Source of the DNA: Geobacteraceae bacterium
GTDB lineage: Bacteria > Desulfobacterota > Desulfuromonadia > Geobacterales > Geobacteraceae
Reading direction: 5' to 3'
Assembly: GCA_009773645.1 (NCBI GenBank)
Contig: WSYB01000019.1
Location: forward strand, 1-61,334
Length of the DNA stretch: 61,334 nucleotides
The notes below the pieces were generated by a model. That model was not told the origin of the DNA. It saw only the letters and a program-made list of their open reading frames with translations, and ran no database searches. The translations under genes were made by a program, and so were the position numbers. Below are positions 1-61,334 of the stretch, in pieces (the first letter of the stretch is position 1; each line of letters opens with the position of its first letter).

Positions 1-338
1 TCATGGCACATAATAGCATATTTAATTAATTATTGCTAATAATATGTGGCAATTTTGGCATGATTTTACATGCTAATTGTCTTAAACTAGTGCCATTCAA
101 TCCTGACCCCATTGACTTCCAGAAGAGTTGTTGGCTGACATTAATGCTTTGGAAACATGGCGGCTGGAAATACATGAGCGAAGCGAAAAATTACATAAGA
201 AACGCAAGTCAGCCGGAAAAATAACAAGAGAAAAGTAACTTGAGAAAGAAGCAATATACTGGTCGCTCTCCAAATTCCAAAATCAGGCAACATGAAGCAA
301 TGAGCAGTAGAGACTAGTGTTTCCTCAAGGGGCCCAGG
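1..338. other. gene-poor, AT-rich left edge with a short coding remnant
   Basis: No convincing complete gene lies here. One frame stays open from 116 to 238 after a TGA at 113-115 and would encode about 40 residues of charged, helix-prone sequence ending in KITREK. It has no ATG and no good ribosome binding site, so it looks more like the 3' remnant of a decayed gene than a functional one. Base composition is clearly more AT-rich than in the neighbouring genes, which suggests foreign or decaying DNA. Confidence 0.4.
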
Positions 339-680
339 ATGCAATGTCCGTTCTGCAAAGAGGAGATCATCGATGGCGCAATCAAGTGCAAACACTGCGG
401 GTCGATGATCGGCGCTGACCCGCTTCCCCGGACCGCTTGTCAGCCCGACTTTGCCGCCCTGTTCGGCAACGCGGCGCGGATCTGGAAGGAAAACCTGGCG
501 GACCTTGTTCTCCTGACACTGGTCTTCATGCTGGTTGTCTGGGTCCCCATCGCCAACATCGGCTTCATCGCCGGATATGCCCGCTCGCTCTTCAAGGTGG
601 CGCGCGGCCAGGGAAAGGCCCGGGTGGGTGACCTCTTCGATGCCTTGGGAATTCGAGGGACACCAACCTTAATTCTGTAA
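339..680 (+). pseudogene. zinc-ribbon membrane protein, probably 3'-truncated
   Basis: The 113-residue product opens with a double CxxC zinc ribbon (CPFC at 3-6, CKHC at 17-20), then a linker and one hydrophobic segment (about 58-80). It then runs into a short tail (GIRGTPTLIL) that does not look like a continuation of the membrane domain. Proteins of this layout normally carry a longer multi-spanning region, so I infer that the 3' end was replaced. The junction at about 647 coincides with a sequence resembling a transposon end. Function is unknown; zinc-ribbon plus membrane-domain proteins of this type are uncharacterised. Calling it a pseudogene is an inference from length and tail, and a genuinely short protein is possible. 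Confidence 0.5.
647..676 (+). mobile_element. possible transposon-end scar
   Basis: The sequence starting GGGAATTCGAGGGACACC and continuing to an AATTCTG resembles, from memory, the outer end that often flanks REP-associated or IS200-like transposase genes. It lies exactly where the zinc-ribbon protein loses its expected continuation. No transposase gene or second end is present, so this is at most a remnant. Confidence 0.25.
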
Positions 681-761
681 TCCTGCACATGTCCCGCCGA
701 TTTTCATTCAACATGAACTGTAACCCGTACTCGACATCGGCTCGCGGGGAGGAATATATCG

Positions 762-1160
762 ATGAAAGCGCAGATTATCAGAAAGAACGGCAAACCGGAA
801 TACGCCGTGATTCCCTACGACGAATACCGGCGACTGGTGGAAGATGCCGAGATGCTGGCCGATGTCAGGGATTTCGACGCGGCCCGAAACGCCTTTGCAG
901 CCAGCGAGGAGGAGCTGATTCCCGCTGAGGTGGTGGATCGCTTGCTGGACGGCGCCAACCCGGTGCGGGTCTGGAGGGAATACCGCGGACTCTCCGCCGC
1001 GGAGTTGGCGAAGGCCTGTGGTGTGACGGCTGCCGCCATATCCCAGATCGAGTCGGGGAAACGGAAATCGTCGGTGATTCTGCTGAAAAAAATTGCCCGT
1101 ATTCTCAAGGTAGACCTGGACACCCTGACTGTCACCGAGGACGACTCGCAGGCAGCGTAA
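762..1160 (+). CDS. XRE-family HTH regulator, orphan antitoxin-like
   Basis: The 132-residue protein has an N-terminal segment (1-45) resembling the dimerisation part of Phd/YefM-type antitoxins (AVIPYDEYRRLVEDAEML). An XRE/Cro helix-turn-helix follows at about 70-125, with the core LAKACGVTAAAISQIESGKR. That combination is typical of antitoxins that pair with RelE/ParE-type toxins. No toxin ORF lies upstream or downstream: upstream is the truncated zinc-ribbon gene, and downstream is a terminator. I therefore infer an orphan antitoxin or a solitary regulator. GGGGAGG at 747-753 supports the ATG at 762. A bidirectional terminator at 1259-1291 closes the unit. Confidence 0.7.
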   Translation: MKAQIIRKNGKPEYAVIPYDEYRRLVEDAEMLADVRDFDAARNAFAASEEELIPAEVVDRLLDGANPVRVWREYRGLSAAELAKACGVTAAAISQIESGKRKSSVILLKKIARILKVDLDTLTVTEDDSQAA

Positions 1161-1258
1161 GTTAATTCACCCCATATTGGAGGTCAAAAATGAGCCCAGC
1201 AACCGCTCCGATGCAGGTCTTTCTATTTCTGTGACCTGATTGGTTCTTTTCGCCCGCA

Positions 1259-1291
1259 ACGATAAAGCCCGCTTGACGCGGGCTTTATCGT
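1259..1291. terminator. bidirectional intrinsic terminator
   Basis: Perfect inverted arms ACGATAAAGCCCGC and GCGGGCTTTATCGT are separated by a 5-nt TTGAC loop, with A/T-rich flanks on both sides. It sits between the convergent HTH gene (plus) and the AhpD-like gene (minus), so it can serve both. Confidence 0.75.
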
Positions 1292-1302
1292 AATTCATCC
1301 TG

Positions 1303-1560
1303 CTACTCCCCGATATCGAGCTCTTCCGCCAGGCCGAGCACGAAATTCTTCGCCAGTCCGGACGGGGCGATGATCCCGTAGGCGAGGGCCTCTTTCAGTT
1401 CCGCCGTGGTTGCTCCTGCTTCCTTCGCGGCCGCGAAGTGCTTCTTCAGTCAGGTGGGACACCCCACCGCCACCGCGCAGCCGACCCGGATCAACTCCCG
1501 GGTTCTGGCGTCGAGCACCTCTTCGTATTCAAAATCGAGGATCTTCTTGCGAATCTTCAT
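1303..1560 (-). CDS. AhpD-like (carboxymuconolactone decarboxylase family) selenoprotein candidate
   Basis: Read from ATG at 1560 with an AAGGAG ribosome binding site about 6 nt upstream, the frame encodes 85 residues if the UGA at 1452-1450 is read through. It then ends at TAG 1305-1303. UGA is codon 37 and falls in VGCPT-U-LKKHF, exactly where AhpD/CMD-family proteins carry the second Cys of their CxxC redox pair, giving CxxU (Cys34, Sec37). The sequence after the UGA (HFAAAKEAGATTAELKEALAYG) is clearly the conserved continuation of the family, so the gene is not simply ended there. A hairpin with a GG-containing loop lies at SECIS distance. AhpD-like selenoproteins are known in bacteria. 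Expected role: a small thiol/selenol peroxidase or disulfide reductase in the cytoplasm. The alternative is a nonsense-mutated pseudogene. Confidence 0.8.
1423..1438 (-). promoter_or_regulatory. candidate bacterial SECIS hairpin
   Basis: On the minus strand the perfect palindrome CTTCGCGGCCGCGAAG begins 11 nt after the UGA. It folds as a 6-bp stem with a GGCC loop, placing the loop 17 nt from the UGA. Known bacterial SECIS elements have a short upper stem and a G in the first loop positions roughly 16-37 nt downstream of UGA, so position and loop fit. The fold itself is inferred by eye. Confidence 0.55.
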
Positions 1561-1684
1561 GCCGCGTCTCCTTTCCTGGTGATTGCCGGCCACAACCGGC
1601 CGTTTTTGGTGCGTTGAGGTGAATGAAAGTTTAGCACATGCGGCGGCCGGCGGAAACCGGAAGATGCTCTCGGCCTGGACAGCC

Positions 1685-1713
1685 TTGACACTTTCCCCCG
1701 GAAGGTGTAGTTT
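1685..1713 (+). promoter_or_regulatory. sigma-70-type promoter
   Basis: TTGACA at 1685-1690, a 17-nt spacer, and TAGTTT at 1708-1713. It lies about 70 nt upstream of the start codon at 1783. Confidence 0.5.
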
Positions 1714-1782
1714 TGACGGGCGACAACAGTTCTGACGAGGGGGGGAAGACGGCCTCCAAACGTTCAATGGGGATTATAATTC

Positions 1783-2412
1783 ATGACACATGACAAGGAC
1801 GAACGAAAACGGCCGCACCTGCGGCTGGTGGTGGATAACGTGGAGAAGCGGAACCCCCGCTCCGCCGATAAAGAAGAGGACTTTATTCCCCTCGAGACGC
1901 TCATCGCGCAGCGCGACATCCTGCGCCCCCAGTTCTACCATGACCTGGACCTCTTGCAGGCGAAGGCCTGCGAGGCGCTCGAACAGTTTCTGATATACAG
2001 GGAGTGGCCCTATGGCCTTGATCCCCACGGCCGGCTGGTGATCCTCCCCGCCGGGGTTGTCTGTCCGGAAGCGGCAGAGTGCGGAGGATATTCCCATGAC
2101 GAGGTGATTCTTTTCGTGGCGGAGGACGCAACGGGAAAGGGGCTCTGCCTCTCTCTGGAAATGATGCTGCCGTACTGGAGCGAGGACGAGGCGGTAATGG
2201 AGGACGCGCTTCTTTATGCCCCGGTGTTCCAGTACGGGACCCTTTTTATGGAGGAAAACAGGCAGGACGGCCTCCTGGACCTTATTTACCGCCTGGGTTT
2301 CCCCCTCTATCCTCCCGCCCCGACGGAAAGACTCCTCGACCGGCTGTTCTCTGTTGCTGCCTATGAGCTGGCGGAGACTCTTCGGAGTCTTGCCGAGTAT
2401 CCGGAGGTCTGA
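1783..2412 (+). CDS. conserved hypothetical protein
   Basis: I do not recognise a named family in this 209-residue, soluble and strongly acidic protein. It starts with a basic stretch (ERKRPHLRLVV), then an acidic segment. The rest is a mixed alpha/beta body without signal peptide, membrane segments or obvious catalytic motifs. The gene is followed directly, with a one-base gap, by the DUF3108 gene, and its last codons hold that gene's GGAGG ribosome binding site, so the two are co-transcribed and probably translationally coupled. A TTGACA-type promoter lies about 70 nt upstream. Confidence 0.7.
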   Translation: MTHDKDERKRPHLRLVVDNVEKRNPRSADKEEDFIPLETLIAQRDILRPQFYHDLDLLQAKACEALEQFLIYREWPYGLDPHGRLVILPAGVVCPEAAECGGYSHDEVILFVAEDATGKGLCLSLEMMLPYWSEDEAVMEDALLYAPVFQYGTLFMEENRQDGLLDLIYRLGFPLYPPAPTERLLDRLFSVAAYELAETLRSLAEYPEV

Positions 2413-2413
2413 T

Positions 2414-3145
2414 ATGAGTTACGGCACGGTAATCCGCCTTGTGGCGATCATAACATGGCTTGTCCTTGGGGCGCCTGCGGCCTTCGCTCTGAATATCCCT
2501 GAAAAGCTCGTCTACGATATGACCTGGACCGGCATCAAGGCCGGTACGGCGATCCAGGAGATAATCGATGACGGGGATTCGATCAGGGTAGTCTCGACCG
2601 CCCGTTCAGCCGATTGGATTTCGGTTTTTTTCCCGGTCGAGGACAGAATCGAAAGCATCCTGACCAAAGTGCAGGCGCCACTGCTGGGCTTGCCGCGCCA
2701 TTTTCGGATGAAGATCCGGGAAGGAAATCACCGGCGGGACAAGGAGATTATCTTCGATCATGAAAAGGGGAAAGCCCGCTATATCGACCACCTGAACGGC
2801 GAAAAGGTCGTTATAGACATTATGCAAAACACCTACGATACCTATTCGAGTTTTTACTACTTGCGGACGTTGAAGCTGGAAGTGGGCAAGTCGGTGTTCG
2901 TCAATATTCTGGATAACAAGAAGCTGTGGAACGTGGAAGTCCAGGTTCTCAAGAAGGAAAAGGTGGATACGATCCTCGGCGAGGTAGATACGATCTTGAT
3001 CAAACCCCTCATCAAATCCGACGGGATTTTCCAGAAAAAAGGGGCCATCTATATCTGGCTGACCGACGACGCCAGGCGCATTCCGGTCAAGATGAAGACG
3101 AAGGTTGCGATCGGCAGTATAACCGCCACGCTGGTAAAATACTGA
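2414..3145 (+). CDS. DUF3108 domain periplasmic protein
   Basis: The protein has 243 residues from the ATG at 2414, chosen because GGAGG at 2403-2407 sits 6 nt ahead and because an N-terminal signal peptide (IRLVAIITWLVLGAPAAFA) follows at once. The mature part begins LNIPEKLVYDMTWTGIKAG, the typical opening of DUF3108 proteins, which fold as a periplasmic beta-rich domain of unknown function. Longer readings into the upstream gene would bury the signal peptide. It is translationally coupled to the preceding hypothetical gene. It converges with the M20 peptidase gene, with only 6 nt between stops and no obvious terminator. Confidence 0.85.
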   Translation: MSYGTVIRLVAIITWLVLGAPAAFALNIPEKLVYDMTWTGIKAGTAIQEIIDDGDSIRVVSTARSADWISVFFPVEDRIESILTKVQAPLLGLPRHFRMKIREGNHRRDKEIIFDHEKGKARYIDHLNGEKVVIDIMQNTYDTYSSFYYLRTLKLEVGKSVFVNILDNKKLWNVEVQVLKKEKVDTILGEVDTILIKPLIKSDGIFQKKGAIYIWLTDDARRIPVKMKTKVAIGSITATLVKY

Positions 3146-3151
3146 AACCCC

Positions 3152-4282
3152 TCAGCCCATCCCCAGGCAAAGCGCCGCATAGATGCGGGCAGCAGCCGAC
3201 ACTTCGTCAAAGATGACCTGTTCGTCGGGCGTATGAGCGGTTTCCAGTGCCCCGGGGCCGAGAATGAGAGGCTTTGAACCTGCCGCAAAAAAGAGGTTGC
3301 CGTCTGAATGGGAACGGAAGGCATCCAGGCGTAACGGCAGTCCCAGGCCCGGATAGATTCCCCGTATAATCTGCGCAGGACGGCTGTCGGCGCCAAGGTC
3401 GTAGCCGGATGATGCGAAATCAAAGGTGACGTCCAGATCCAGGCCGGGAATGAACCGGTCGGCATCGGCGACTATGTGACGGATCGCCTCCTGGAGGGCC
3501 GACGGCTCTTTGTTAGGTGGCAGATGCAGGTCTATCCATGCTTCACAACGATCAGGCACCACAAACCCTTCCCGCGACGAACTCATCTCCCGAATTGAAT
3601 AGACGATCTCCGATTTGGCCCGGTCGAAGAGGGTGTCGTTCCCCAGGAGCAGAAGAACTCTCAGCATCGATTCCACGGCGTTGTGCCCCAGTTCGGGGAG
3701 GGAGGAGTGACTCCGGCGGCCGCGGGTGACGAAGCCTGCCTCCAGGTAGCCGTAATGGGCGAAACAGGGTGCCAGTCCCGTCGGTTCGCCGATGACGACC
3801 CAGGGAGGGCGGCAGGAATCGAGGAAGGTCGCGCTGCCGTCGCCATTTTCTTCCTCCCCCACCGCCAGCAGAAGACCGACCGGCGGAAAGTCCGCCGGTT
3901 GAAGGGCGCAGGCCATGGCCAGCCAAGCCTCTACCATGGCGGCGCACCCTCCCTTCATATCGGCGCTCCCCAGCCCGCGGATGATGCCGTTTTCTTCCTG
4001 CGGCCCGTAAGCCTCCAGATCCCAGGCCGGAACGGTGTCCACATGCCCGACCAGGTAGAGCTGCGGTTCTCCACTCCCCATGGTGACGCGCAGGTTGTAG
4101 CGTTCGTGCTCCACTTCCTGACGTTCCACGGCGAAACCGGCCCGGGAGAGGACCCCTTCCAGGTAGAGCTGGATGTCCTCTTCTTTGCCGGACGGTGAAT
4201 AGATATCAAGGAGGTCGAGGAGCGTTTTCCGCAGCCGCTCGGGGTTGATGGCCCGCCAGACTTTTTCAATACGGGCGGTCAC
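3152..4282 (-). CDS. M20-family metallopeptidase (ArgE/DapE-like)
   Basis: This 376-residue cytoplasmic zinc hydrolase has the M20 hallmarks in order: GHVDTVP at about 78-84, the metal-ligand region GSADMKGG at about 104-111, the catalytic-glutamate motif GEEENGDG at about 141-148, GEPTGL, and a dimerisation domain before the C-terminal metal ligand (H near AHTPDEQ). The family removes acyl or aminoacyl groups from amino acids or small peptides (ArgE, DapE, carboxypeptidase G2, succinyl-diaminopimelate desuccinylase). Sequence alone does not fix the substrate. The start overlaps the last 4 nt of the upstream GNAT gene (ATGA), so the two form an operon. Deacylase plus acetyltransferase is a suggestive pair. 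Confidence 0.85.
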   Translation of the reverse strand: MTARIEKVWRAINPERLRKTLLDLLDIYSPSGKEEDIQLYLEGVLSRAGFAVERQEVEHERYNLRVTMGSGEPQLYLVGHVDTVPAWDLEAYGPQEENGIIRGLGSADMKGGCAAMVEAWLAMACALQPADFPPVGLLLAVGEEENGDGSATFLDSCRPPWVVIGEPTGLAPCFAHYGYLEAGFVTRGRRSHSSLPELGHNAVESMLRVLLLLGNDTLFDRAKSEIVYSIREMSSSREGFVVPDRCEAWIDLHLPPNKEPSALQEAIRHIVADADRFIPGLDLDVTFDFASSGYDLGADSRPAQIIRGIYPGLGLPLRLDAFRSHSDGNLFFAAGSKPLILGPGALETAHTPDEQVIFDEVSAAARIYAALCLGMG

Positions 4283-4791
4283 GGCTTCTTCCCGGGCTTT
4301 TTCCTTGCCTTGCGTGTCAGGTTGAGGGACATGTAGATGTGTTCCTGGACATCATCGAACCCCTGTTTCTGAAAGAAGCGGATCGCCGGCTGGTTGTCGG
4401 CGGAGGTGTCGATGATGATCATCCGCACCCCCTGCTCCTTCATGCGGCGCTTGATCTCCTTGAACAACCCGCTTCCCACGCCACCTTGCTGAATATCCTT
4501 GCGGATCCCAAGCCAGACCAGATAACCGTATTTCCATGGCGAGTTGTGCTTCTTGACGGTAGTCCCCAAGGCGAACCCGAGGATCTTTTCCCCGGCTTCC
4601 GCCACCAGGCAGAGTTCGTTGTCCGAGTTGAAGAGGGTGGTGATTTCGTATTCGTCCCAGGTGCGATAGAGGCTTTGGGAATACTCGGCGGTAAAGACCT
4701 CCTCGCCGATATGAAAGACCTCGGGGAAGTCGTCGATGGTCATTTCCCGGATGCGTGGCGTATCTTCGCCGGCTATAGGCGTTTCTGACAT
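4279..4791 (-). CDS. GNAT-family N-acetyltransferase
   Basis: The protein has 170 residues from the ATG at 4791, preceded by TTTGAGG at good spacing; the TTG 12 nt upstream overlaps that ribosome binding site and is less likely. The fold runs from an N-terminal strand (IREMTIDDFPEVFHIGEEVF) to the acetyl-CoA loop region QQGGVGSGLFKEIKRRMKEQG, then strand 5 (MIIIDTSADNQPAIRFFQKQGF), as in RimI-like GNAT enzymes. It would transfer an acetyl group from acetyl-CoA to an amine; the acceptor is unknown. It is the first gene of a two-gene operon with the M20 peptidase. Confidence 0.85.
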   Translation of the reverse strand: MSETPIAGEDTPRIREMTIDDFPEVFHIGEEVFTAEYSQSLYRTWDEYEITTLFNSDNELCLVAEAGEKILGFALGTTVKKHNSPWKYGYLVWLGIRKDIQQGGVGSGLFKEIKRRMKEQGVRMIIIDTSADNQPAIRFFQKQGFDDVQEHIYMSLNLTRKARKKPGKKP

Positions 4792-4803
4792 GGCGTACCT
4801 CAA

Positions 4804-4991
4804 AGGGATTGGAATGGCTGACTATAACTATACCAAATTTCAGCCGTCGCGCAGGTTACGGCACCGCATCGGCAAAAAAAAAACAAAAGGAGCATTTCTG
4901 GTCTTATGAATTTGTCTCCATCCTCAGGCCACTGCTGTTTTTACTCCCGATGCTTTCCAGTGCCCCAGGACAGGGAGCGGGTAAAAAGAGA
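4804..4991. other. intergenic region upstream of promoter cassette
   Basis: This is the divergent gap between the GNAT gene (minus) and the spermidine-synthase-like gene (plus). Short ORFs here have no family signal or ribosome binding sites. Apart from the promoter and hairpin cassette at its right end (listed separately), I see no structure. Confidence 0.4.
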
Positions 4992-5067
4992 TTGCCGCTG
5001 GGATGGCAATAGTGCTATACATACGTCGTGCATGAACCATAGGGGTCACCCCTGTGGTTTTTTATTT
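4992..5067 (+). promoter_or_regulatory. promoter plus immediate terminator-like hairpin (cassette copy A)
   Basis: TTGCCG at 4992-4997, an 18-nt spacer, and TATACA at 5016-5021 form a promoter. The -35 overlaps a TTGCC/GGCAA dyad (4992-5009). About 14 nt past the -10 comes an 11-bp stem (5035-5045 with 5049-5059, loop TCA) followed by a T-run to 5067. Unless something prevents it, transcripts would stop after about 40 nt. The GGAGG of the downstream gene abuts the T-run. A near-copy occurs at 6421-6501. Confidence 0.6.
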
Positions 5068-5080
5068 GGAGGTTCAGCCC

Positions 5081-5770
5081 ATGGCCCTTCCCTGGAAAAT
5101 CATCGACAGCCTCGTCACCACATCGGGTACCCTTGAACTGCGCCAGCGCGGCGAACGGGATTTCCTCATCACCGTGGGCGGTCTTGTGCTCATGAACAGC
5201 TCGGCCCATCGGTCCGAGGTGGTCCTCGGCCAACTGGCATGCAGCCACCTGAAGCACCAGGCGAGCCCCCGCGTGCTCGTCGGCGGCCTGGGAATGGGGT
5301 ACACGCTCAAGGCTGTTCTCGACATCCTGCCCGCCACGGGCCGGGTAGTCGTAGCGGAGCTCAACCCCGTTGTCGTGGAGTGGTGCCGGGGCCCTTTGGC
5401 GGGTCTCACGGACCGTGCCGTTGCCGACTCCCGGGTAACCGTGGAGATTGCCGACGTTGCCGACCTCATCCGCAGCTCCGCCATGGACAAGCAGTTGGCG
5501 GGCTTTGACACTATTGTTCTCGATCTTTACACAGGCCCCCACACCCACTCCCATAAGCGCGACGACCCGCTCTACGGGAGCCGCGCCATCGAAAATGCGC
5601 GAGCCGCTCTTAAGCCCGGCGGAGTCTTTGCCGTGTGGGGTGAAAACTACGACGCCGGTTTTGTCAAGCGCCTGTGCGCTGCCGGCTTTTCGGTGACCAG
5701 TGAGAGGCCGGGCCGGGGGGGCCTCCGGCATGTGGTATATGTGGCGAAGCTGTCAGCGCCGCACCAATAA
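5081..5770 (+). CDS. spermidine-synthase-like SAM-dependent methyltransferase-fold protein
   Basis: The protein has 229 residues. ATG 5081 is preferred over the in-frame GTG at 5054, which lies inside the terminator hairpin; GGAGG at 5068-5072 gives good spacing. The Rossmann core shows the nucleotide-binding loop VLVGGLGMGYTLKAVL (about 57-72), the acidic strand end VVVAELNPVVVEW (about 80-92), and the catalytic-region strand FDTIVLDLYTGP (about 138-149). These match spermine/spermidine synthase-type proteins, but the short length and loss of the N-terminal beta domain suggest a stand-alone relative rather than a true SpeE. The substrate is unknown. The gene sits alone behind the cassette promoter, so expression probably depends on read-through of the hairpin. 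Confidence 0.75.
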   Translation: MALPWKIIDSLVTTSGTLELRQRGERDFLITVGGLVLMNSSAHRSEVVLGQLACSHLKHQASPRVLVGGLGMGYTLKAVLDILPATGRVVVAELNPVVVEWCRGPLAGLTDRAVADSRVTVEIADVADLIRSSAMDKQLAGFDTIVLDLYTGPHTHSHKRDDPLYGSRAIENARAALKPGGVFAVWGENYDAGFVKRLCAAGFSVTSERPGRGGLRHVVYVAKLSAPHQ

Positions 5771-5773
5771 AAA

Positions 5774-5795
5774 AAAGCCCGCGGATGCAGGCTTT
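5774..5795. terminator. weak bidirectional terminator
   Basis: AAAGCCCGC and GCAGGCTTT arms (one mismatch) with a GGAT loop, preceded by an A-run on the plus strand, between two convergent genes. The T-run after the plus-strand stem is short, so it may work mainly on the minus strand. Confidence 0.4.
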
Positions 5796-5838
5796 CACGT
5801 CAATCGAGAGATCATTTTCCCCGCGGGTGGGGATAAAC

Positions 5839-6084
5839 CTATTTCGTCCGTTTCCGTGGTTTGGCGGCCGCCCGGGTTTTTACAGCCGGCACGACTTCGG
5901 GAGGAGGCGAATAAGAGGCCGCGTCTGCCGGTTGGAGAGCAATGAAATGGGATGCGGCAATTTTCCTGCTTTTCCCGTCACTGAACTCAATCGTCGCCCT
6001 GTCGGCCGTCACTTCCATTACCTTGCCGGCACCCCATTCCAGGGCTCCGGTGTGGTTCACAACGCTACCGGTTCTGATTGTCAT
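5839..6084 (-). CDS. DUF3553 family small protein
   Basis: The protein has 81 residues from the ATG at 6084, with GAGGT 8-12 nt upstream. The core GSVVNHTGALEWGAGKVMEV (about 5-24) is the DUF3553 signature (V.H...WG.G.V), an SH3-like small beta barrel also found next to helicase or nuclease domains. The C-terminus is basic and Pro/Ala/Lys-rich (TRAAAKPRKRTK), which suggests nucleic-acid contact. Longer in-frame readings to 6192 add low-complexity AT-rich sequence without a ribosome binding site. Function is unknown; it is transcribed alone. Confidence 0.7.
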   Translation of the reverse strand: MTIRTGSVVNHTGALEWGAGKVMEVTADRATIEFSDGKSRKIAASHFIALQPADAASYSPPPEVVPAVKTRAAAKPRKRTK

Positions 6085-6420
6085 TGGTTCATACCTCATT
6101 TCTTTGAAGGAACGAATTTTGCCGTGGCAAAATGAATATTTCAGTAAGCAGTGTTGGAATGAATAGTTATAACGTGTTTTTTTAGGGAGCATTGTTTCTA
6201 TTTCAGCTACTTTAGTATAGAGTAATATGCTTGAAATGCAAGGATAGATTTATTAAACTTGTTTGCTGAGAATATTTACGCATTAGTCCTTGGTATATTT
6301 GGGGATGGCTCTTACTAATAAATTAAAGGATAAATTCAATGCTATACCGGTTGTGTTGTTACTCGTGTCAAGATTCAGCAGGGCCGCCGACCAGTTCAAT
6401 CCATGGGTGGGAAAAAAGGA
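6085..6420. other. AT-rich intergenic region
   Basis: This is the divergent gap between the DUF3553 gene and the ABC-F gene. I found no ORF with coding signal. The promoter for the ABC-F gene is the cassette at its right end. Confidence 0.4.
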
Positions 6421-6501
6421 TTGCCGCCGGGCGGGCAAAAGTGTTATACATAAACAGTACCCGAACCACAGGGATCACCCCTGTGGTTTTTTATTTTTTT
6501 T
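6421..6501 (+). promoter_or_regulatory. promoter plus immediate terminator-like hairpin (cassette copy B)
   Basis: TTGCCG at 6421-6426, an 18-nt spacer, and TATACA at 6445-6450, with the same TTGCC/GGCAA dyad over the -35 as in copy A. A perfect 10-bp stem (6464-6473 with 6479-6488) is followed by a long T-rich run to 6501. The ABC-F ribosome binding site AGAGGAG lies just beyond. The layout and much of the sequence match 4992-5067, including the motif AGTGYTATACATA. Confidence 0.6.
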
Positions 6502-6521
6502 AAAGAGGAGTCAATAAAAGC

Positions 6522-8159
6522 ATGATAAGCGCTTCAAACGTAACCCTTTCCTACGGCAAGAGGGTTCTCTTCAAAGACGTCAACATAAAGTTCACCCACG
6601 GGAACTGCTATGGACTGATCGGCGCCAACGGCGCAGGAAAATCCACCTTCCTGAAAATTCTCTCCGGCGAGGTTGAGGCGGACAAGGGGGAGATCGTGGT
6701 AGGTCAGCGGGAGAGGATCGCGGTTCTCAGGCAGGACCAGTTCGCCTTCGACGAGGAGACGGTGTTCAACACCGTCATCATGGGTCACAAGAGGCTGTAC
6801 GAAGTGATGGCCGAGCGGGAGGCGATCTATGCCAAGGCGGATTTCTCTGAAGAAGACGGGATTCGTTCCGCGGAACTGGAAGGGGAATTCGCCGAGATGA
6901 ACGGCTACGAGGCGGAGTCCGAGGCGGCGGTGCTCCTGAATGGCCTCGGCATTCCTGAGGAACTTCGCCACAAGAAGATGAAGGAGCTCGAAGGAGGGGA
7001 TAAGGTGCGGGTCCTCCTGGCCCAGGCCCTCTTCGGCAACCCGGACGTGCTCCTGCTGGACGAGCCGACCAACCATCTGGACCTGAAGTCCATCGCCTGG
7101 CTGGAGGACTTCCTCTACCGTTTCCCGAACACGGTCATCGTGGTTTCCCACGACCGCCACTTCCTGAACCAGGTCTGCACCCACGTGGCGGATATAGACT
7201 TCGGGCGGATCCAGGTGTATGTGGGGAACTACGACTTCTGGTACCAGGCAAGCCAGTTGACGCTCAAGCAGAAGCAGGACGATAACCGGAAGGTTACCGA
7301 CAAGGCCAACGAGCTGAAGGAGTTCATCCAGCGCTTTTCCTCCAATGCCTCCAAGGCGAAACAGGCCACCTCCCGGAAGCGGCTCCTGGAGAAGCTCACC
7401 ATAGAGGATATGCCGGTCTCTTCACGAAAGTACCCGTACGTGGTGTTCAAGCCGGAGCGCCCCTGCGGCGATATCATCCTGGAGATACAGGGGCTCTCCA
7501 AGGAGATCGACGGGGTGCCCGTCCTGAACGACCTGACCCTCACCGTAAGAAAGGGTGACAAGATCGCCTTTGTGGGGGGCAACAGCCTCGCCAAGACGAC
7601 CCTCTTCCAGATCCTGGCCGGGGAACTGGAGCCGGACAGCGGGAGCTTCCGCTGGGGGGTGACCATCACCCCCGCCTATTTCCCCAAGGAGAACAGCGCC
7701 TACTTTGACAACGACCTGAACCTCATCGAGTGGCTCGGCCAGTTTTCCCCCCCCGCCGAAGGGGAGTCTTTTGCCCGCGGCTTCCTCGGCAGGATGCTTT
7801 TCTCGGGGGAAGAGGCGATGAAGAAGATCAGTGTCCTTTCCGGCGGGGAACGGGTCCGCTGCATGCTGTCAAAGATGATGCTCGCCGGCGCCAACACCCT
7901 CATCCTGGACGAACCGACCAACCACCTTGATCTGGAGTCGATCACCGCCCTGAACAACGGGCTCATCGCATTCCCGGAGGTGGTGCTGTTTTCCTCCCAC
8001 GACCATGAGTTCGTATCTACCGTGGCGAACAGGATCGTGGAGATCACACCTGGCGGCATCATCGATCGGGTGATGGGGTTCGAAGAGTACCTGGGAGACG
8101 GGGAGGTGGCCAGGATAAGGGACGAGCTTTTCCACGGCCACCGGGAGTTGAGCCTGTAA
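6522..8159 (+). CDS. ABC-F family ATPase (YbiT-like)
   Basis: This 545-residue protein has two ATP-binding cassettes and no membrane domain, the layout of ABC-F proteins that act at the ribosomal E site and relieve stalled translation. Cassette 1 has Walker A GANGAGKST (34-42), a signature loop reading LEGGDKVR, and LLLDEPTNHLD. Cassette 2 has Walker A GGNSLAKTT, LSGGERVR, and LILDEPTNHLDLES. The basic, helical inter-domain linker (about 240-310, NASKAKQATSRKRL) is the tRNA-contacting part in the family. The AKT instead of GKT in the second P-loop is typical, as far as I recall, of the YbiT-like branch rather than a defect. Expression starts from cassette B. Confidence 0.9.
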   Translation: MISASNVTLSYGKRVLFKDVNIKFTHGNCYGLIGANGAGKSTFLKILSGEVEADKGEIVVGQRERIAVLRQDQFAFDEETVFNTVIMGHKRLYEVMAEREAIYAKADFSEEDGIRSAELEGEFAEMNGYEAESEAAVLLNGLGIPEELRHKKMKELEGGDKVRVLLAQALFGNPDVLLLDEPTNHLDLKSIAWLEDFLYRFPNTVIVVSHDRHFLNQVCTHVADIDFGRIQVYVGNYDFWYQASQLTLKQKQDDNRKVTDKANELKEFIQRFSSNASKAKQATSRKRLLEKLTIEDMPVSSRKYPYVVFKPERPCGDIILEIQGLSKEIDGVPVLNDLTLTVRKGDKIAFVGGNSLAKTTLFQILAGELEPDSGSFRWGVTITPAYFPKENSAYFDNDLNLIEWLGQFSPPAEGESFARGFLGRMLFSGEEAMKKISVLSGGERVRCMLSKMMLAGANTLILDEPTNHLDLESITALNNGLIAFPEVVLFSSHDHEFVSTVANRIVEITPGGIIDRVMGFEEYLGDGEVARIRDELFHGHRELSL

Positions 8160-8228
8160 GGGGGAAGTCCATCCCTTTTTCATACGCGTTGCATTGCAAA
8201 GGTATGCGTGCTCGGTTTTCCCGCAACA

Positions 8229-8252
8229 TAATCTTGACAACGGTCAAGATTA
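8229..8252. promoter_or_regulatory. 10-bp perfect dyad, possible operator
   Basis: TAATCTTGAC and its exact inverse GTCAAGATTA flank a 4-nt AACG spacer. It lies midway in the gap between the ABC-F gene and the rhomboid-like gene. No T-run follows, so it is not a typical terminator. The embedded TTGACA (8234-8239) could be a -35 element, but I see no good -10 downstream. Confidence 0.4.
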
Positions 8253-8332
8253 ATGATCTTTACAGGAAGGTACTGACAGGAAAAGCATCGATCGGTCATC
8301 GGGCCTGCAACATAAGAAAGTGAACGCACATC

Positions 8333-9124
8333 ATGAACCTGTTGGCTAAACTGGAGAAAAAGATCGGCAGATTTGCCCTGCCGAACGTGACCGTCTATCT
8401 TATCGCGGGTCAGACGGCCTTTTATGTCCTCTTTATGACCGGCAAGCTGGATCGGAACTTGACCTATCTCTCTGCCGATCTCCTCATGGAGGGACAATGG
8501 TGGCGGCTTGTCACCTTTCTCTTCGATCCGCCGGTGCAGAGCCTGTTTTTTGCCTTGTTCGCCTGGTACCTCTTCTACCTCATGGGTTCGGCCCTGGAAG
8601 AGCACTGGGGAGCCTTCCGCTACAACGTTTTTCTTCTCATCGGCTGCCTCATGACCATCGCCGTCTCTTTCCTCACGCCGGCGCTGCCGGTGAGCAATGC
8701 CTTTATCGGCGGCTCGGTCTTTCTTGCCTTTGCCTTTCTCTATCCCGACTTCATCCTCCAAATCTTTTTCATTCTGCCGGTCCGTATCAAATGGCTCGCC
8801 CTGATCACCTGGGTCGGTTACGGCTACCTGATCCTCTTCGGCGGGTGGCACAGCCGCCTCCTGGTCTTTGCCTCCATCTGCAATTTCCTCCTCTTTTTTG
8901 CCGGGGATATCATCTGGATGGTGAAGAGCGGAAAGCGGCAGCTGGCGAAACATGCATGGCAGCCTGCCAGGAGGGATGACGAGCCGTTTCATAGCTGTAC
9001 GGTCTGCGGCATCACCGACAAGACCCACCCGAAGATGGATTTCCGTTACTGTCCGCAGTGCGCTGGACAGCGCGGCTATTGCCAGGAGCATATCTTCAGT
9101 CATGAGCATGTGAAAAACGGCTAG
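8333..9124 (+). CDS. rhomboid-like membrane protein with C-terminal zinc ribbon
   Basis: The 263-residue protein has about six membrane segments between 17 and 200. The loop motif EGQWWRLVTFLF (about 54-65) and the segment ALEEHWGAFRYN match the rhomboid intramembrane protease core. The expected GxSG active site reads GGSV (about 127-130): the Ser is kept but the following Gly is replaced. A His occurs in the later segment GGWHSRLL. Activity is therefore uncertain. The cytoplasmic C-terminus carries a CxxC...CxxC zinc ribbon (CTVCG about 221-225, CPQCAGQ about 241-247), an uncommon addition. It is a single gene between the ABC-F gene and secA. Confidence 0.65.
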   Translation: MNLLAKLEKKIGRFALPNVTVYLIAGQTAFYVLFMTGKLDRNLTYLSADLLMEGQWWRLVTFLFDPPVQSLFFALFAWYLFYLMGSALEEHWGAFRYNVFLLIGCLMTIAVSFLTPALPVSNAFIGGSVFLAFAFLYPDFILQIFFILPVRIKWLALITWVGYGYLILFGGWHSRLLVFASICNFLLFFAGDIIWMVKSGKRQLAKHAWQPARRDDEPFHSCTVCGITDKTHPKMDFRYCPQCAGQRGYCQEHIFSHEHVKNG

Positions 9125-9210
9125 GCGCATCCGGGCGTGAAAATCCCCCGCCTCCCCCGCCGCCGCCAAGCGGCAACATGTTACAACATCTTTACAAAGC
9201 GCCTTTTCTG

Positions 9211-9239
9211 TTGAGCTCTCCCCCCGTTTATGCTACCCT
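9211..9239 (+). promoter_or_regulatory. promoter for secA
   Basis: TTGAGC at 9211-9216, a 17-nt spacer, and TACCCT at 9234-9239, about 50 nt ahead of the secA start. Confidence 0.45.
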
Positions 9240-9287
9240 TTTTCGTTGCATGTGAAAACTTTACATTACGCCGGGAGAACTGCCTAA

Positions 9288-11972
<2,685 letters not shown>

Positions 11973-12094
11973 GTTCGCGCTGAAAAACGCCCATCTGCGT
12001 TGTTGCCTTCGTCGCTCGTCGCTGCGGCGTAGCGCTGCTACGCCTCACTCCTTGCTTCTTGGCGCCTAGCATCTGGGCATTTTTGAGCGCGAAC
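11973..12094. repeat. palindromic dispersed repeat, copy 1
   Basis: The outer arms (11973-11998 and 12069-12094) are inverted copies at about 23 of 26 positions. A perfect inner stem GGCGTAGC/GCTACGCC with a 3-nt loop lies at the centre (12026-12044). The whole element can fold into one long interrupted hairpin. It occupies nearly all of the secA-argJ gap. A diverged copy with the same core (GCGGCGT...TACGCCTCA) lies at 48913-49038. Confidence 0.7.
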
Positions 12095-12112
12095 GGACTG
12101 ATGAGGTGATAA

Positions 12113-13294
12113 ATGGAAATCAAAGGCTTCAAGTTCTCCGCCGTGGAGGCGGCCATTAAGAAGCCGGGTCGTCTCGACCTGGCGCTGATCTTTTCCGAAG
12201 TGCCGGCGGCGGTGGCTGGAGTCTATACGACGAACAAGGTGAAAGCGGCGCCGGTCCTCGTTGACATGGCTCGGACGAAATATGGCCTATGTCAGGCGAT
12301 CGTCGTCAACAGCGGCAATGCCAACGCCTGCACCGGCGGGCAGGGGATGGACGATGCCCTGACGACGACCCGGCTGGTGGCCGAGGGGCTGGGGATACCG
12401 GATGAGGCAACGCTGGTGGCGTCTACCGGCGTTATCGGCGTTCCCATGCCGATGGAGCGTCTTCGGCCCCGTATTCCAGCCTTGATCGAGGGGCTGGAAG
12501 GGGGTACCCTGGAAGACGTGGCAGAGGCGATCATGACCACCGACACGTTCCCCAAGCTGGCGATAAGGAGCGGCGAGGCGGGCGGGAAGCGGTATACCCT
12601 GGCCGGAGTGGCTAAGGGTGCCGGGATGATCATGCCCAACATGGCGACCATGCTCGCCTTTCTGGTGACCGATGCGGCAGTTGATCCGGCTTGGCTGCAA
12701 AGGGTATTCCGGGAGGGGGTCGATCTCTCCTTTAATATGATTTCCGTGGACGGCGACACCTCCACCAACGATACCGCCCTTGTCATGGCGAACGGCGCGG
12801 CCGGCAACCAGCCACTGACGGCTGGTGACCCGGACGCGGAACGGTTTGTGCGCCTCTTGCGGGGCCTCCTCCTTTCCCTGGCCAAACAGATCGTCAGGGA
12901 TGGCGAGGGGGCCACCAAGTTCGTGGAGATAAATGTCAGAGGCGCCCGCTCCAATGCCGAGGCCAGGCAGGCAGCCATGGCCGTCGCCAATTCTTGCCTG
13001 GTGAAGACCGCCTTCTTCGGCCAGGACGCCAACTGGGGAAGAATCCTGGCTGCGGTCGGTTATTCCGGAGCCAACATCGATCCTTACCGGGTTGAGCTGT
13101 CTTTTGACGATGTGCGGATGGTCAGAAACGGAATCTTCGCAGGAGGCGACGCCGAGGCGCGGGGCACTGAGGTACTGAAGAAACGGGAATTTTCCGTGAC
13201 AGTCAACCTGTGGATGGGGGAAGGGGAAGCGACGGTCTTTACCTCCGACCTTTCCTACGACTATGTGAAAATCAACGCCGATTACCGGACCTGA
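12113..13294 (+). CDS. argJ: bifunctional ornithine acetyltransferase/N-acetylglutamate synthase
   Basis: The 393-residue protein carries the self-cleavage site KGAGMIMPNMATMLAF (about 172-187); the Thr of ATM becomes the N-terminal nucleophile of the beta chain. Other family motifs are the N-terminal VYTTNKVKAAPV, NSGNANACTGG (oxyanion region), and the C-terminal region with FGQDANWGRILAAVGYSG. It moves acetyl groups from N-acetylornithine to glutamate in arginine synthesis (cytoplasm); whether it also uses acetyl-CoA cannot be read from sequence. It lies downstream of the palindromic repeat, and a heptanucleotide array follows. Confidence 0.97.
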   Translation: MEIKGFKFSAVEAAIKKPGRLDLALIFSEVPAAVAGVYTTNKVKAAPVLVDMARTKYGLCQAIVVNSGNANACTGGQGMDDALTTTRLVAEGLGIPDEATLVASTGVIGVPMPMERLRPRIPALIEGLEGGTLEDVAEAIMTTDTFPKLAIRSGEAGGKRYTLAGVAKGAGMIMPNMATMLAFLVTDAAVDPAWLQRVFREGVDLSFNMISVDGDTSTNDTALVMANGAAGNQPLTAGDPDAERFVRLLRGLLLSLAKQIVRDGEGATKFVEINVRGARSNAEARQAAMAVANSCLVKTAFFGQDANWGRILAAVGYSGANIDPYRVELSFDDVRMVRNGIFAGGDAEARGTEVLKKREFSVTVNLWMGEGEATVFTSDLSYDYVKINADYRT

Positions 13295-13299
13295 CGACG

Positions 13300-13337
13300 T
13301 GAGGAGTAAAGGGTAAGGAGTGAGGAGTGAGGAGTAA
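13300..13337 (+). repeat. heptanucleotide tandem array (GTGAGGA type)
   Basis: Five consecutive 7-nt units of the form GTRARGR (for example GTGAGGA, GTAAGGA) and a partial sixth lie between argJ and the DUF2914 gene. No inverted arm was found here. It belongs to the class of arrays seen at several other intergenic sites in the window. Confidence 0.75.
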
Positions 13338-13373
13338 ATCCGAAAACCTTCTGGCGTATTCTTGGGAGGCAGT

Positions 13374-13787
13374 ATGAGACGTCTAAAACCTTTTCTCAGG
13401 ATTGGTCTTTTTTTGCTGCTGATTGTTTCGCCCGCTGGGTGGGCGATGGCTGAAGATGCCGGCCTGAGAATCACCGAGATGGCGGTTACCACAAAAATCG
13501 TTCGGGGGAACCCCATAGATTCCGTTCGCCGTATATCCTCCGCTTCGGTTAAGGCGCTCTACTGCTTCACCAGGATCAACTTCGCTGACGATGAAGAGAC
13601 AACCGTCACACATATCTGGTATCGCGACAATGTGAAAGTCGGCGAGTATGAGCTCCCGGTCAAGGGTAAGCGCTGGAGGACATTCAGCAGGAAGACCATA
13701 GAAAAGGGGTGGTCCGGCGACTGGCGGGTTGAGGCGCTTGACAGCGAAGGGAATCTGCTCAAAACGGTGACATTCAGGATGAATTGA
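13374..13787 (+). CDS. DUF2914 domain secreted protein
   Basis: The protein has 137 residues from the ATG at 13374, with GGGAGG at 13364-13369. A signal peptide occupies about 1-27 (FLRIGLFLLLIVSPAGWAMA). The mature part is a small beta-sandwich with the DUF2914 pattern: ALYCFTRINF, then THIWYRDNVKVGEYELPVKG, then WSGDWRVEALDSEGNLL. The domain is periplasmic or surface-located and of unknown function. It is separated from argJ by a heptad array and probably co-transcribed with it. Confidence 0.8.
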   Translation: MRRLKPFLRIGLFLLLIVSPAGWAMAEDAGLRITEMAVTTKIVRGNPIDSVRRISSASVKALYCFTRINFADDEETTVTHIWYRDNVKVGEYELPVKGKRWRTFSRKTIEKGWSGDWRVEALDSEGNLLKTVTFRMN

Positions 13788-13899
13788 GGTGAAAGGGGGA
13801 CTTCATCCCAGTCCTTATTTACGGACAAGTTCTTAAGTTTGTAATGGTTCTGTCCGATACTGAACAATATGGATTCAGAGTGAAGAGTTGGAGCGGACC

Positions 13900-15096
13900 G
13901 TGTCTTTTTTCAGGCGAATCTTCGTTGTAATCCTGCTCATTATTTCTCAGCCGGTCTTTGCCGGCGATTCGCTACCGAACCATGCGGATCGGGCCGCAAA
14001 AATCGATCTTTTACTGGAAAGCGCCATTACCAGAGGGCTCATAGCCGGCGGGGTGGTCCTGGTCGGAAACCGTCACGGGGTCTTGTTTGAACGTGCTTAC
14101 GGCCGTGTTTCCTCGTTGCCGGATGCCCGGCCGATGACCGTTGACGCGATCTTTGACACCGCCTCACTTACAAAGGTGGTTGCCACCGCCCCCGTGATCC
14201 TGAAACTTGCCGAGGAGAGGAAGATAAGCCTGGTCGACCCGTTGGTGAAGTGGTTCCCGGAATTTGCCGGCAAGGGGAAGGATGACCTCCTGGTGCTTAA
14301 CCTTCTTACCCACACCTCGGGTCTTGACGATTTTCCCCTCTCAGCAGCCAACCCGCTAACTAGCGCCATAGCAGGCGCTGCTACCCAGAGAGTGAAGGGT
14401 GGGATCGGCAGCCGTTTTAAGTACGCGGATATAAATTTCATCCTTTTAGGTGAAATGGTTAAAAAGGCTACCGGGGTCGGGCTGGATGCTTATGCCGCCG
14501 TTCATTTCTTTGCTCCGCTCGGGATGAAGGATACCGCCTTCAACCCGGATCGGGAGAAGATCGAGCGTTGCTCTGCCACGATTCTTACCAATCGGACCCT
14601 GATGGTCGGACAGGCACAGGACTACCTGGCCCGCCAGCTTGGAGGCGTTGCCGGGCATGCAGGGCTATTCAGCACGGCTTACGACCTGGCAAGGTTTTGC
14701 CGCATGATCTTAAACGAAGGGGTGTTTGAGGGGGGAGAGGTTCTTTCTTCCCGTGCTGTGCGCCAGATGACGGCGCCCTATTTTTCCCGCGGAGGGAGCG
14801 TAGTACGCGGTCTGGGGTGGGACATCGCCTCCCCCTACTCATCCCCCAAGGGTGGCGGTTTTTCCGAGATATCCTTCGGCCATACCGGTTATTCAGGTTC
14901 CTCGATCTGGATAGATCCCGAGACGGACCTCTTCGTGGTGCTTCTTACCTCCCGGCTGGAGTATAGGAAAATCAAGGAATTCAGTCAGTTGAGAAGCGAC
15001 ATGTCGACCCTTGCCGCAGAGCTTTTTGCCGCCTCTCCCCTGGCGGGAGAGGTCGCTTTCTCCCATTATGACCGCCTCATCAAGCCCGGCAAATAG
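13900..15096 (+). CDS. secreted serine hydrolase (class C beta-lactamase-like)
   Basis: The protein has about 398 residues. GTG 13900 is preferred because GGAG lies 6 nt ahead; the TTG at 13888 is in frame but overlaps that site. A signal peptide (IFVVILLIISQPVFAG) is followed by a penicillin-binding-protein fold: SLTK (Ser89-Lys92) nucleophile motif, a YAD...N motif in FKYADINFILLGEM as the YxN equivalent, and a HTGYSG motif near 330 replacing KTG. This pattern marks the esterase/D-aminopeptidase branch rather than true beta-lactamases. It acts in the periplasm or envelope, possibly on cell-wall peptides; the substrate is unknown. Confidence 0.85.
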   Translation: MSFFRRIFVVILLIISQPVFAGDSLPNHADRAAKIDLLLESAITRGLIAGGVVLVGNRHGVLFERAYGRVSSLPDARPMTVDAIFDTASLTKVVATAPVILKLAEERKISLVDPLVKWFPEFAGKGKDDLLVLNLLTHTSGLDDFPLSAANPLTSAIAGAATQRVKGGIGSRFKYADINFILLGEMVKKATGVGLDAYAAVHFFAPLGMKDTAFNPDREKIERCSATILTNRTLMVGQAQDYLARQLGGVAGHAGLFSTAYDLARFCRMILNEGVFEGGEVLSSRAVRQMTAPYFSRGGSVVRGLGWDIASPYSSPKGGGFSEISFGHTGYSGSSIWIDPETDLFVVLLTSRLEYRKIKEFSQLRSDMSTLAAELFAASPLAGEVAFSHYDRLIKPGK

Positions 15097-15097
15097 C

Positions 15098-15127
15098 TTG
15101 ACACCCCCCCCGGCTTTGTGCTAGTTT
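15098..15127 (+). promoter_or_regulatory. sigma-70-type promoter
   Basis: TTGACA at 15098-15103, an 18-nt spacer that includes a C-run, and TAGTTT at 15122-15127, about 70 nt upstream of the response-regulator ATG. Confidence 0.55.
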
Positions 15128-15195
15128 CTTCGCACCAGTTCGCCGTTTGCCCGATATCGCAGGCTTTCTCAACGCTCCCGACAGAGGAGGGACAG

Positions 15196-16485
15196 ATGGG
15201 CTATAAATTGCTCCTCGCCGATGACAGCATTACTATTCAGAAGGTTGTAGGGATAATCTTCGCCAACGAGGATTATGAACTTACCGTGGTGGACAACGGT
15301 GATGCCGCTTTGGAAAAGGCCGGGGAGATTTTGCCCGACATCTTCCTTGTTGATGCGCTGATGCCCGGCAAAACAGGCTACGAGGTCTGTGAAGCGATCC
15401 GGCAAGATCCCGCCTTGAGGCATATCCCTCTCCTCCTTTTAAGCGGGGCCTTCGAGCCTTTTGATGAGGAAAAGGCCCGACAGAGCGGGGCTGATGATTA
15501 TATCTCCAAACCGTTTGAATCCCAGCACCTGATAGACAAAGTCAAGAGGCTGATTGAACTTGGGAAAGAAAGGGCTGAATTGGCGCCTGTTCACGAACCA
15601 GCTGTTCCCCCGCCGGTTGCGCCTCCTCTGGCCGGTTTCACGGCAGGGATTCCTGAGACTCCGGCAGCGGCGATCCTTTCAGCGCCAGTTGCCGATGAAC
15701 CGGCGGAATCCTTTTTCTGTCCGGAAGAGGGCCGTGGTGAAGGAGCCAAAGAAACGATCTTTCCTTTTGCGGAAGAAGTGATTGAAGCCTCGCAGGAAGA
15801 TGACCTCTGGGGGGTCTTCGAGCTTGAGGAAGTTGAGGAAGAAGAGAGTGGCGCTTTTGCCGAGTGCATAGAAGAAGGCCTGGCAGGTTCTGGCGAGGAA
15901 ATGGAGGCGGTCGAGGCGTTCTCTTTCGAGGAGGATGAAGAGGCCGAACCGTCGGGGGCGGGAGTGGGAACAGCCGCCGCGACAGCTTCTGAATTTGGCG
16001 CTGGGTGGGAACCCGCTGGGGAACAGACCTTTAGCTTCCAGGAAGAGGAGACAAGCGGGGAGGTCCGGGTTTTTTCCTTTGACGAGCCTTGCGTCGCTCC
16101 GGTTGAAGGTGAGATCCAGGCGATTGAAACAGCGGAGATCCAGGCGGCTGGATATTTTACTGAAGCGGCGGTGCCTGCCGCATCGGTATCCGGGGTTCCT
16201 GAAGAGGAATCCTCTGTGATTTCCCCCATGCCGGAGGCTGACCGGCAGTTTGCTCCCGAAGAGGAATACGTTCCGGTTTTCGCAGCCGCCCCCCCCGCCG
16301 GTGGGCCTGCCGCAGCATCATCTGTATCGGTTTCCGGGGCAACGGCCATAAGTGAAGAGCAGCTTGCCGCGATTGTCTCGAGAATTTCCCGTGATATTAT
16401 CGAAAAGATTGTCTGGGAAGTGGTTCCCGACCTGGCGGAGACCCTGATTAAAGAAGAGATTCGCAAGCTGAAGGAAGGTGTCTGA
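15196..16485 (+). CDS. response regulator with acidic disordered linker and conserved C-terminal helix
   Basis: The protein has 429 residues from the ATG at 15196, with GAGGAGG at 15184-15190. An N-terminal receiver domain (1-125) has the acidic pair Asp9/Asp10, phospho-acceptor Asp53 (LVDALMPG) and Lys105 (ISKPF). About 260 residues of Glu/Ala/Pro-rich, low-complexity sequence follow, with no folded domain visible. The last 45 residues form a predicted amphipathic helix (ISRDIIEKIVWEVVPDLAE...). There is no DNA-binding or enzymatic output, so the output is probably protein contact through the C-terminal helix. No partner kinase is adjacent. A terminator at 16542 separates it from valS. Confidence 0.8.
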   Translation: MGYKLLLADDSITIQKVVGIIFANEDYELTVVDNGDAALEKAGEILPDIFLVDALMPGKTGYEVCEAIRQDPALRHIPLLLLSGAFEPFDEEKARQSGADDYISKPFESQHLIDKVKRLIELGKERAELAPVHEPAVPPPVAPPLAGFTAGIPETPAAAILSAPVADEPAESFFCPEEGRGEGAKETIFPFAEEVIEASQEDDLWGVFELEEVEEEESGAFAECIEEGLAGSGEEMEAVEAFSFEEDEEAEPSGAGVGTAAATASEFGAGWEPAGEQTFSFQEEETSGEVRVFSFDEPCVAPVEGEIQAIETAEIQAAGYFTEAAVPAASVSGVPEEESSVISPMPEADRQFAPEEEYVPVFAAAPPAGGPAAASSVSVSGATAISEEQLAAIVSRISRDIIEKIVWEVVPDLAETLIKEEIRKLKEGV

Positions 16486-16489
16486 AATC

Positions 16490-16513
16490 CGGGAACCGGG
16501 AATCGGGAACCGG
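16490..16513 (+). repeat. heptanucleotide array (CGGGAAC type)
   Basis: Three 7-nt units CGGGAAC, CGGGAAT and CGGGAAC, plus a partial fourth, lie immediately after the response-regulator stop codon. Confidence 0.6.
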
Positions 16514-16541
16514 GGTCAGGCAAAGACGTAAGGCAAGAAAC

Positions 16542-16566
16542 GGGGATAGTTCATCCCCTTTTTTAT
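16542..16566 (+). terminator. intrinsic terminator
   Basis: GGGGAT and ATCCCC arms with a 5-nt loop, followed by a T-run at 16559-16564. It ends the response-regulator transcript. Confidence 0.6.
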
Positions 16567-16598
16567 TATGTGACACTTATCGTTGAGAGGGTGGATGT

Positions 16599-19283
16599 AT
16601 GGCAGAGAGAGAACTGGCAAAGGTTTACGAGCCGAAGGCCGTTGAAGAAAAGTGGTACGGGGAGTGGGAGGATAAGGGGTATTTTCACGCCGACGCTTCT
16701 TCGTCAAAGCCTCCCTACAGTATCGTCATCCCGCCGCCGAACATAACCGGCGTGCTCCATATGGGACATGCGCTGAACAATACCCTGCAGGACATCCTCT
16801 GCCGCTGGAAGCGGATGAGCGGTCATAATGTCCTCTGGATGCCGGGGACCGACCATGCCGGCATCGCCACGCAGAACGTGGTGGAGCGCCAGTTGGCCTC
16901 CGAAGGGAAGGACCGGCACGAGCTTGGACGTGACGCGTTCATCGAAAGGGTCTGGCAGTGGAAAGCGGAGTCGGGAGGGCAGATCATCGGCCAGTTGAAA
17001 AGGCTGGGAGCTTCGTGTGACTGGGAGCGGGAGCGCTTCACCATGGATGAAGGGCTTTCTAAAGCGGTACGCGAGGTCTTCGTCCGGCTCTACGGGGAAG
17101 GGCTCATCTATCGCGACAACCGGCTCATCAACTGGTGTCCCCGCTGTCATACGGCCCTCTCCGACATCGAGGTGGAGCACGAGGAGAAGGGTGGCCACCT
17201 CTGGCACCTGCGCTATCCGGTGGCAGACTCGAACCGCTATCTGGTGGTCGCCACCACCAGGCCGGAAACCATGCTCGGCGACACCGCCGTGGCCGTGAAC
17301 CCTGCGGACGAGCGTTACAGGGGTCTGGTCGGCGGCGAGGTGATCCTCCCCCTGGTGAACCGGCGGATACCGATTATTGCCGACGAGTATGTGGACATGG
17401 AGTTCGGCACCGGCGTAGTCAAGATAACGCCTGCCCATGACTTCAACGATTTTGAGGTGGGGAAGCGTCACAATCTCGATCTCATAAACATCTTCGACGA
17501 GTCGGGGGTGATAAACGCCGCCGGTCATCAGTACGAGGGGCTGGACAGGTTTGCCGCGCGCAAGACGATCGTTGTCGACCTGGAGGCGCAGGGCCTTCTG
17601 GAAAAGATCGAGGACCACCCCCTTGCCCTGGGTGGGTGCTACCGCTGCAAGACCGTCGTGGAGCCGTACCTCTCACTCCAGTGGTATGTGAAGGTAGGCC
17701 CCCTGGCAGAAAAGGCGCTGGCTGCGGTCAAGGAAGGGCGGACCAGGATCGTGCCGCAGCAGTGGGAAAATACCTACTACGAGTGGATGGAAAATATCCG
17801 TGACTGGTGCATATCCCGCCAGATATGGTGGGGGCACAGGATTCCCGCCTGGTTCTGCGACCACTGCGGAGAAGTTACCGTGGCGAAGGAAGACCCCACT
17901 GCCTGCGCAAAATGCGGCAGCGACGAGATCCGGCAGGAGACCGACGTGCTCGACACCTGGTTCTCATCGGCCCTCTGGCCCTTTTCCACCATGGGGTGGC
18001 CGGACAAGACCCCGGAGTTGGAAGCGTTTTACCCCACCTCGTGTCTCGTCACCGGCTTTGACATCCTCTTTTTCTGGGTGGCGCGCATGATGATGATGGG
18101 GCTCCACTTCATGGGGGAAGTCCCATTCAGGGACGTTTACATCCATGCGCTGGTGCGGGACGCCCAGGGGCAGAAGATGAGCAAGTCCAAGGGGAACGTC
18201 ATCGATCCCCTGACCGTTATCGACCAGTACGGCACCGACGCCTTTCGCTTCACCCTGGCAGCCTTCGCCGCCCAGGGGAGGGACATCAAGCTTGCGGAAG
18301 AGCGGATCGCCGGCTACCGCAACTTTGCCAACAAGATATGGAACGCCTCCCGTTTTGCCCTGATGAACCTGGAGGGGTTCGACCCCGACAGTGTCCGTGA
18401 GACGGAACTGGAGATTTCCAACGCCGACCGGTGGATACTGTTTCGCCTCAACGAGGCGTTGCGGGAGACGAACGAGGCGCTTGCCGCCTACCGGTTCAAC
18501 GATGCCGCCGGCGCACTCTACCGCTTCACCTGGAGCGAGTTCTGCGACTGGTATATTGAGCTGGTCAAGGATGACCTGTACCGCGGGGAGGAAGCGCGCA
18601 AGAAAACGGCACAGTACGTACTCTGGTTCGTCCTCGAATGCCTCCTGCGCCTGCTTCATCCCTTCATGCCGTTTATCACCGAGGAAATATGGCAGACCTT
18701 GCCCAAAAAGCGGGAAGCGGGAAGCGGGAAGCGGGAAGCGGAAAGCATCATGGTTGCTCCGTATCCTCAGCCAAGGAGTGAATGGGTGGCTTACCGCGAG
18801 GGGGCAACCGCTATGGAGCTGGTCATGGAGGTGATCAAGGGGATCCGCAACATCCGCGGCGAGATGGAGGTGGCTCCGAGCAAGGAGATCGCCGCAATTC
18901 TCGACTGCAAGTCGGCAAAGAGCCTCGACCTCCTGAAAAAAAACGAGGTTTATGTGATGAGTCTTGCCCGCCTCTCCGATCTTGCCATCGGCTGTGGTCT
19001 GGAGCGGCCGGAGGACGCGGCCCTTCAGGTAGCGGGAGATGTGGAGATCGTGGTTCCTCTGAAAGGACTCGTCAATGTGGAAGAAGAGGAAAAACGGCTT
19101 TTGAAGGAGATCGGGAAGATCGAAAAGGATATGGAGTTCCTGGGGAAAAAGCTGGAAAATCCCAGCTTCGTGGAACGTGCCCCTGCCGACGTGGTCGCCA
19201 AGGAGCGTGAGAAGCTGACGGAATTTGCGAACAAGAAGCGTCTTCTTGAGGATAGCTTGATAAAGATCAGAAGGCTTAAATAA
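16599..19283 (+). CDS. valS: valyl-tRNA synthetase
   Basis: This 894-residue class I synthetase charges tRNA-Val in the cytoplasm. It has PPPNITGVLHMGHALNNT (HIGH-type motif, about 43-60), the editing domain with TTRPETMLGDTAVAV, and the KMSKS loop KMSKSKGN (about 526-533). The anticodon-binding helical domain follows, with a C-terminal coiled-coil arm (EEEKRLLKEIGKIEKDMEFLG) that grips the tRNA. At about residues 704-716 the anticodon domain contains KREAGSGKREAES, encoded by a heptanucleotide repeat array; I infer this is a tolerated insertion. A heptad array also follows the stop. Confidence 0.97.
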   Translation: MAERELAKVYEPKAVEEKWYGEWEDKGYFHADASSSKPPYSIVIPPPNITGVLHMGHALNNTLQDILCRWKRMSGHNVLWMPGTDHAGIATQNVVERQLASEGKDRHELGRDAFIERVWQWKAESGGQIIGQLKRLGASCDWERERFTMDEGLSKAVREVFVRLYGEGLIYRDNRLINWCPRCHTALSDIEVEHEEKGGHLWHLRYPVADSNRYLVVATTRPETMLGDTAVAVNPADERYRGLVGGEVILPLVNRRIPIIADEYVDMEFGTGVVKITPAHDFNDFEVGKRHNLDLINIFDESGVINAAGHQYEGLDRFAARKTIVVDLEAQGLLEKIEDHPLALGGCYRCKTVVEPYLSLQWYVKVGPLAEKALAAVKEGRTRIVPQQWENTYYEWMENIRDWCISRQIWWGHRIPAWFCDHCGEVTVAKEDPTACAKCGSDEIRQETDVLDTWFSSALWPFSTMGWPDKTPELEAFYPTSCLVTGFDILFFWVARMMMMGLHFMGEVPFRDVYIHALVRDAQGQKMSKSKGNVIDPLTVIDQYGTDAFRFTLAAFAAQGRDIKLAEERIAGYRNFANKIWNASRFALMNLEGFDPDSVRETELEISNADRWILFRLNEALRETNEALAAYRFNDAAGALYRFTWSEFCDWYIELVKDDLYRGEEARKKTAQYVLWFVLECLLRLLHPFMPFITEEIWQTLPKKREAGSGKREAESIMVAPYPQPRSEWVAYREGATAMELVMEVIKGIRNIRGEMEVAPSKEIAAILDCKSAKSLDLLKKNEVYVMSLARLSDLAIGCGLERPEDAALQVAGDVEIVVPLKGLVNVEEEEKRLLKEIGKIEKDMEFLGKKLENPSFVERAPADVVAKEREKLTEFANKKRLLEDSLIKIRRLK
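18710..18744 (+). repeat. heptanucleotide array inside valS
   Basis: Four identical GCGGGAA units and a fifth, GCGGAAA, lie in frame within valS and encode a Lys/Arg/Glu/Gly/Ser-rich insert between the conserved ITEEIWQTLP motif and the next segment. Thirty-five bases of repeat plus flanking bases keep the reading frame. Confidence 0.8.
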
Positions 19284-19285
19284 AC

Positions 19286-19362
19286 GGTTCCAGGTTCTAC
19301 GTTCAAGGTTCAAGGTTATACACCGATAATAACATAGAACGTAGAACGTAGAACGTAGAACG
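19286..19362. repeat. opposed heptanucleotide arms between valS and pilD
   Basis: Five units of GGTTCNA type (19286-19320) face four perfect TAGAACG units (19335-19362), which are their approximate inverse. The two arms can form a long imperfect hairpin around a 14-nt loop. The right arm ends 6 nt before the pilD start and overlaps its leader. Confidence 0.75.
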
Positions 19363-19368
19363 GTTCTC

Positions 19369-20157
19369 ATGTCCCAGTCGGTCATATTCCACATATTCGC
19401 CTTCATCCTCGGCGCGGTGGTCGGATCGTTCCTCAATGTCTGCATCTGCCGGCTCCCCCGGAAGGAATCGGTGGCTTACCCCCCTTCCCGCTGCCCCTGC
19501 TGCGGTTACCGGATCCCCTTTTACGACAACATACCGATAGTCAGCTACCTGTTCCTTGGCGGGCGATGCCGCTCCTGCCAAGCCCGGATATCTCTCCAGT
19601 ACCCCCTCGTGGAGCTTGTAAATGCCCTGTTGACCCTGTTCCTGTTCATGAAGTTCGGCGTTTCCCTCACATTCCTCGTCCTTTTCGTGTTCTGCTCGGC
19701 CCTGGTGACGATAACCGTCATCGATCTGGAACATCAGATCATCCCTGATGTCATAAGCATTCCCGGCATTGTCGTCGGCTTTATTGCCGCGTTTTTTCTT
19801 CCATTGCTCGGATGGCGGGACTCCCTGATCGGTATTCTGGTCGGTGGCGGCAGCCTCCTACTGGTCGCGTACGGTTATCAGCTCCTGGCCAAAAAAGAGG
19901 GGATGGGTGGTGGTGATATCAAGCTCCTTGCCATGATGGGGGCCTTCCTTGGCTGGCGGGCGGTCCCGTTCATTATCTTCACCGCTTCCCTGATCGGCTC
20001 GATCATCGGCATTGCTTTCATGCTGGCGCAGAAGAAGGATTCCAAGCTGGCCATTCCTTTCGGCCCCTTTCTCGCCTTCGGGGCAATTCTGTACATCTTT
20101 TTCGGCAGAGAGATAATCCATTGGTATTTCAACCTTGGAGGGGGCGGCAGGGGATGA
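19369..20157 (+). CDS. pilD: type IV prepilin peptidase/N-methyltransferase
   Basis: This 262-residue, polytopic inner-membrane aspartic protease cleaves the short leader of prepilins before the conserved Phe and N-methylates it. The cytoplasmic N-terminal domain has the paired CxxC motifs (CPCC at about 42-45, CRSC at about 65-68) that mark methyltransferase-competent enzymes. The two catalytic Asp are in VIDLEHQIIPD and GGGDIKLLAMMGA. Its substrates are presumably the minor prepilins encoded at 28.5-31.1 kb and a major pilin outside the window. Its stop overlaps the pilS start (ATGA). Confidence 0.95.
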   Translation: MSQSVIFHIFAFILGAVVGSFLNVCICRLPRKESVAYPPSRCPCCGYRIPFYDNIPIVSYLFLGGRCRSCQARISLQYPLVELVNALLTLFLFMKFGVSLTFLVLFVFCSALVTITVIDLEHQIIPDVISIPGIVVGFIAAFFLPLLGWRDSLIGILVGGGSLLLVAYGYQLLAKKEGMGGGDIKLLAMMGAFLGWRAVPFIIFTASLIGSIIGIAFMLAQKKDSKLAIPFGPFLAFGAILYIFFGREIIHWYFNLGGGGRG

Positions 20158-21755
20158 CGGCTTCGTTTCGATTCAGCCTTACTTTTGCAATCCTTTCCTC
20201 CCTCGCCGGCCTGCTTGTCCTCACCTGGGTTCTGTTCAGCCTCATATCGTTCAAAACCGCCGAAAATGATCTCTTTTCCCAGAAAAATGAGGAGGGGCGG
20301 GTTCTTCTTGCCTCGTTTATCAGTATCCTTCCCTCACCGTTAACCGATCCGGGGACAGGGTCGGCAGCTGCCGGATTTGCCGGCAAGCTTGCTCAGGAGC
20401 ACGATTTTGCCGGTCTTCTGGTCGTGGACGCAAAAGGTGGGAAGGTTTTCGCACGTTCCGACGACAGAGGCGCTGACACCAAGCTCCTGGAAACCCTGAA
20501 AAAGGGGACGGAGTCGCACTCATTCTCCGGTAACGGCCGGTTTGTCTCAAGATATGCGCCGATCTTTGATGCCGGCAGGATTGCCGGTGCTTCCCGTCTT
20601 TCTCTCTCGCTCGGCAGTGAATTCGAGAAGCTTGCGAGATCGCGGCGGATGTTCCTTGCCTATTTTATCCTCGATTTTCTCCTCCTCTTCGGGCTCGGCT
20701 CTTTTCTTCTTTCCCGGATCGTGGTGGTCCCGATCAGAAAGCTCCTTGCTGCTACCGAACGGATTGCCGCCGGCGATTACGGCCAGACGGTACATGTGCC
20801 GGGAAGCGCCGACGTGGCTGAACTGGCCGAAGCGTTCAATAAGATGGTCACCGCGTTGCAGGCAAAGCGGGAAGAGGTGGAGTCCCATGTAAAATCCCTG
20901 GAAACTGCCAATGCCGACCTGCATGCGGCCAGGGAAGAGACCATCCGTTCTGAAAAAATGGCGTCGGTCGGTCTTCTGGCCGCCGGGATGGCCCATGAGG
21001 TCGGCACGCCGCTTGCCGCTATTATGGGATACGCCGGCATTCTGCGTGAAGAGTTGCATGAAGATCCGGTCAGAGGCGACTATCTGCGCCGCATCGAGGA
21101 TGAATCCTGCCGGATTGACCGCATTGTCCGCGGGCTTCTGGACTATGCCCGTCCTTCCAAAGCGGAATGTGAGAACGTGGATATCGGCGTACTTCTGAAG
21201 GACACCCTTGACCTCCTTGCCGGACAGGGCGCCTTTAAACGGGTGGAAACCATACTATCCCCGGAGGATGGCCTGCCGCCGGTATACGCCGACCGGCATC
21301 AGTTGCAGCAGGTGCTGATAAATCTTCTGATCAATGCCAGGGATGCCATGCCGGACGGAGGAAGGCTCGGTATGAAGGCTTCTGCGGGTGAGCTTGAAAT
21401 ACCCCCCGTCAGGTTCCCTGCCTTGCCCAACGGCCGGGTCATGGGGCGCCGCAAGGAAGATTTCCACGGTGTCTTTCGTGCTTCCTTTCCCGACGGCGAT
21501 GCATCCCGCTGGGTAAAAATTGAAATCAGTGACAGTGGGGTGGGGATCGCGGCAGAAAATCTGGGGAATATTTTCGATCCCTTTTTTACCACCAAGGAGC
21601 CGGGGAAGGGGACCGGCCTGGGGTTGGCCATCTGCGCCAGGATCGTAGATTCCTTTGGCGGCAGGATCATTGCGGAGAGCGAGGCGGGGAAGGGGACCAC
21701 GTTTGTCGTTCTGCTGCCGACAGCAGTGGGTCGTGGCGCTGGGGGGGGGACATGA
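20154..21755 (+). CDS. pilS: membrane sensor histidine kinase of the pilus locus
   Basis: The protein has 533 residues from the ATG at 20154, which overlaps the pilD stop. It has an N-terminal membrane segment, an extracytoplasmic sensor region, a second membrane segment at about 160-185, a HAMP linker (ATERIAAGDYGQTV), a coiled coil, then HisKA with phospho-acceptor His281 (MAHEVGTPLAAIMGYAGIL). A HATPase domain follows, with the N box INARDAMPDGG, the G1 box DSGVGI and the G2 box GKGTGLGL. NtrB-type kinases of this layout phosphorylate the sigma-54 activator encoded next. The four-base overlap with pilR implies coupled translation. Confidence 0.92.
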   Translation: MTASFRFSLTFAILSSLAGLLVLTWVLFSLISFKTAENDLFSQKNEEGRVLLASFISILPSPLTDPGTGSAAAGFAGKLAQEHDFAGLLVVDAKGGKVFARSDDRGADTKLLETLKKGTESHSFSGNGRFVSRYAPIFDAGRIAGASRLSLSLGSEFEKLARSRRMFLAYFILDFLLLFGLGSFLLSRIVVVPIRKLLAATERIAAGDYGQTVHVPGSADVAELAEAFNKMVTALQAKREEVESHVKSLETANADLHAAREETIRSEKMASVGLLAAGMAHEVGTPLAAIMGYAGILREELHEDPVRGDYLRRIEDESCRIDRIVRGLLDYARPSKAECENVDIGVLLKDTLDLLAGQGAFKRVETILSPEDGLPPVYADRHQLQQVLINLLINARDAMPDGGRLGMKASAGELEIPPVRFPALPNGRVMGRRKEDFHGVFRASFPDGDASRWVKIEISDSGVGIAAENLGNIFDPFFTTKEPGKGTGLGLAICARIVDSFGGRIIAESEAGKGTTFVVLLPTAVGRGAGGGT

Positions 21756-23134
21756 ACCGGAAACCGGGCGAAAAACAGCGGATACTGGTGGTGGATGACG
21801 AGGAAAATCTGCGCCATATGCTCCAGCTTATGCTCCAGAAGCAGGGATACCTGGTCGATCAGGCGGCCCATGGAGCTGCGGCGCTTCAGATGGCTTCGCA
21901 GGGGAGTTACGACTTCATCCTGTGCGATATACAAATGCCGGTCATGGACGGCGCCGACTTTCTGAAGGAGGCGGTTGCCGCCGGCACAAGCGGCACTATC
22001 ATAATGATGTCGGCCTACGGCACCGTGGATACCGCCATCGAATGCATGAAGCTCGGGGCCTACGACTATATATCCAAACCCTTCAAAAGTGATGAGATAG
22101 CCCTGGTCCTGAAAAAGGCGGAAGAACGGGAGCGTTTGAAGAGCGAGAACAGGCGCCTTAAAGATGAGATCGGCAAAGAGTACTCATTTGCCAGCATCAT
22201 CAGCAAGAACCCGCGCATGCAGGAGATATTCTCCCTCGTCAGGAAGGTCTGCGACTTCAAGACAACGGTGCTGGTCCTGGGGGAATCGGGTACCGGCAAG
22301 GAGCTCGTGGCCCGCGCGATTCATTATAACAGCAGGCGCAAAAACGCGCCCTTTGTGGCGGTGAACTGCGGCGCCATACCGGAAAACCTGCTTGAGTCCG
22401 AGCTGTTCGGTCATGTGAGGGGAGCCTTCACCGACGCGTCCGCAGACAAGGCCGGGCTGTTCGAACAGGCCGATGGCGGCACCCTCCTGCTCGATGAGAT
22501 CGGGGAACTGCCCCTTCCGCTCCAGGTCAAACTGCTGCGTGTTTTGCAGGAGGAGGAGATCCGCCGGGTAGGGGCGTCTGCTTCGAAAAAGGTTGACGTG
22601 AGGGTTATTTCCGCCACATCGAAGGATCTGGAGCTGGAGGTTGCCGGGGCCCGGTTCAGGGAAGACCTCTATTTCAGGCTCAATGTGTTCAGCATTAACC
22701 TTCCGCCGCTGCGCGAGAGGATGGAGGACATCCCGCTCCTGGTTACCCATTTTCTGGGGAAATATGATGAAAAGTACGACAAACGAGTGGTCCGGTGCGC
22801 ACCGGATGCCCTGAAGGCCCTGATGAATTACCGATGGCCCGGCAATATCCGGGAATTGGAGAACTGCATTGAAAGGGGTATGGTCCTGTGTGAAGGGGAG
22901 ACCATGGAGCTGGGGTGTCTGCCGGAAAAGCTGCGGGGAGCGGCGACCGGCGACCGGGGACCCGTCGTCCCGCCTGATTCCCTTTCACTGAAGCTGGCGG
23001 AGGAATTACTGGAAAAGGACTTTATCCGGCGGGCGCTGGAAAAGACCGGCGGCAACAGGACCCATGCGGCAAGGCTTCTGGAGATAAGCCATCGGGCGCT
23101 TTTGTACAAATTGAAGGATTACGGGATGGAGTAG
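21752..23134 (+). CDS. pilR: sigma-54-dependent response regulator of the pilus locus
   Basis: The 460-residue protein is a full NtrC-family activator. It has a receiver domain with phospho-Asp59 (LCDIQMP), then an AAA+ domain with Walker A GESGTGKELVARAIHYNS, the sigma-54-contacting GAFTDA loop (about 228-233), Walker B GGTLLLDEIGEL and the arginine-finger region. A C-terminal Fis-type helix-turn-helix (GGNRTHAARLLEISHRALLYKL) follows. It should open sigma-54 promoters when phosphorylated by PilS; one candidate target lies about 155 bp downstream, ahead of the pilY1 operon. The linker before the HTH contains a three-unit heptad array. Confidence 0.94.
   Translation: MNRKPGEKQRILVVDDEENLRHMLQLMLQKQGYLVDQAAHGAAALQMASQGSYDFILCDIQMPVMDGADFLKEAVAAGTSGTIIMMSAYGTVDTAIECMKLGAYDYISKPFKSDEIALVLKKAEERERLKSENRRLKDEIGKEYSFASIISKNPRMQEIFSLVRKVCDFKTTVLVLGESGTGKELVARAIHYNSRRKNAPFVAVNCGAIPENLLESELFGHVRGAFTDASADKAGLFEQADGGTLLLDEIGELPLPLQVKLLRVLQEEEIRRVGASASKKVDVRVISATSKDLELEVAGARFREDLYFRLNVFSINLPPLRERMEDIPLLVTHFLGKYDEKYDKRVVRCAPDALKALMNYRWPGNIRELENCIERGMVLCEGETMELGCLPEKLRGAATGDRGPVVPPDSLSLKLAEELLEKDFIRRALEKTGGNRTHAARLLEISHRALLYKLKDYGME
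22942..22962 (+). repeat. short heptanucleotide array inside pilR
   Basis: GGCGACC twice and GGGGACC once, within the linker between the AAA+ and Fis domains. It encodes part of a Gly/Asp/Pro-rich stretch. Confidence 0.55.
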
Positions 23135-23191
23135 CCATAGTTCCTGTGCATCATAGTTGACGGTCGGGACTTCAAAACGTTGAAAAGTTTT

Positions 23192-23236
23192 AAGACAAGC
23201 TATGCAATAATTGCATAGCTTTTTTATTTTTGTCTT
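23192..23236. terminator. intrinsic terminator after pilR
   Basis: AAGCTATGCAA and TTGCATAGCTT form a perfect 11-bp stem with a 3-nt loop, followed by TTTTTTATTTTT. Outer AAGACA/TGTCTT arms extend the symmetry past the T-run. Confidence 0.85.
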
Positions 23237-23289
23237 TGGGTGGTATAAAAATGTTAAGAGTTTTCAACACGTTATCTTGCGACAGGAAA

Positions 23290-23305
23290 TGGCATCGGTT
23301 TTGCT
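23290..23305 (+). promoter_or_regulatory. sigma-54 (-24/-12) promoter
   Basis: TGGCAT, five bases, TTGCT matches the TGGCAC-N5-TTGCW consensus with the essential GG and GC ten bases apart. It lies about 80 nt ahead of the small secreted-protein gene that starts the pilY1 operon, and just downstream of pilR, an activator for this sigma factor. Confidence 0.75.
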
Positions 23306-23386
23306 CTAAACTTTCCAGGCGCTTTCCCGATGAATATTACTTAGGGCGCTTGGCACAATATCGATAGTGTTAGTAGGAGGAAGGTC

Positions 23387-23686
23387 GTGAAAAAATTAAC
23401 GCTTATTCTTTTGGGATTACACCTTTTCTGGGCGCTCGGGACATCGACCGTTGAAGCATCGGAAAACAGGATGACGCGCGGCTTTTTCGGCGGAGTGAAA
23501 AATTCCCGGATGCTGGTGACCACACCAAGCGGCGGCAAGGAATACTTTGGCGTAACCGGTGAGACGAAATTCGTTAATCCTGGAAGGCCGGGCGATATTT
23601 CCAGGCTACCCCGCCACTCCGTCGTGCAGGTAATCTGGAAGGACGGTGTAGCTCTGCAGATCGTGGTGGTGGAGGTGCCGAGATGA
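23387..23686 (+). CDS. small secreted protein at the head of the pilY1 operon
   Basis: The 99-residue protein has a signal peptide (LTLILLGLHLFWALGTSTVEA). The mature region of about 75 residues is beta-rich and basic (TPSGGKEYFGVTGETKFVNPG...). I do not recognise a family; the mature part resembles short SH3-like domains. It follows the sigma-54 promoter and overlaps the start of the pilY1 gene by 4 nt, so it is co-expressed with the adhesin and minor pilins and probably supports them in the periplasm. Confidence 0.65.
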   Translation: MKKLTLILLGLHLFWALGTSTVEASENRMTRGFFGGVKNSRMLVTTPSGGKEYFGVTGETKFVNPGRPGDISRLPRHSVVQVIWKDGVALQIVVVEVPR

Positions 23687-26600
23687 AAAAGCTATTACCC
23701 CTTTTTATGGCGGGCATCTTTCTGCTGATCGTAACAACCGCCGCCTTCGCCGCCCCGACAGTCTCTTCGACCAATCCGGTGAACGGCGCAACAGAAGTCG
23801 CCGTTGCCACCGTCATTACCATCGTCTTCAGCGAGGACATGGACCCGACGACCATAAATGACACCAACATTCTCCTCCTGAAAGGGGGGAATCAGGTGAG
23901 CGGCACGGTAACGTACGATGCCGCAACCCGTACCGCGACCTTCACCCCGGCTAGCCCACTAGAGACGAGCACAACATATAAGGGGAGAACCAAAAGGTTT
24001 GTAAAAAATGTTTTCGGGACGCAGATGGACAACAGATATGACTGGACTTTTGAAACCGCCGCGGCAATGTCGGGGGACACCACCCCCCCCACGGTGACTT
24101 TTACCGATCCCGTGAGCGGAGCAACCAACGTTCCCATCAACAGCATCATTACCGCCACCTTCAGCGAACCGATGGACGCCGCAACCATAACCTCTGCGAC
24201 CTTTACCTTAAACGGCGGCGTAACCGGTGCCGTCACCTATAATGCGGCGTCCAATGAAGCAGTTTTCACCCCATCGGTCAACCTGTCCAGCAACACTACC
24301 TATACCGCTACTATCACCACGGGGGTAAAGGACCTTGCCGGAAACGCGATGGCTCAAACGAAAACCTGGAGTTTCACCACAGCCAACACGGATACCACCC
24401 CTCCTACGGTAACCTTCACCAATCCGGTGAATGGGGCAACCGGCATCGCCGTCAGCAGTACCGTTACCGCCACGTTCAGCGAAGCGATGGATGCCGCTAC
24501 CATCACTTCTGCGACCTTTACTCTCAGCAACGGCGTAACCGGCACGGTGGCCTATGATGCGGCAACAAATATTGCCACATTCACTCCATCGGCGGCGCTT
24601 GCCAACAGCACCACCTATACCGCCACCATTACTACGGGGGAGAAGGACCTTGCCGGCAACGCCATGGCGGCTGCCAAGACCTGGAGCTTCACCACAGTTG
24701 CGGCCGCCGCCCAGGCCCCGCTCACCAATTATTGCCAGCAACCGGCGTTCGTGGCGTCCGGGGCCAACACCCTTATGCCGAACGTCCTCCTTATGATCGA
24801 CAACTCCGGGAGCATGAACGAATTCGCCTACAAAGAATCGGTAGATCAGGGCTGGTATTACGGCTATGACCTCGCGAAAGACTATTACGGCTACTTCGAT
24901 TCCGGCAAGATGTATAAGTATACCTCTACCTCCGGCGGGTTTTTCGAGATCGACACCACCAAGACTCTGGACAAGGCCGGTTTCTGGTCGGGCAATTTCC
25001 TGAACTGGCTCACCATGAGGAGGGTCGATGTGGTGAGGAAGGTGCTGGTAGGCGGTAAAACCCAGCCCCGGTCGGCAAGCACCGCCAACTATCTCATCGG
25101 CATGGAAAACCCCGACCGGGACACGAATAAAAAGTACAATAACGTAAATTACATAATCGATAACGGACAGATAACGGTCCAGTCGTCGGGGACAACCTAT
25201 AACATAAAGGTCTATGTGGGGAATAATCCGCCTGATGAAGGGCTTATCATCAAAATGTCGGACCGGATCAGATTCGGCATCATGTTTTTCAACGGCGGCT
25301 ACCGGTTTGAAAACAGCATGAACAGTACCAAGGACGGTGGTTATGTAGCCGTGGACCTGGGGTCAACGGGTACCAACCTCATCACCCAGGTGGAAAACAC
25401 CGACCCCACCACCTGGACCCCGCTGGCCGAGACCCTCTATGAGGCGACCAGGTATTTCCAGGCGACCACGAGCGCCTATAACGGCGGGACCTATTCGGGG
25501 AAAGACCCGATCCAGTACAAATGCCAGAAAAACTTCGTGCTGATCCTGACCGACGGCGAGTCAACAAAGGACCAGAACATCCCCGGCACAGCCTTTTCCG
25601 GCTCCGGTCTTGTAACGGACCCCTACGGCTTTGACGTGAAGACGTACATGGACAAGATCGCAACGAATGAAGGGGCCACAAGCCAGTGGAATATCAATCC
25701 CAACGGCAACTCAAAGGGGTCTTACTATCTGGAAGGGGTTGCCTATTACGCCCATTCCACTGATTCCAGGAGCAGCACCGTCGGCAAATCCGATATCCCG
25801 GGAAAGCAGAACCTGACCATTTACACCGTTTTTGCCTTTGACGATTCCGTAATCGGCCGCGATATCCTGAAGAAGGCGGCAAAATATGGCGGATTTGAGG
25901 ACAAGAACAGCAATGACAAACCGGACCTCGCCTCCGAATGGGACAAAAACGGTAATGGTGACCCGGATACCTACTTTGATGCGCAGGACGGGGGTGCGCT
26001 CGGGCCGGCGATCAAAAGTGCTCTGGATGACATCCTGGCCCGCGTCTCTTCGGGAACGGCGGCCTCCATCCTCAGCAACAGCGAGGGGAGCGGCGCAAAT
26101 ATCCTCCAGGCGGTATTTTACCCCAAGAAATACTTTGCAGGCAGCACCGAAGCAAGCTGGGTGGGGGAGATGCAGAACCTCTGGTACTACATCGATCCCA
26201 AAATCGACAGAAGCACGGTACGGGAGGATTCGGATTATTCCGGGACAGGCGCACATACTCTTAATCTCAAAAAGGACTACGTTGCAGATTTCTATTTTGA
26301 CACCGACCAGACCCTGGTGAAATTATCCGAGGACACCGACGGGAACGGCACCGGGGACGTGGACAAGGGAACGGTTTCGCCGGACGATGTGAAGAGCATC
26401 TGGAGGGCTGGTAATAATTTATGGGCCAAAACAGCGGCCGCAAGGAAGATTTTTACGACGATCAACGGCACGTCACTGCTCGTCAATAATTTTGACGTCG
26501 CCAATAGAACGACCCTCGCCCCCTATCTCCAGGCGGCCAACGATGTTGAATCGGAAAATGTTATCAACTATGTGCGCGGCGTCGACCAGCCCGCCTATCG

Positions 26601-28467
26601 GGGAAGAACCGTAAAGGTGGGGACCGACCCGACCGGTAAGGTATGGAAGCTCGGTGACATAGTTTCTTCCACCCCCCGTCTGCAATCTTCCATAAAGCTG
26701 AACGACTACGATTCAACGCCGCCCAAGGGGTACAGCGATAAATCTTACGACAGCTTCATCAAAACGGACGACTATAAGAACCGGGGGATGGTGTATGTGG
26801 GGGCCAACGACGGAATGCTCCATGCTTTCAAGCTCGGTACGCTGGATGTCACGGCTACGGGGGATCAAAGAGCAAAGCTCACCGGCGACAATCTGGGTGA
26901 AGAGGAATGGGCGTACATACCCAGAAACGCCCTCCCTTACCTCAAATACCTTGCCGACCCGAACTACAAGCACCTCTATTATGTGGACGCCACTTCAAAC
27001 GTGGTCGACGCCAGCATCGGATGCGTTAATTCCAGTTACTGGAACTGCGCCAAGCCTGACGACGGCTCCACCTGGAGAACCATCCTGATCGGGGGGATGG
27101 GGCTGGGGGGCGCCTCCCGGATCGCCACCAATACCACCTGCACCGACTGCGTCAAAACCCCGATTCTTGACCCGGCAGACAATACCAAGGGTCTCGGTTA
27201 TTCTTCCTACTTCGCCCTGGATGTCACTAACCAGCATTTCAATCCGACCACAGGAGTGCGGGCAGGGGACCCGGCTCTGCTGTGGGAGTTTTCCGACCCC
27301 GCTCTCGGTTATGCGACCACCGGCCCGGCGGTAGTGAGAGCCAGCTCCAAAGATGCTTCCGGCAGCCCGATTCGCACTAATAACGGGGACTGGTTTGCCG
27401 TGTTTGCCTCCGGTCCGACCGGTCCCATAGATGGCTCATGCCAGTTCCTTGGGAAGTCGGACCAGAACCTCAAACTGTTTATCGTCGATTTGAAGCACGG
27501 GCCCACGCCGGGCAATTTCTGGACGATAGACACCGGTATTAAAAATGCCTATGCCGGCGCCATTACCGGTGGCGTGATCGACACGGACCGTTGGGATAAG
27601 GACTCACCAGGCAACTATCAGGACGACGCCATATATATCGGTTATGTACAAGCGAACTCAGATCCGGTTACCAGCACCACCACCTGGACGAACGGGGGAG
27701 TGCTGCGGCTGATCATCACCCATGACTATAATCCCAATAATGCGCCAACCAATGCGACGTGGAAGTTAAGCAAGGTTATCGACGGTATCGGCCCGGTCAC
27801 CACCAACATTGTCAAGCTGCAAGACCGGAAAAACCATAAACTGTGGCTCTACTTCGGCACCGGCAGATATTATTACAACCAGGACGACAACGCCGGTCAG
27901 CGGCGGATCTTTGCCGTCAAGGAGAAATGCTACAAGGAGATCGCCACCCATACCAGCGGCTCATCAACCAAGGATGACATCGACGATAATGACGCCACCT
28001 GCTCCGGCACCCCCCTTGTACTGACAGACCTTGACAACCGCACAACCCCATCGGATACTGCGGTAGCCAATGGATGGTATATCAATCTCGATGGGGAGGA
28101 TACGGTCAACAGTTTCGGAGCGGAACGGGTCATAACCGATCCCGTTGCCCTGACAAACGGTGCGGTGTACTTCACCACCTTCAAGCCGACGACGGATGTT
28201 TGCAGCTTTGGCGGCAATACCTTCATGTGGGGAGTAAAATACGATACCGGCTCCGAGATTCCGGATAATGCCAAAAAAGGAAAGGCACTGATCCAGGTCT
28301 CTACCGGGAGCTTTGAGGAGATAGACCTGAAAGATGCCTTTACCGCCATGGATGGGAGAAAAATGGGGACTCCCATGATCGGCAAACCTCCCAGCGATCC
28401 GCCGCCGATCATCTCAAACAGTTCGTTGAAACCGGTTAAGAAGATCATCCACGTTCAGGAGCGGTGA
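23683..28467 (+). CDS. pilY1: PilY1-type pilus tip adhesin with three N-terminal Ig-like domains
   Basis: The 1594-residue protein has a signal peptide (about 1-21), then three Big_5/SbsA-type Ig-like domains (about 22-125, 132-236 and 237-341). A von Willebrand A-like region follows with the MIDAS motif DNSGS (Asp373, Ser375, Ser377) and a later LTDGES. Two Ca2+-loop-like motifs (DKNSNDKPD and DKNGNGDPD) lie at about 744-765. The C-terminal PilC/PilY1 beta-propeller domain has YVGANDGMLHAF. PilY1 proteins sit at the pilus tip, prime assembly together with the minor pilins, and respond to Ca2+ or mechanical load. The Ig-like N-terminus is an addition to the classic architecture. The next gene starts one base after its stop. 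Confidence 0.92.
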   Translation: MKKLLPLFMAGIFLLIVTTAAFAAPTVSSTNPVNGATEVAVATVITIVFSEDMDPTTINDTNILLLKGGNQVSGTVTYDAATRTATFTPASPLETSTTYKGRTKRFVKNVFGTQMDNRYDWTFETAAAMSGDTTPPTVTFTDPVSGATNVPINSIITATFSEPMDAATITSATFTLNGGVTGAVTYNAASNEAVFTPSVNLSSNTTYTATITTGVKDLAGNAMAQTKTWSFTTANTDTTPPTVTFTNPVNGATGIAVSSTVTATFSEAMDAATITSATFTLSNGVTGTVAYDAATNIATFTPSAALANSTTYTATITTGEKDLAGNAMAAAKTWSFTTVAAAAQAPLTNYCQQPAFVASGANTLMPNVLLMIDNSGSMNEFAYKESVDQGWYYGYDLAKDYYGYFDSGKMYKYTSTSGGFFEIDTTKTLDKAGFWSGNFLNWLTMRRVDVVRKVLVGGKTQPRSASTANYLIGMENPDRDTNKKYNNVNYIIDNGQITVQSSGTTYNIKVYVGNNPPDEGLIIKMSDRIRFGIMFFNGGYRFENSMNSTKDGGYVAVDLGSTGTNLITQVENTDPTTWTPLAETLYEATRYFQATTSAYNGGTYSGKDPIQYKCQKNFVLILTDGESTKDQNIPGTAFSGSGLVTDPYGFDVKTYMDKIATNEGATSQWNINPNGNSKGSYYLEGVAYYAHSTDSRSSTVGKSDIPGKQNLTIYTVFAFDDSVIGRDILKKAAKYGGFEDKNSNDKPDLASEWDKNGNGDPDTYFDAQDGGALGPAIKSALDDILARVSSGTAASILSNSEGSGANILQAVFYPKKYFAGSTEASWVGEMQNLWYYIDPKIDRSTVREDSDYSGTGAHTLNLKKDYVADFYFDTDQTLVKLSEDTDGNGTGDVDKGTVSPDDVKSIWRAGNNLWAKTAAARKIFTTINGTSLLVNNFDVANRTTLAPYLQAANDVESENVINYVRGVDQPAYRGRTVKVGTDPTGKVWKLGDIVSSTPRLQSSIKLNDYDSTPPKGYSDKSYDSFIKTDDYKNRGMVYVGANDGMLHAFKLGTLDVTATGDQRAKLTGDNLGEEEWAYIPRNALPYLKYLADPNYKHLYYVDATSNVVDASIGCVNSSYWNCAKPDDGSTWRTILIGGMGLGGASRIATNTTCTDCVKTPILDPADNTKGLGYSSYFALDVTNQHFNPTTGVRAGDPALLWEFSDPALGYATTGPAVVRASSKDASGSPIRTNNGDWFAVFASGPTGPIDGSCQFLGKSDQNLKLFIVDLKHGPTPGNFWTIDTGIKNAYAGAITGGVIDTDRWDKDSPGNYQDDAIYIGYVQANSDPVTSTTTWTNGGVLRLIITHDYNPNNAPTNATWKLSKVIDGIGPVTTNIVKLQDRKNHKLWLYFGTGRYYYNQDDNAGQRRIFAVKEKCYKEIATHTSGSSTKDDIDDNDATCSGTPLVLTDLDNRTTPSDTAVANGWYINLDGEDTVNSFGAERVITDPVALTNGAVYFTTFKPTTDVCSFGGNTFMWGVKYDTGSEIPDNAKKGKALIQVSTGSFEEIDLKDAFTAMDGRKMGTPMIGKPPSDPPPIISNSSLKPVKKIIHVQER
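24076..24705 (+). repeat. two tandem 315-bp repeats in pilY1
   Basis: Units 24076-24390 and 24391-24705 encode Ig-like domains 2 and 3 (105 residues each). They are very similar at DNA and protein level; shared stretches include MDAATITSATFTL and SNGVTG/NGGVTG. Domain 1 is more diverged. The arrangement is a likely substrate for recombination that changes domain number. Confidence 0.8.
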
Positions 28468-28468
28468 C

Positions 28469-28951
28469 ATGGGACAGCGCGGTTTTTCCCTCATCGAGGT
28501 GTTGGTTGTTATGGGTATAATCGCCATCCTGCTGGCCGTTGCCACCATCCAGTTCAACGAGTGGTCGCGGAAGGCCGTCATGGAAGGGGAGATCAAGAGG
28601 CTCTATGCCGATCTGATGCGGGTGAGGCAGGAGGCCGTTTATTCCAAGCGGGAGCGTACCGTTGTGCTCGCGCCCAGCCGGTATGACATCTATTCTTCGA
28701 ACGTGACGTCGGTCGGCGCCTTGACGCAGAATACCTTGACATATCCCATCGTCTGGAATGGGGCGGGTAACCAGATAACTTTTAACCTTCGCGGCACTAC
28801 TGACAACCAGAAATCCATCTGCATCGACCCCAGCGACAACCCCGCGGCCTATGACAGTATAGTCGTTTCCCGCGCGAGGGTCAGGTTGGGGAAACGGGAC
28901 ATTGGAGGAAATTGTGCAACTACTCCCACTAACTATATACAGCTCAGATAA
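28469..28951 (+). CDS. FimU/FimT-like minor pseudopilin (GspH family)
   Basis: The 160-residue protein begins with a short basic leader MGQRG followed by the prepilin signature FSLIEVLVVMGIIAILLAVA. Cleavage between Gly5 and Phe6 is expected, with Glu at position +5. The region LYADLMRVRQEAVYSKRERTVVL is typical of the GspH/FimT C-terminal domain. It is a minor pilin acting in the tip-priming complex with PilV, PilW, PilX and PilY1. It is second to pilY1 in the operon, and its 3' end overlaps the pilV start. Confidence 0.88.
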   Translation: MGQRGFSLIEVLVVMGIIAILLAVATIQFNEWSRKAVMEGEIKRLYADLMRVRQEAVYSKRERTVVLAPSRYDIYSSNVTSVGALTQNTLTYPIVWNGAGNQITFNLRGTTDNQKSICIDPSDNPAAYDSIVVSRARVRLGKRDIGGNCATTPTNYIQLR

Positions 28952-29330
28952 CAAAGGCTTTACTCTGATAGAGGTCATGGTGGCCATGGTTATACTGACA
29001 GTGGGGTTGCTGGGGCTCCTGCAGTCGGTAAATGTCGCGCTGGAGCATAATCTCAAGAACCAGTTGCGGGACGAGGCGGTGCAGATCGGTGAAAACCGGA
29101 TGCATGAACTGATAGCCAAGCCGTTCGACAACCTCTCTACAACTCCCGGCCCAGGCTATTCCCCGTTGCGGGTGGACAGCAATATCCGGGGGGGGTACAA
29201 AGAATTTTTTACCGTGGAGCGTACCGTTGACGGTTTGAGTACCGATTCACGGGAGCTTGAGGTTGTCGTCAGATGGTCCTTGAAGAGTATTGCCACCCAG
29301 CATCTGGTGAAATACACCAGAACCAGGTGA
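28914..29330 (+). CDS. pilV: minor pilin PilV-like
   Basis: The protein has about 138 residues from the GTG at 28914, chosen because GGAGG at 28904-28908 sits 5 nt before it. The start lies inside the preceding minor-pilin gene (38-nt overlap). The leader is unusually long (about 15 residues, VQLLPLTIYSSDNKG) before the signature FTLIEVMVAMVILTVGLLGLLQ with Gly/Phe cleavage and Glu+5. The first ATG in this frame is at the MVAM of the helix and cannot be the start. The downstream half, with EAVQIGENRMHELIAKPF, is of PilV/GspI type. Confidence 0.82.
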   Translation: MQLLPLTIYSSDNKGFTLIEVMVAMVILTVGLLGLLQSVNVALEHNLKNQLRDEAVQIGENRMHELIAKPFDNLSTTPGPGYSPLRVDSNIRGGYKEFFTVERTVDGLSTDSRELEVVVRWSLKSIATQHLVKYTRTR

Positions 29331-29369
29331 GATTGTCAGCGGCTGCGCGCCGTCAGAGGAAGTGCCGTT

Positions 29370-30488
29370 ATGTTAAAGAACAGCCGAGGATTCACCCTAA
29401 TTGAGCTTATCGTGGTCATGGGCATCTTCGTGACCGTCATGGCCATTAGCTCGTACGCCTTCCAAACCGTTCTGTCCCAGGCCGGTCAACAGGTAAAGTC
29501 GGTGGAGACCGAGATCGAAGGGGTCGTCGGCCTGGAGATCCTCCGCTCGGACCTTGCCCATGCCGGCCTCGGTCTCCCCTGGTCGCTGAATGGTGCCAGC
29601 TATCTAGAGGCGGCTGTGGCTCCGAACTTCCCGGTCACGGGGGTCAACTCAAATCTGTTGAATGACGCGCCGAATAACCCTCCGCGGGCGGTTGTGAGCG
29701 TCAACCGCGGCAACAGTGACGGTTACGATCTTAACGGCGCAGATTATCTGGTCATCAAAACGCCCGCGGTCGGCCTGAGCGAAACGGCGAAAAAATGGGG
29801 AGATTACACCGCCGCGGGCGCGGAACAGAACAACTCCTCCCCTCGGTTTGTGAACACGGACTGGGTGATCGCGGTAAATCACCGATTTAACAGTGTTACG
29901 CAGAGTGACAAGATCTATCGGGGAAAAGCCATTTTCTCGCAAGTCACCTCGTTAAAGCCGCAAAGCCCGAGCGACAACATATCGCTCTATGGGGTTGACC
30001 CGGACAACGAGCCGCGCATGCCTTTCAACCGGGCCGATTACTATATCGACAGGCCCACGGAAACGAATAGTATACCGGCAACCTGCGCTCCCAATACCGG
30101 CATTCTCTACAAGACAACGGTCATTAACAGAGTTGGCGGATCAGGTGGCGGTTTTTCATTCAATCCCCTTCTTGACTGTGTCGCCGACATGCAGGTGGTC
30201 TACGGGCTCGACACCAATGGGGACGGCGGGGTTGATTTGCACGCCGACGCCCCCCTCGCGACGGCTGCCGCCATCCGCACCCAGCTCAAGGAGGTGCGGG
30301 TTTACATACTCGCCCAGGAAGGTGGGAAGGACAGGAACTTTACCTACCCTAATACGAAGGTGATGGTCGGAGAGAAGATAGCGGGAGTCGACAGGGGGAG
30401 GGAGTTTGACTTTACAAATGCCAACATTACGGAGTGGCGCAACTACCGGTGGAAGATCTATACACTGGTTGTACGGATGTATCTCTGA
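29370..30488 (+). CDS. pilW: minor pilin PilW-like
   Basis: The 372-residue protein has leader MLKNSRG and signature FTLIELIVVMGIFVTVMAISSYAF, with Gly/Phe cleavage and Glu+5. A long globular part follows. The length is in the range of PilW proteins. It contains EILRSDLAHAGLGLPW, common in PilW proteins, and a late Asp-rich loop DTNGDGGVDLHAD that could bind Ca2+. It is the fifth gene of the sigma-54-driven operon. Confidence 0.85.
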   Translation: MLKNSRGFTLIELIVVMGIFVTVMAISSYAFQTVLSQAGQQVKSVETEIEGVVGLEILRSDLAHAGLGLPWSLNGASYLEAAVAPNFPVTGVNSNLLNDAPNNPPRAVVSVNRGNSDGYDLNGADYLVIKTPAVGLSETAKKWGDYTAAGAEQNNSSPRFVNTDWVIAVNHRFNSVTQSDKIYRGKAIFSQVTSLKPQSPSDNISLYGVDPDNEPRMPFNRADYYIDRPTETNSIPATCAPNTGILYKTTVINRVGGSGGGFSFNPLLDCVADMQVVYGLDTNGDGGVDLHADAPLATAAAIRTQLKEVRVYILAQEGGKDRNFTYPNTKVMVGEKIAGVDRGREFDFTNANITEWRNYRWKIYTLVVRMYL

Positions 30489-30508
30489 TGAATAAACAGG
30501 GGTGACCT

Positions 30509-31147
30509 ATGCAATGCTTAAGAAACGAAAACGGTGTGGCCTTGGTTACGGCGCTTCTGCTGACCCTGATCGCCCTGGCCATAACCATGACCCTGCTCTA
30601 CTTCGTCACTATGGGGGCAAAGATGTCCGGCGCCCATAAACAGTATAAAAGCTCGCTGGACGCAGGTTACGGCGCTGCGACGGAAGTTGTCCCCAAAGAT
30701 GTCCTGAATCAGCTTGTTATTAATTTTTCCAATTATTCATCTGCTGCAACTGCAACAGGTAATGTAACGCCGCTTTTCGCCAGCATCGGGCTGCAATTTC
30801 CTGTTACCAGCGATATCCTGAAACAGAAGATAATGCTGCCGCGGGCAGATTGGACCATGAGCGATTCCAATAAAAGCGCCGACCCGAAGGTAAGGCCGGA
30901 TGTAACGTTCAAACTGACTGGTTTCTCTGCACAACCGGGCTTTAACATATATGCCAAGATAATAGACACGATCCCGGGTAACTCGGACACGAGCGGCGTC
31001 GAACTTGATGCGGGTCTGGCTGTTACGGGTGTCGGCGCCGGGGTTGCGATGCAACACCTTCCGTCCATGTATACCATCGAAGTACAGGCCGAGCGTGAAA
31101 CCAACCCTCGGGAAAAGGCCCAACTATCGGTGCGTTACGCTTACTGA
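30509..31147 (+). CDS. pilX: minor pilin PilX-like
   Basis: The 212-residue protein has an N-terminus MQCLRNENGVALVTALLLTL followed by a long hydrophobic helix. It matches the PilX N-terminal pattern (NGVALVTALLLTLIALAIT), in which a non-Phe residue follows the cleavage Gly and the conserved Glu is absent. A globular part follows with no recognised motif. In type IV pili, PilX works with PilV, PilW and FimU. It is the last gene of the operon, and the following AT-rich region holds no clear terminator. Confidence 0.75.
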   Translation: MQCLRNENGVALVTALLLTLIALAITMTLLYFVTMGAKMSGAHKQYKSSLDAGYGAATEVVPKDVLNQLVINFSNYSSAATATGNVTPLFASIGLQFPVTSDILKQKIMLPRADWTMSDSNKSADPKVRPDVTFKLTGFSAQPGFNIYAKIIDTIPGNSDTSGVELDAGLAVTGVGAGVAMQHLPSMYTIEVQAERETNPREKAQLSVRYAY

Positions 31148-31425
31148 GCCTGTGTTCTGTTTGATTCCATCTCGTCGAAAGACAGGAAGGTTGCCTTACC
31201 GATAAGAAATAATATTTTTTTCATAAAGTTTTCTCTTTTTTTGCCGATTAGGTTTAATAAAATAAACGCGCCACTATACCGCTTTTGACAACGTCCCTCC
31301 TTTACTGTGTAGTCAAAATTGATTGCACGTGCACACAAAATCAATATTTTGATAACTGCGTAACCTCTTGCTCGATAAAGGAATCTCGCCCCTTGAGAAA
31401 GTAGATGATAAAAATGACATATAAT
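31148..31425. other. AT-rich intergenic region with dyads
   Basis: There is no convincing gene. A 27-codon minus-strand frame beginning MKKILFLIGKA exists but has no recognisable family or strong ribosome binding site. Arms CAAAATTGATT (31314-31324) and AATCAATATTTTG (31339-31351) flank a GCACGTGC palindrome and could form a hairpin. Composition is markedly more AT-rich than in the surrounding genes. Confidence 0.4.
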
Positions 31426-31466
31426 TTTACAAAATTTCTTGACATTTTACTTAAATATTGTAAATT
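31426..31466 (+). promoter_or_regulatory. promoter with overlapping dyad operator for the HTH-pilM operon
   Basis: TTGACA at 31439-31444, a 16-nt spacer and TAAATT at 31461-31466. Arms TTTACAAAATTT (31426-31437) and AAATATTGTAAA (31453-31464) are inverted copies with one mismatch in 12, flanking the -35 and covering part of the -10. Such a layout suits repression by the HTH protein encoded 45 nt downstream. Confidence 0.65.
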
Positions 31467-31508
31467 CTGCCAAAATACCTAAAAGTTAATTAATAATGGG
31501 ATGATGGC

Positions 31509-31709
31509 ATGAAAACCAAAAACAATGTGAAGAAGATCAGGGAAGCCAAACTCATGAGCAAAGCAGAGCTTGCCCGACTCGCAGGCGTGTCGGCTGTTAC
31601 TATAGATCGTATTGAACGTGGCGAGGATTGCCGCATGGAAACCAAGAGAAAGATCATTCTTGCTTTTGGTTTTTCTTTGTCTGAGAAGGGGAAGGTGTTT
31701 CAGGATTAA
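31509..31709 (+). CDS. small XRE-family HTH regulator preceding pilM
   Basis: The 66-residue protein is almost entirely one helix-turn-helix domain (IREAKLMSKAELARLAGVS, then AVTIDRIERGEDCRMETKRKI), of the minimal Cro/CI type. It starts the operon that continues 21 nt later with pilM. The promoter in front carries a strong dyad, so autoregulation of the pilus assembly operon is a reasonable inference. No ligand-binding or other output domain is present. Confidence 0.8.
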   Translation: MKTKNNVKKIREAKLMSKAELARLAGVSAVTIDRIERGEDCRMETKRKIILAFGFSLSEKGKVFQD

Positions 31710-31730
31710 AATCCGGGATAGGAATTAATC

Positions 31731-32783
31731 ATGTTCTTTCAAAGGAAAAAAGAAATAGTCGGCATAGACATCGGGTCAAGTTCGGTAAAGCTGGTGCAGC
31801 TTAAGGAACAGAAGGGGCTCTATTGTCTGCAAAATGTGGGTATATCGCCCCTTCCGCCCGAGGCTATTGTCGACAATACCCTGATGGACAGTTCCTCCGT
31901 TGTTGAGACAGTAAAAAATCTGCTGAAAAGCCTGGGGGTCAAGGCAAAAGAGGTCGCCTGCTCGGTCTCCGGTAATTCAGTAATTATCAGGAAGATTGTT
32001 TTGCCGGCGATGCCGTCGGAAGAACTCGAAGACCAGATACTGTGGGAAGCGGAGCAGTATATACCTTTTGATATAAATGACGTGAATATCGATTTCCAGA
32101 TTCTCGGGCCCAATGAAGGCGATCCGTCAAAAATGGACGTGCTGCTGGTTGCCAGCAAGAAGGACATGATTAATGATTATCTGGCGGTGTTCAATGAGGC
32201 CGGGCTTAAGCTTGTTGTCGTGGATGTGGATGCTTTTGCACTGCAAAACGCTTTTGAGTGTAATTACGATGTCGATCCGGAAGAAGTGTGTGCATTGATA
32301 AATATCGGCGCCGCCATAATGAATCTCAACATCGTGAAAGGCGGCGTTTCTCTGTTTACCCGTGATGTCCAGATGGGGGGGAACCTCTATTCCGAAGAGA
32401 TCCAGAAACAGTATGGTTTGAACGGGGAAGAGGCCGAGAGGCTCAAAATTGCCGGAGAACCTCCCGACGAGGTACGGTTGCAGGAGATATTCTCCCGCAT
32501 TAATGGAACGCTTGCCTCCGAGATAAGCAGGTCGCTGGATTTTTATAATTCCACTGCCGGCGAAGGGAAGATCGACAAGGTTTATCTGAGCGGCGGCTGC
32601 GCCAAAACGGCCTTGCTGACCGATGCGGTCAATGAGAAACTTGGCCTGCCGGTGGAAATTTTGAATCCTTTTTTCAAGACTTCTTACAGCGATAAGGAAT
32701 TCGACCCTGAATACCTTCAGGAAATAGGGCCTCTTGTGACTGTTGCTATGGGGCTGGCGACAAGGAGGTTGGGGGATAAATGA
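31731..32783 (+). CDS. pilM: type IV pilus assembly protein PilM
   Basis: The 350-residue protein is an actin-like (FtsA-fold) cytoplasmic ATPase that caps the PilN N-terminus. It has the phosphate-1 motif GIDIGSSSVKLVQL (about 11-24), an SHS2-type insertion with AMPSEELEDQILWEAEQYIPFD, the second phosphate region LINIGAAIMNLNIV, and the adenosine motif VYLSGGCAKT. Its stop overlaps the pilN start (ATGA). Confidence 0.95.
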   Translation: MFFQRKKEIVGIDIGSSSVKLVQLKEQKGLYCLQNVGISPLPPEAIVDNTLMDSSSVVETVKNLLKSLGVKAKEVACSVSGNSVIIRKIVLPAMPSEELEDQILWEAEQYIPFDINDVNIDFQILGPNEGDPSKMDVLLVASKKDMINDYLAVFNEAGLKLVVVDVDAFALQNAFECNYDVDPEEVCALINIGAAIMNLNIVKGGVSLFTRDVQMGGNLYSEEIQKQYGLNGEEAERLKIAGEPPDEVRLQEIFSRINGTLASEISRSLDFYNSTAGEGKIDKVYLSGGCAKTALLTDAVNEKLGLPVEILNPFFKTSYSDKEFDPEYLQEIGPLVTVAMGLATRRLGDK

Positions 32784-33355
32784 TAAAGATCAATTTATTA
32801 CCCGTCAGGGCGGTAAAAAAGAAGGAGACGGCAAAGCAGCAGATTTCCATCCTGCTCATTTCTGTGGTTGGTGTTCTGGCAATAGCACTGGCAATTTATT
32901 CGGTGACGCTGGCTAAAATCAGTGCGGCAAAGGATGAGATAGCCCGCTCTGAACAGGAGATTCAGCGCCTTAAAACAAAAATTGGAGAGATTAATAATAT
33001 AAAGAAGCTTCAGGCAGAGGTTAAAAAGAAACTGGACGTACTAAATCAGTTGAGAAAAGAAAAAACCGGTCCTGCCAGCAGGCTGGCCAAACTTAGCGAC
33101 GCCGTTCCCGACAAGCTCTGGCTGACGAAATACGCCGAAACCGGAGGAAACGTCTCCATCGCGGGGGTTGCTCCCAATGAGGATTTAATCGCAGATTTCA
33201 TGCGAAATCTTCATGCGTCGGGTGAATTTATCAATGTGGAGCTGATGGTGTCGGAACAGACCGTGATCGGCGGTGAGAAGCTTAAAAAATTTGAGGTCAC
33301 CTGCAGTCTTAAGAACGTGAATAAAGAAGAACCCGCAACTCCGCAGAAAAAGTGA
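32780..33355 (+). CDS. pilN: type IV pilus assembly protein PilN
   Basis: The 191-residue bitopic inner-membrane protein has an N-terminal cytoplasmic motif MIKINLLPVR that binds PilM, and a membrane helix at about 23-45. A periplasmic coiled coil (about 50-95) and a ferredoxin-like domain (KLSDAVPDKLWLTKYAETGG...) follow. It heterodimerises with PilO. It is translationally coupled to pilM. Confidence 0.93.
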   Translation: MIKINLLPVRAVKKKETAKQQISILLISVVGVLAIALAIYSVTLAKISAAKDEIARSEQEIQRLKTKIGEINNIKKLQAEVKKKLDVLNQLRKEKTGPASRLAKLSDAVPDKLWLTKYAETGGNVSIAGVAPNEDLIADFMRNLHASGEFINVELMVSEQTVIGGEKLKKFEVTCSLKNVNKEEPATPQKK

Positions 33356-33399
33356 CCGAATCTGTTTTGAGACCCGTAACGGACATCTGAGGATATTTC

Positions 33400-33999
33400 A
33401 TGGACCCGAGAATAGAAAAGGTATTGAAACTCCCCAATAAACAGAAAGTTGCACTTTTGGCGGTTGTTCTGCTGCTGGAAGGGGCCGCTTTCTTTTTTGG
33501 ATTGTATCAGCCGAAGCTGAATCAGTTAAAGGAGCTGCAGTTAAAAGTGGACGACCTTCACACGCAGGTCCGGGAAAATAAAAAAATAGCCGATAACCTT
33601 CCCAAATATAAAAGCGATTATGCGCAGTTACAGAAGGAATTGGAGAGCGCCCTAACCGAACTGCCGAATCAAAAAGAGATTCCGACGCTCCTTACCAGTA
33701 TCACGAGCGCCGGTAAAAGTGCCGGCCTGGATTTTCTCTCGTTCAAACCGAAAGCCGAGGAATCTAAAGATTTCTATTCCGCTGTGCCGGTGGATATTTC
33801 CGTTGCCGGAACCTTTTACAGTGTTGCCAATTTCTTTGTTGCCGTCGGGAATTTGCCCCGCATAGTAAATATGAATAACGTGGCATTTTCCGACATAAAG
33901 AGTGAAAAGAGTCAGACCCTGGTTAAAGTCAGTTGCCTGGCAACAACCTTCCGTTTCCTGGATAAGAAAGAGACCGCTAATGAAAAAAAAGGGAAATAG
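33400..33999 (+). CDS. pilO: type IV pilus assembly protein PilO
   Basis: The 199-residue protein has a short cytoplasmic tail, a membrane helix at about 17-37, a coiled coil (LKELQLKVDDLHTQVREN) and a periplasmic domain with the PilO pattern LPNQKEIPTLLTSITSAGKSAGL. It pairs with PilN and aligns the inner-membrane platform with the secretin. Its last 20 nt overlap the start of pilP. Confidence 0.93.
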   Translation: MDPRIEKVLKLPNKQKVALLAVVLLLEGAAFFFGLYQPKLNQLKELQLKVDDLHTQVRENKKIADNLPKYKSDYAQLQKELESALTELPNQKEIPTLLTSITSAGKSAGLDFLSFKPKAEESKDFYSAVPVDISVAGTFYSVANFFVAVGNLPRIVNMNNVAFSDIKSEKSQTLVKVSCLATTFRFLDKKETANEKKGK

Positions 34000-34540
34000 C
34001 ACGAGATTAATGCTGGCGCTCTTCATTGCAGTGCCCCTGGTTTTCCCCGGCTGCAAGAAGAAAGAAGTGCCGCAACCCGCGTCTGCGCCACAGCCAAAGC
34101 CGGTTGTCAATGCAACGCTACCCATCCAACAGCAGCCTTCTTCGGCGAGAGTAGTGCTGAGTGCGGCACCCCAGCTTGATTTCAGCAGTAAAAAGGACCC
34201 CTTCAAACCCCTTGTGGCTGAAAAACAGCCGTCTGCCAAGCCCGAAGCGGTTAGCAAAACGTCGGAAGCCCTGCCGTTGCAGAGTTATGATGTAAATTCC
34301 TTCAAGGTTTCCGGCATAATTGTCGGTATGAAAGAGAACAGGGCGTTGATTGTAGACCCCGCAGGCAAGGGTTATGTGGTTAAATCCGGCATGCAGATCG
34401 GCAATAACGACGGTCGCATCAGCAAAATATCCGCTTCGGCAGTCGAGATAGTTGAGCAGTATCGTGACGAAAAGGGTCAAAGTCAAAAAAGAACCGTAAA
34501 GCTTACTCTGGCCAAAAAAAGTAAGGAGACTTCCAGATGA
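33980..34540 (+). CDS. pilP: pilot/linker lipoprotein PilP
   Basis: The protein has 186 residues from the ATG at 33980; upstream in-frame codons lie inside pilO and would hide the signal peptide. A lipoprotein signal (LMLALFIAVPLVFPGC) is followed by a Pro/Gln-rich linker and a beta-domain (SGIIVGMKENRALIVDPAGKGYVVKSGMQIG) that contacts PilQ. It connects PilNO to the secretin. Confidence 0.92.
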   Translation: MKKKGNSTRLMLALFIAVPLVFPGCKKKEVPQPASAPQPKPVVNATLPIQQQPSSARVVLSAAPQLDFSSKKDPFKPLVAEKQPSAKPEAVSKTSEALPLQSYDVNSFKVSGIIVGMKENRALIVDPAGKGYVVKSGMQIGNNDGRISKISASAVEIVEQYRDEKGQSQKRTVKLTLAKKSKETSR

Positions 34541-37332
34541 GACTACATCCCTTCAGAATAATTTGTAATTCAATTGTGCTGATGTTTTTTCTGGTAGTTT
34601 TTACCGGTTGTGCACAAAGCAAGGCCAACCTTAAAGAGGGCATTTCGGCGGGTGAGGTTACATCTGCGGCCATACAGAATATAAAAGTTTCCGGGGATGC
34701 CTCTCAGATAGAGATTTATGCCGACAAACCGCTCACATACACTTTCTATAAGACAACGGAACCGCCAAAAACGATTATCGACCTTGCTCAGACCGAGCCC
34801 GGCCTTGTGAAATCGCCAATTGAAATAAACACAGGAAATATCAACCAGATAGAAGTCACCAAGCACAGTTTCGGCGGCGGTTTTCTGAGTCGCATCGAAA
34901 TTTCGCTGGCAAAAGATGGAGAGTTCTCGGTAGCTGCGGACCCGGTCGATAAAGGGAAGCTGCTGGTCACGTTTGAAAAGCCGCAGACTGAGATGGTGCA
35001 GGTAAAAGCTGATGTTCAGAAAGAAGAGCAGAAAGATCAGCCAAAAGCTGAAGAGGCAAAGTCCATTCCTGCAGTTGAAGTGGCTGAAAAACAGGAAAAG
35101 GCTGAGGAGAAACAACCGCAGCCCGAACAAACGTCCGAGGAAAGGATTGCAACTCTCCCTGTGCCTGCTGTTGCGGCTGAAGTAAAATCTGAAGAGAAGT
35201 TACAGGCAGCAGCGGAGGCAAAGGCGGAGGAGAAAGAAACTCAGGCAAAAGCCGAAGAGGCGAAGCCCGCTCCTGTTGTAGTGACCGCCGTCAATGTGGT
35301 TAAGGATGGTGTGGAAATAAATGTAACCGGTGGCGTTGAACGTTTCAAGGCGTTCAAAATGACCAAGCCGGATCGCCTGGTGGTGGACATGTTCGAGGCG
35401 AAAAGCAGCGTTAAAGCCAAGTCGGTTGCTGTAAACAGCTTTGGTGTCGGAATCGCCCGGCTGGGGCTTACCCCGGACAAGGTCAGGATAGTTTTCGATG
35501 CAACCGATGCCTTGCCTCCTTATCAGGTGGTAAAGAGCGAAAACGGGTTAAAGATTATTTTCACCGAAGTGCCTGCCGCTGTGACAGGAAATGGTGGAAA
35601 AGAAACGGTAAGCGAGTCGGTCAAGCCGAAGGCAGAAACTAAGAAGGCCGCCAGACCCAATACGCCTGCCGTGGAGGCAATTGACTTCAAGCTGATGGAC
35701 GGTTATTCCCGGATCGCCATCAAAGTGGGCGATGGATGTGACGTCGGCAAACCCACCAAAGTCGCGCAAGGATTGTCCCTTACCATCAACAATTGCCGGA
35801 TTCCCAGAAAGCTTCAGCGCATGCTTGACACCAGCTCCTTTGCCAGTGCAGTGCGGGAAGTTACCCCTTACCAGGTCAGGGTGAAGGGTGGCTACAGTGC
35901 GAGGATACTCGCGAAACTGCGTTCCGACGCACCTTTCAACCTGAAGCAGGAAGGTGATACGATCCATTGGGACATAAAGAACCCGGACATCTCCGAAACG
36001 CCCGCTTTGATTTCCGAGGTTGTCAAGACCTCGCCTGTCGATGTTGCGGCAGTGGCGCAGGAAGAGAGGTCAACCGGAAACGGAGAAATTCCCAGGTCGC
36101 AACGTATCATTGAGAAGCCCGGCGACAAGAAGGTTTATACGGGGAGGAAGGTCAGCCTGGAATTTTCCGACGCGGACATCAGAAAAATTTTCCAGTTGAT
36201 TGCAGAGGTCAGCAACCTGAATTTCCTGATTGCCGACGATGTTTCCGGCACCATCAGCATAAAGCTGGTCAATGTGCCGTGGGACCAGGCCCTGGACGTC
36301 ATTCTCGAGACGAAAGGGCTGGAAATGAAACGGGAAGGAAATATTGTCCAGATCAAGCCGGCCGGAAAATTTAAAACGATGGAACAGGATGAAATCGAGG
36401 CGAAAAAGGCCCGTGAAAGGGCGATGGATCTGCATACAGAGATTTTTGACATAAATTATTCGACGGTTTCTGATGTGGTAACCCAGCTTAATAGCTTAAA
36501 GACTGCACGTGAGGGTGTCAGCGTTACCCAGGATGCCCGTACCAACAGGGTAATCGTGACGGATATCGCCCCTGCCATTGAAAAGATGAGATCTTTGATA
36601 AAAAGCCTCGATACACCGGAAAAGCAGGTTATGATCGAGGCGCGCATCGTTGAGGCAACGTCGACGTTCACCCGTGACCTCGGCGTTCAGTGGGGGGTTC
36701 ATTATAAAGACGGATCGGCTTCCTTTCTGGGGATAAACCAGTTGGACACCGGTTTTGGCGGGATTGTGTCCACCCCGGTTCCGGCGGCCGGAACATCCGG
36801 TCCCGGCGCGGGGGTAGGTGTCTCGTTCGGCAAACTGACCAGCAATATCCAGCTTGACCTGCGGCTGTCCGCTGCAGCCGTCAACGGCCAGGTAAAGATC
36901 ATATCGACACCGAAGGTGGTTACCCTGAATAACAAGGCGGCCAAGATATCCCAGGGGCAGTCGATACCGTATCAGACCACATCGGCGGAAGGGACCAAGA
37001 CCGAATTTGTCGAGGCGGCCCTCACCCTCGAAGTGACGCCGCACATTACCGCCGACGGCAATATCGGGATGAAAATAAAGGCATCCAACAATTCGGCGGG
37101 GACCGGTACCCCGCCGCCGATCAACAAGAAGGAAGCCACCACCGAGTTGCAGGTAAAGAACGGCGAGACGACGGTGATCGGCGGCATCTATGTGGATAGC
37201 GACACCGACGAGGACCGGGGGGTCCCCTTCCTGCAGGATATTCCGCTGTTGGGATGGCTGTTCAAATCGAACACCAAGACAAAGACCAAGACTGAACTTT
37301 TGATATTCATTACGCCCAGGATAGTAGGATAA
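34537..37332 (+). CDS. pilQ: type IV pilus secretin PilQ
   Basis: The 931-residue outer-membrane channel for the pilus begins with a signal sequence ending in a lipobox-like VFTGC. Then come an AMIN domain (about 45-150), a Lys/Glu/Ala-rich low-complexity linker (about 150-245), a second AMIN domain (about 250-345) and a probable third (about 380-485). An STN/N0-type domain (LEFSDADIRKIFQLIAEVSN) and a secretin N1 domain (FDINYSTVSDVVTQLNSL) lead to the secretin barrel with GGIYVDSDTDEDRGVPFLQDIPLLGWLFK. It is longer than many PilQ proteins because of the linker and extra AMIN domain. Its start overlaps pilP (ATGA). Confidence 0.95.
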   Translation: MRLHPFRIICNSIVLMFFLVVFTGCAQSKANLKEGISAGEVTSAAIQNIKVSGDASQIEIYADKPLTYTFYKTTEPPKTIIDLAQTEPGLVKSPIEINTGNINQIEVTKHSFGGGFLSRIEISLAKDGEFSVAADPVDKGKLLVTFEKPQTEMVQVKADVQKEEQKDQPKAEEAKSIPAVEVAEKQEKAEEKQPQPEQTSEERIATLPVPAVAAEVKSEEKLQAAAEAKAEEKETQAKAEEAKPAPVVVTAVNVVKDGVEINVTGGVERFKAFKMTKPDRLVVDMFEAKSSVKAKSVAVNSFGVGIARLGLTPDKVRIVFDATDALPPYQVVKSENGLKIIFTEVPAAVTGNGGKETVSESVKPKAETKKAARPNTPAVEAIDFKLMDGYSRIAIKVGDGCDVGKPTKVAQGLSLTINNCRIPRKLQRMLDTSSFASAVREVTPYQVRVKGGYSARILAKLRSDAPFNLKQEGDTIHWDIKNPDISETPALISEVVKTSPVDVAAVAQEERSTGNGEIPRSQRIIEKPGDKKVYTGRKVSLEFSDADIRKIFQLIAEVSNLNFLIADDVSGTISIKLVNVPWDQALDVILETKGLEMKREGNIVQIKPAGKFKTMEQDEIEAKKARERAMDLHTEIFDINYSTVSDVVTQLNSLKTAREGVSVTQDARTNRVIVTDIAPAIEKMRSLIKSLDTPEKQVMIEARIVEATSTFTRDLGVQWGVHYKDGSASFLGINQLDTGFGGIVSTPVPAAGTSGPGAGVGVSFGKLTSNIQLDLRLSAAAVNGQVKIISTPKVVTLNNKAAKISQGQSIPYQTTSAEGTKTEFVEAALTLEVTPHITADGNIGMKIKASNNSAGTGTPPPINKKEATTELQVKNGETTVIGGIYVDSDTDEDRGVPFLQDIPLLGWLFKSNTKTKTKTELLIFITPRIVG

Positions 37333-37390
37333 TTTATACAACCTTTACATCAGGTACTTGATGGCACGTGATGTGGTAACAGGAGGGTTT

Positions 37391-39058
37391 ATGCGTTTCT
37401 TAAAAAAATTACTGTGTCTGACTTTACCCACTCTTTTGCTGGCGGTCTCAGGTTGCGGCGGAGGTTCATCTGATTTGTCAGGTACGCTGGCTTTAACTGT
37501 GACCGCGCCGGCTGATTCGACCCAGTCAGGCACGGCTACCGCCACATACAGCCCCGCTGCTTCCGGGAAAAATCCGGTAGGGCTCAAAATAAGCTTTTCG
37601 ACCGACTCGTCAATTATCGCCCTGGACAGCACCAGTGGGGAGGTCGGTTCGAACGGCACAGCGACCATTACGTTCAGGGCTCTTACGGTTGGAACCGACA
37701 CTCAGGCAAAAATTATCGCCTCAACCGGCGGGCTTTCACAGTTCCAGGTGGTGACGATTAAGGCAACACCTGGAACTGTTGCGGCGCCGGTGGCCCCTCC
37801 CACTGTATCCGCCACGCCAAATTCCATTTCGTTCAATAAGGCCGAGCCTCCCAATATAACCCTGAAGGGAATGGGCGGGGCAGGGCTCGTTGAGACGTCC
37901 ATCGTCTCGTTTATCGTCAAGGATACTGCCGATCAGCCGCTGGCCGACCAGACCGTGGATTTCAGCCTCAACACGACATTGGGTGGGCTCACCATTACCC
38001 CGACATCGGCGGTGAGCGATTCAAGCGGCATTGTCCGGACTATCGTCAGTTCAGGGATCATAGCCACCCCTGTCAGGGTAACGGCGTCAGTGCGCGGGAC
38101 CAGCCCCCTGATATCCGTCCAGTCCGACCAGCTCGTGGTCTCCACGGGCATCCCGGCCCAGGACAGCTTATCCATCAGCTTTTCCAACTTAAACTCCGAG
38201 TCGTGGGATGTTGACGGCGTAAACGTGGATGTCACGGCGCTTCTGGCCGACCACTTTCACAACCCGGTGCCGGACGGCACGTCGGTCTATTTCACGACCA
38301 TCGGCGGCTCCATCCAGCCCTCCTGCACCACGGTGGGCGGTGCCTGCACCGTCAAGTGGACCAGCCAGGACCCCCGACCCGGGACGTCGTCTGCCCCGAC
38401 AGCGGATATCGGCAGGCCCGTCATCCTGGCCTACGCAGTCGGAGAGGAGAACTTCATCGACTCTAGCGGCAACGGCCTGGCTGATGCCGGGGCGTGCACT
38501 CCCATTACCATCAAAGGGGTCGGACAGGTTCAGCAGTGCGGTGAATTTGTCGACACCCCGGAAGCCTACCGGGACGACAATTTTGATTGGGAAAAGAATC
38601 CCCTTGAGACGTACATCGACTTTAATGGTAACGGCGTCTTCGGCGGTCCGGATGGCTCTTACAACGGCGCCCTCAGGCCCGCGTCCGTGCCTGCGACTGT
38701 TTCAAAAACAAAACACATCTATAAAAATTCGCAGATCGTCATGTCAACGAGTGGCGCCATAATAACCACCGTTCCTACTTCTCTCGCTGGTCCCGGTACG
38801 CTCGTGTACACTGTCAGGGACGAGAACGGAAACACCATGCCTTCCGACACGACGATCACCGTTACCGCGCCGTTCGGCAAATTGACCGGCACCACCAGCT
38901 TTAAGATCGCGCAAAACACCGGCGATGGCGAGACGCTGTCGATCAATCTCGCGGCTACCGACTCGCCGAAGCCTCAGTCGGGGTTTATCGAGATCGCCGT
39001 GAAGACTCCCCGCGGACTGGAGACCAAGGAGACGGTCTTCGTATCCGGCAATTTCTAG
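37391..39058 (+). CDS. Ig-like-domain lipoprotein downstream of pilQ
   Basis: The protein has 555 residues from the ATG at 37391, with AGGAGG at 37381-37386. The lipoprotein signal has lipobox VSGC (about 16-19) followed by GGGSSD. At least three Ig-like (Big_1/invasin-type) beta-sandwiches follow, with the recurrent pattern of Gly/Thr-rich strands and TATITFRALTVGT-type ends. Two Asp/Asn-rich loops (DSSGNGLADAG and DFNGNGVFGGPDG) look like Ca2+ sites. It is probably surface-exposed or periplasmic and is co-transcribed with pilMNOPQ, so a role in stabilising or decorating the pilus is possible but unproven. A terminator follows. Confidence 0.75.
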   Translation: MRFLKKLLCLTLPTLLLAVSGCGGGSSDLSGTLALTVTAPADSTQSGTATATYSPAASGKNPVGLKISFSTDSSIIALDSTSGEVGSNGTATITFRALTVGTDTQAKIIASTGGLSQFQVVTIKATPGTVAAPVAPPTVSATPNSISFNKAEPPNITLKGMGGAGLVETSIVSFIVKDTADQPLADQTVDFSLNTTLGGLTITPTSAVSDSSGIVRTIVSSGIIATPVRVTASVRGTSPLISVQSDQLVVSTGIPAQDSLSISFSNLNSESWDVDGVNVDVTALLADHFHNPVPDGTSVYFTTIGGSIQPSCTTVGGACTVKWTSQDPRPGTSSAPTADIGRPVILAYAVGEENFIDSSGNGLADAGACTPITIKGVGQVQQCGEFVDTPEAYRDDNFDWEKNPLETYIDFNGNGVFGGPDGSYNGALRPASVPATVSKTKHIYKNSQIVMSTSGAIITTVPTSLAGPGTLVYTVRDENGNTMPSDTTITVTAPFGKLTGTTSFKIAQNTGDGETLSINLAATDSPKPQSGFIEIAVKTPRGLETKETVFVSGNF

Positions 39059-39098
39059 ACAGTTTATATTTCCGGTAAAATATGTTATGTATCACGAC

Positions 39099-39127
39099 AA
39101 ATGCCAGGGCTACCCTGGCATTTGTTT
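39099..39127 (+). terminator. intrinsic terminator
   Basis: Perfect 11-bp stem AAATGCCAGGG/CCCTGGCATTT with a CTA loop, followed by GTTT. It ends the pil operon just before the aroC ribosome binding site. Confidence 0.7.
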
Positions 39128-39144
39128 AGCAACAAGGAGAAAAA

Positions 39145-40326
39145 ATGCTGCGCTATCTCACCGCCGGCGAATCGCACGGCCCGCAACTGACCGCGATAGT
39201 CGAAGGGGTCCCGGCTGGGCTCCATATCTCGGATGAAACGATCAATGCCGATCTGGCCCGCAGGCAGATGGGTTACGGCCGCGGCGGAAGGATGCAGATC
39301 GAGACGGACCGGGTCGAGATCCTTTCCGGGGTGCGGTGGGGGGAAACCATCGGCTCTCCGGTCACCCTCGGCGTCAAGAACCGCGACTGGGTCAACTGGC
39401 AGGAAAAGATGTCGCCGGACAAAAGGCACCGCGACGACACGATCCGGGTGACCCGCTCGCGGCCGGGGCATGCAGACCTCCCCGGCGCCATGAAGTACAA
39501 TCACCATGACGTGCGAAATATCCTGGAGCGCTCCAGCGCCAGGGAAACGGCGGTTCGCGTCGCGGTCGGGTCCCTGGCAAAGGCCTTCCTCGCCGGCTTC
39601 GACATCACCGTCTGCGGATTTGTGACGGAAGTGGGAAAGATCAAGGCGTCGCGCCCCAGGCTTCCGGTCGCATCCCTCGTGGAACTGGCGGCAAAGTCGG
39701 AGCTTTTCACCTACGATGCCGGCGCCGAAGCGCAGATGAAAGCCCTTATCGACAGGACGAAAGAGGCCGGAGACACCCTCGGCGGGGTCATCGAGGTGGT
39801 CGTCACCGGTGCTCCGGTCGGTCTGGGGAGCCATGTGCAGTGGGACCGAAAGCTGGACGCCCGCCTTGCCATGGCAGTCATGAGCATTCAGGCGATCAAG
39901 GGGGTGGAGATCGGCATGGGGTTCGATGCGGCCAGAACTCCCGGCTCCAAGGTCCACGACAAGATTTATTACGATGCGGCAAGGATTGCGCGGGGAGATT
40001 CCAGCGGCTTTTACCGCAAGAGCAACAACGCCGGAGGGATCGAGGGGGGAATCACCAACGGCGAAGAGATAACCGTGCGTGCAGCCATGAAGCCGATTCC
40101 GACCCTCTATAAGCCCCTCAAGTCGGTGGATATCGTGACAAAGGAGCCGTTTGAGGCGACTGTGGAGCGGTCTGACGTCTGCGCAGTGCCGGCCGCGTCC
40201 GTCGTTGCCGAGGCGGTGGTGGCCATCGAGATTGCCAACGCCTTCCTGGAGAAGTTCGGCGGCGATTCCGTTGCAGAGATCCGGCGCAATTATGAAGGGT
40301 ATATCGAATATTTGAGATCGTTCTGA
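39145..40326 (+). CDS. aroC: chorismate synthase
   Basis: This 393-residue, FMN-dependent enzyme converts EPSP to chorismate as the last step of the shikimate pathway. Motifs are [19 protein letters not shown] near the N-terminus, [30 protein letters not shown] in the middle (about 108-138), and a C-terminal [16 protein letters not shown]. It lies right after the pil operon and before aroB, from which it is separated by a paired heptad array. Chorismate feeds aromatic amino acids and, here, MqnA. Confidence 0.97.
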
Positions 40327-40395
40327 CATTGGAATTGACACCACCGGGAAAAAGGTGGAAGATATCGTGGCATAAATTTTAGTATGGCTAAAAAT

Positions 40396-40457
40396 GTGAG
40401 GGGTGAAGGGTGAAGAGTGAAAAAAGCCGTTTTCACTTTTCACCTTTCACCCTTCAC
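40396..40457. repeat. opposed heptanucleotide arms between aroC and aroB
   Basis: Four units in one direction (40396-40423; GTGAGGG, GTGAAGG and variants) and four inverted units (40430-40457; TTTTCAC, CCTTCAC and variants) are separated by 6 nt. The two 28-nt arms can pair almost throughout. Confidence 0.85.
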
Positions 40458-40509
40458 GGTATTTGTTATTATTTCACAATTGCTACAAGAACAGGTACAA
40501 AGAGGAATA

Positions 40510-41598
40510 TTGAAATTGGATAATATAACCGTCGGACTGGGGGAACGGAGCTATAAGATTTTTTTCGGCCATCAGGTCCTTGCCGAGACCGGTCCCCTTT
40601 GTCGTGATCTGAAGATGGGGAGTCGTGCGGCGGTGGTCACCAATCCGACCGTCGGCGCTCACTATTTCGAGCCTGTCCGGGCTTCTCTGGCTAAGGCCGG
40701 TTTTACGGTGCACAGGATTGAAATCCCAGATGGCGAAGAGTATAAGAACAGTGAGACCTTGAAGGGGATCTACGATCGCCTCATAGACTTGGGGCTGGAC
40801 CGGGGCTCGTATTTAGTTGCTCTCGGCGGCGGCGTAGTGGGTGATATTGCCGGATACGCGGCTGCCACCTACCTCCGCGGCATCCCGTTCGTGCAGGTTC
40901 CAACCACCCTCCTTGCCCAGGTGGACAGCAGTGTGGGAGGGAAGACCGGGATCAACCACGAAAAGGGTAAAAACCTTATCGGCGCATTTTACCAGCCCGG
41001 CCTGGTCATGATTGATGTGGCCACGCTGGATACCCTACCGGAACGTGAGTACCTGAGCGGTTTGGCCGAAGTGGCAAAATACGGCATAGTTCTGGATGGG
41101 GAACTGTTTGACTTCATCTTTAACAATACCGATAAGTTGCTGGGCCGCGACACGGAAAGTCTCCTTTTTGTCATACAGCGCTCCTGTGCCATCAAGGCGT
41201 CGGTGGTGGAAAAGGATGAACGGGAGACGGGCTTGCGCGCCGTCCTCAATTACGGTCACACCGTTGGTCACGCTGTGGAGACCCTGACCGGTTACACAAA
41301 ATACAAGCATGGAGAGGCCGTGGCGATCGGCATGGTTGCAGCAGCAAAGTATGCCGAGTCCATGGGGCTGGCCAATAAGAGCGAGACGGAAAGGATCATA
41401 ACGCTTCTCAAGGCATTAAGACTTCCGGTGGAACTTCCGGAGTTCAGCGTCGCAGCCTATACGGAAGCCCTTTTGCGTGACAAAAAGGTACGAGACGGCG
41501 GGTTGAACTTTGTTTTTAATAAGGGGATCGGCGGCTTTCACTTTGCCAGGGTTACCGACCTTTCTCCCCTGCTGAAAACCGGAGGGATTGGGGGCTGA
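40510..41598 (+). CDS. aroB: 3-dehydroquinate synthase
   Basis: The protein has 362 residues from the TTG at 40510 (AGAGG 6-10 nt ahead); earlier in-frame starts would translate the heptad hairpin and give a non-homologous N-terminus. It has the NAD-binding loop [21 protein letters not shown], the active-site region [21 protein letters not shown], and metal ligands in [11 protein letters not shown] and HGEAVAIGM. It makes dehydroquinate from DAHP in the shikimate pathway, and aroQ, the next enzyme, lies in the same run. The TTG start may keep expression modest. Confidence 0.96.
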
Positions 41599-41600
41599 CT

Positions 41601-42578
41601 ATGGAACTGGACACTACGTCATTTTGGGCGGACATTAAGAAATATGAAGACACGCTCGCCAAGGATCCGCGTTCCTACTGCTTTGCGCCGCTGGCCGAGA
41701 TTTATCGCAAATTGGGACTCTTGGATGACGCGATACATGTGGCCAAACGTGGCTGCGAAATCCATCCCGAATATGTGGGCGGGTATATGGCCTTGGGCCG
41801 CGCGTATTTCGAAAAGGGGATGAAGAAGGAGAGCAGAGATGCCCTTGAAAAGGCGGTCAGGGTAACGCCCGATAACCTGCTGGCCCATAAACTCCTCAGC
41901 CAGGTCTATATGGAGGCTGGGGAGACCGCAGCTGCCGAGAACTCTCTGCAGACGGTCCTTTCCCTCAATCCCGCCGATCCGGAGGCTCAGATGCTGCTGG
42001 ACTCCCTGAAAGGCGCTTCCCCCTTAAAATTTGAGCCCGCATCGGCATCGACTGCAGAGCCCGTGGTTGGAGCGGCTGCGGAAGCTGAAGAGTACATTGC
42101 CGAATCTCTGGCGGATGATGAATTCATATTGGAAGATCTGGAGATCATCGAAGAACTTGCCGAGGAGGAGCCGGAGGGGAACGGGGATTTTGTTTTCTCC
42201 CCCGTGCCGGCGGGAGAAACGGCCTTCGGAGCGCCGGAAGAGGTTCTGGTAACGGCAAGAGACCCTCTAAAGACTGCAACACTGGCAGAGCTTTATGTGT
42301 CGCAGGGGTTTATAGAGCGTGCCGTTGGCATTTACAGCGAGTTGCTGGAAGGCGCTCCCGATAACGCCGAGTTAAGGAACCGGCTGGCTGAGCTTAAGCT
42401 CACTCTGGATAATGAGAAAGCCCAAAAGGAGGCGCCGGCTTTTTCTGACTTGGAAATTTCGGGTACAGAACCGTGTCTTCAGCCGCCCGGAGAGGGTATG
42501 ACTCCTCCGCCCGACGCCGAGGGAAGAGTGCTTGATACACTGGAACAGTGGCTGGAGAATATCAGGAGGAGGCGGTGA
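41601..42578 (+). CDS. tetratricopeptide-repeat protein
   Basis: The 325-residue, soluble, acidic protein has about three TPR units at 15-140 (CFAPLAEIYRKLGLLDDAIHVAKRG, YMALGRAYFEKGMKKESRDALEKAV, and the next). An acidic linker (about 150-215) and one more TPR (TLAELYVSQGFIERAVGIYSELL) follow. It starts 3 nt after aroB and overlaps the roadblock gene by one base (TGATG), so the pair is translationally coupled. TPR proteins are scaffolds, and the likely partner is the neighbouring roadblock protein. Function is unknown. Confidence 0.8.
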   Translation: MELDTTSFWADIKKYEDTLAKDPRSYCFAPLAEIYRKLGLLDDAIHVAKRGCEIHPEYVGGYMALGRAYFEKGMKKESRDALEKAVRVTPDNLLAHKLLSQVYMEAGETAAAENSLQTVLSLNPADPEAQMLLDSLKGASPLKFEPASASTAEPVVGAAAEAEEYIAESLADDEFILEDLEIIEELAEEEPEGNGDFVFSPVPAGETAFGAPEEVLVTARDPLKTATLAELYVSQGFIERAVGIYSELLEGAPDNAELRNRLAELKLTLDNEKAQKEAPAFSDLEISGTEPCLQPPGEGMTPPPDAEGRVLDTLEQWLENIRRRR

Positions 42579-42940
42579 TGTCGTTCAGGGAGACGCTGAG
42601 AGACGTGGTGGAAAATGTCGGCGGGGGGATGGGCGCGGTTATTATGGGCTATGACGGGATAGCCATTGAAGAGTATATCAAAGCGGACACCCCCTTTGAC
42701 GTGCAGCTTCTGGCGGTTGAGTACGCCACGCTGCTGAAGGAGATAAAGCGTACCGTCGAGGTGCTGAAAACCGGGGAAATGGAAGAGATCGGCATAACGA
42801 CCGGTTTTTCACGTGCCATAGTACGGGTTATCAACGATGATTTTTTTCTTGTCCTGGCGCTCGACAGAGACGGGAACTACGGCAAGGGGCGCTATCTTCT
42901 GAAGCGCGTAGCCCCGAAACTGCAGGAAGAACTGTCATAG
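42578..42940 (+). CDS. roadblock/LC7-domain protein
   Basis: The protein has 120 residues from the ATG at 42578 (AGGAGGAGG ahead). The whole protein is one roadblock/LC7 fold: GAVIMGYDGIAIEEYI, then AVEYATLLKEIKRTVEVL, then a beta-hairpin ending in DDFFLVLALDRDGNYGKGRYLLKRV. Bacterial members (for example MglB) dimerise and control small Ras-like GTPases in polarity and motility. No GTPase is encoded nearby. It is coupled to the TPR gene. A paired heptad array follows the stop codon. Confidence 0.75.
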   Translation: MSFRETLRDVVENVGGGMGAVIMGYDGIAIEEYIKADTPFDVQLLAVEYATLLKEIKRTVEVLKTGEMEEIGITTGFSRAIVRVINDDFFLVLALDRDGNYGKGRYLLKRVAPKLQEELS

Positions 42941-43013
42941 GCTAAAGGCAAAAGGCGAAGGGCTAAAGGTTGATGCTTTTCTTCCTTTTGCCTTTAGCCC
43001 TTTGCCCTTAGCC
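42940..43013. repeat. opposed heptanucleotide arms between the roadblock gene and aroQ
   Basis: Four units of GGCNAAA type (42940-42967) and four inverted units of TTTNGCC type (42986-43013) flank an 18-nt loop region. The array starts with the last base of the roadblock stop codon and ends 17 nt before the aroQ start. Confidence 0.85.
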
Positions 43014-43030
43014 AGTTTGGGGAGAGTCAT

Positions 43031-43471
43031 ATGAAAATACTCGTGCTGCATGGCCCGAATCTGAACCTGCTGGGCACCCGTGAGCCTGGCGTCTACGGGA
43101 AGCTCACCCTTACCGAGATAAACTCGGCCGTTACGTCATTGGCCGATGAGCTGGGTGTTGAGGTGGAAACATTTCAGTCCAATTCAGAGGGGTGCCTGAT
43201 CGACAAGATCCACTCTGCTGCCGGTTCATTCGACGGCATTCTCATAAATCCTGCTGCCTATACCCATACCAGCGTCGCCATTCGTGACGCTCTCGCTGCT
43301 GTCGCGTTACCGACAGTGGAAGTCCATCTTTCAAACATTCACAGCCGTGAAGAGTTTCGAGCCAAAAGCTTTGTCGCTCCCATAGCCCTGGGACAGATAT
43401 CGGGTTTCGGGCTGGAGAGCTATCTGCTGGGTCTTAGAGCCGTTTTTAATCACATTAAAAAAGGATTGTAA
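43031..43471 (+). CDS. aroQ: type II 3-dehydroquinate dehydratase
   Basis: The 146-residue protein has the normal size of the small type II enzymes, which form dodecamers. Motifs are [16 protein letters not shown] (catalytic Tyr and Arg loop), [29 protein letters not shown] (catalytic His) and [17 protein letters not shown]. It converts dehydroquinate to dehydroshikimate. In many bacteria aroQ precedes a prolidase gene and accB-accC, as here. Confidence 0.97.
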
Positions 43472-43484
43472 TAAGGTTTTGATT

Positions 43485-44552
43485 ATGCTAAAAGACAGAA
43501 TCTCTTCCGCCCGGAGATGTCTGGAGAGGTTTGGCGTTGACGCCATTGTGTTTGTTAACCTCATTAACATCAGGTATCTCGCAGGGTTTACCGGAAGCGA
43601 CGGCGTGCTGGTGCTGGGGAAGAATGAAGGATGGTTTCTGACCGACTCCCGCTACACCGCGCAAGCCGCCCTTGAAGTTACGGAATTCAAAACCATTGAA
43701 TATCGCGGCAAACTGGAAGGAGTCAGTTCGCTTCTAAAGGAAGCGAGAACCGGGAAGATCGGCTTTGAAGCCGAGCATACCACCGTATCCCTATTCAGGG
43801 CGCTTTCCGAGGCGCTTCCTGGGATGGAGCTCGTTCCCATAGGGGTTGAGCTCGATGAGCTGCGGATAATCAAGTCCCCTGGGGAAATCGGGCTCCTTGC
43901 GAAATGTGCCGAAATTGCCTCCAACTCGCTGTTGGGCATCCTGGATAAAATAAAACCCGGCGCCGTCGAACGCGACCTGGCCCTGGCGCTTGAATTTGCC
44001 ATGAAAAGCGCCGGCGCGGATGAAAAGTCGTTTGATTTCATTGTGGCCTCGGGTGCCAGGGGGGCGTTACCCCATGGCAGGGCCAGCGACAAGGAGATTC
44101 AGGCCGGGGAACTGGTTACGTTTGATTTTGGGGCCGTTTACCGGGGATATCACTCCGACGAAACCGTAACGGTTGCCGTCGGAGAGCCCGACAGCAGACA
44201 AAGAGATATCTACGGCATCGTCAAGGAGGCCCATGACCGGGCCGTGGAGGCGGTCAGGCCGGGGATAAGCTTGAAGGAACTGGACGACCTGGCGAGGCGC
44301 TTTATCGAAGAAAAGGGGTATGGGCAGTATTTCGGCCATGGTCTGGGACACGGGGTCGGACTTGAAGTGCATGAAAAGCCGGTCGTTTCGTTTAAGAGCG
44401 ACGGGGTGGTCGAGGAAGGGATGGTCTTTACCATCGAACCTGGTATATATATCCCTGACTGGGGCGGCGTCAGGATAGAGGATACCGTGGTTGTGACCAC
44501 CGACGGCTGCATGCTGCTCACTAAGGTTCCCAAGCAATTGATGATAGTCTAG
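43485..44552 (+). CDS. pepP: M24-family Xaa-Pro aminopeptidase
   Basis: The protein has 355 residues from the ATG at 43485 (AAGG 8-11 nt ahead). An N-terminal creatinase-like domain (about 1-125) precedes the pita-bread metal domain with the five dinuclear-metal ligands in FDFGAVYRGYHSDET, GHGLGHGVG, TIEPGIYIP and RIEDTVVV. It removes N-terminal residues before proline in the cytoplasm. The size fits the short YqhT-type peptidases common in this neighbourhood. The symbol is approximate (pepP or pepQ). Confidence 0.9.
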   Translation: MLKDRISSARRCLERFGVDAIVFVNLINIRYLAGFTGSDGVLVLGKNEGWFLTDSRYTAQAALEVTEFKTIEYRGKLEGVSSLLKEARTGKIGFEAEHTTVSLFRALSEALPGMELVPIGVELDELRIIKSPGEIGLLAKCAEIASNSLLGILDKIKPGAVERDLALALEFAMKSAGADEKSFDFIVASGARGALPHGRASDKEIQAGELVTFDFGAVYRGYHSDETVTVAVGEPDSRQRDIYGIVKEAHDRAVEAVRPGISLKELDDLARRFIEEKGYGQYFGHGLGHGVGLEVHEKPVVSFKSDGVVEEGMVFTIEPGIYIPDWGGVRIEDTVVVTTDGCMLLTKVPKQLMIV

Positions 44553-44555
44553 AAT

Positions 44556-44590
44556 AAGGCTGAGGGTTAAGGGCGCAAGGCTGAGGGTTT
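44556..44590 (+). repeat. heptanucleotide array after pepP
   Basis: Five units alternating AAGGCTG and AGGGNNN types begin 4 nt after the pepP stop. No clear inverted arm was found. Confidence 0.65.
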
Positions 44591-44658
44591 TCAAGTCTTT
44601 GATTCAGCTTCTTTTTGAAGCTGCTGATAAATTTTGCATGAACAGGAGAAAAGCACAT

Positions 44659-45147
44659 ATGGATATCAAAGATATTAAATCCTTGATAAAGATGGTAACG
44701 GAAACCGATATCAATGAGTTCGAGCTGGAAGGACCTGAAGAAAAGATCAGGATCAAGCGCGGCGTGGTTCCGGAGTTTGTTCAATATCAGGCGCCGCAGC
44801 AGCAAATGATTGCCGTGCCCCAGGCTGTCCCAACCCACCTGGTTCCTCATCCCGTGGGCTCAACAGCTTCCGAGGCTCCTGCTGCCGCACCGGTTGCAGC
44901 GGAAAAAGGGGAGCAGATTACCTCCCCCATCGTCGGCACATTTTACCGGGCTCCGGCTCCTGATGCGCCCCCCTACGTAGAGGTCGGGCAGACCGTAGAA
45001 AAGGGGCAGGTGTTTTGCATCGTTGAGGCCATGAAACTGATGAACGAAATTGAGGCCGAGTACCGTTGCAAAATCGTCAAAATCTGCAAAGAAAACGCCC
45101 AGCCGGTGGAATTCGGTGAGCCGTTGTTCATTGTGGAGCCGCTCTAA
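44659..45147 (+). CDS. accB: biotin carboxyl carrier protein of acetyl-CoA carboxylase
   Basis: The protein has 162 residues from the ATG at 44659 (AGGAGA upstream); the earlier in-frame start would add an unrelated N-terminus. It has an N-terminal helix region (MDIKDIKSLIKMVTETDI), a Pro/Ala linker (about 60-85), and a C-terminal biotinyl domain with EAMKLMNE, in which Lys126 carries biotin. It shuttles CO2 between the biotin carboxylase next door and the carboxyltransferase. A heptad array separates it from accC. Confidence 0.96.
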   Translation: MDIKDIKSLIKMVTETDINEFELEGPEEKIRIKRGVVPEFVQYQAPQQQMIAVPQAVPTHLVPHPVGSTASEAPAAAPVAAEKGEQITSPIVGTFYRAPAPDAPPYVEVGQTVEKGQVFCIVEAMKLMNEIEAEYRCKIVKICKENAQPVEFGEPLFIVEPL

Positions 45148-45152
45148 ACATC

Positions 45153-45212
45153 GGGCGCAAGGCTAAGGGCAAAAGGCAAAAGGGAAAGTCTGTCAGCCCT
45201 TTGCCTCTAGCC
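45153..45212. repeat. opposed heptanucleotide arms between accB and accC
   Basis: Five units (45153-45187; GGGCGCA, AGGCTAA, AGGCAAA and relatives) face a shorter inverted arm (about 45195-45212) containing GCCCTTTGCC and TAGCC. Confidence 0.7.
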
Positions 45213-45241
45213 ACGTCATAATTAATTGGAGATACCAATAG

Positions 45242-46582
45242 ATGTTTCATAAAGTTCTTATAGCAAACCGAGGGGAAATCGCCCTTCGTATCATCAGAGC
45301 CTGCAAAGAACTGGGGATCAAGACCGTAGCGGTTTATTCCACAGCGGACAGCGACTCCCTCCATGTCAGGCTCGCCGATGAGAGTGTCTGTATAGGCCCT
45401 CCTCCCAGCATCCAGAGCTACCTGAACATCAACGCCATTATCAGTGCCGCCGAGTTGACCGATGCAGAAGCCATCCATCCCGGTTACGGTTTTCTTTCGG
45501 AAAACGCAGCTTTTGCCGAGATCTGCGAGAACTGCGGCATAACCTTCATCGGCCCGACTTCAGAGAGTATGCGGATCATGGGGGACAAGATCAGCGCCCG
45601 GCAGGCGGTAATCAAGGAAGGTGTCCCCATTCTCCCCGGGACCAAGGAAGGGGTGAACGACGTCAATGAGGCGGTAAAGATTGCTAAAAAGATCGGTTTC
45701 CCGGTGATTATCAAAGCTACGGCAGGGGGAGGCGGAAGAGGGATGAAGATAGTCCACTCTCCGGCGACCCTTCCGAACGCCTTTGCCACGGCCAGGGCCG
45801 AAGCGCAGGCCGGTTTCGGCAATCCGGAAGTATATATCGAGAAGTACTGCGAAAATCCCCGTCATGTGGAGATTCAGATCCTGGCGGACAAGCACGGCAA
45901 TGTGATTCATCTTGGGGAACGGGACTGCTCCATCCAGCGCCGACATCAGAAACTCATCGAGGAAGCCCCCTCCACGGTGAGCACCCCGGAGCTTCGCAAG
46001 GCGATGGGTGACGCTGCCGTCCGCGCCGCCAGGGCTGTGAGCTACAGCAGCGCCGGCACCATGGAATTTCTGGTGGACAAGAACAACAACTTCTATTTCA
46101 TGGAGATGAATACCCGGGTCCAGGTGGAACACCCTGTCACGGAAATGGTTACCGGTGTGGATATCGTCAGGGAGCAGATTCGTTCAGCAGCCGGTCTTAA
46201 GCTTCGTTACAAACAGAGTGACATAAAGATCAGCGGGCATGCCATCGAGTGCCGCATAAATGCTGAAGATTCCGTTAAGTTTACCCCGTGCCCCGGCAAG
46301 ATAACCGCCTATCATACGCCCGGCGGCCTGGGGGTGCGGGTGGATTCCTTTGTTTATGACCAGTACTCGGTACTCCCCCATTACGATTCGCTCATTGCAA
46401 AACTGATTGTTCACGCCGAAACCCGGGACGATGCCATAAGACGGATGGCAAGAGCCCTGGATGAGTATATTATTGAAGGGATAAAGACCACGATACCGTT
46501 TCATAAGAGAATCATGGCCAATAAGGATTTTATCGAGGGGAATATCGACACGAGTTTTCTGGAAAGGATGGTGTTGGAGTAG
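45242..46582 (+). CDS. accC: acetyl-CoA carboxylase, biotin carboxylase subunit
   Basis: This 446-residue ATP-grasp enzyme carboxylates biotin on AccB for the first step of fatty-acid synthesis. Motifs are the N-terminal [38 protein letters not shown], the Gly-rich lid [14 protein letters not shown] (about 158-171), [14 protein letters not shown], and the active-site region [18 protein letters not shown]. It starts 95 nt after accB and is followed 2 nt later by gcvH. Confidence 0.97.
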
Positions 46583-46584
46583 GT

Positions 46585-46971
46585 ATGGATTTTCCTGAGG
46601 AGCTGAAGTACAGTAAAGAGCACATTTGGGTCAGGGTCGAAGGGAAGAAGGGGGTAATCGGGATAACTGATTACGCCCAGCAGGAGTTGGGCACCGTAAC
46701 GGCGATCGAGCTTCCCGAGGCGGGTGATGAACTGGAGCAGGACGACTCGTTCGGTTCCGTGGAAGCAAGAAAGACGGTTGCTGAACTCTACGCACCGGTG
46801 AGCGGGCCTGTGCAGGAGGTGAATGAGGACCTGCAGGAGGCTCTTGAGCTTCTGAATGATGACCCTTATGATGGCGGCTGGCTGGTTGTAGTAGAGATCA
46901 CCGACCCTGAGGAGCTCAATTCACTGATGACGGCGGAAGATTATATGGATTATGTTTCGGAAAACGAGTAG
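46585..46971 (+). CDS. gcvH: glycine cleavage system H-like lipoyl carrier protein
   Basis: The 128-residue protein has the H-protein fold with the N-terminal KYSKEHIWVRVEGKKGVIGITDYAQQELG. The lipoyl-lysine region is SVEARKTVAELYAPVSG, with Lys63 at the attachment position, followed by NDDPYDGGWLVVVEI. It carries an aminomethyl or other acyl group on lipoate. No gcvT or gcvP is adjacent; it is the last gene of the accBC operon and a terminator follows. It could serve the glycine cleavage system encoded elsewhere or act as a lipoate-relay protein. Confidence 0.93.
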   Translation: MDFPEELKYSKEHIWVRVEGKKGVIGITDYAQQELGTVTAIELPEAGDELEQDDSFGSVEARKTVAELYAPVSGPVQEVNEDLQEALELLNDDPYDGGWLVVVEITDPEELNSLMTAEDYMDYVSENE

Positions 46972-46999
46972 CGATTTGATTTATTGCATAACGGCTGGC

Positions 47000-47030
47000 A
47001 AGGCGAGATATGATTCTCGCCTTCTTTTTT
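47000..47030 (+). terminator. intrinsic terminator after gcvH
   Basis: Perfect 9-bp stem AAGGCGAGA/TCTCGCCTT with a 6-nt loop, followed by CTTTTTT. Confidence 0.85.
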
Positions 47031-47091
47031 GGGCAGGAGGTATGTCTGCCATGAAGGGATACGTGGATTTTCCATGCGGGAGGAAGCGGTG

Positions 47092-47910
47092 ATGCTCAGG
47101 ATCGGCCATATAGAATACGCCAACTGCACCCCGATTTTTGCGTCGTTACTAAACAACTTCAGTTGTGCAAATTACCAGTTTGTCAAAGGGGTTCCTTCCC
47201 GGCTTAATTCCATGCTCAGGCGCGGAGAAATTGATCTGAGTCCTTCTTCTTCCATTGAATACGGCAAATTCCCGGCAAAATACTATCTCCTCCCCAATCT
47301 TTCTATCAGTGCTGTGGGACCGGTTAAGAGTGTGCTTCTTTTCTCCCGCCTCCCCATAGAGGAATTGAATAACCAGACCATCGGGCTTACCACCGACTCC
47401 GATACCTCGGTTAACCTGCTGAAAATCATTCTGAGAAAAAACTACGGCTTTGTAAATAGATTCGAGCACTCAACTTTCTCGCTGCAAGAGGCCTTGAATT
47501 CTTTCAGCGCGATCCTTCTAATTGGTGACGCCGCTCTCAGAGAGGGAATGCGGGACAATGGACTGCACGTTTACGACATGGGTGATCTCTGGGACAGGTT
47601 TACCGGCCTTCCATTTGTCTTTGCCCTCTGGATAGTGACGCGGGAAGCCGTGGAAGGAAAGGAAGCCGAGGTCAGATCCCTCTGCAATGAACTCCTTGAG
47701 GCAAAGCGGCTTGCCTATGACTCGTATGAGGAGATTGCCGCCGGCTGTCAAGAACAGGGATGGATCGGTCGTGAGGCCCTTGTCGACTACTGGAGGACCA
47801 TTTCTTATGAATTGACTCCCAGACATGTGGAAGGGGTGAAGACCTTTTTCCGCTACGCTGCAGATATGGGGATACTGGCAGATGAACCGGATATTCATAT
47901 CTTTTCCTGA
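47092..47910 (+). CDS. mqnA: chorismate dehydratase of the futalosine menaquinone pathway
   Basis: The protein has 272 residues from the ATG at 47092, supported by GGGAGG at 47078-47083. The start LRIGHIEYANCTPIFASL is characteristic of MqnA, a periplasmic-binding-protein-like fold that dehydrates chorismate to 3-enolpyruvyl-benzoate. Other family stretches are RRGEIDLSPSSSIEYGKFP and LPFVFALWIVTREA. It links the aro genes upstream to menaquinone, the quinone used in anaerobic respiration. The protein is cytoplasmic. The gene converges with the NUDIX gene. Confidence 0.9.
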   Translation: MLRIGHIEYANCTPIFASLLNNFSCANYQFVKGVPSRLNSMLRRGEIDLSPSSSIEYGKFPAKYYLLPNLSISAVGPVKSVLLFSRLPIEELNNQTIGLTTDSDTSVNLLKIILRKNYGFVNRFEHSTFSLQEALNSFSAILLIGDAALREGMRDNGLHVYDMGDLWDRFTGLPFVFALWIVTREAVEGKEAEVRSLCNELLEAKRLAYDSYEEIAAGCQEQGWIGREALVDYWRTISYELTPRHVEGVKTFFRYAADMGILADEPDIHIFS

Positions 47911-47945
47911 ACCGATGGATGGAAACAGCGGCTGATGTAAAGCTC

Positions 47946-48398
47946 TCAGATCAATCCTTTGCTTTTCAGTTGCTTATAGTCTTCCAGAATCTTCCCGTGA
48001 TCGAAGCAGAGGGTCTCCGGCAGGCCAGTCGGAGGGAACACCGACAAGTTTGCAGCGTCGTCACCGGCCTTGGGCGTTCCATCTCCTTCCGCCACAAAAA
48101 CCGTGGAGATGTTATGCTGGCGCGGGTCCCGCCCGGGGTCTGAATAACAACCCAAGAGACGCAGGTTAAAGATAGCGAGCGATGTCTCCTCCCTTGCTTC
48201 TCTTACGGCCGCCTGTTCCAGTGTCTCACCGTAATCCACAAAGCCGCCGGGAAGAGCCCAACCCAATGGAGTATTCTTCCTCTCAATAAGGATTATTCCC
48301 CCGGCAATTTCGATGATGATATCGACCGTGGGAATGGGATTGCGGTACGATTTGACGTTTCCCCCACATTTTGGACAGGAAAGGTAGTCGAAAGGCAT
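47946..48398 (-). CDS. NUDIX hydrolase with N-terminal zinc-ribbon-like knuckle
   Basis: The protein has 150 residues from the ATG at 48398 (AGGAG ahead); longer in-frame readings enter the upstream terminator. A CPKCGG knuckle at the N-terminus is followed by the NUDIX core. The box [24 protein letters not shown] matches GX5EX7REUXEEXGU, with Thr/Ser where Gly is usual near its end. NUDIX enzymes split nucleoside diphosphates linked to another group; the knuckle suggests the NudC or ADP-ribose-pyrophosphatase branch, but the substrate cannot be assigned. It lies downstream of the PxxKW gene, with a terminator between. Confidence 0.85.
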
Positions 48399-48430
48399 CG
48401 GCGTTCTCCTGATACCCGTTTTGGAAATAA

Positions 48431-48459
48431 AAAAAGGGAGGAAAAAATCCTCCCTTTTT
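48431..48459. terminator. bidirectional intrinsic terminator
   Basis: Perfect 12-bp stem AAAAAGGGAGGA/TCCTCCCTTTTT around an A5 loop. On the minus strand it ends the PxxKW transcript before the NUDIX gene. Confidence 0.85.
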
Positions 48460-48480
48460 GAGACAGGAAGAAACAGGCTG

Positions 48481-48771
48481 TTATTTCTTTTTGCCACCGG
48501 CGGCTTTTTTGGATGCCTTGAGAGGATTGACCTTGGTTTCTTCGCTCTTGATTTCCACTTTTACATGGGTGGCGAAGTTGCAGAGACCGGCCGTCCACTT
48601 CTTTTCCGGAGCAGGATAAGCACTGCAGACCTTGCCAATGGAGCCATTGACAACCCGTTCACATCCTTCACAGTTCTCCACTACAACCTGACAGGACCCG
48701 TCAGAAAATATGCATCCCTGTTTTCCCCAGAAGGTACACTCGGTACCGGGAAGAACCGTTTGACACTGCAT
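48481..48771 (-). CDS. PxxKW family cysteine-rich protein
   Basis: The 96-residue protein has Cys-rich segments [25 protein letters not shown] and [12 protein letters not shown] (the PxxKW signature), then [10 protein letters not shown] and a Lys/Ala-rich tail ([12 protein letters not shown]). Eight or more Cys suggest a small metal-binding domain. The family is found mainly in anaerobic Desulfobacterota-type bacteria and has no assigned function. It is a single-gene unit with its own terminator. Confidence 0.85.
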
Positions 48772-48912
48772 GATAAAACCTCCTCTTTCTTTCTTCTGCG
48801 TAATCGTGCAACAAAGTTACTCTAACAATTTTGAAAGAAAAAAGTCAACAGGAAAAATCCTTTTCAACAGGCCGTTTTCCTTGACTGATGGATACCTATA
48901 TATTAACCTTAA

Positions 48913-49038
48913 CACGGCTTCGCCAAAAGTCCTTCTGTGGCGTTGCGCTGTATCCTTTGTCTTTGCGGCGTGACTTCCGTACGCCTCATTCTATAGGATT
49001 TGCGCGCCTTGCATGTGGAGCTTTTTGCTATGCCGTGG
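48913..49038. repeat. palindromic dispersed repeat, copy 2
   Basis: Imperfect outer arms (48913-48939 and 49012-49038; CACGGCTTCGCCAAAAG against its inverse) flank an inner GGCGT/ACGCC stem (48967-48985). The core TGCGGCGT...TACGCCTCA is shared with the element at 11973-12094, and both sit between genes. The outer arms differ between the copies, so the folding rather than the exact sequence is conserved. Confidence 0.6.
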
Positions 49039-49080
49039 CTTATAAGCAATTATGAGAGTTTGAATCATGGGGAGGGCTTT

Positions 49081-50499
49081 ATGGGAAGAATTACCTTCGG
49101 GACATCGGGGTGGCGCGGAATTTTATGTGAGGACTTTATCTTTGAAAATGTAAAGGTTGTTACGCAGGCCATAGCTGACCACGTGATTGCCGGGGGAGAG
49201 AAGTCCAAGGGGATAATTGTCGGGTATGATTCCCGCTTCATGGGGGAGCGCTTCGCCAGGGAGGCCGCCAGGGTCCTTGCCGGCGCGGAAGTTAAAACAT
49301 ATCTCTGTAACCGTGATACTCCGACACCGGTGATTTCTTTCGAGGTACTGCGCCGTAAGACAGCCGGAGCCATCAACTTTACCGCCAGCCATAACCCTTC
49401 CGAGTACAACGGCATCAAATTTTCTCCTGCTTGGGGAGGGCCTGCCCTGCCGGAGACAACTCGCGATATCGAACAACGGGCCAATGCAATGATGGGCGAA
49501 ATCTGCTACAAGGAGCGCCATCTGGATGATGCCCTGCGCAGCGGCCTTCTGGAAGAGATAGATCCAAAAGCCCCTTATCTGGAAAGCCTTGCAGAGAAGG
49601 TCGACTTCGCCGCCATCGCCGGACTCGGCACGATTGCGGTCAATCCTCTTTATGGTACTGCCCGCGGCTATCTGGAGGAACCCCTCAATGCCCACAAGGT
49701 CGACGTGAGGTTGATAAACGCCCATCGCGACCCATACTTCGGCGGATTCCCGCCGGAACCCGCCGAGAAATACATAATGGATTTCATCGGACTGGTGAAG
49801 GGGGACCCCTCCATAAAACTGGGGATCGCCACCGACGGGGATGCGGACCGCTTCGGCATAGTGGACGAAGACGGTGCGTATATCGAACCGAACTATATAA
49901 TTGCCCTGCTCCTCGATTATCTCATCAGAGAGAGGGGTATGAAGGGCGGGGTTGCCCGCAGCGTGGCTACTTCCCACCTGATCGACGCCGTTGCCGCGAA
50001 GCACGGGGTGGAGGTTTATGAGACCCCGGTCGGCTTCAAATATATCGGCGAACTGATCAGCCAGGACAAGATCATCATCGGCGGCGAGGAGAGCGCCGGG
50101 CTTTCCATAAAGGGTCATGTACCGGAGAAGGATGGGATCCTTGCCTGCCTGCTGGTTGCCGAAATGGTGGCCCGTGAGGGGATGTCCGTAAGAAGCCTTC
50201 TGGAGAGGCTTTATGGCCGGGTGGGGCGTTATGTCACCAAGCGGGAGAATATAACCCTTTCGCCGGAACTTGAGGCGTGCTTTCCCGAAAAGATCAAGGC
50301 GACTCCCGATGCCTTTGCCGGGGTGAAGGTGAAAGAGACGGTGACCATCGACGGGAGCAAATTCGTCCTGGAAGACGGGAGCTGGCTCCTGTTCCGCAAG
50401 TCCGGGACAGAGCCGGTGGTACGGGTTTACGGTGAAGCGTCATCGGAAGAACGCCTGCAGGCAGTGATGGCCGCCGGGCGGGAGTTCATTTTAAAATAA
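49081..50499 (+). CDS. phosphoglucomutase/phosphomannomutase-family phosphohexomutase
   Basis: The protein has 472 residues from the ATG at 49081 (GGGGAGG ahead); the in-frame sequence before it belongs to the dispersed repeat. Family motifs are GTSGWRG, the phosphoserine loop FTASHNPSEYNGIK (about 99-112), metal-binding DGDADRFGI (about 250-258), sugar-specificity loop GGEESAGLS, and the phosphate-binding KSGTEPVVRVYGEA. It interconverts hexose 1- and 6-phosphates for envelope polysaccharide or glycogen metabolism. GEESAG suggests glucose rather than a strict glucosamine substrate, but I cannot be sure. Confidence 0.93.
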   Translation: MGRITFGTSGWRGILCEDFIFENVKVVTQAIADHVIAGGEKSKGIIVGYDSRFMGERFAREAARVLAGAEVKTYLCNRDTPTPVISFEVLRRKTAGAINFTASHNPSEYNGIKFSPAWGGPALPETTRDIEQRANAMMGEICYKERHLDDALRSGLLEEIDPKAPYLESLAEKVDFAAIAGLGTIAVNPLYGTARGYLEEPLNAHKVDVRLINAHRDPYFGGFPPEPAEKYIMDFIGLVKGDPSIKLGIATDGDADRFGIVDEDGAYIEPNYIIALLLDYLIRERGMKGGVARSVATSHLIDAVAAKHGVEVYETPVGFKYIGELISQDKIIIGGEESAGLSIKGHVPEKDGILACLLVAEMVAREGMSVRSLLERLYGRVGRYVTKRENITLSPELEACFPEKIKATPDAFAGVKVKETVTIDGSKFVLEDGSWLLFRKSGTEPVVRVYGEASSEERLQAVMAAGREFILK

Positions 50500-50553
50500 C
50501 GGGTCTTTTGTAATCTACTACTAAAATAGTCGGCATTTTCTCTCTTTTGGCTG

Positions 50554-50583
50554 CTGACAAATACAGAGCTTTTGGGGTATAAT
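50554..50583 (+). promoter_or_regulatory. promoter for nifU-nifS
   Basis: CTGACA at 50554-50559, an 18-nt spacer, and a perfect TATAAT at 50578-50583, 35 nt before the nifU start. Confidence 0.7.
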
Positions 50584-50617
50584 TCCCCCTGATGCAAATA
50601 ACCATTGTGGAGGATTT

Positions 50618-51478
50618 ATGTGGGATTACACGGACAAAGTCAAAGAACATTTCTTGAACCCGAGAAATGTCGGAGAGATAAAGGATGCTGATGCTGTGGG
50701 AGAGGTGGGGAGCCTGGCCTGCGGAGATGCGCTTAAGCTTTTTGTGAAGCTGGATGACGGGAAGGAACGTATCGTTGATGCCAAGTTTCAGACCTTCGGC
50801 TGCGGGAGCGCCATTGCTTCCTCTTCGGCGCTGACGGAAATGATCAAGGGAAAGACTCTTGATGAGGCTCTACAGATCACCAACAAGGAGATAGCCGATT
50901 TCCTCGGGGGGCTCCCCGAAGAGAAGATGCACTGTTCCGTCATGGGACAGGAGGCACTGGAGGTGGCCATTGCCAAATATCGCGGCCATGCGGTCCCCGC
51001 CCACGGCCATGACCATGAACATGAGGCGATGGAAGGGGAGATCGTCTGCAAATGCTTCGGCCTTACTGACCAGTTTCTCAGGAAGGTCATCGCCGGAAAC
51101 CGCCTTCACACCGCCGAGCAGGTGACCCATTTTACCAAGGCGGGAGGCGCATGCGGCGGATGCATCCCGAAGATCAAGGCGCTGATCGCCGAAGTTTTGG
51201 GGGAAAAGACGAAAGAAGAGACAAAAAAGCCGGAAAAACTTACGAATCTTCGCAAGATGCAGCTTATCCAGGATGTCCTCGAGAAGGAGATACGGCCGCA
51301 GCTCTGGGCAGACGGCGGGGATCTGGAGCTCATCGACATAGACGGCGGTAAGGTGCAGATCGCCTTCCGCAAGGCGTGCGCCGGCTGCGTCTCCTCCGGT
51401 TATACGGCCAAATTTGTGGAGCAGAAGCTGCGTGAACTGGTTGCCGATGACATCACTGTGGAGGAGGTGGAGGGATGA
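50618..51478 (+). CDS. nifU: Fe-S cluster scaffold protein NifU
   Basis: The 286-residue protein has three domains. The N-terminal IscU-like scaffold has its three Cys in SLACGDALKL, FGCGSAIASS and HCSVMGQEAL. A central Bfd-like [2Fe-2S] domain has CKCFGLT...GACGGCIPKI. A C-terminal Nfu domain has CAGCVSSG. The full-length form is typical of nitrogen fixers and of epsilon- and deltaproteobacterial general Fe-S assembly. Its stop overlaps the nifS start (ATGA). No nitrogenase genes lie in the window, so a general assembly role is equally likely. Confidence 0.95.
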   Translation: MWDYTDKVKEHFLNPRNVGEIKDADAVGEVGSLACGDALKLFVKLDDGKERIVDAKFQTFGCGSAIASSSALTEMIKGKTLDEALQITNKEIADFLGGLPEEKMHCSVMGQEALEVAIAKYRGHAVPAHGHDHEHEAMEGEIVCKCFGLTDQFLRKVIAGNRLHTAEQVTHFTKAGGACGGCIPKIKALIAEVLGEKTKEETKKPEKLTNLRKMQLIQDVLEKEIRPQLWADGGDLELIDIDGGKVQIAFRKACAGCVSSGYTAKFVEQKLRELVADDITVEEVEG

Positions 51479-52644
51479 AAGAGCTCTATGTGGACAACAA
51501 CGCCACCACCAAGGTCGATGAAGCGGTCTTCGAGGAGATGCGCCCCTATTTTTGCGAACTGTACGGCAATCCCAGCTCCATGCACTTTTTCGGCGGCCAG
51601 GTGCAGAAAAAGGTCGATGAGGCGAGAAACCGGGTGGCCGCTCTGTTGGGCGCCTCTCCCGACGAGATCATCTTTACTGCTTGCGGCACGGAGAGTGACA
51701 ATACCGCAATCCGCTCGGCCCTCGAAGTCTTTCCGGAAAAGCGCCACATCATCACCACGCGGGTCGAGCATCCAGCGGTCCTGACCATGTGCCGCAACCT
51801 CGCCAAGCGCGGCTATCGGGTTACGGAGCTGAACGTGGACAGCGCAGGAAGGCTCGACATGGACGAACTGCGGAAGGCGATTGATGACGACACGGCCATC
51901 GTCTCCATCATGTACGCCAACAATGAGACCGGCGTGATTTTTCCGATTGAAGAGGCAGGCGCGATCGTCAAGGAGAAGGGGGCGCTCTTCCATACCGACG
52001 CCGTCCAGGCGGTGGGAAAGATTCCTCTCGATATGGCAAACTCCGCTATTGACATGCTTTCCCTGTCCGGGCACAAGCTCCACGCCCCCAAGGGGACCGG
52101 CGCCCTCTACCTGCGGAAGGGGGTCCCGTTCAGGCCGTTCATGGTGGGGGGGCATCAGGAGAAAAACCGCCGGGCCGGGACCGAAAACACCGCCTCCATA
52201 ATCGCCCTGGGCAAGGCCTGTGAGCTGGCAGCCCGGCATATGGAGAAAGAAAACACTGCGGTGAAAGGGATGCGAGACCGGCTGGAAAAAGAGCTGATGC
52301 GTCTAATCCCCAATGCGCGGATTAACGGCGGGGGCGCGGAGAGGCTCCCCAACACCGTGTCAATCGCCTTTGAGTTTGTGGAGGGGGAGGCGATCCTTCT
52401 GCTTTTGAGCGAAAAGGGGATATGCGCCTCGTCCGGGAGCGCCTGCACCTCCGGGTCCCTGGAGCCCTCCCATGTGCTGCGGGCCATGGGGGTGCCGTTT
52501 ACCTGCGCCCACGGTTCGATCCGGTTTTCCCTGTCAAGGTTCAATACCGCCGGGGAGATAGACCTCATTATCCGTGAGGTCCCGCCGATCATCCGGCGGT
52601 TGCGGGAGATGTCGCCGTTCGGCAGGGAGTTCCTGAGAGCGTAA
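51475..52644 (+). CDS. nifS: cysteine desulfurase NifS
   Basis: This 389-residue, PLP-dependent enzyme supplies sulfur to NifU. It has YVDNNATTKVDEAV at the start, the conserved H in TRVEHPAV, HTDAVQAVGKIPLDM, the PLP lysine in SLSGHKLHAPKGTGAL, and the catalytic Cys loop CASSGSACTSGSLEPSHVL. It forms a two-gene operon with nifU behind a TATAAT promoter. Confidence 0.96.
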   Translation: MKELYVDNNATTKVDEAVFEEMRPYFCELYGNPSSMHFFGGQVQKKVDEARNRVAALLGASPDEIIFTACGTESDNTAIRSALEVFPEKRHIITTRVEHPAVLTMCRNLAKRGYRVTELNVDSAGRLDMDELRKAIDDDTAIVSIMYANNETGVIFPIEEAGAIVKEKGALFHTDAVQAVGKIPLDMANSAIDMLSLSGHKLHAPKGTGALYLRKGVPFRPFMVGGHQEKNRRAGTENTASIIALGKACELAARHMEKENTAVKGMRDRLEKELMRLIPNARINGGGAERLPNTVSIAFEFVEGEAILLLLSEKGICASSGSACTSGSLEPSHVLRAMGVPFTCAHGSIRFSLSRFNTAGEIDLIIREVPPIIRRLREMSPFGREFLRA

Positions 52645-52719
52645 GAGGCGCAGGCCGGTTACCGAACGCTGTTTTCGTGACCTTTCCCGGTTGGGAAGGT
52701 GCACAGATAGGAGTTGACC

Positions 52720-53301
52720 ATGGGGCCTTTGGCGGTTGATCTCAGAAAAACCTACGTCTACCGGGATTACCTGGGGTGGGACGACGGCGAGCGGTGGGAG
52801 CTGATCGACGGCGCTCCCCACAACATGACGCCGGCGCCATCGCGAAGGCACCAGGAGATGTCCGGCGAGCTTTTTCGCCAGTTTGCCAACTACCTCTCCG
52901 AAAAGCCGTGCAGGGTCTACGCCGCACCCTTCGACGTCCGGATTCCGGCGGGAGAGGAAGCGGATGACGACATCACGACGGTCGTGCAGCCGGATATCTC
53001 CATTGTCTGCGACCGATCTAAGCTGGACGACCTGGGATGCAGGGGCGCCCCTGATCTGATCGTGGAGATACTCTCCCCCGCCACCGCCAAGAAAGATATG
53101 AAGTACAAGTTCAACCGCTATGAGAGGGCGGGGGTCAGGGAATACTGGCTGGTCGATCCGATGGCCAATACCGTAATGGTTTTCACCTTGACCGCTGACG
53201 GCAGGTATGGGAGGCCCGAAATTTACGCTGAGGAAGAGCAGGTGCGAGTGGGTATTTTCGAAGACATGACGGTCGAACTGCGGAGCGTCTTCAGGGAGTA
53301 G
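52720..53301 (+). CDS. Uma2-family putative endonuclease
   Basis: The protein has 193 residues from the ATG at 52720 (AGGAG at 52711-52715). The Uma2/DUF820 pattern is complete: YRDYLGWDDGERWELIDGAPHNMTPAPSRRHQEM, then VQPDISIVCD, then the PD-(D/E)XK-like core PDLIVEILSPATAKKDMKYKFNRYERAGVREYWLVDP. Uma2 proteins have a restriction-endonuclease fold and are thought to be nucleases; they spread as lone genes. Function is unproven. A long perfect terminator follows. Confidence 0.85.
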   Translation: MGPLAVDLRKTYVYRDYLGWDDGERWELIDGAPHNMTPAPSRRHQEMSGELFRQFANYLSEKPCRVYAAPFDVRIPAGEEADDDITTVVQPDISIVCDRSKLDDLGCRGAPDLIVEILSPATAKKDMKYKFNRYERAGVREYWLVDPMANTVMVFTLTADGRYGRPEIYAEEEQVRVGIFEDMTVELRSVFRE

Positions 53302-53302
53302 G

Positions 53303-53330
53303 GAACATCGGGAATCGGGAAACATCGAAG
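53303..53330 (+). repeat. degenerate heptanucleotide array
   Basis: Two adjacent TCGGGAA-type units with flanking imperfect copies lie directly after the Uma2 stop codon. This is the weakest member of the heptad class in the window. Confidence 0.4.
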
Positions 53331-53333
53331 ATC

Positions 53334-53373
53334 AAAGGACCTCGCAGGTTTCTCAAAACCTGCGAGGTCCTTT
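53334..53373. terminator. bidirectional terminator with 18-bp perfect stem
   Basis: AAAGGACCTCGCAGGTTT and its exact inverse flank a CTCA loop. It is placed between Uma2 (plus) and the cytochrome gene (minus), so it probably ends both. Confidence 0.85.
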
Positions 53374-53389
53374 CGTTTCCGGCTGGCCA

Positions 53390-53518
53390 TCATTTGCCGT
53401 ATGTCTGCACCGTCTTATTGCTCAGGGTATTCACCTTCATGACCTTCCATCTTCCCGAAACGCGCTCACAGGTGTAACGCATGCCCATATCTGCCGTAAA
53501 CAGAGGCCTCGGCGGCAT
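53390..53518 (-). pseudogene. short ORF or 3' gene remnant behind the cytochrome
   Basis: A 43-codon minus-strand frame would encode 42 residues with protein-like composition (TADMGMRYTCERVSGRW and more). It is closed upstream by a TAA 9 nt before its ATG. There is no ribosome binding site, and I recognise no family. It may be the 3' remnant of a lost gene or a small translated ORF downstream of the cytochrome. Confidence 0.25.
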
Positions 53519-53539
53519 GTGTTGCCGTTAAAGCTGTCA

Positions 53540-56518
53540 TTAATGACAGATAGCTCCGCTGCAGTTGGGCTTGCCCCAGTTGGTGGCTTTGTTGCCCGGA
53601 TAGCTCTTGATCCGCAGGCGGGAGGCAGAACCCGGATTTGCCACATAGGGAGCAATGTCCGTCACAGGCGCAGGGGGGACCCCTGCGTCAACACCGGCAG
53701 GGGCGACAAGGAGCCCCGGCCGCTGGCTTCCATGGGGGATCGCCGAATGACAGTCAAAACAGAAGAACGTCGCGTGATTTGGATTGGTATGGGCAGGAAA
53801 GCGGCTGTTGGCAAAGGTTGAATCATGGCAGTTGGCGCAGAAGGTGTCGGCGGGCATACCCGATGTAGATAATGTGAGAGTTGCATTCCATGAAGTGTTC
53901 GGCCCCTTGAGGATGAAGCCGGCCGCGGAGCCGTGGGGTCCGCTGGGGTCGGTATTGTTGTCCGAACTGTGGCAATCGCTACAGGTCATGAGGTTTCTCG
54001 TTGTTCTGCTGAAGCCGGAGGCAACGGTGAGGTTTGTCAGATGGATTGCGCCAAGGTTGTTTCCTGCCGTGGCCAGCACCGGATGGAAGGAGCCGGCTGT
54101 TTCTGGGGATGGAATATTAACGTCCCAGTTAGCCGTTCCAACTGTTAAATAATTCCCTACGTTGTTCGGGTTGAACTCTTGGGCCTGATCGGTCGATGTC
54201 TGGCCCGGCACTTGTGCTGCGAGCGATGCCGAGGTAGGGAGGACCCCTGCAAAGGCGCTGTGGCACCTGAAACAGAGGGTGGCTTCCAGATCGGTGCCCG
54301 ACACGGTGGTCCTGGCGGTGAAGTTAGCGGCAGCAGGTGCAGCGAAGAAGAGCGGATTGACGGTAAGCTGAGCCCCCGTGCTGCCGTTGATGGCATTACC
54401 GGCAATGTTGGACCCGACCGTGTGCGTACCAGCCTTGGCGCTGTGCTGGTTATGACAGTCCTTGCAGAGGGCGCCGGTATGGTGGCGGGCCTTGCCGAAC
54501 AGCGGCTGGATGGCGGGCGCGGTGCCGACCGGTATAGCCCCGTGGCAGTTGTAGCAGAAGTTGGCCGGGGCCGTGTTGGCGGTTGCGGCCGGGTCAAAGG
54601 GCAACTGCAGCAGTTTTGGTGTGGCCGAACCGTGGCCGTTGAACCTGGGGCTGTTCGTGGTGCCGGACGCGGTATTGGCTGTCCCGGCCGAATTGCCGTG
54701 GCAGTTATAGCAGGCGTTGCCGAAACTGTGCGCCATGGCGCCAACGGTCCAGTTGATGTTGGGAGGCGCTGTGACGTCTCCGGAATCCTTGAAGGGCTGG
54801 AAGGGAACGGGCTGGATCGCCGCGCCGTTGCCGTTGTGGCAGGAAACGCAGAACGGCTCCAGACTTGCGCCGGTGCCGTCATAGGCGATCTGGGCGCCGG
54901 TGTCCTGATTGGTCAGGAGGACTCTCACCCCATTGGCCGTGTCGACGCTCTTGTGATTCGCCTGGTCATGGCAGACATCGCAGGTGGCCATCTTGACCGG
55001 GAAGTTCTTCACGTGATGGGAGGCGAGGGCGAAATCACCACCAGCGACACCATCGGCGCCGATAATGATCCGGCGGCCGATCCCCTGGGTGCGGCTATGG
55101 CAGTTCGTGCAGTCTCCCAGGTTGGGGTGACAGAGGGTATTGTTGAAGCACCCCGGCGAGCCTGCCGCATAGGGGCCGTATTTGGTCAGTGGTATCGATG
55201 TCAGGTTTGCCCCCCCCGTGTGACAGATGCTGCAGACCACGGCGTTCTGCTCACTGGCATTGGTGTGGGACAGTGATGGCCCGAGCCATGGCTTTTTGGG
55301 GTGAGGCGAAGCTGCCTGGTGGCAGGCGTCGGTTCTCAGGCACGAGGTGAGGGCAGGGCCCCCCTGAAACAGGGGGAATTGAGCGCTCCCGTCGCCATGG
55401 CAGCCTCTGCAGTAGTCATAGCCGCTTTCGGGCCCCGGCGCCGAACGGGCCTTGACTCCGTGGTTGGCGGGGAGATCCCAGCCGGCCGGATGCCCCACGA
55501 TGCCGTGGCAAAGGGTACTGTTGAAGCAGCCGGTTCCCGCAGGCACGGCGACCGGGGTCGTGAGACGCTGGTTGTTGAGATGACAGCCCGCGCATACCGA
55601 GGCGTTGCCCGGGTCGGTAGCGCTGTGGGTGCGATTGGTAATGGGCGGCACGGTCCTGCGCCACGGCGGCGGCGAGTGTGGAGAGTTGGAGTGACAGGGA
55701 GCGGCGGAGAAACAGCTGTCGGCAGAGCCGCTGCCGTGCAGGTCGGCGCCGTGGCATAATTTGCAGTAGGCCATGCCGGTATTGCTGTTCGGCGCCAGCT
55801 TGGCAGCGGCGCCGTGCTGTCCGGGGTTGGCCCACCCCTCAGGGTGGCCGACCTGGCCGTGGCAGAGGGTGGCGTTGAAGCAGCCGGTGGCGCCTATTTC
55901 CTCGGTCGCCGAAGGTTTGCGCGCGGAGTTGGCCCCGCCGGTATGGCATTGGGCGCAGACCGCTGCGTTGGTCACATCGGTATTGGTATGGCTTCTGACT
56001 CCGCCCAGCCAGGGCTTGGGCGAATGGGGGGCGTTGTTGACGCCGTGACAGAGGGCATTGTTTAAGCACGAGGCGCTCGCTGCGCCGCGTATCGTTGCCC
56101 CATTGAAGTCGGCGCCGTGGCATCTCCGGCAGAAGGCAAAGCCGTTCACCCCGGCCAGGGCGGCCTTGGCCTTGGCGCCGTGGGCGCTGGGGTCGGCAAA
56201 TCCAGCCGGGTGCTTCAGGGGGCCGTCGGGATGGCAGGCGAATCCGGCGAAACTGGCGGCAAAGCAGCTGACATTGGCTATCCCCCCCGTCTGGGGATTG
56301 CCCGTCAGGTCACTGCCGTGACACTCAAAACACTGGTCAGGGCTGTTCAGGTAAGCGCCCGGGTGGTTTCCACCCGTGGCGGCTGTTACCCAGCCGGCCG
56401 GGTGCTTGCCGCTGCTGTCGATTGTCGGCGCGTTATCGTTGGCCTTGCTGCACCCCCAGGCAACGAATGCCAGAACCGAGATCACCAAACCCCTGAGGAG
56501 CATATTTCGGCTATGCAT
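53540..56518 (-). CDS. giant multiheme c-type cytochrome with alternating CX2CH and CX5CH motifs
   Basis: The protein has about 992 residues from the ATG at 56518 (AGGAG 7 nt ahead; the ATG 3 nt earlier is also possible). The N-terminal signal has a lipobox-like AWGC, so an envelope lipoprotein is likely. I count 17 canonical CXXCH heme sites. In the first half they alternate strictly with longer sites: CLNNALCH, CFNATLCH, CFSAAPCH, CFNSTLCH, CLRTDACH and CFNNTLCH (all CX5CH), and once CX9CH. The protein ends in CSGAICH (CX4CH). The second half has canonical sites only. It is presumably a periplasmic or outer-surface electron conduit. The resB-ccsA pair lies directly upstream. The homologous C-terminal three-heme module recurs in the second cytochrome. 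Confidence 0.9.
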   Translation of the reverse strand: MHSRNMLLRGLVISVLAFVAWGCSKANDNAPTIDSSGKHPAGWVTAATGGNHPGAYLNSPDQCFECHGSDLTGNPQTGGIANVSCFAASFAGFACHPDGPLKHPAGFADPSAHGAKAKAALAGVNGFAFCRRCHGADFNGATIRGAASASCLNNALCHGVNNAPHSPKPWLGGVRSHTNTDVTNAAVCAQCHTGGANSARKPSATEEIGATGCFNATLCHGQVGHPEGWANPGQHGAAAKLAPNSNTGMAYCKLCHGADLHGSGSADSCFSAAPCHSNSPHSPPPWRRTVPPITNRTHSATDPGNASVCAGCHLNNQRLTTPVAVPAGTGCFNSTLCHGIVGHPAGWDLPANHGVKARSAPGPESGYDYCRGCHGDGSAQFPLFQGGPALTSCLRTDACHQAASPHPKKPWLGPSLSHTNASEQNAVVCSICHTGGANLTSIPLTKYGPYAAGSPGCFNNTLCHPNLGDCTNCHSRTQGIGRRIIIGADGVAGGDFALASHHVKNFPVKMATCDVCHDQANHKSVDTANGVRVLLTNQDTGAQIAYDGTGASLEPFCVSCHNGNGAAIQPVPFQPFKDSGDVTAPPNINWTVGAMAHSFGNACYNCHGNSAGTANTASGTTNSPRFNGHGSATPKLLQLPFDPAATANTAPANFCYNCHGAIPVGTAPAIQPLFGKARHHTGALCKDCHNQHSAKAGTHTVGSNIAGNAINGSTGAQLTVNPLFFAAPAAANFTARTTVSGTDLEATLCFRCHSAFAGVLPTSASLAAQVPGQTSTDQAQEFNPNNVGNYLTVGTANWDVNIPSPETAGSFHPVLATAGNNLGAIHLTNLTVASGFSRTTRNLMTCSDCHSSDNNTDPSGPHGSAAGFILKGPNTSWNATLTLSTSGMPADTFCANCHDSTFANSRFPAHTNPNHATFFCFDCHSAIPHGSQRPGLLVAPAGVDAGVPPAPVTDIAPYVANPGSASRLRIKSYPGNKATNWGKPNCSGAICH

Positions 56519-56617
56519 CATGTTTCTCCTGTCGTTTATCCTCATACGAAATTTGCATGCTGCCGGAAGGCAACGCCTTCTAGTTTTTCAGTTTACCATA
56601 AAGTGGCGAATTTAAAA

Positions 56618-56646
56618 GAAGGGATGCTTGACAACCTTCATCCCTC
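56618..56646 (-). terminator. intrinsic terminator after ccsA
   Basis: On the minus strand, AGGGATG and CATCCCT arms with a 12-nt loop are followed by TCTTTT. It begins at the ccsA stop codon and separates that transcript from the cytochrome gene. Confidence 0.6.
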
Positions 56647-57479
56647 TATTTTCTGAACATAAAGCTGTTATGTACCGTTGGAAAGACAAATGGCATGATA
56701 AACAGCGAAAATACCGTCACGGCAAAGGCAGCGAGTACGTAAAAGGAGGCCCTCATCCCGGTGAACTTGCAGGTAAACCGCAAGTGGAGATAAAGGCCAT
56801 AGACCAGCCACGATACCAGCGACCATACCTCTATCGGGTCCCATCCCCAGTATTTTCCCCAAAGCTGGTTTGCCCAGATCGAGCCGGAAATGATCATGAT
56901 CGAGCAGAAAAACAGCGCACTTGCGATCAACCTGTAACTCAGCAAGTCGGCGCGCTCCGGTTCAGGCAGCCGCTTCAGGAAAAAAAGCTTTTCAACGTCC
57001 GGGTATTCTCTCAGGATCACCGTAGATGACAGGGCTGTGGCAATGAGGATGCTTCCGTAGGTGAGCTTTGCGAAGAGAACATGCGCAATCAGCCAGATGC
57101 TCTTGTAGGAAGGGGTAAGGCGGGAAATCTCCGCCGGCGACATTGCAACCGCCCCTATCGAGAGGAGGATGATCGGCATGGCAAACACACCGATAACATT
57201 GAACTCTTTGCGTCTGCTGACAAATATCAGGTAAAAGACCGTGGCTACCCAGACATTGGAAAGAAGCACCTCATAGAGGGTAATGTACGGCCCGTGCCCC
57301 TGATAATGCCAGCGCGCGGCTATTGTGGCGGTGTTGAGCATCAGGAACAGCCAGATCAGCCCTTTTCCCCAACTGAACAGCCTCTCTTTGGAGAATATCC
57401 AGCCGTATATATGGAAGATGGAACTCAAGGCGCAGGCTATGATGGAAGCGAATAAAAACGTCTTTTCCAGGTCAACCAT
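56646..57479 (-). CDS. ccsA: System II cytochrome c biogenesis protein CcsA/ResC-type
   Basis: The 277-residue protein has eight or so membrane helices and the tryptophan-rich heme-handling WWD segment WANQLWGKYWGWDPIEVWSLVSWLVYGLYLH (about 202-232). Conserved His flank it (IAHVLFAKLTYG and LYLHLRF). CcsA transports or presents heme to apocytochromes at the outer face of the inner membrane and works with ResB/CcsB. Its start shares one base with the resB stop (TAATG). It lies between two giant cytochrome genes, so these are its likely substrates. Confidence 0.93.
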   Translation of the reverse strand: MVDLEKTFLFASIIACALSSIFHIYGWIFSKERLFSWGKGLIWLFLMLNTATIAARWHYQGHGPYITLYEVLLSNVWVATVFYLIFVSRRKEFNVIGVFAMPIILLSIGAVAMSPAEISRLTPSYKSIWLIAHVLFAKLTYGSILIATALSSTVILREYPDVEKLFFLKRLPEPERADLLSYRLIASALFFCSIMIISGSIWANQLWGKYWGWDPIEVWSLVSWLVYGLYLHLRFTCKFTGMRASFYVLAAFAVTVFSLFIMPFVFPTVHNSFMFRK

Positions 57480-58402
57480 TACTTCCCACTCCAGAAGAAT
57501 TTAGTCCCGTAATAGATTGCAAGCCCGAGCAGGAATAATGAAAAGCCCGCGTATGTTATCCATTTGCCGGAATCGGTAACCACCGTTAACCCGTTCCAGA
57601 TTTTTATGTCCGTCAGGGTCAGTTTCCCGGCGCCCAAGTCGATACTGTCGCCAATTCGCATGACTCGTTCAATTGAATCAAGTTCGTTAAGCCGGACCCT
57701 TATCCGCACTCTCCTGTCGGTCAAATCCCTGTATGATACCTGCGCCTTATAGTTAACCAGAGGAATGGCGAAGTTGTTTGTCTTTGCCGTGCTGCTTATG
57801 TACACATAGCCGGAATTTGTCGCATCGGGGGTGGTCAGTCTGAAATGGGGCGCAAGGCCGTAGTAGCGGGCAAGGTTGATGAGGAGACTCCCGTATTTAA
57901 CCGAGCCGTTTACATTAACGGTCGCTTCCTGATCTTTTATACCATCCCTAATGACAATATTGTTGAAATATTCCCTTATTTGGCCGTTTTCCCAGAAATC
58001 AAGGTGAATTTTCCTGACTGCGACGTTTATCCCTGTTCCGCTTCTGGTGCCGAATCTCTGTTTCCAGCCGGCATAACTTTCACGGCTGTCGGTAAAACTA
58101 CCCCCTTCCACGACCTCCGCATAGCCGATGGAATAGGTTAAATAGGTTGTAATGCCCCCTGCAATGATTATCAGAAAGGCGACATGAAAGAGGATGAAAC
58201 CTGCCTGCGCCATATCCCATGTTTTTGTCCTCTTTATATGGTGAAAAACGCAAAACAGAAGATTCAGGACCAATGGCGCCGCAAGACCAAGGAACGCATA
58301 GCCTGATACCTTCTGTGTTTCTCCTTCCATGACAAAAAGGGCAAGGAGCAGCAAAAACAGGACTATTGTGAGTTTTTCGCTTTTTAGTGCCTCTGTAAGC
58401 AT
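57479..58402 (-). CDS. resB: System II cytochrome c biogenesis protein ResB/CcsB-type
   Basis: The 307-residue protein has membrane helices at about 10-27, 35-55 and 65-90, then a periplasmic beta-rich domain (about 95-270) and a last helix (about 280-300). The start MLTEALKSEKLTIVLFLLLLALF and the segment FILFHVAFLIIIAGGITTYLTYS are ResB-like, with the His expected in the heme path. It is shorter than many ResB proteins, because the periplasmic domain is reduced. It is translationally coupled to ccsA. Confidence 0.88.
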   Translation of the reverse strand: MLTEALKSEKLTIVLFLLLLALFVMEGETQKVSGYAFLGLAAPLVLNLLFCVFHHIKRTKTWDMAQAGFILFHVAFLIIIAGGITTYLTYSIGYAEVVEGGSFTDSRESYAGWKQRFGTRSGTGINVAVRKIHLDFWENGQIREYFNNIVIRDGIKDQEATVNVNGSVKYGSLLINLARYYGLAPHFRLTTPDATNSGYVYISSTAKTNNFAIPLVNYKAQVSYRDLTDRRVRIRVRLNELDSIERVMRIGDSIDLGAGKLTLTDIKIWNGLTVVTDSGKWITYAGFSLFLLGLAIYYGTKFFWSGK

Positions 58403-58414
58403 GAGCCCATTATA

Positions 58415-58443
58415 AAAACAAGGCCTGACATAATCCAGGCTTT
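58415..58443 (-). terminator. intrinsic terminator after the right-hand cytochrome
   Basis: On the minus strand GCCTG and CAGGC arms, extended by AA/TT with a bulge, enclose an ATTATGT-containing loop and are followed by GTTTTTAT. It lies between the cytochrome stop and the resB start. Confidence 0.5.
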
Positions 58444-58459
58444 TTGCGAGAGTGCGGTA

Positions 58460-61334
58460 TTAATTGCAGTTCTGATGGCTGCCGCAACCACTTTCCTGCC
58501 AGGCGCCGCTCTTGTTCCAATTGGCGCTGCCGAGTGGTATATCGATGCCGCCCGTACCGCCCGTGCCGTTGTACCGGGCGTTGTCCGCCGCGTAGTTCGC
58601 CGGCATGTTGTACGGCTTCAGCAGATGCGGTATCTGCCAGCCGTGGGGTACCTTGATATGGCAGTCCATGCACTGATAGCCATTGTGCTTAGTTGTGTGA
58701 TAATTGCTTCCCCCGGAGCTGAAGCCGGTGTTGGTGAAGGTCGAACTGTGGCAGTTGTAGCACCAGATATTGGTGTCGCCGTACTTGGAGGCGCTGTTCC
58801 AGACGGTGTATAAGCTCCCGACGGGAACCTTGAGCATCTTCGCGTAGGCTGAGCCGTGGGGACCGTTCGGGTTGTTCTCCGCGCTGTCGGAGCCGTGGCA
58901 GTCAGAGCAGCGCATTTTCACCCCTCTTAACTGCGCGTCAGTAAAGCCGTTGTACCTGGGCATCATTTTGAAAACATAGGTTGTATTGAAGTTGCCATAG
59001 GTGGTATCGGCCTTGGCAGCCCCCTTATCACCCTCCACCCAGTGATACGAGGCGTTGTTAGTGCTGAACTCCTTTCCGCCGTCCGTCCAGGCGGCATTCC
59101 AGGAAGTGAGGCCTGTGTTGTAGCCGCTGTGGCACCTGAAACAGATTCTGTACTCATCGTCGCCGCCGTTAACACTGACCGAGGCGTAACCGGTAGGCGC
59201 AGTCCAGTTGCTGACACTGTTGGTCGGATCCACTCCCGGCGCCCCTCTGGTTGGGTTTACAGCGGTGGCGCTGTGGACATTATGGCAGTCGGCGCATTCC
59301 ACGTGCTTGTTGGCGGAGTTGGAGATATACGTTCCGTCCTCATTCCCTGCGGAGGTGCTCGGTTTGTGCCGCCCGGTGTAGCCAGCCACATTGTGCTTGT
59401 TGGTCTTTGCGAAGAGGGCGAATATCCCTTCCGCGTCATTGCTCATCGTGGCCGTCCTGTAGTAATCTTTGTTGGCCACGGTCTTGACCGGGCCGCCGCC
59501 CGGGTTGGTATCGCCCGTCTTGCTGTGGCAGCGGTAGCAGAAGTTCTCGTCGTTGCCGTCGGCCAGGTTTGCCCCGAGCGAGGCATAGAGCCTTCTGACG
59601 TTCCTGTCGTGGGTGGCGGTCGTCAAGGAGGAGAAGACGGACGGCTCAAGCGTTGTCCCGCTACCCCTGCCGTTGTGGCACTTGGAACAGTTGGCCTGGA
59701 ACGTTCCGCCGTTCGGCCCGGTCATGGTCGAAGCGATTGCGTATTCATGGGCTGAGCCGGAGTAGCTGGTGAACGGTATCGCCGCGCTTTTGGTGGAGCT
59801 GGTCTCGGTCAGTATCCGGGTCGTGCTCTTGGTCAGTTCGGTGGTGTGGCAGGTTATGCAGATGCCCCCCGTCCCCCCCGATGTGCCGATGTAGTCGCTG
59901 TTGGTGTAACCGCCGGTAACGGTCGGAACCACGGCAATGTCGGTCCTCAGGTTGTTCGCCCTGGCGTTGCTGTTGATGTTGAGCATCGGGCTGAAGATGC
60001 TGTGGTCCACGTGGCACATGGTGCATCTTCTGTTGTTGGAGTTCGTGCCGGAGGTGGCATCTCCCTGGGGCGCCTGCGTCGGGTAGGCGGCGCCGCTGCC
60101 CGAGTAGTTTCTCATGGCGTGGTGGTAGCCGCTTGTGTTGACCAGGTCGATTTTATGACAATCGGCACACTGATGATTGTTATTCCAGTAGGCAACAGTA
60201 GCAGCCTTATTCGCGTCACCAAGCCCGGTCGGATGGCAGGAGACGGTGTTGCAGGAGCTGCCGCCGGCGTTGTAAGTGTAATTCACGGTTACTGCTACCG
60301 CTGCGCCGCCGACATTGTCGCCATCCCTGTAGGTACCGCCGGCTGCGACGTTATACGACTCGTTCACGTGATTGGCATAACCGGTGATGGATGTATTGGT
60401 CGTTGTTGTCGCACTATGACAGTGCAGGCACTGCGGTTCGTTAGCAGGTGTAGTTCTGGTGTCGGCGTGTAACTGATGGGCATTTCCCTTTGGAGCGCCG
60501 GAAACATACAACGGGAAGGCGTTACGATATCCCGTGTAGGTGGAATTGCCGTGGCAGCCGTCGCACCCCAGGGTCTGGCCACCGCCCCATGTTACGGCGG
60601 TGCGCGGCGCTTTCCCCGCGCCGGTATAAGGCTGGGGAAAGGTCGTTCCCTGGCTGTGGCAGTAAATGTTGGAGCAGGCTGTTGAGGCGTTCACATAGGC
60701 CGTGCCGTCGCTGTTTGTCGCATCCCATACCACGTCTTTGTCCTTATTCACATGCCTTGACTTGTCGGTGATGCCGGTGCCGTTCGTGGTGGTGGCGTTG
60801 TGACATTTGGCGCAGCTGTAGCTGTAAGTTGTGCCGTCCACGTGCTTGCTGTGTTTGCCGGTGGTTATCAGCGCGCCGCTGCCGGTGGTGTAGTTGTGGC
60901 AACCCTTGCAGCCGATGGTCCCCTGCGCCGTCGCCCATGTGTAAGTGGCGTTGTTACCGTTTACGTTTGTGCCGCTTGAGTGGCAATAGGTGGTGTTGCA
61001 CTGGCCGCCAGTCCCGTTGGTATAATTGAAACCCTGGGTATCTGTGCCGGTGGTCCCGCCGGGGGCCCAAGCCGGGTTGCGCCCGGCGGAGCTGAAACCG
61101 AAAAAGATGTTTGCTGCGGAATTGGCCGCCACCGGACCGTTGGCGTGGCTGCTGACGTTCCGCGGATGGCATGAGGGGCAGGCAAAGATGTAGTTGCCGC
61201 CGCTGCTCCGGTTGCCCGGTGTGGCAGTGTAGGTTGTGAATACGGTTGCCGTGGCAAAGTGGATCAGGTGGCCGGCGGAGAGACCGGAAGCGGCGTTGCT
61301 CGCCTTGTGGCAGGTCTGGCAGTCGGTTGTCCCG
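58460..61334 (-). CDS. giant multiheme c-type cytochrome with CX2CH/CX4CH motifs, 5' end outside window
   Basis: At least 957 residues are encoded in the window, and the frame is open to the right edge. The GTG at 61132 is not the real start, because the upstream codons encode two more heme sites (CQTCH and CPSCH) without a stop. I count 16 CXXCH sites and three CX4CH sites (CNTTYCH, CSNIYCH, CNTVSCH). In the first part they repeat as triplets of two CX2CH and one CX4CH. This matches the Geobacter CxxxxCH/CXXCH domain family. The C-terminal region CSDCHGSDSAENNPNGPHGS, then CYNCHSSTF and CMDCHIKVPHGWQIPHLL, parallels the end of the first cytochrome. It is probably envelope-located and used in extracellular electron transfer. 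Confidence 0.92.
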   Translation of the reverse strand, partial: GTTDCQTCHKASNAASGLSAGHLIHFATATVFTTYTATPGNRSSGGNYIFACPSCHPRNVSSHANGPVAANSAANIFFGFSSAGRNPAWAPGGTTGTDTQGFNYTNGTGGQCNTTYCHSSGTNVNGNNATYTWATAQGTIGCKGCHNYTTGSGALITTGKHSKHVDGTTYSYSCAKCHNATTTNGTGITDKSRHVNKDKDVVWDATNSDGTAYVNASTACSNIYCHSQGTTFPQPYTGAGKAPRTAVTWGGGQTLGCDGCHGNSTYTGYRNAFPLYVSGAPKGNAHQLHADTRTTPANEPQCLHCHSATTTTNTSITGYANHVNESYNVAAGGTYRDGDNVGGAAVAVTVNYTYNAGGSSCNTVSCHPTGLGDANKAATVAYWNNNHQCADCHKIDLVNTSGYHHAMRNYSGSGAAYPTQAPQGDATSGTNSNNRRCTMCHVDHSIFSPMLNINSNARANNLRTDIAVVPTVTGGYTNSDYIGTSGGTGGICITCHTTELTKSTTRILTETSSTKSAAIPFTSYSGSAHEYAIASTMTGPNGGTFQANCSKCHNGRGSGTTLEPSVFSSLTTATHDRNVRRLYASLGANLADGNDENFCYRCHSKTGDTNPGGGPVKTVANKDYYRTATMSNDAEGIFALFAKTNKHNVAGYTGRHKPSTSAGNEDGTYISNSANKHVECADCHNVHSATAVNPTRGAPGVDPTNSVSNWTAPTGYASVSVNGGDDEYRICFRCHSGYNTGLTSWNAAWTDGGKEFSTNNASYHWVEGDKGAAKADTTYGNFNTTYVFKMMPRYNGFTDAQLRGVKMRCSDCHGSDSAENNPNGPHGSAYAKMLKVPVGSLYTVWNSASKYGDTNIWCYNCHSSTFTNTGFSSGGSNYHTTKHNGYQCMDCHIKVPHGWQIPHLLKPYNMPANYAADNARYNGTGGTGGIDIPLGSANWNKSGAWQESGCGSHQNCN

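Follow-up and report, generated by a model that had tools for sequence, protein, structure and literature searches.

The gene and its family

The window, by which we mean the whole stretch of DNA that was analysed, comprises 61,334 nucleotides of contig WSYB01000019.1 from a Geobacteraceae bacterium (assembly GCA_009773645.1). Its minus strand carries a small gene with a UGA inside the reading frame, in the context C-P-T-U. The first-pass annotation of this DNA had proposed that the UGA, at codon 37, is read as selenocysteine (Sec), that the frame continues for 48 more codons to a TAG, and that a palindromic stem-loop with a GGCC loop begins 11 nt after the UGA; we confirmed the codon, the 48 sense codons that separate it from the TAG, and the palindrome (Table 1). 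Read through the UGA, the frame gives the protein MKIRKKILDFEYEEVLDARTRELIRVGCAVAVGCPTULKKHFAAAKEAGATTAELKEALAYGIIAPSGLAKNFVLGLAEELDIGE. Under translation table 11 the frame stops at the UGA, and the ORF is listed as 1450-1767.

Table 1. Features of the locus, with positions counted along the window.
Feature	Positions	Strand	Description
GSU3128-family AhpD-like selenoprotein CDS (predicted)	1303..1560	minus	85 residues, U at residue 37; ATG at 1560-1558, TAG terminator at 1305-1303
Sec-UGA (predicted), codon 37	1450..1452	minus	TGA at the aligned codon in 103/103 loci
Predicted bacterial SECIS apical hairpin	1423..1438	minus	Palindrome CTTCGCGGCCGCGAAG, starting 11 nt past the UGA; 6-bp stem CUUCGC/GCGAAG, loop GGCC, loop 17 nt past the UGA
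Conserved 18-nt RNA core	1423..1440	minus	CAC-TTC-GCG-GCC-GCG-AAG; codons 41-46, H-F-A-A-A-K
RBS-like AAGGAG	1568..1573	minus	7 nt upstream of the ATG, read from the sequence
Perfect 14-nt inverted repeat, possibly a terminator	1259..1291		Shortly past the stop codon

A terminator-like match on the plus strand overlaps the inverted repeat. Also on the plus strand, an HTH protein is encoded at 762-1160; its N-terminus weakly resembles Phd/YefM, below cut-off, and it is possibly an antitoxin. The small protein at 339-680 begins like a zinc ribbon (Pfam Zn_ribbon_3, likewise below cut-off) and may come from a cut-short gene. An Rfam search of the window returned zero families at the gathering score, and a search of plasmid records gave zero matches. 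Stop-to-stop ORF clustering around the 98 homologous loci described below is noisy: the clusters found at 97 and 68 of the 98 include frames that overlap the gene itself, and the next is found at 36.

The read-through protein matches the NCBIfam model NF041047, 'GSU3128 family (seleno)protein', with 158.3 bits (3.8e-47; curated cut-off 110 bits) over residues 1-82 of its 85, and it matches the Pfam family CMD (PF02627) at 2e-14. Since both matches are obtained with the UGA read through, and the NF041047 match extends to residue 82, the frame beyond the UGA is not accidental. The CxxU motif with an in-frame UGA, which a 2026 review (PMC13188914, cited from excerpts, as are all the papers below) gives for the GSU3128 family, is present as C34-P-T-U37.

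The excerpted review describes NF041047 as a CxxU 'distant alkylhydroperoxidase (AhpD) homolog'. Under the name 'distant AhpD homolog', a selenoprotein of G. sulfurreducens and G. uraniumreducens appears in the excerpts of a 2006 paper (PMC1794560), and those of a 2005 paper (PMC1242214) hold a G. sulfurreducens candidate whose best homologue is 4-carboxymuconolactone decarboxylase. Because model, name and lineage are shared, we take the window gene to belong to the family of these three papers, so far as their excerpts describe it; among the papers searched, none was found under the name 'GSU3128'. Judged by its sequence, the window gene is a member of an already known selenoprotein family, whose earlier description the first-pass annotation does not mention. 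It resembles that family in length, sequence (158 bits), CxxU motif and lineage, with no notable difference; the close relatives named among the matches listed are Geomonas and Geobacteraceae records. We doubt the earlier expectation that annotation pipelines would overlook this gene or cut it in two, since a dedicated NCBIfam '(seleno)protein' model matches it above cut-off. What we add to the excerpted parts of the three papers is a count of Cys forms (none), the freeze of synonymous sites in the hairpin, and a sister group below the cut-off that has the same core.

The UGA codon and the selenocysteine genes among relatives

Searching the order, we found 91 of 141 genomes with a match over the NF041047 cut-off and exactly one TGA in each such match. 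A search of the class placed 136 of 277 genomes over the cut-off, with 137 matches, every one of which (137/137) contains an in-frame TGA. From a draw of 395 genomes across the phylum, 16 exceeded the cut-off, all with the TGA and all within the window's own class; the best 21 matches of this draw all have the TGA, and stop-free matches begin only at 5e-13 and 50 bits. The loci that we read number 103: to those of the order, 91 in all, we added 7 others from the class and, from the phylum draw, the 5 matches that scored best below the cut-off. Of the 103, 98 are therefore over the cut-off, and the other 39 over-cut-off matches of the class are known by their stop count only. The aligned codon is TGA at all of the loci read, including 98/98 over the cut-off. 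The same 103 genes end in TAA (42), TGA (34) or TAG (27), and this mixture indicates that TGA still works as a stop in these genes.

An over-cut-off form lacking the TGA, that is, a Cys form, was seen in none of the order, class and phylum-draw searches. In the order and phylum-draw searches, stop-free relatives of the family belong to the wider CMD superfamily only and lie far under the cut-off. For the 'distant AhpD homolog', a table in the excerpts of PMC1794560 gives a count of one conversion from Cys to Sec, which implies that the tree of that study included Cys relatives. A scan of contigs gave, among the matches listed, at least 8 loci, of which at least 4 are close (82-85% identity) and at least 4 remote (42-45%). 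Further CMD matches, which do not exceed the NF041047 cut-off, are likewise listed with one in-frame TGA (G056:C1:38488, G021:C20:26214, G024:C32:17467, G018:C41:4895, G020:C1:779255 and others). They may represent additional AhpD-like selenoproteins, though edge effects could account for some of them, as for G019:C65, which has a TGA in one listing and none in another.

The first-pass annotation had claimed that family conservation extends beyond the UGA, and had named further stops or frameshifts in close relatives as a sign of a pseudogene. We counted parsimony changes per codon on a FastTree tree of the 98 sequences, using 26 codons upstream of the UGA and 40 downstream. At codon positions 1, 2 and 3 the counts are 3.12, 1.96 and 19.12 before the UGA and 3.68, 2.38 and 17.48 after it, and the similarity of the two patterns argues that purifying selection continues past the UGA. 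Nor did decay emerge as the rule: the post-UGA frame stays open to about residue 82 or further in the 98 over-cut-off homologues, one of which (L115) has a C-terminus that diverges in a frameshift-like manner. In the class search, a second copy in genome G652 has an extra TAG.

A search for selA, selB, selC and selD in the same genome had also been suggested, and in the window's own genome (4.74 Mb, 78 contigs) all four are present: selC as a tRNA-Sec at 79.5 bits with anticodon tca, and matches to selB (383.6 bits), selA (617 bits) and selD (347.6 bits). The selD match has its own in-frame UGA at codon 17, followed by a hairpin whose loop lies 17 nt past the UGA, the same distance as in the window gene. 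Across the order, tRNA-Sec is found in 84 of 91 genomes that bear the family gene versus 32 of 50 that do not (Fisher p 5e-5, relatedness ignored). The seven gene-bearing genomes with no tRNA-Sec match under strict search filters (G049, G066, G072, G081, G091, G126, G130) are 66-99% complete, three of them at least 96%. Two or three tRNA-Sec matches occur in 10 of the 141 genomes (G023, G044, G054, G086, G089, G107, G114, G116, G117, G118).

Conservation of the downstream hairpin

Taken as a 22-nt piece, the palindrome past the UGA forms a stem of 6 bp with an energy of -8.7 kcal/mol (window range -8.7 to -9.8 kcal/mol). The bSECIS model, as excerpted from PMC13188914, consists of a loop of 3-9 nt, an upper stem of 4-16 bp, a G in the first two loop positions, a spacing of 16-37 nt and an MFE at or below -7.5. 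With its GGCC loop, 6 bp and spacing of 17 nt, the window hairpin fits the whole of this model, which answers the annotation's proposal that a bacterial SECIS prediction be run.

Such a fit is weak evidence by itself. Among the 1911 TGAs of the window, 317 are followed by a compatible stem of at least 6 bp, so the hairpin alone is not above chance, and its energy is unremarkable against dinucleotide shuffles (z of -0.57, -1.02 and -1.41 for three lengths). For 96 distinct sequences of the family, MFE compared with synonymous shuffles gave a mean z of -0.22, with p<=0.05 in 5/96; four control windows inside the gene, shuffled in the same way, gave z of 0.30, -0.38, -0.40 and -0.12. RNAalifold on 92 distinct sequences was nearly flat (-0.79, covariation term 0.07). 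Since the shuffles and in-gene controls show zero excess and the RNAalifold signal is almost nil, we dropped hairpin stability as evidence. Of the earlier claim about the stem-loop, its presence stands; what carries weight is its conservation across relatives, to which we now turn.

In place of stability we compared changes at third codon positions on the tree, in a stretch made up of the palindrome named in the first-pass annotation plus the two bases that complete codon 41. Five codons among 41-46 keep their residue in at least 95% of sequences, and their third positions have undergone 3, 1, 4, 1 and 1 changes; the 35 other codons kept to this extent have a median of 21 and a minimum of 4 (Mann-Whitney p 2e-4, dependence between sites ignored). 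When the gene is cut into all 56 runs of six codons without the UGA, codons 41-46 also have the lowest third-position mean (2.2 versus a median of 19.25). For example, Phe42 is TTC in all 94 sequences with Phe there, whereas Phe elsewhere is TTC 51 times and TTT 62 times; Ala45 is GCG in 94/98, as against 229/957 for Ala elsewhere.

All six stem pairs form in 99 of the 103 loci. Covariation is slight, with compatible variation at the outermost pair only (98 CG, 3 UA, 2 UG). The commonest loop in the NF041047 family is GGTC (68/103 loci), unlike the GGCC of the window (10/103), and G is absent from the first two loop positions at 11/103 loci. In one genus, the four loci L074, L076, L084 and L092 have the loop CTTG and only 3-4 of the 6 pairs, with UGA and protein retained; there the SECIS may be shifted or differently shaped.

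Five loci from other classes of the phylum (L137-L141) are TGA-containing relatives that score 71-77 bits against the NF041047 cut-off of 110. Because this sister group falls under the cut-off, present annotation may miss such genes. Their motifs include C-S-H-U in two and C-A-H-U in one, the former being the C-S-H-C of M. tuberculosis AhpD with Sec; in L138 and L139 the start codon lies three codons downstream of a stop. We compared the core in four of the five, L137, L138, L140 and L141, all outside the window's class: their 18-nt core is 94-100% identical to that of the window, and the remaining aligned DNA 49-56%. We regard conservation of the hairpin across relatives as convincing and significant evidence and, to judge from these alignments, the hairpin is under selection beyond the protein code.

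The same selection may have left its mark on the protein. Our alignment of other CMD homologues contains 15 rows from 13 of 26 loci, of which 14 have CxxC and one SxxS, and F-A-x-A-K at the hairpin codons occurs in 0/15 of them; the RNA may thus be the cause of part of the protein conservation there. Taken further, the GSU3128 family would be locked to selenocysteine, with the SECIS hairpin dictating both codons and amino acids (F-A-x-A-K) past the active site. The lack of a Cys version among the 137 over-cut-off class matches speaks for such a lock, and the Cys-to-Sec conversion tabulated in PMC1794560, as excerpted, speaks against it; we put the lock forward tentatively, as an idea that falls somewhat short of being probable.

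Active site, rival readings and meaning

Seen in one genome, a single in-frame stop has the look of a pseudogene, with the UGA due either to a nonsense mutation that disables the gene or to a TGC or TGT codon wrongly sequenced, and the extra TAG in the G652 copy and the frameshift-like end of L115 tell us that the family does decay. Decay of the window gene is nevertheless extremely unlikely, given the same UGA at every locus read and a TGA in every over-cut-off match of the class, the coding constraint that persists past it, and the Sec genes of the genome; on the conserved UGA, the ongoing constraint and those genes, recoding is the likelier reading, as the first-pass annotation had judged. 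We dropped an assembly error as an explanation in view of the recurrence of the codon in all 103 loci. At Sec-UGA codons generally, termination competes with insertion, and the UGA could be imagined as a genuine stop that yields a 36-residue peptide, with the remainder a relic or a regulatory RNA; the frozen 18-nt core might in principle be a regulatory element. Yet over the 40 codons past the UGA some residues are invariant and changes fall strongly on third positions, the greater part of the modelled domain comes after the UGA, and the core sits at SECIS distance, so that we hold this reading to be exceedingly improbable.

A near-cognate tRNA might also place another residue (Trp or Cys) instead of Sec at the UGA. 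The imperfect hairpins of one genus and the seven gene-bearing genomes without a tRNA-Sec match would suit such readthrough, but gene and tRNA-Sec co-occur across the order, UGA terminates a third of the very same genes (34/103), and CxxC homologues have their second Cys at this position; we consider such readthrough very unlikely. On account of those same 34 terminators we also dropped a genome-wide reassignment of UGA.

Sec insertion is the reading that we retain, and it is strongly supported by the sequences compared here. The gene is almost certainly that of a small single-domain redox selenoprotein of the AhpD/CMD fold, with Cys34-Pro-Thr-Sec37 and with Sec insertion predicted to occur at the UGA via the SECIS. 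Sequence and predicted fold agree in placing it in the AhpD/CMD superfamily (PF02627). The AF2 model, in which Cys replaces Sec, has a pLDDT of 95.1 and a pTM of 0.85, and its top Foldseek matches are CMD/AhpD folds (RclX, O27018, TM1620 and others), with a best E-value of 6.2e-3, short of 0.001; a PDB sequence search leads to the same group (7y4r at 1.7e-8, 3bey at 4.1e-8).

Residues E22, C34, 37 and H41 are invariant in 59/59 aligned proteins. Their spacing equals that of Glu118, Cys130, Cys133 and His137 in M. tuberculosis AhpD (PMC3141380, in excerpt): Cys comes 12 positions after Glu, and His 4 positions after the second redox residue. Four of the five positions of the AhpD relay are thus kept in the window protein; the position of His132, for which the excerpt gives Tyr50 in P. 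aeruginosa PA0269, is Thr in the window protein and, across the 98, Thr in 68 and Asp in 24. Both AhpD and PA0269 share the two-helix active-site motif with the window protein, which differs from them in having Sec for the second Cys and in being one 85-residue domain; unlike in those systems, AhpC was found at 0/5 of the tested ORFs adjoining the gene. The AhpD domains of MduS (NF045649; 33.6 bits, cut-off 380) and ArsM/AhpD (NF041537; 35.2 bits, cut-off 510) are weakly similar to the window protein. By their names these two are methyltransferase-domain fusions, whereas the window protein is a stand-alone domain; the excerpts of PMC13188914 give the CxxU motif for both.

We picture the protein as a peroxide- or disulfide-reducing selenol/thiol protein, made and used as follows. 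SelA, SelD and tRNA-Sec would supply the Sec-tRNA. The hairpin, 17 nt past the UGA, would be recognised by SelB, which would bring the tRNA to codon 37; Sec would be inserted there, and translation would run on to the TAG. The Cys34/Sec37 pair would then form a selenenylsulfide and act together with Glu22 and His41, after the manner of the proton relay in AhpD, and the protein may reduce peroxides or serve as a redox adaptor.

The internal UGA is thus confirmed as coding by an independent route, and a hairpin that is unremarkable in one genome turns convincing through the synonymous sites of 98 relatives. The excerpted text of a 2025 paper (PMC12013277) holds that homologues containing Cys now seem to exist for every known selenoprotein. 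A redox family in which Sec members are numerous and our searches turned up no Cys form would therefore make a useful case.
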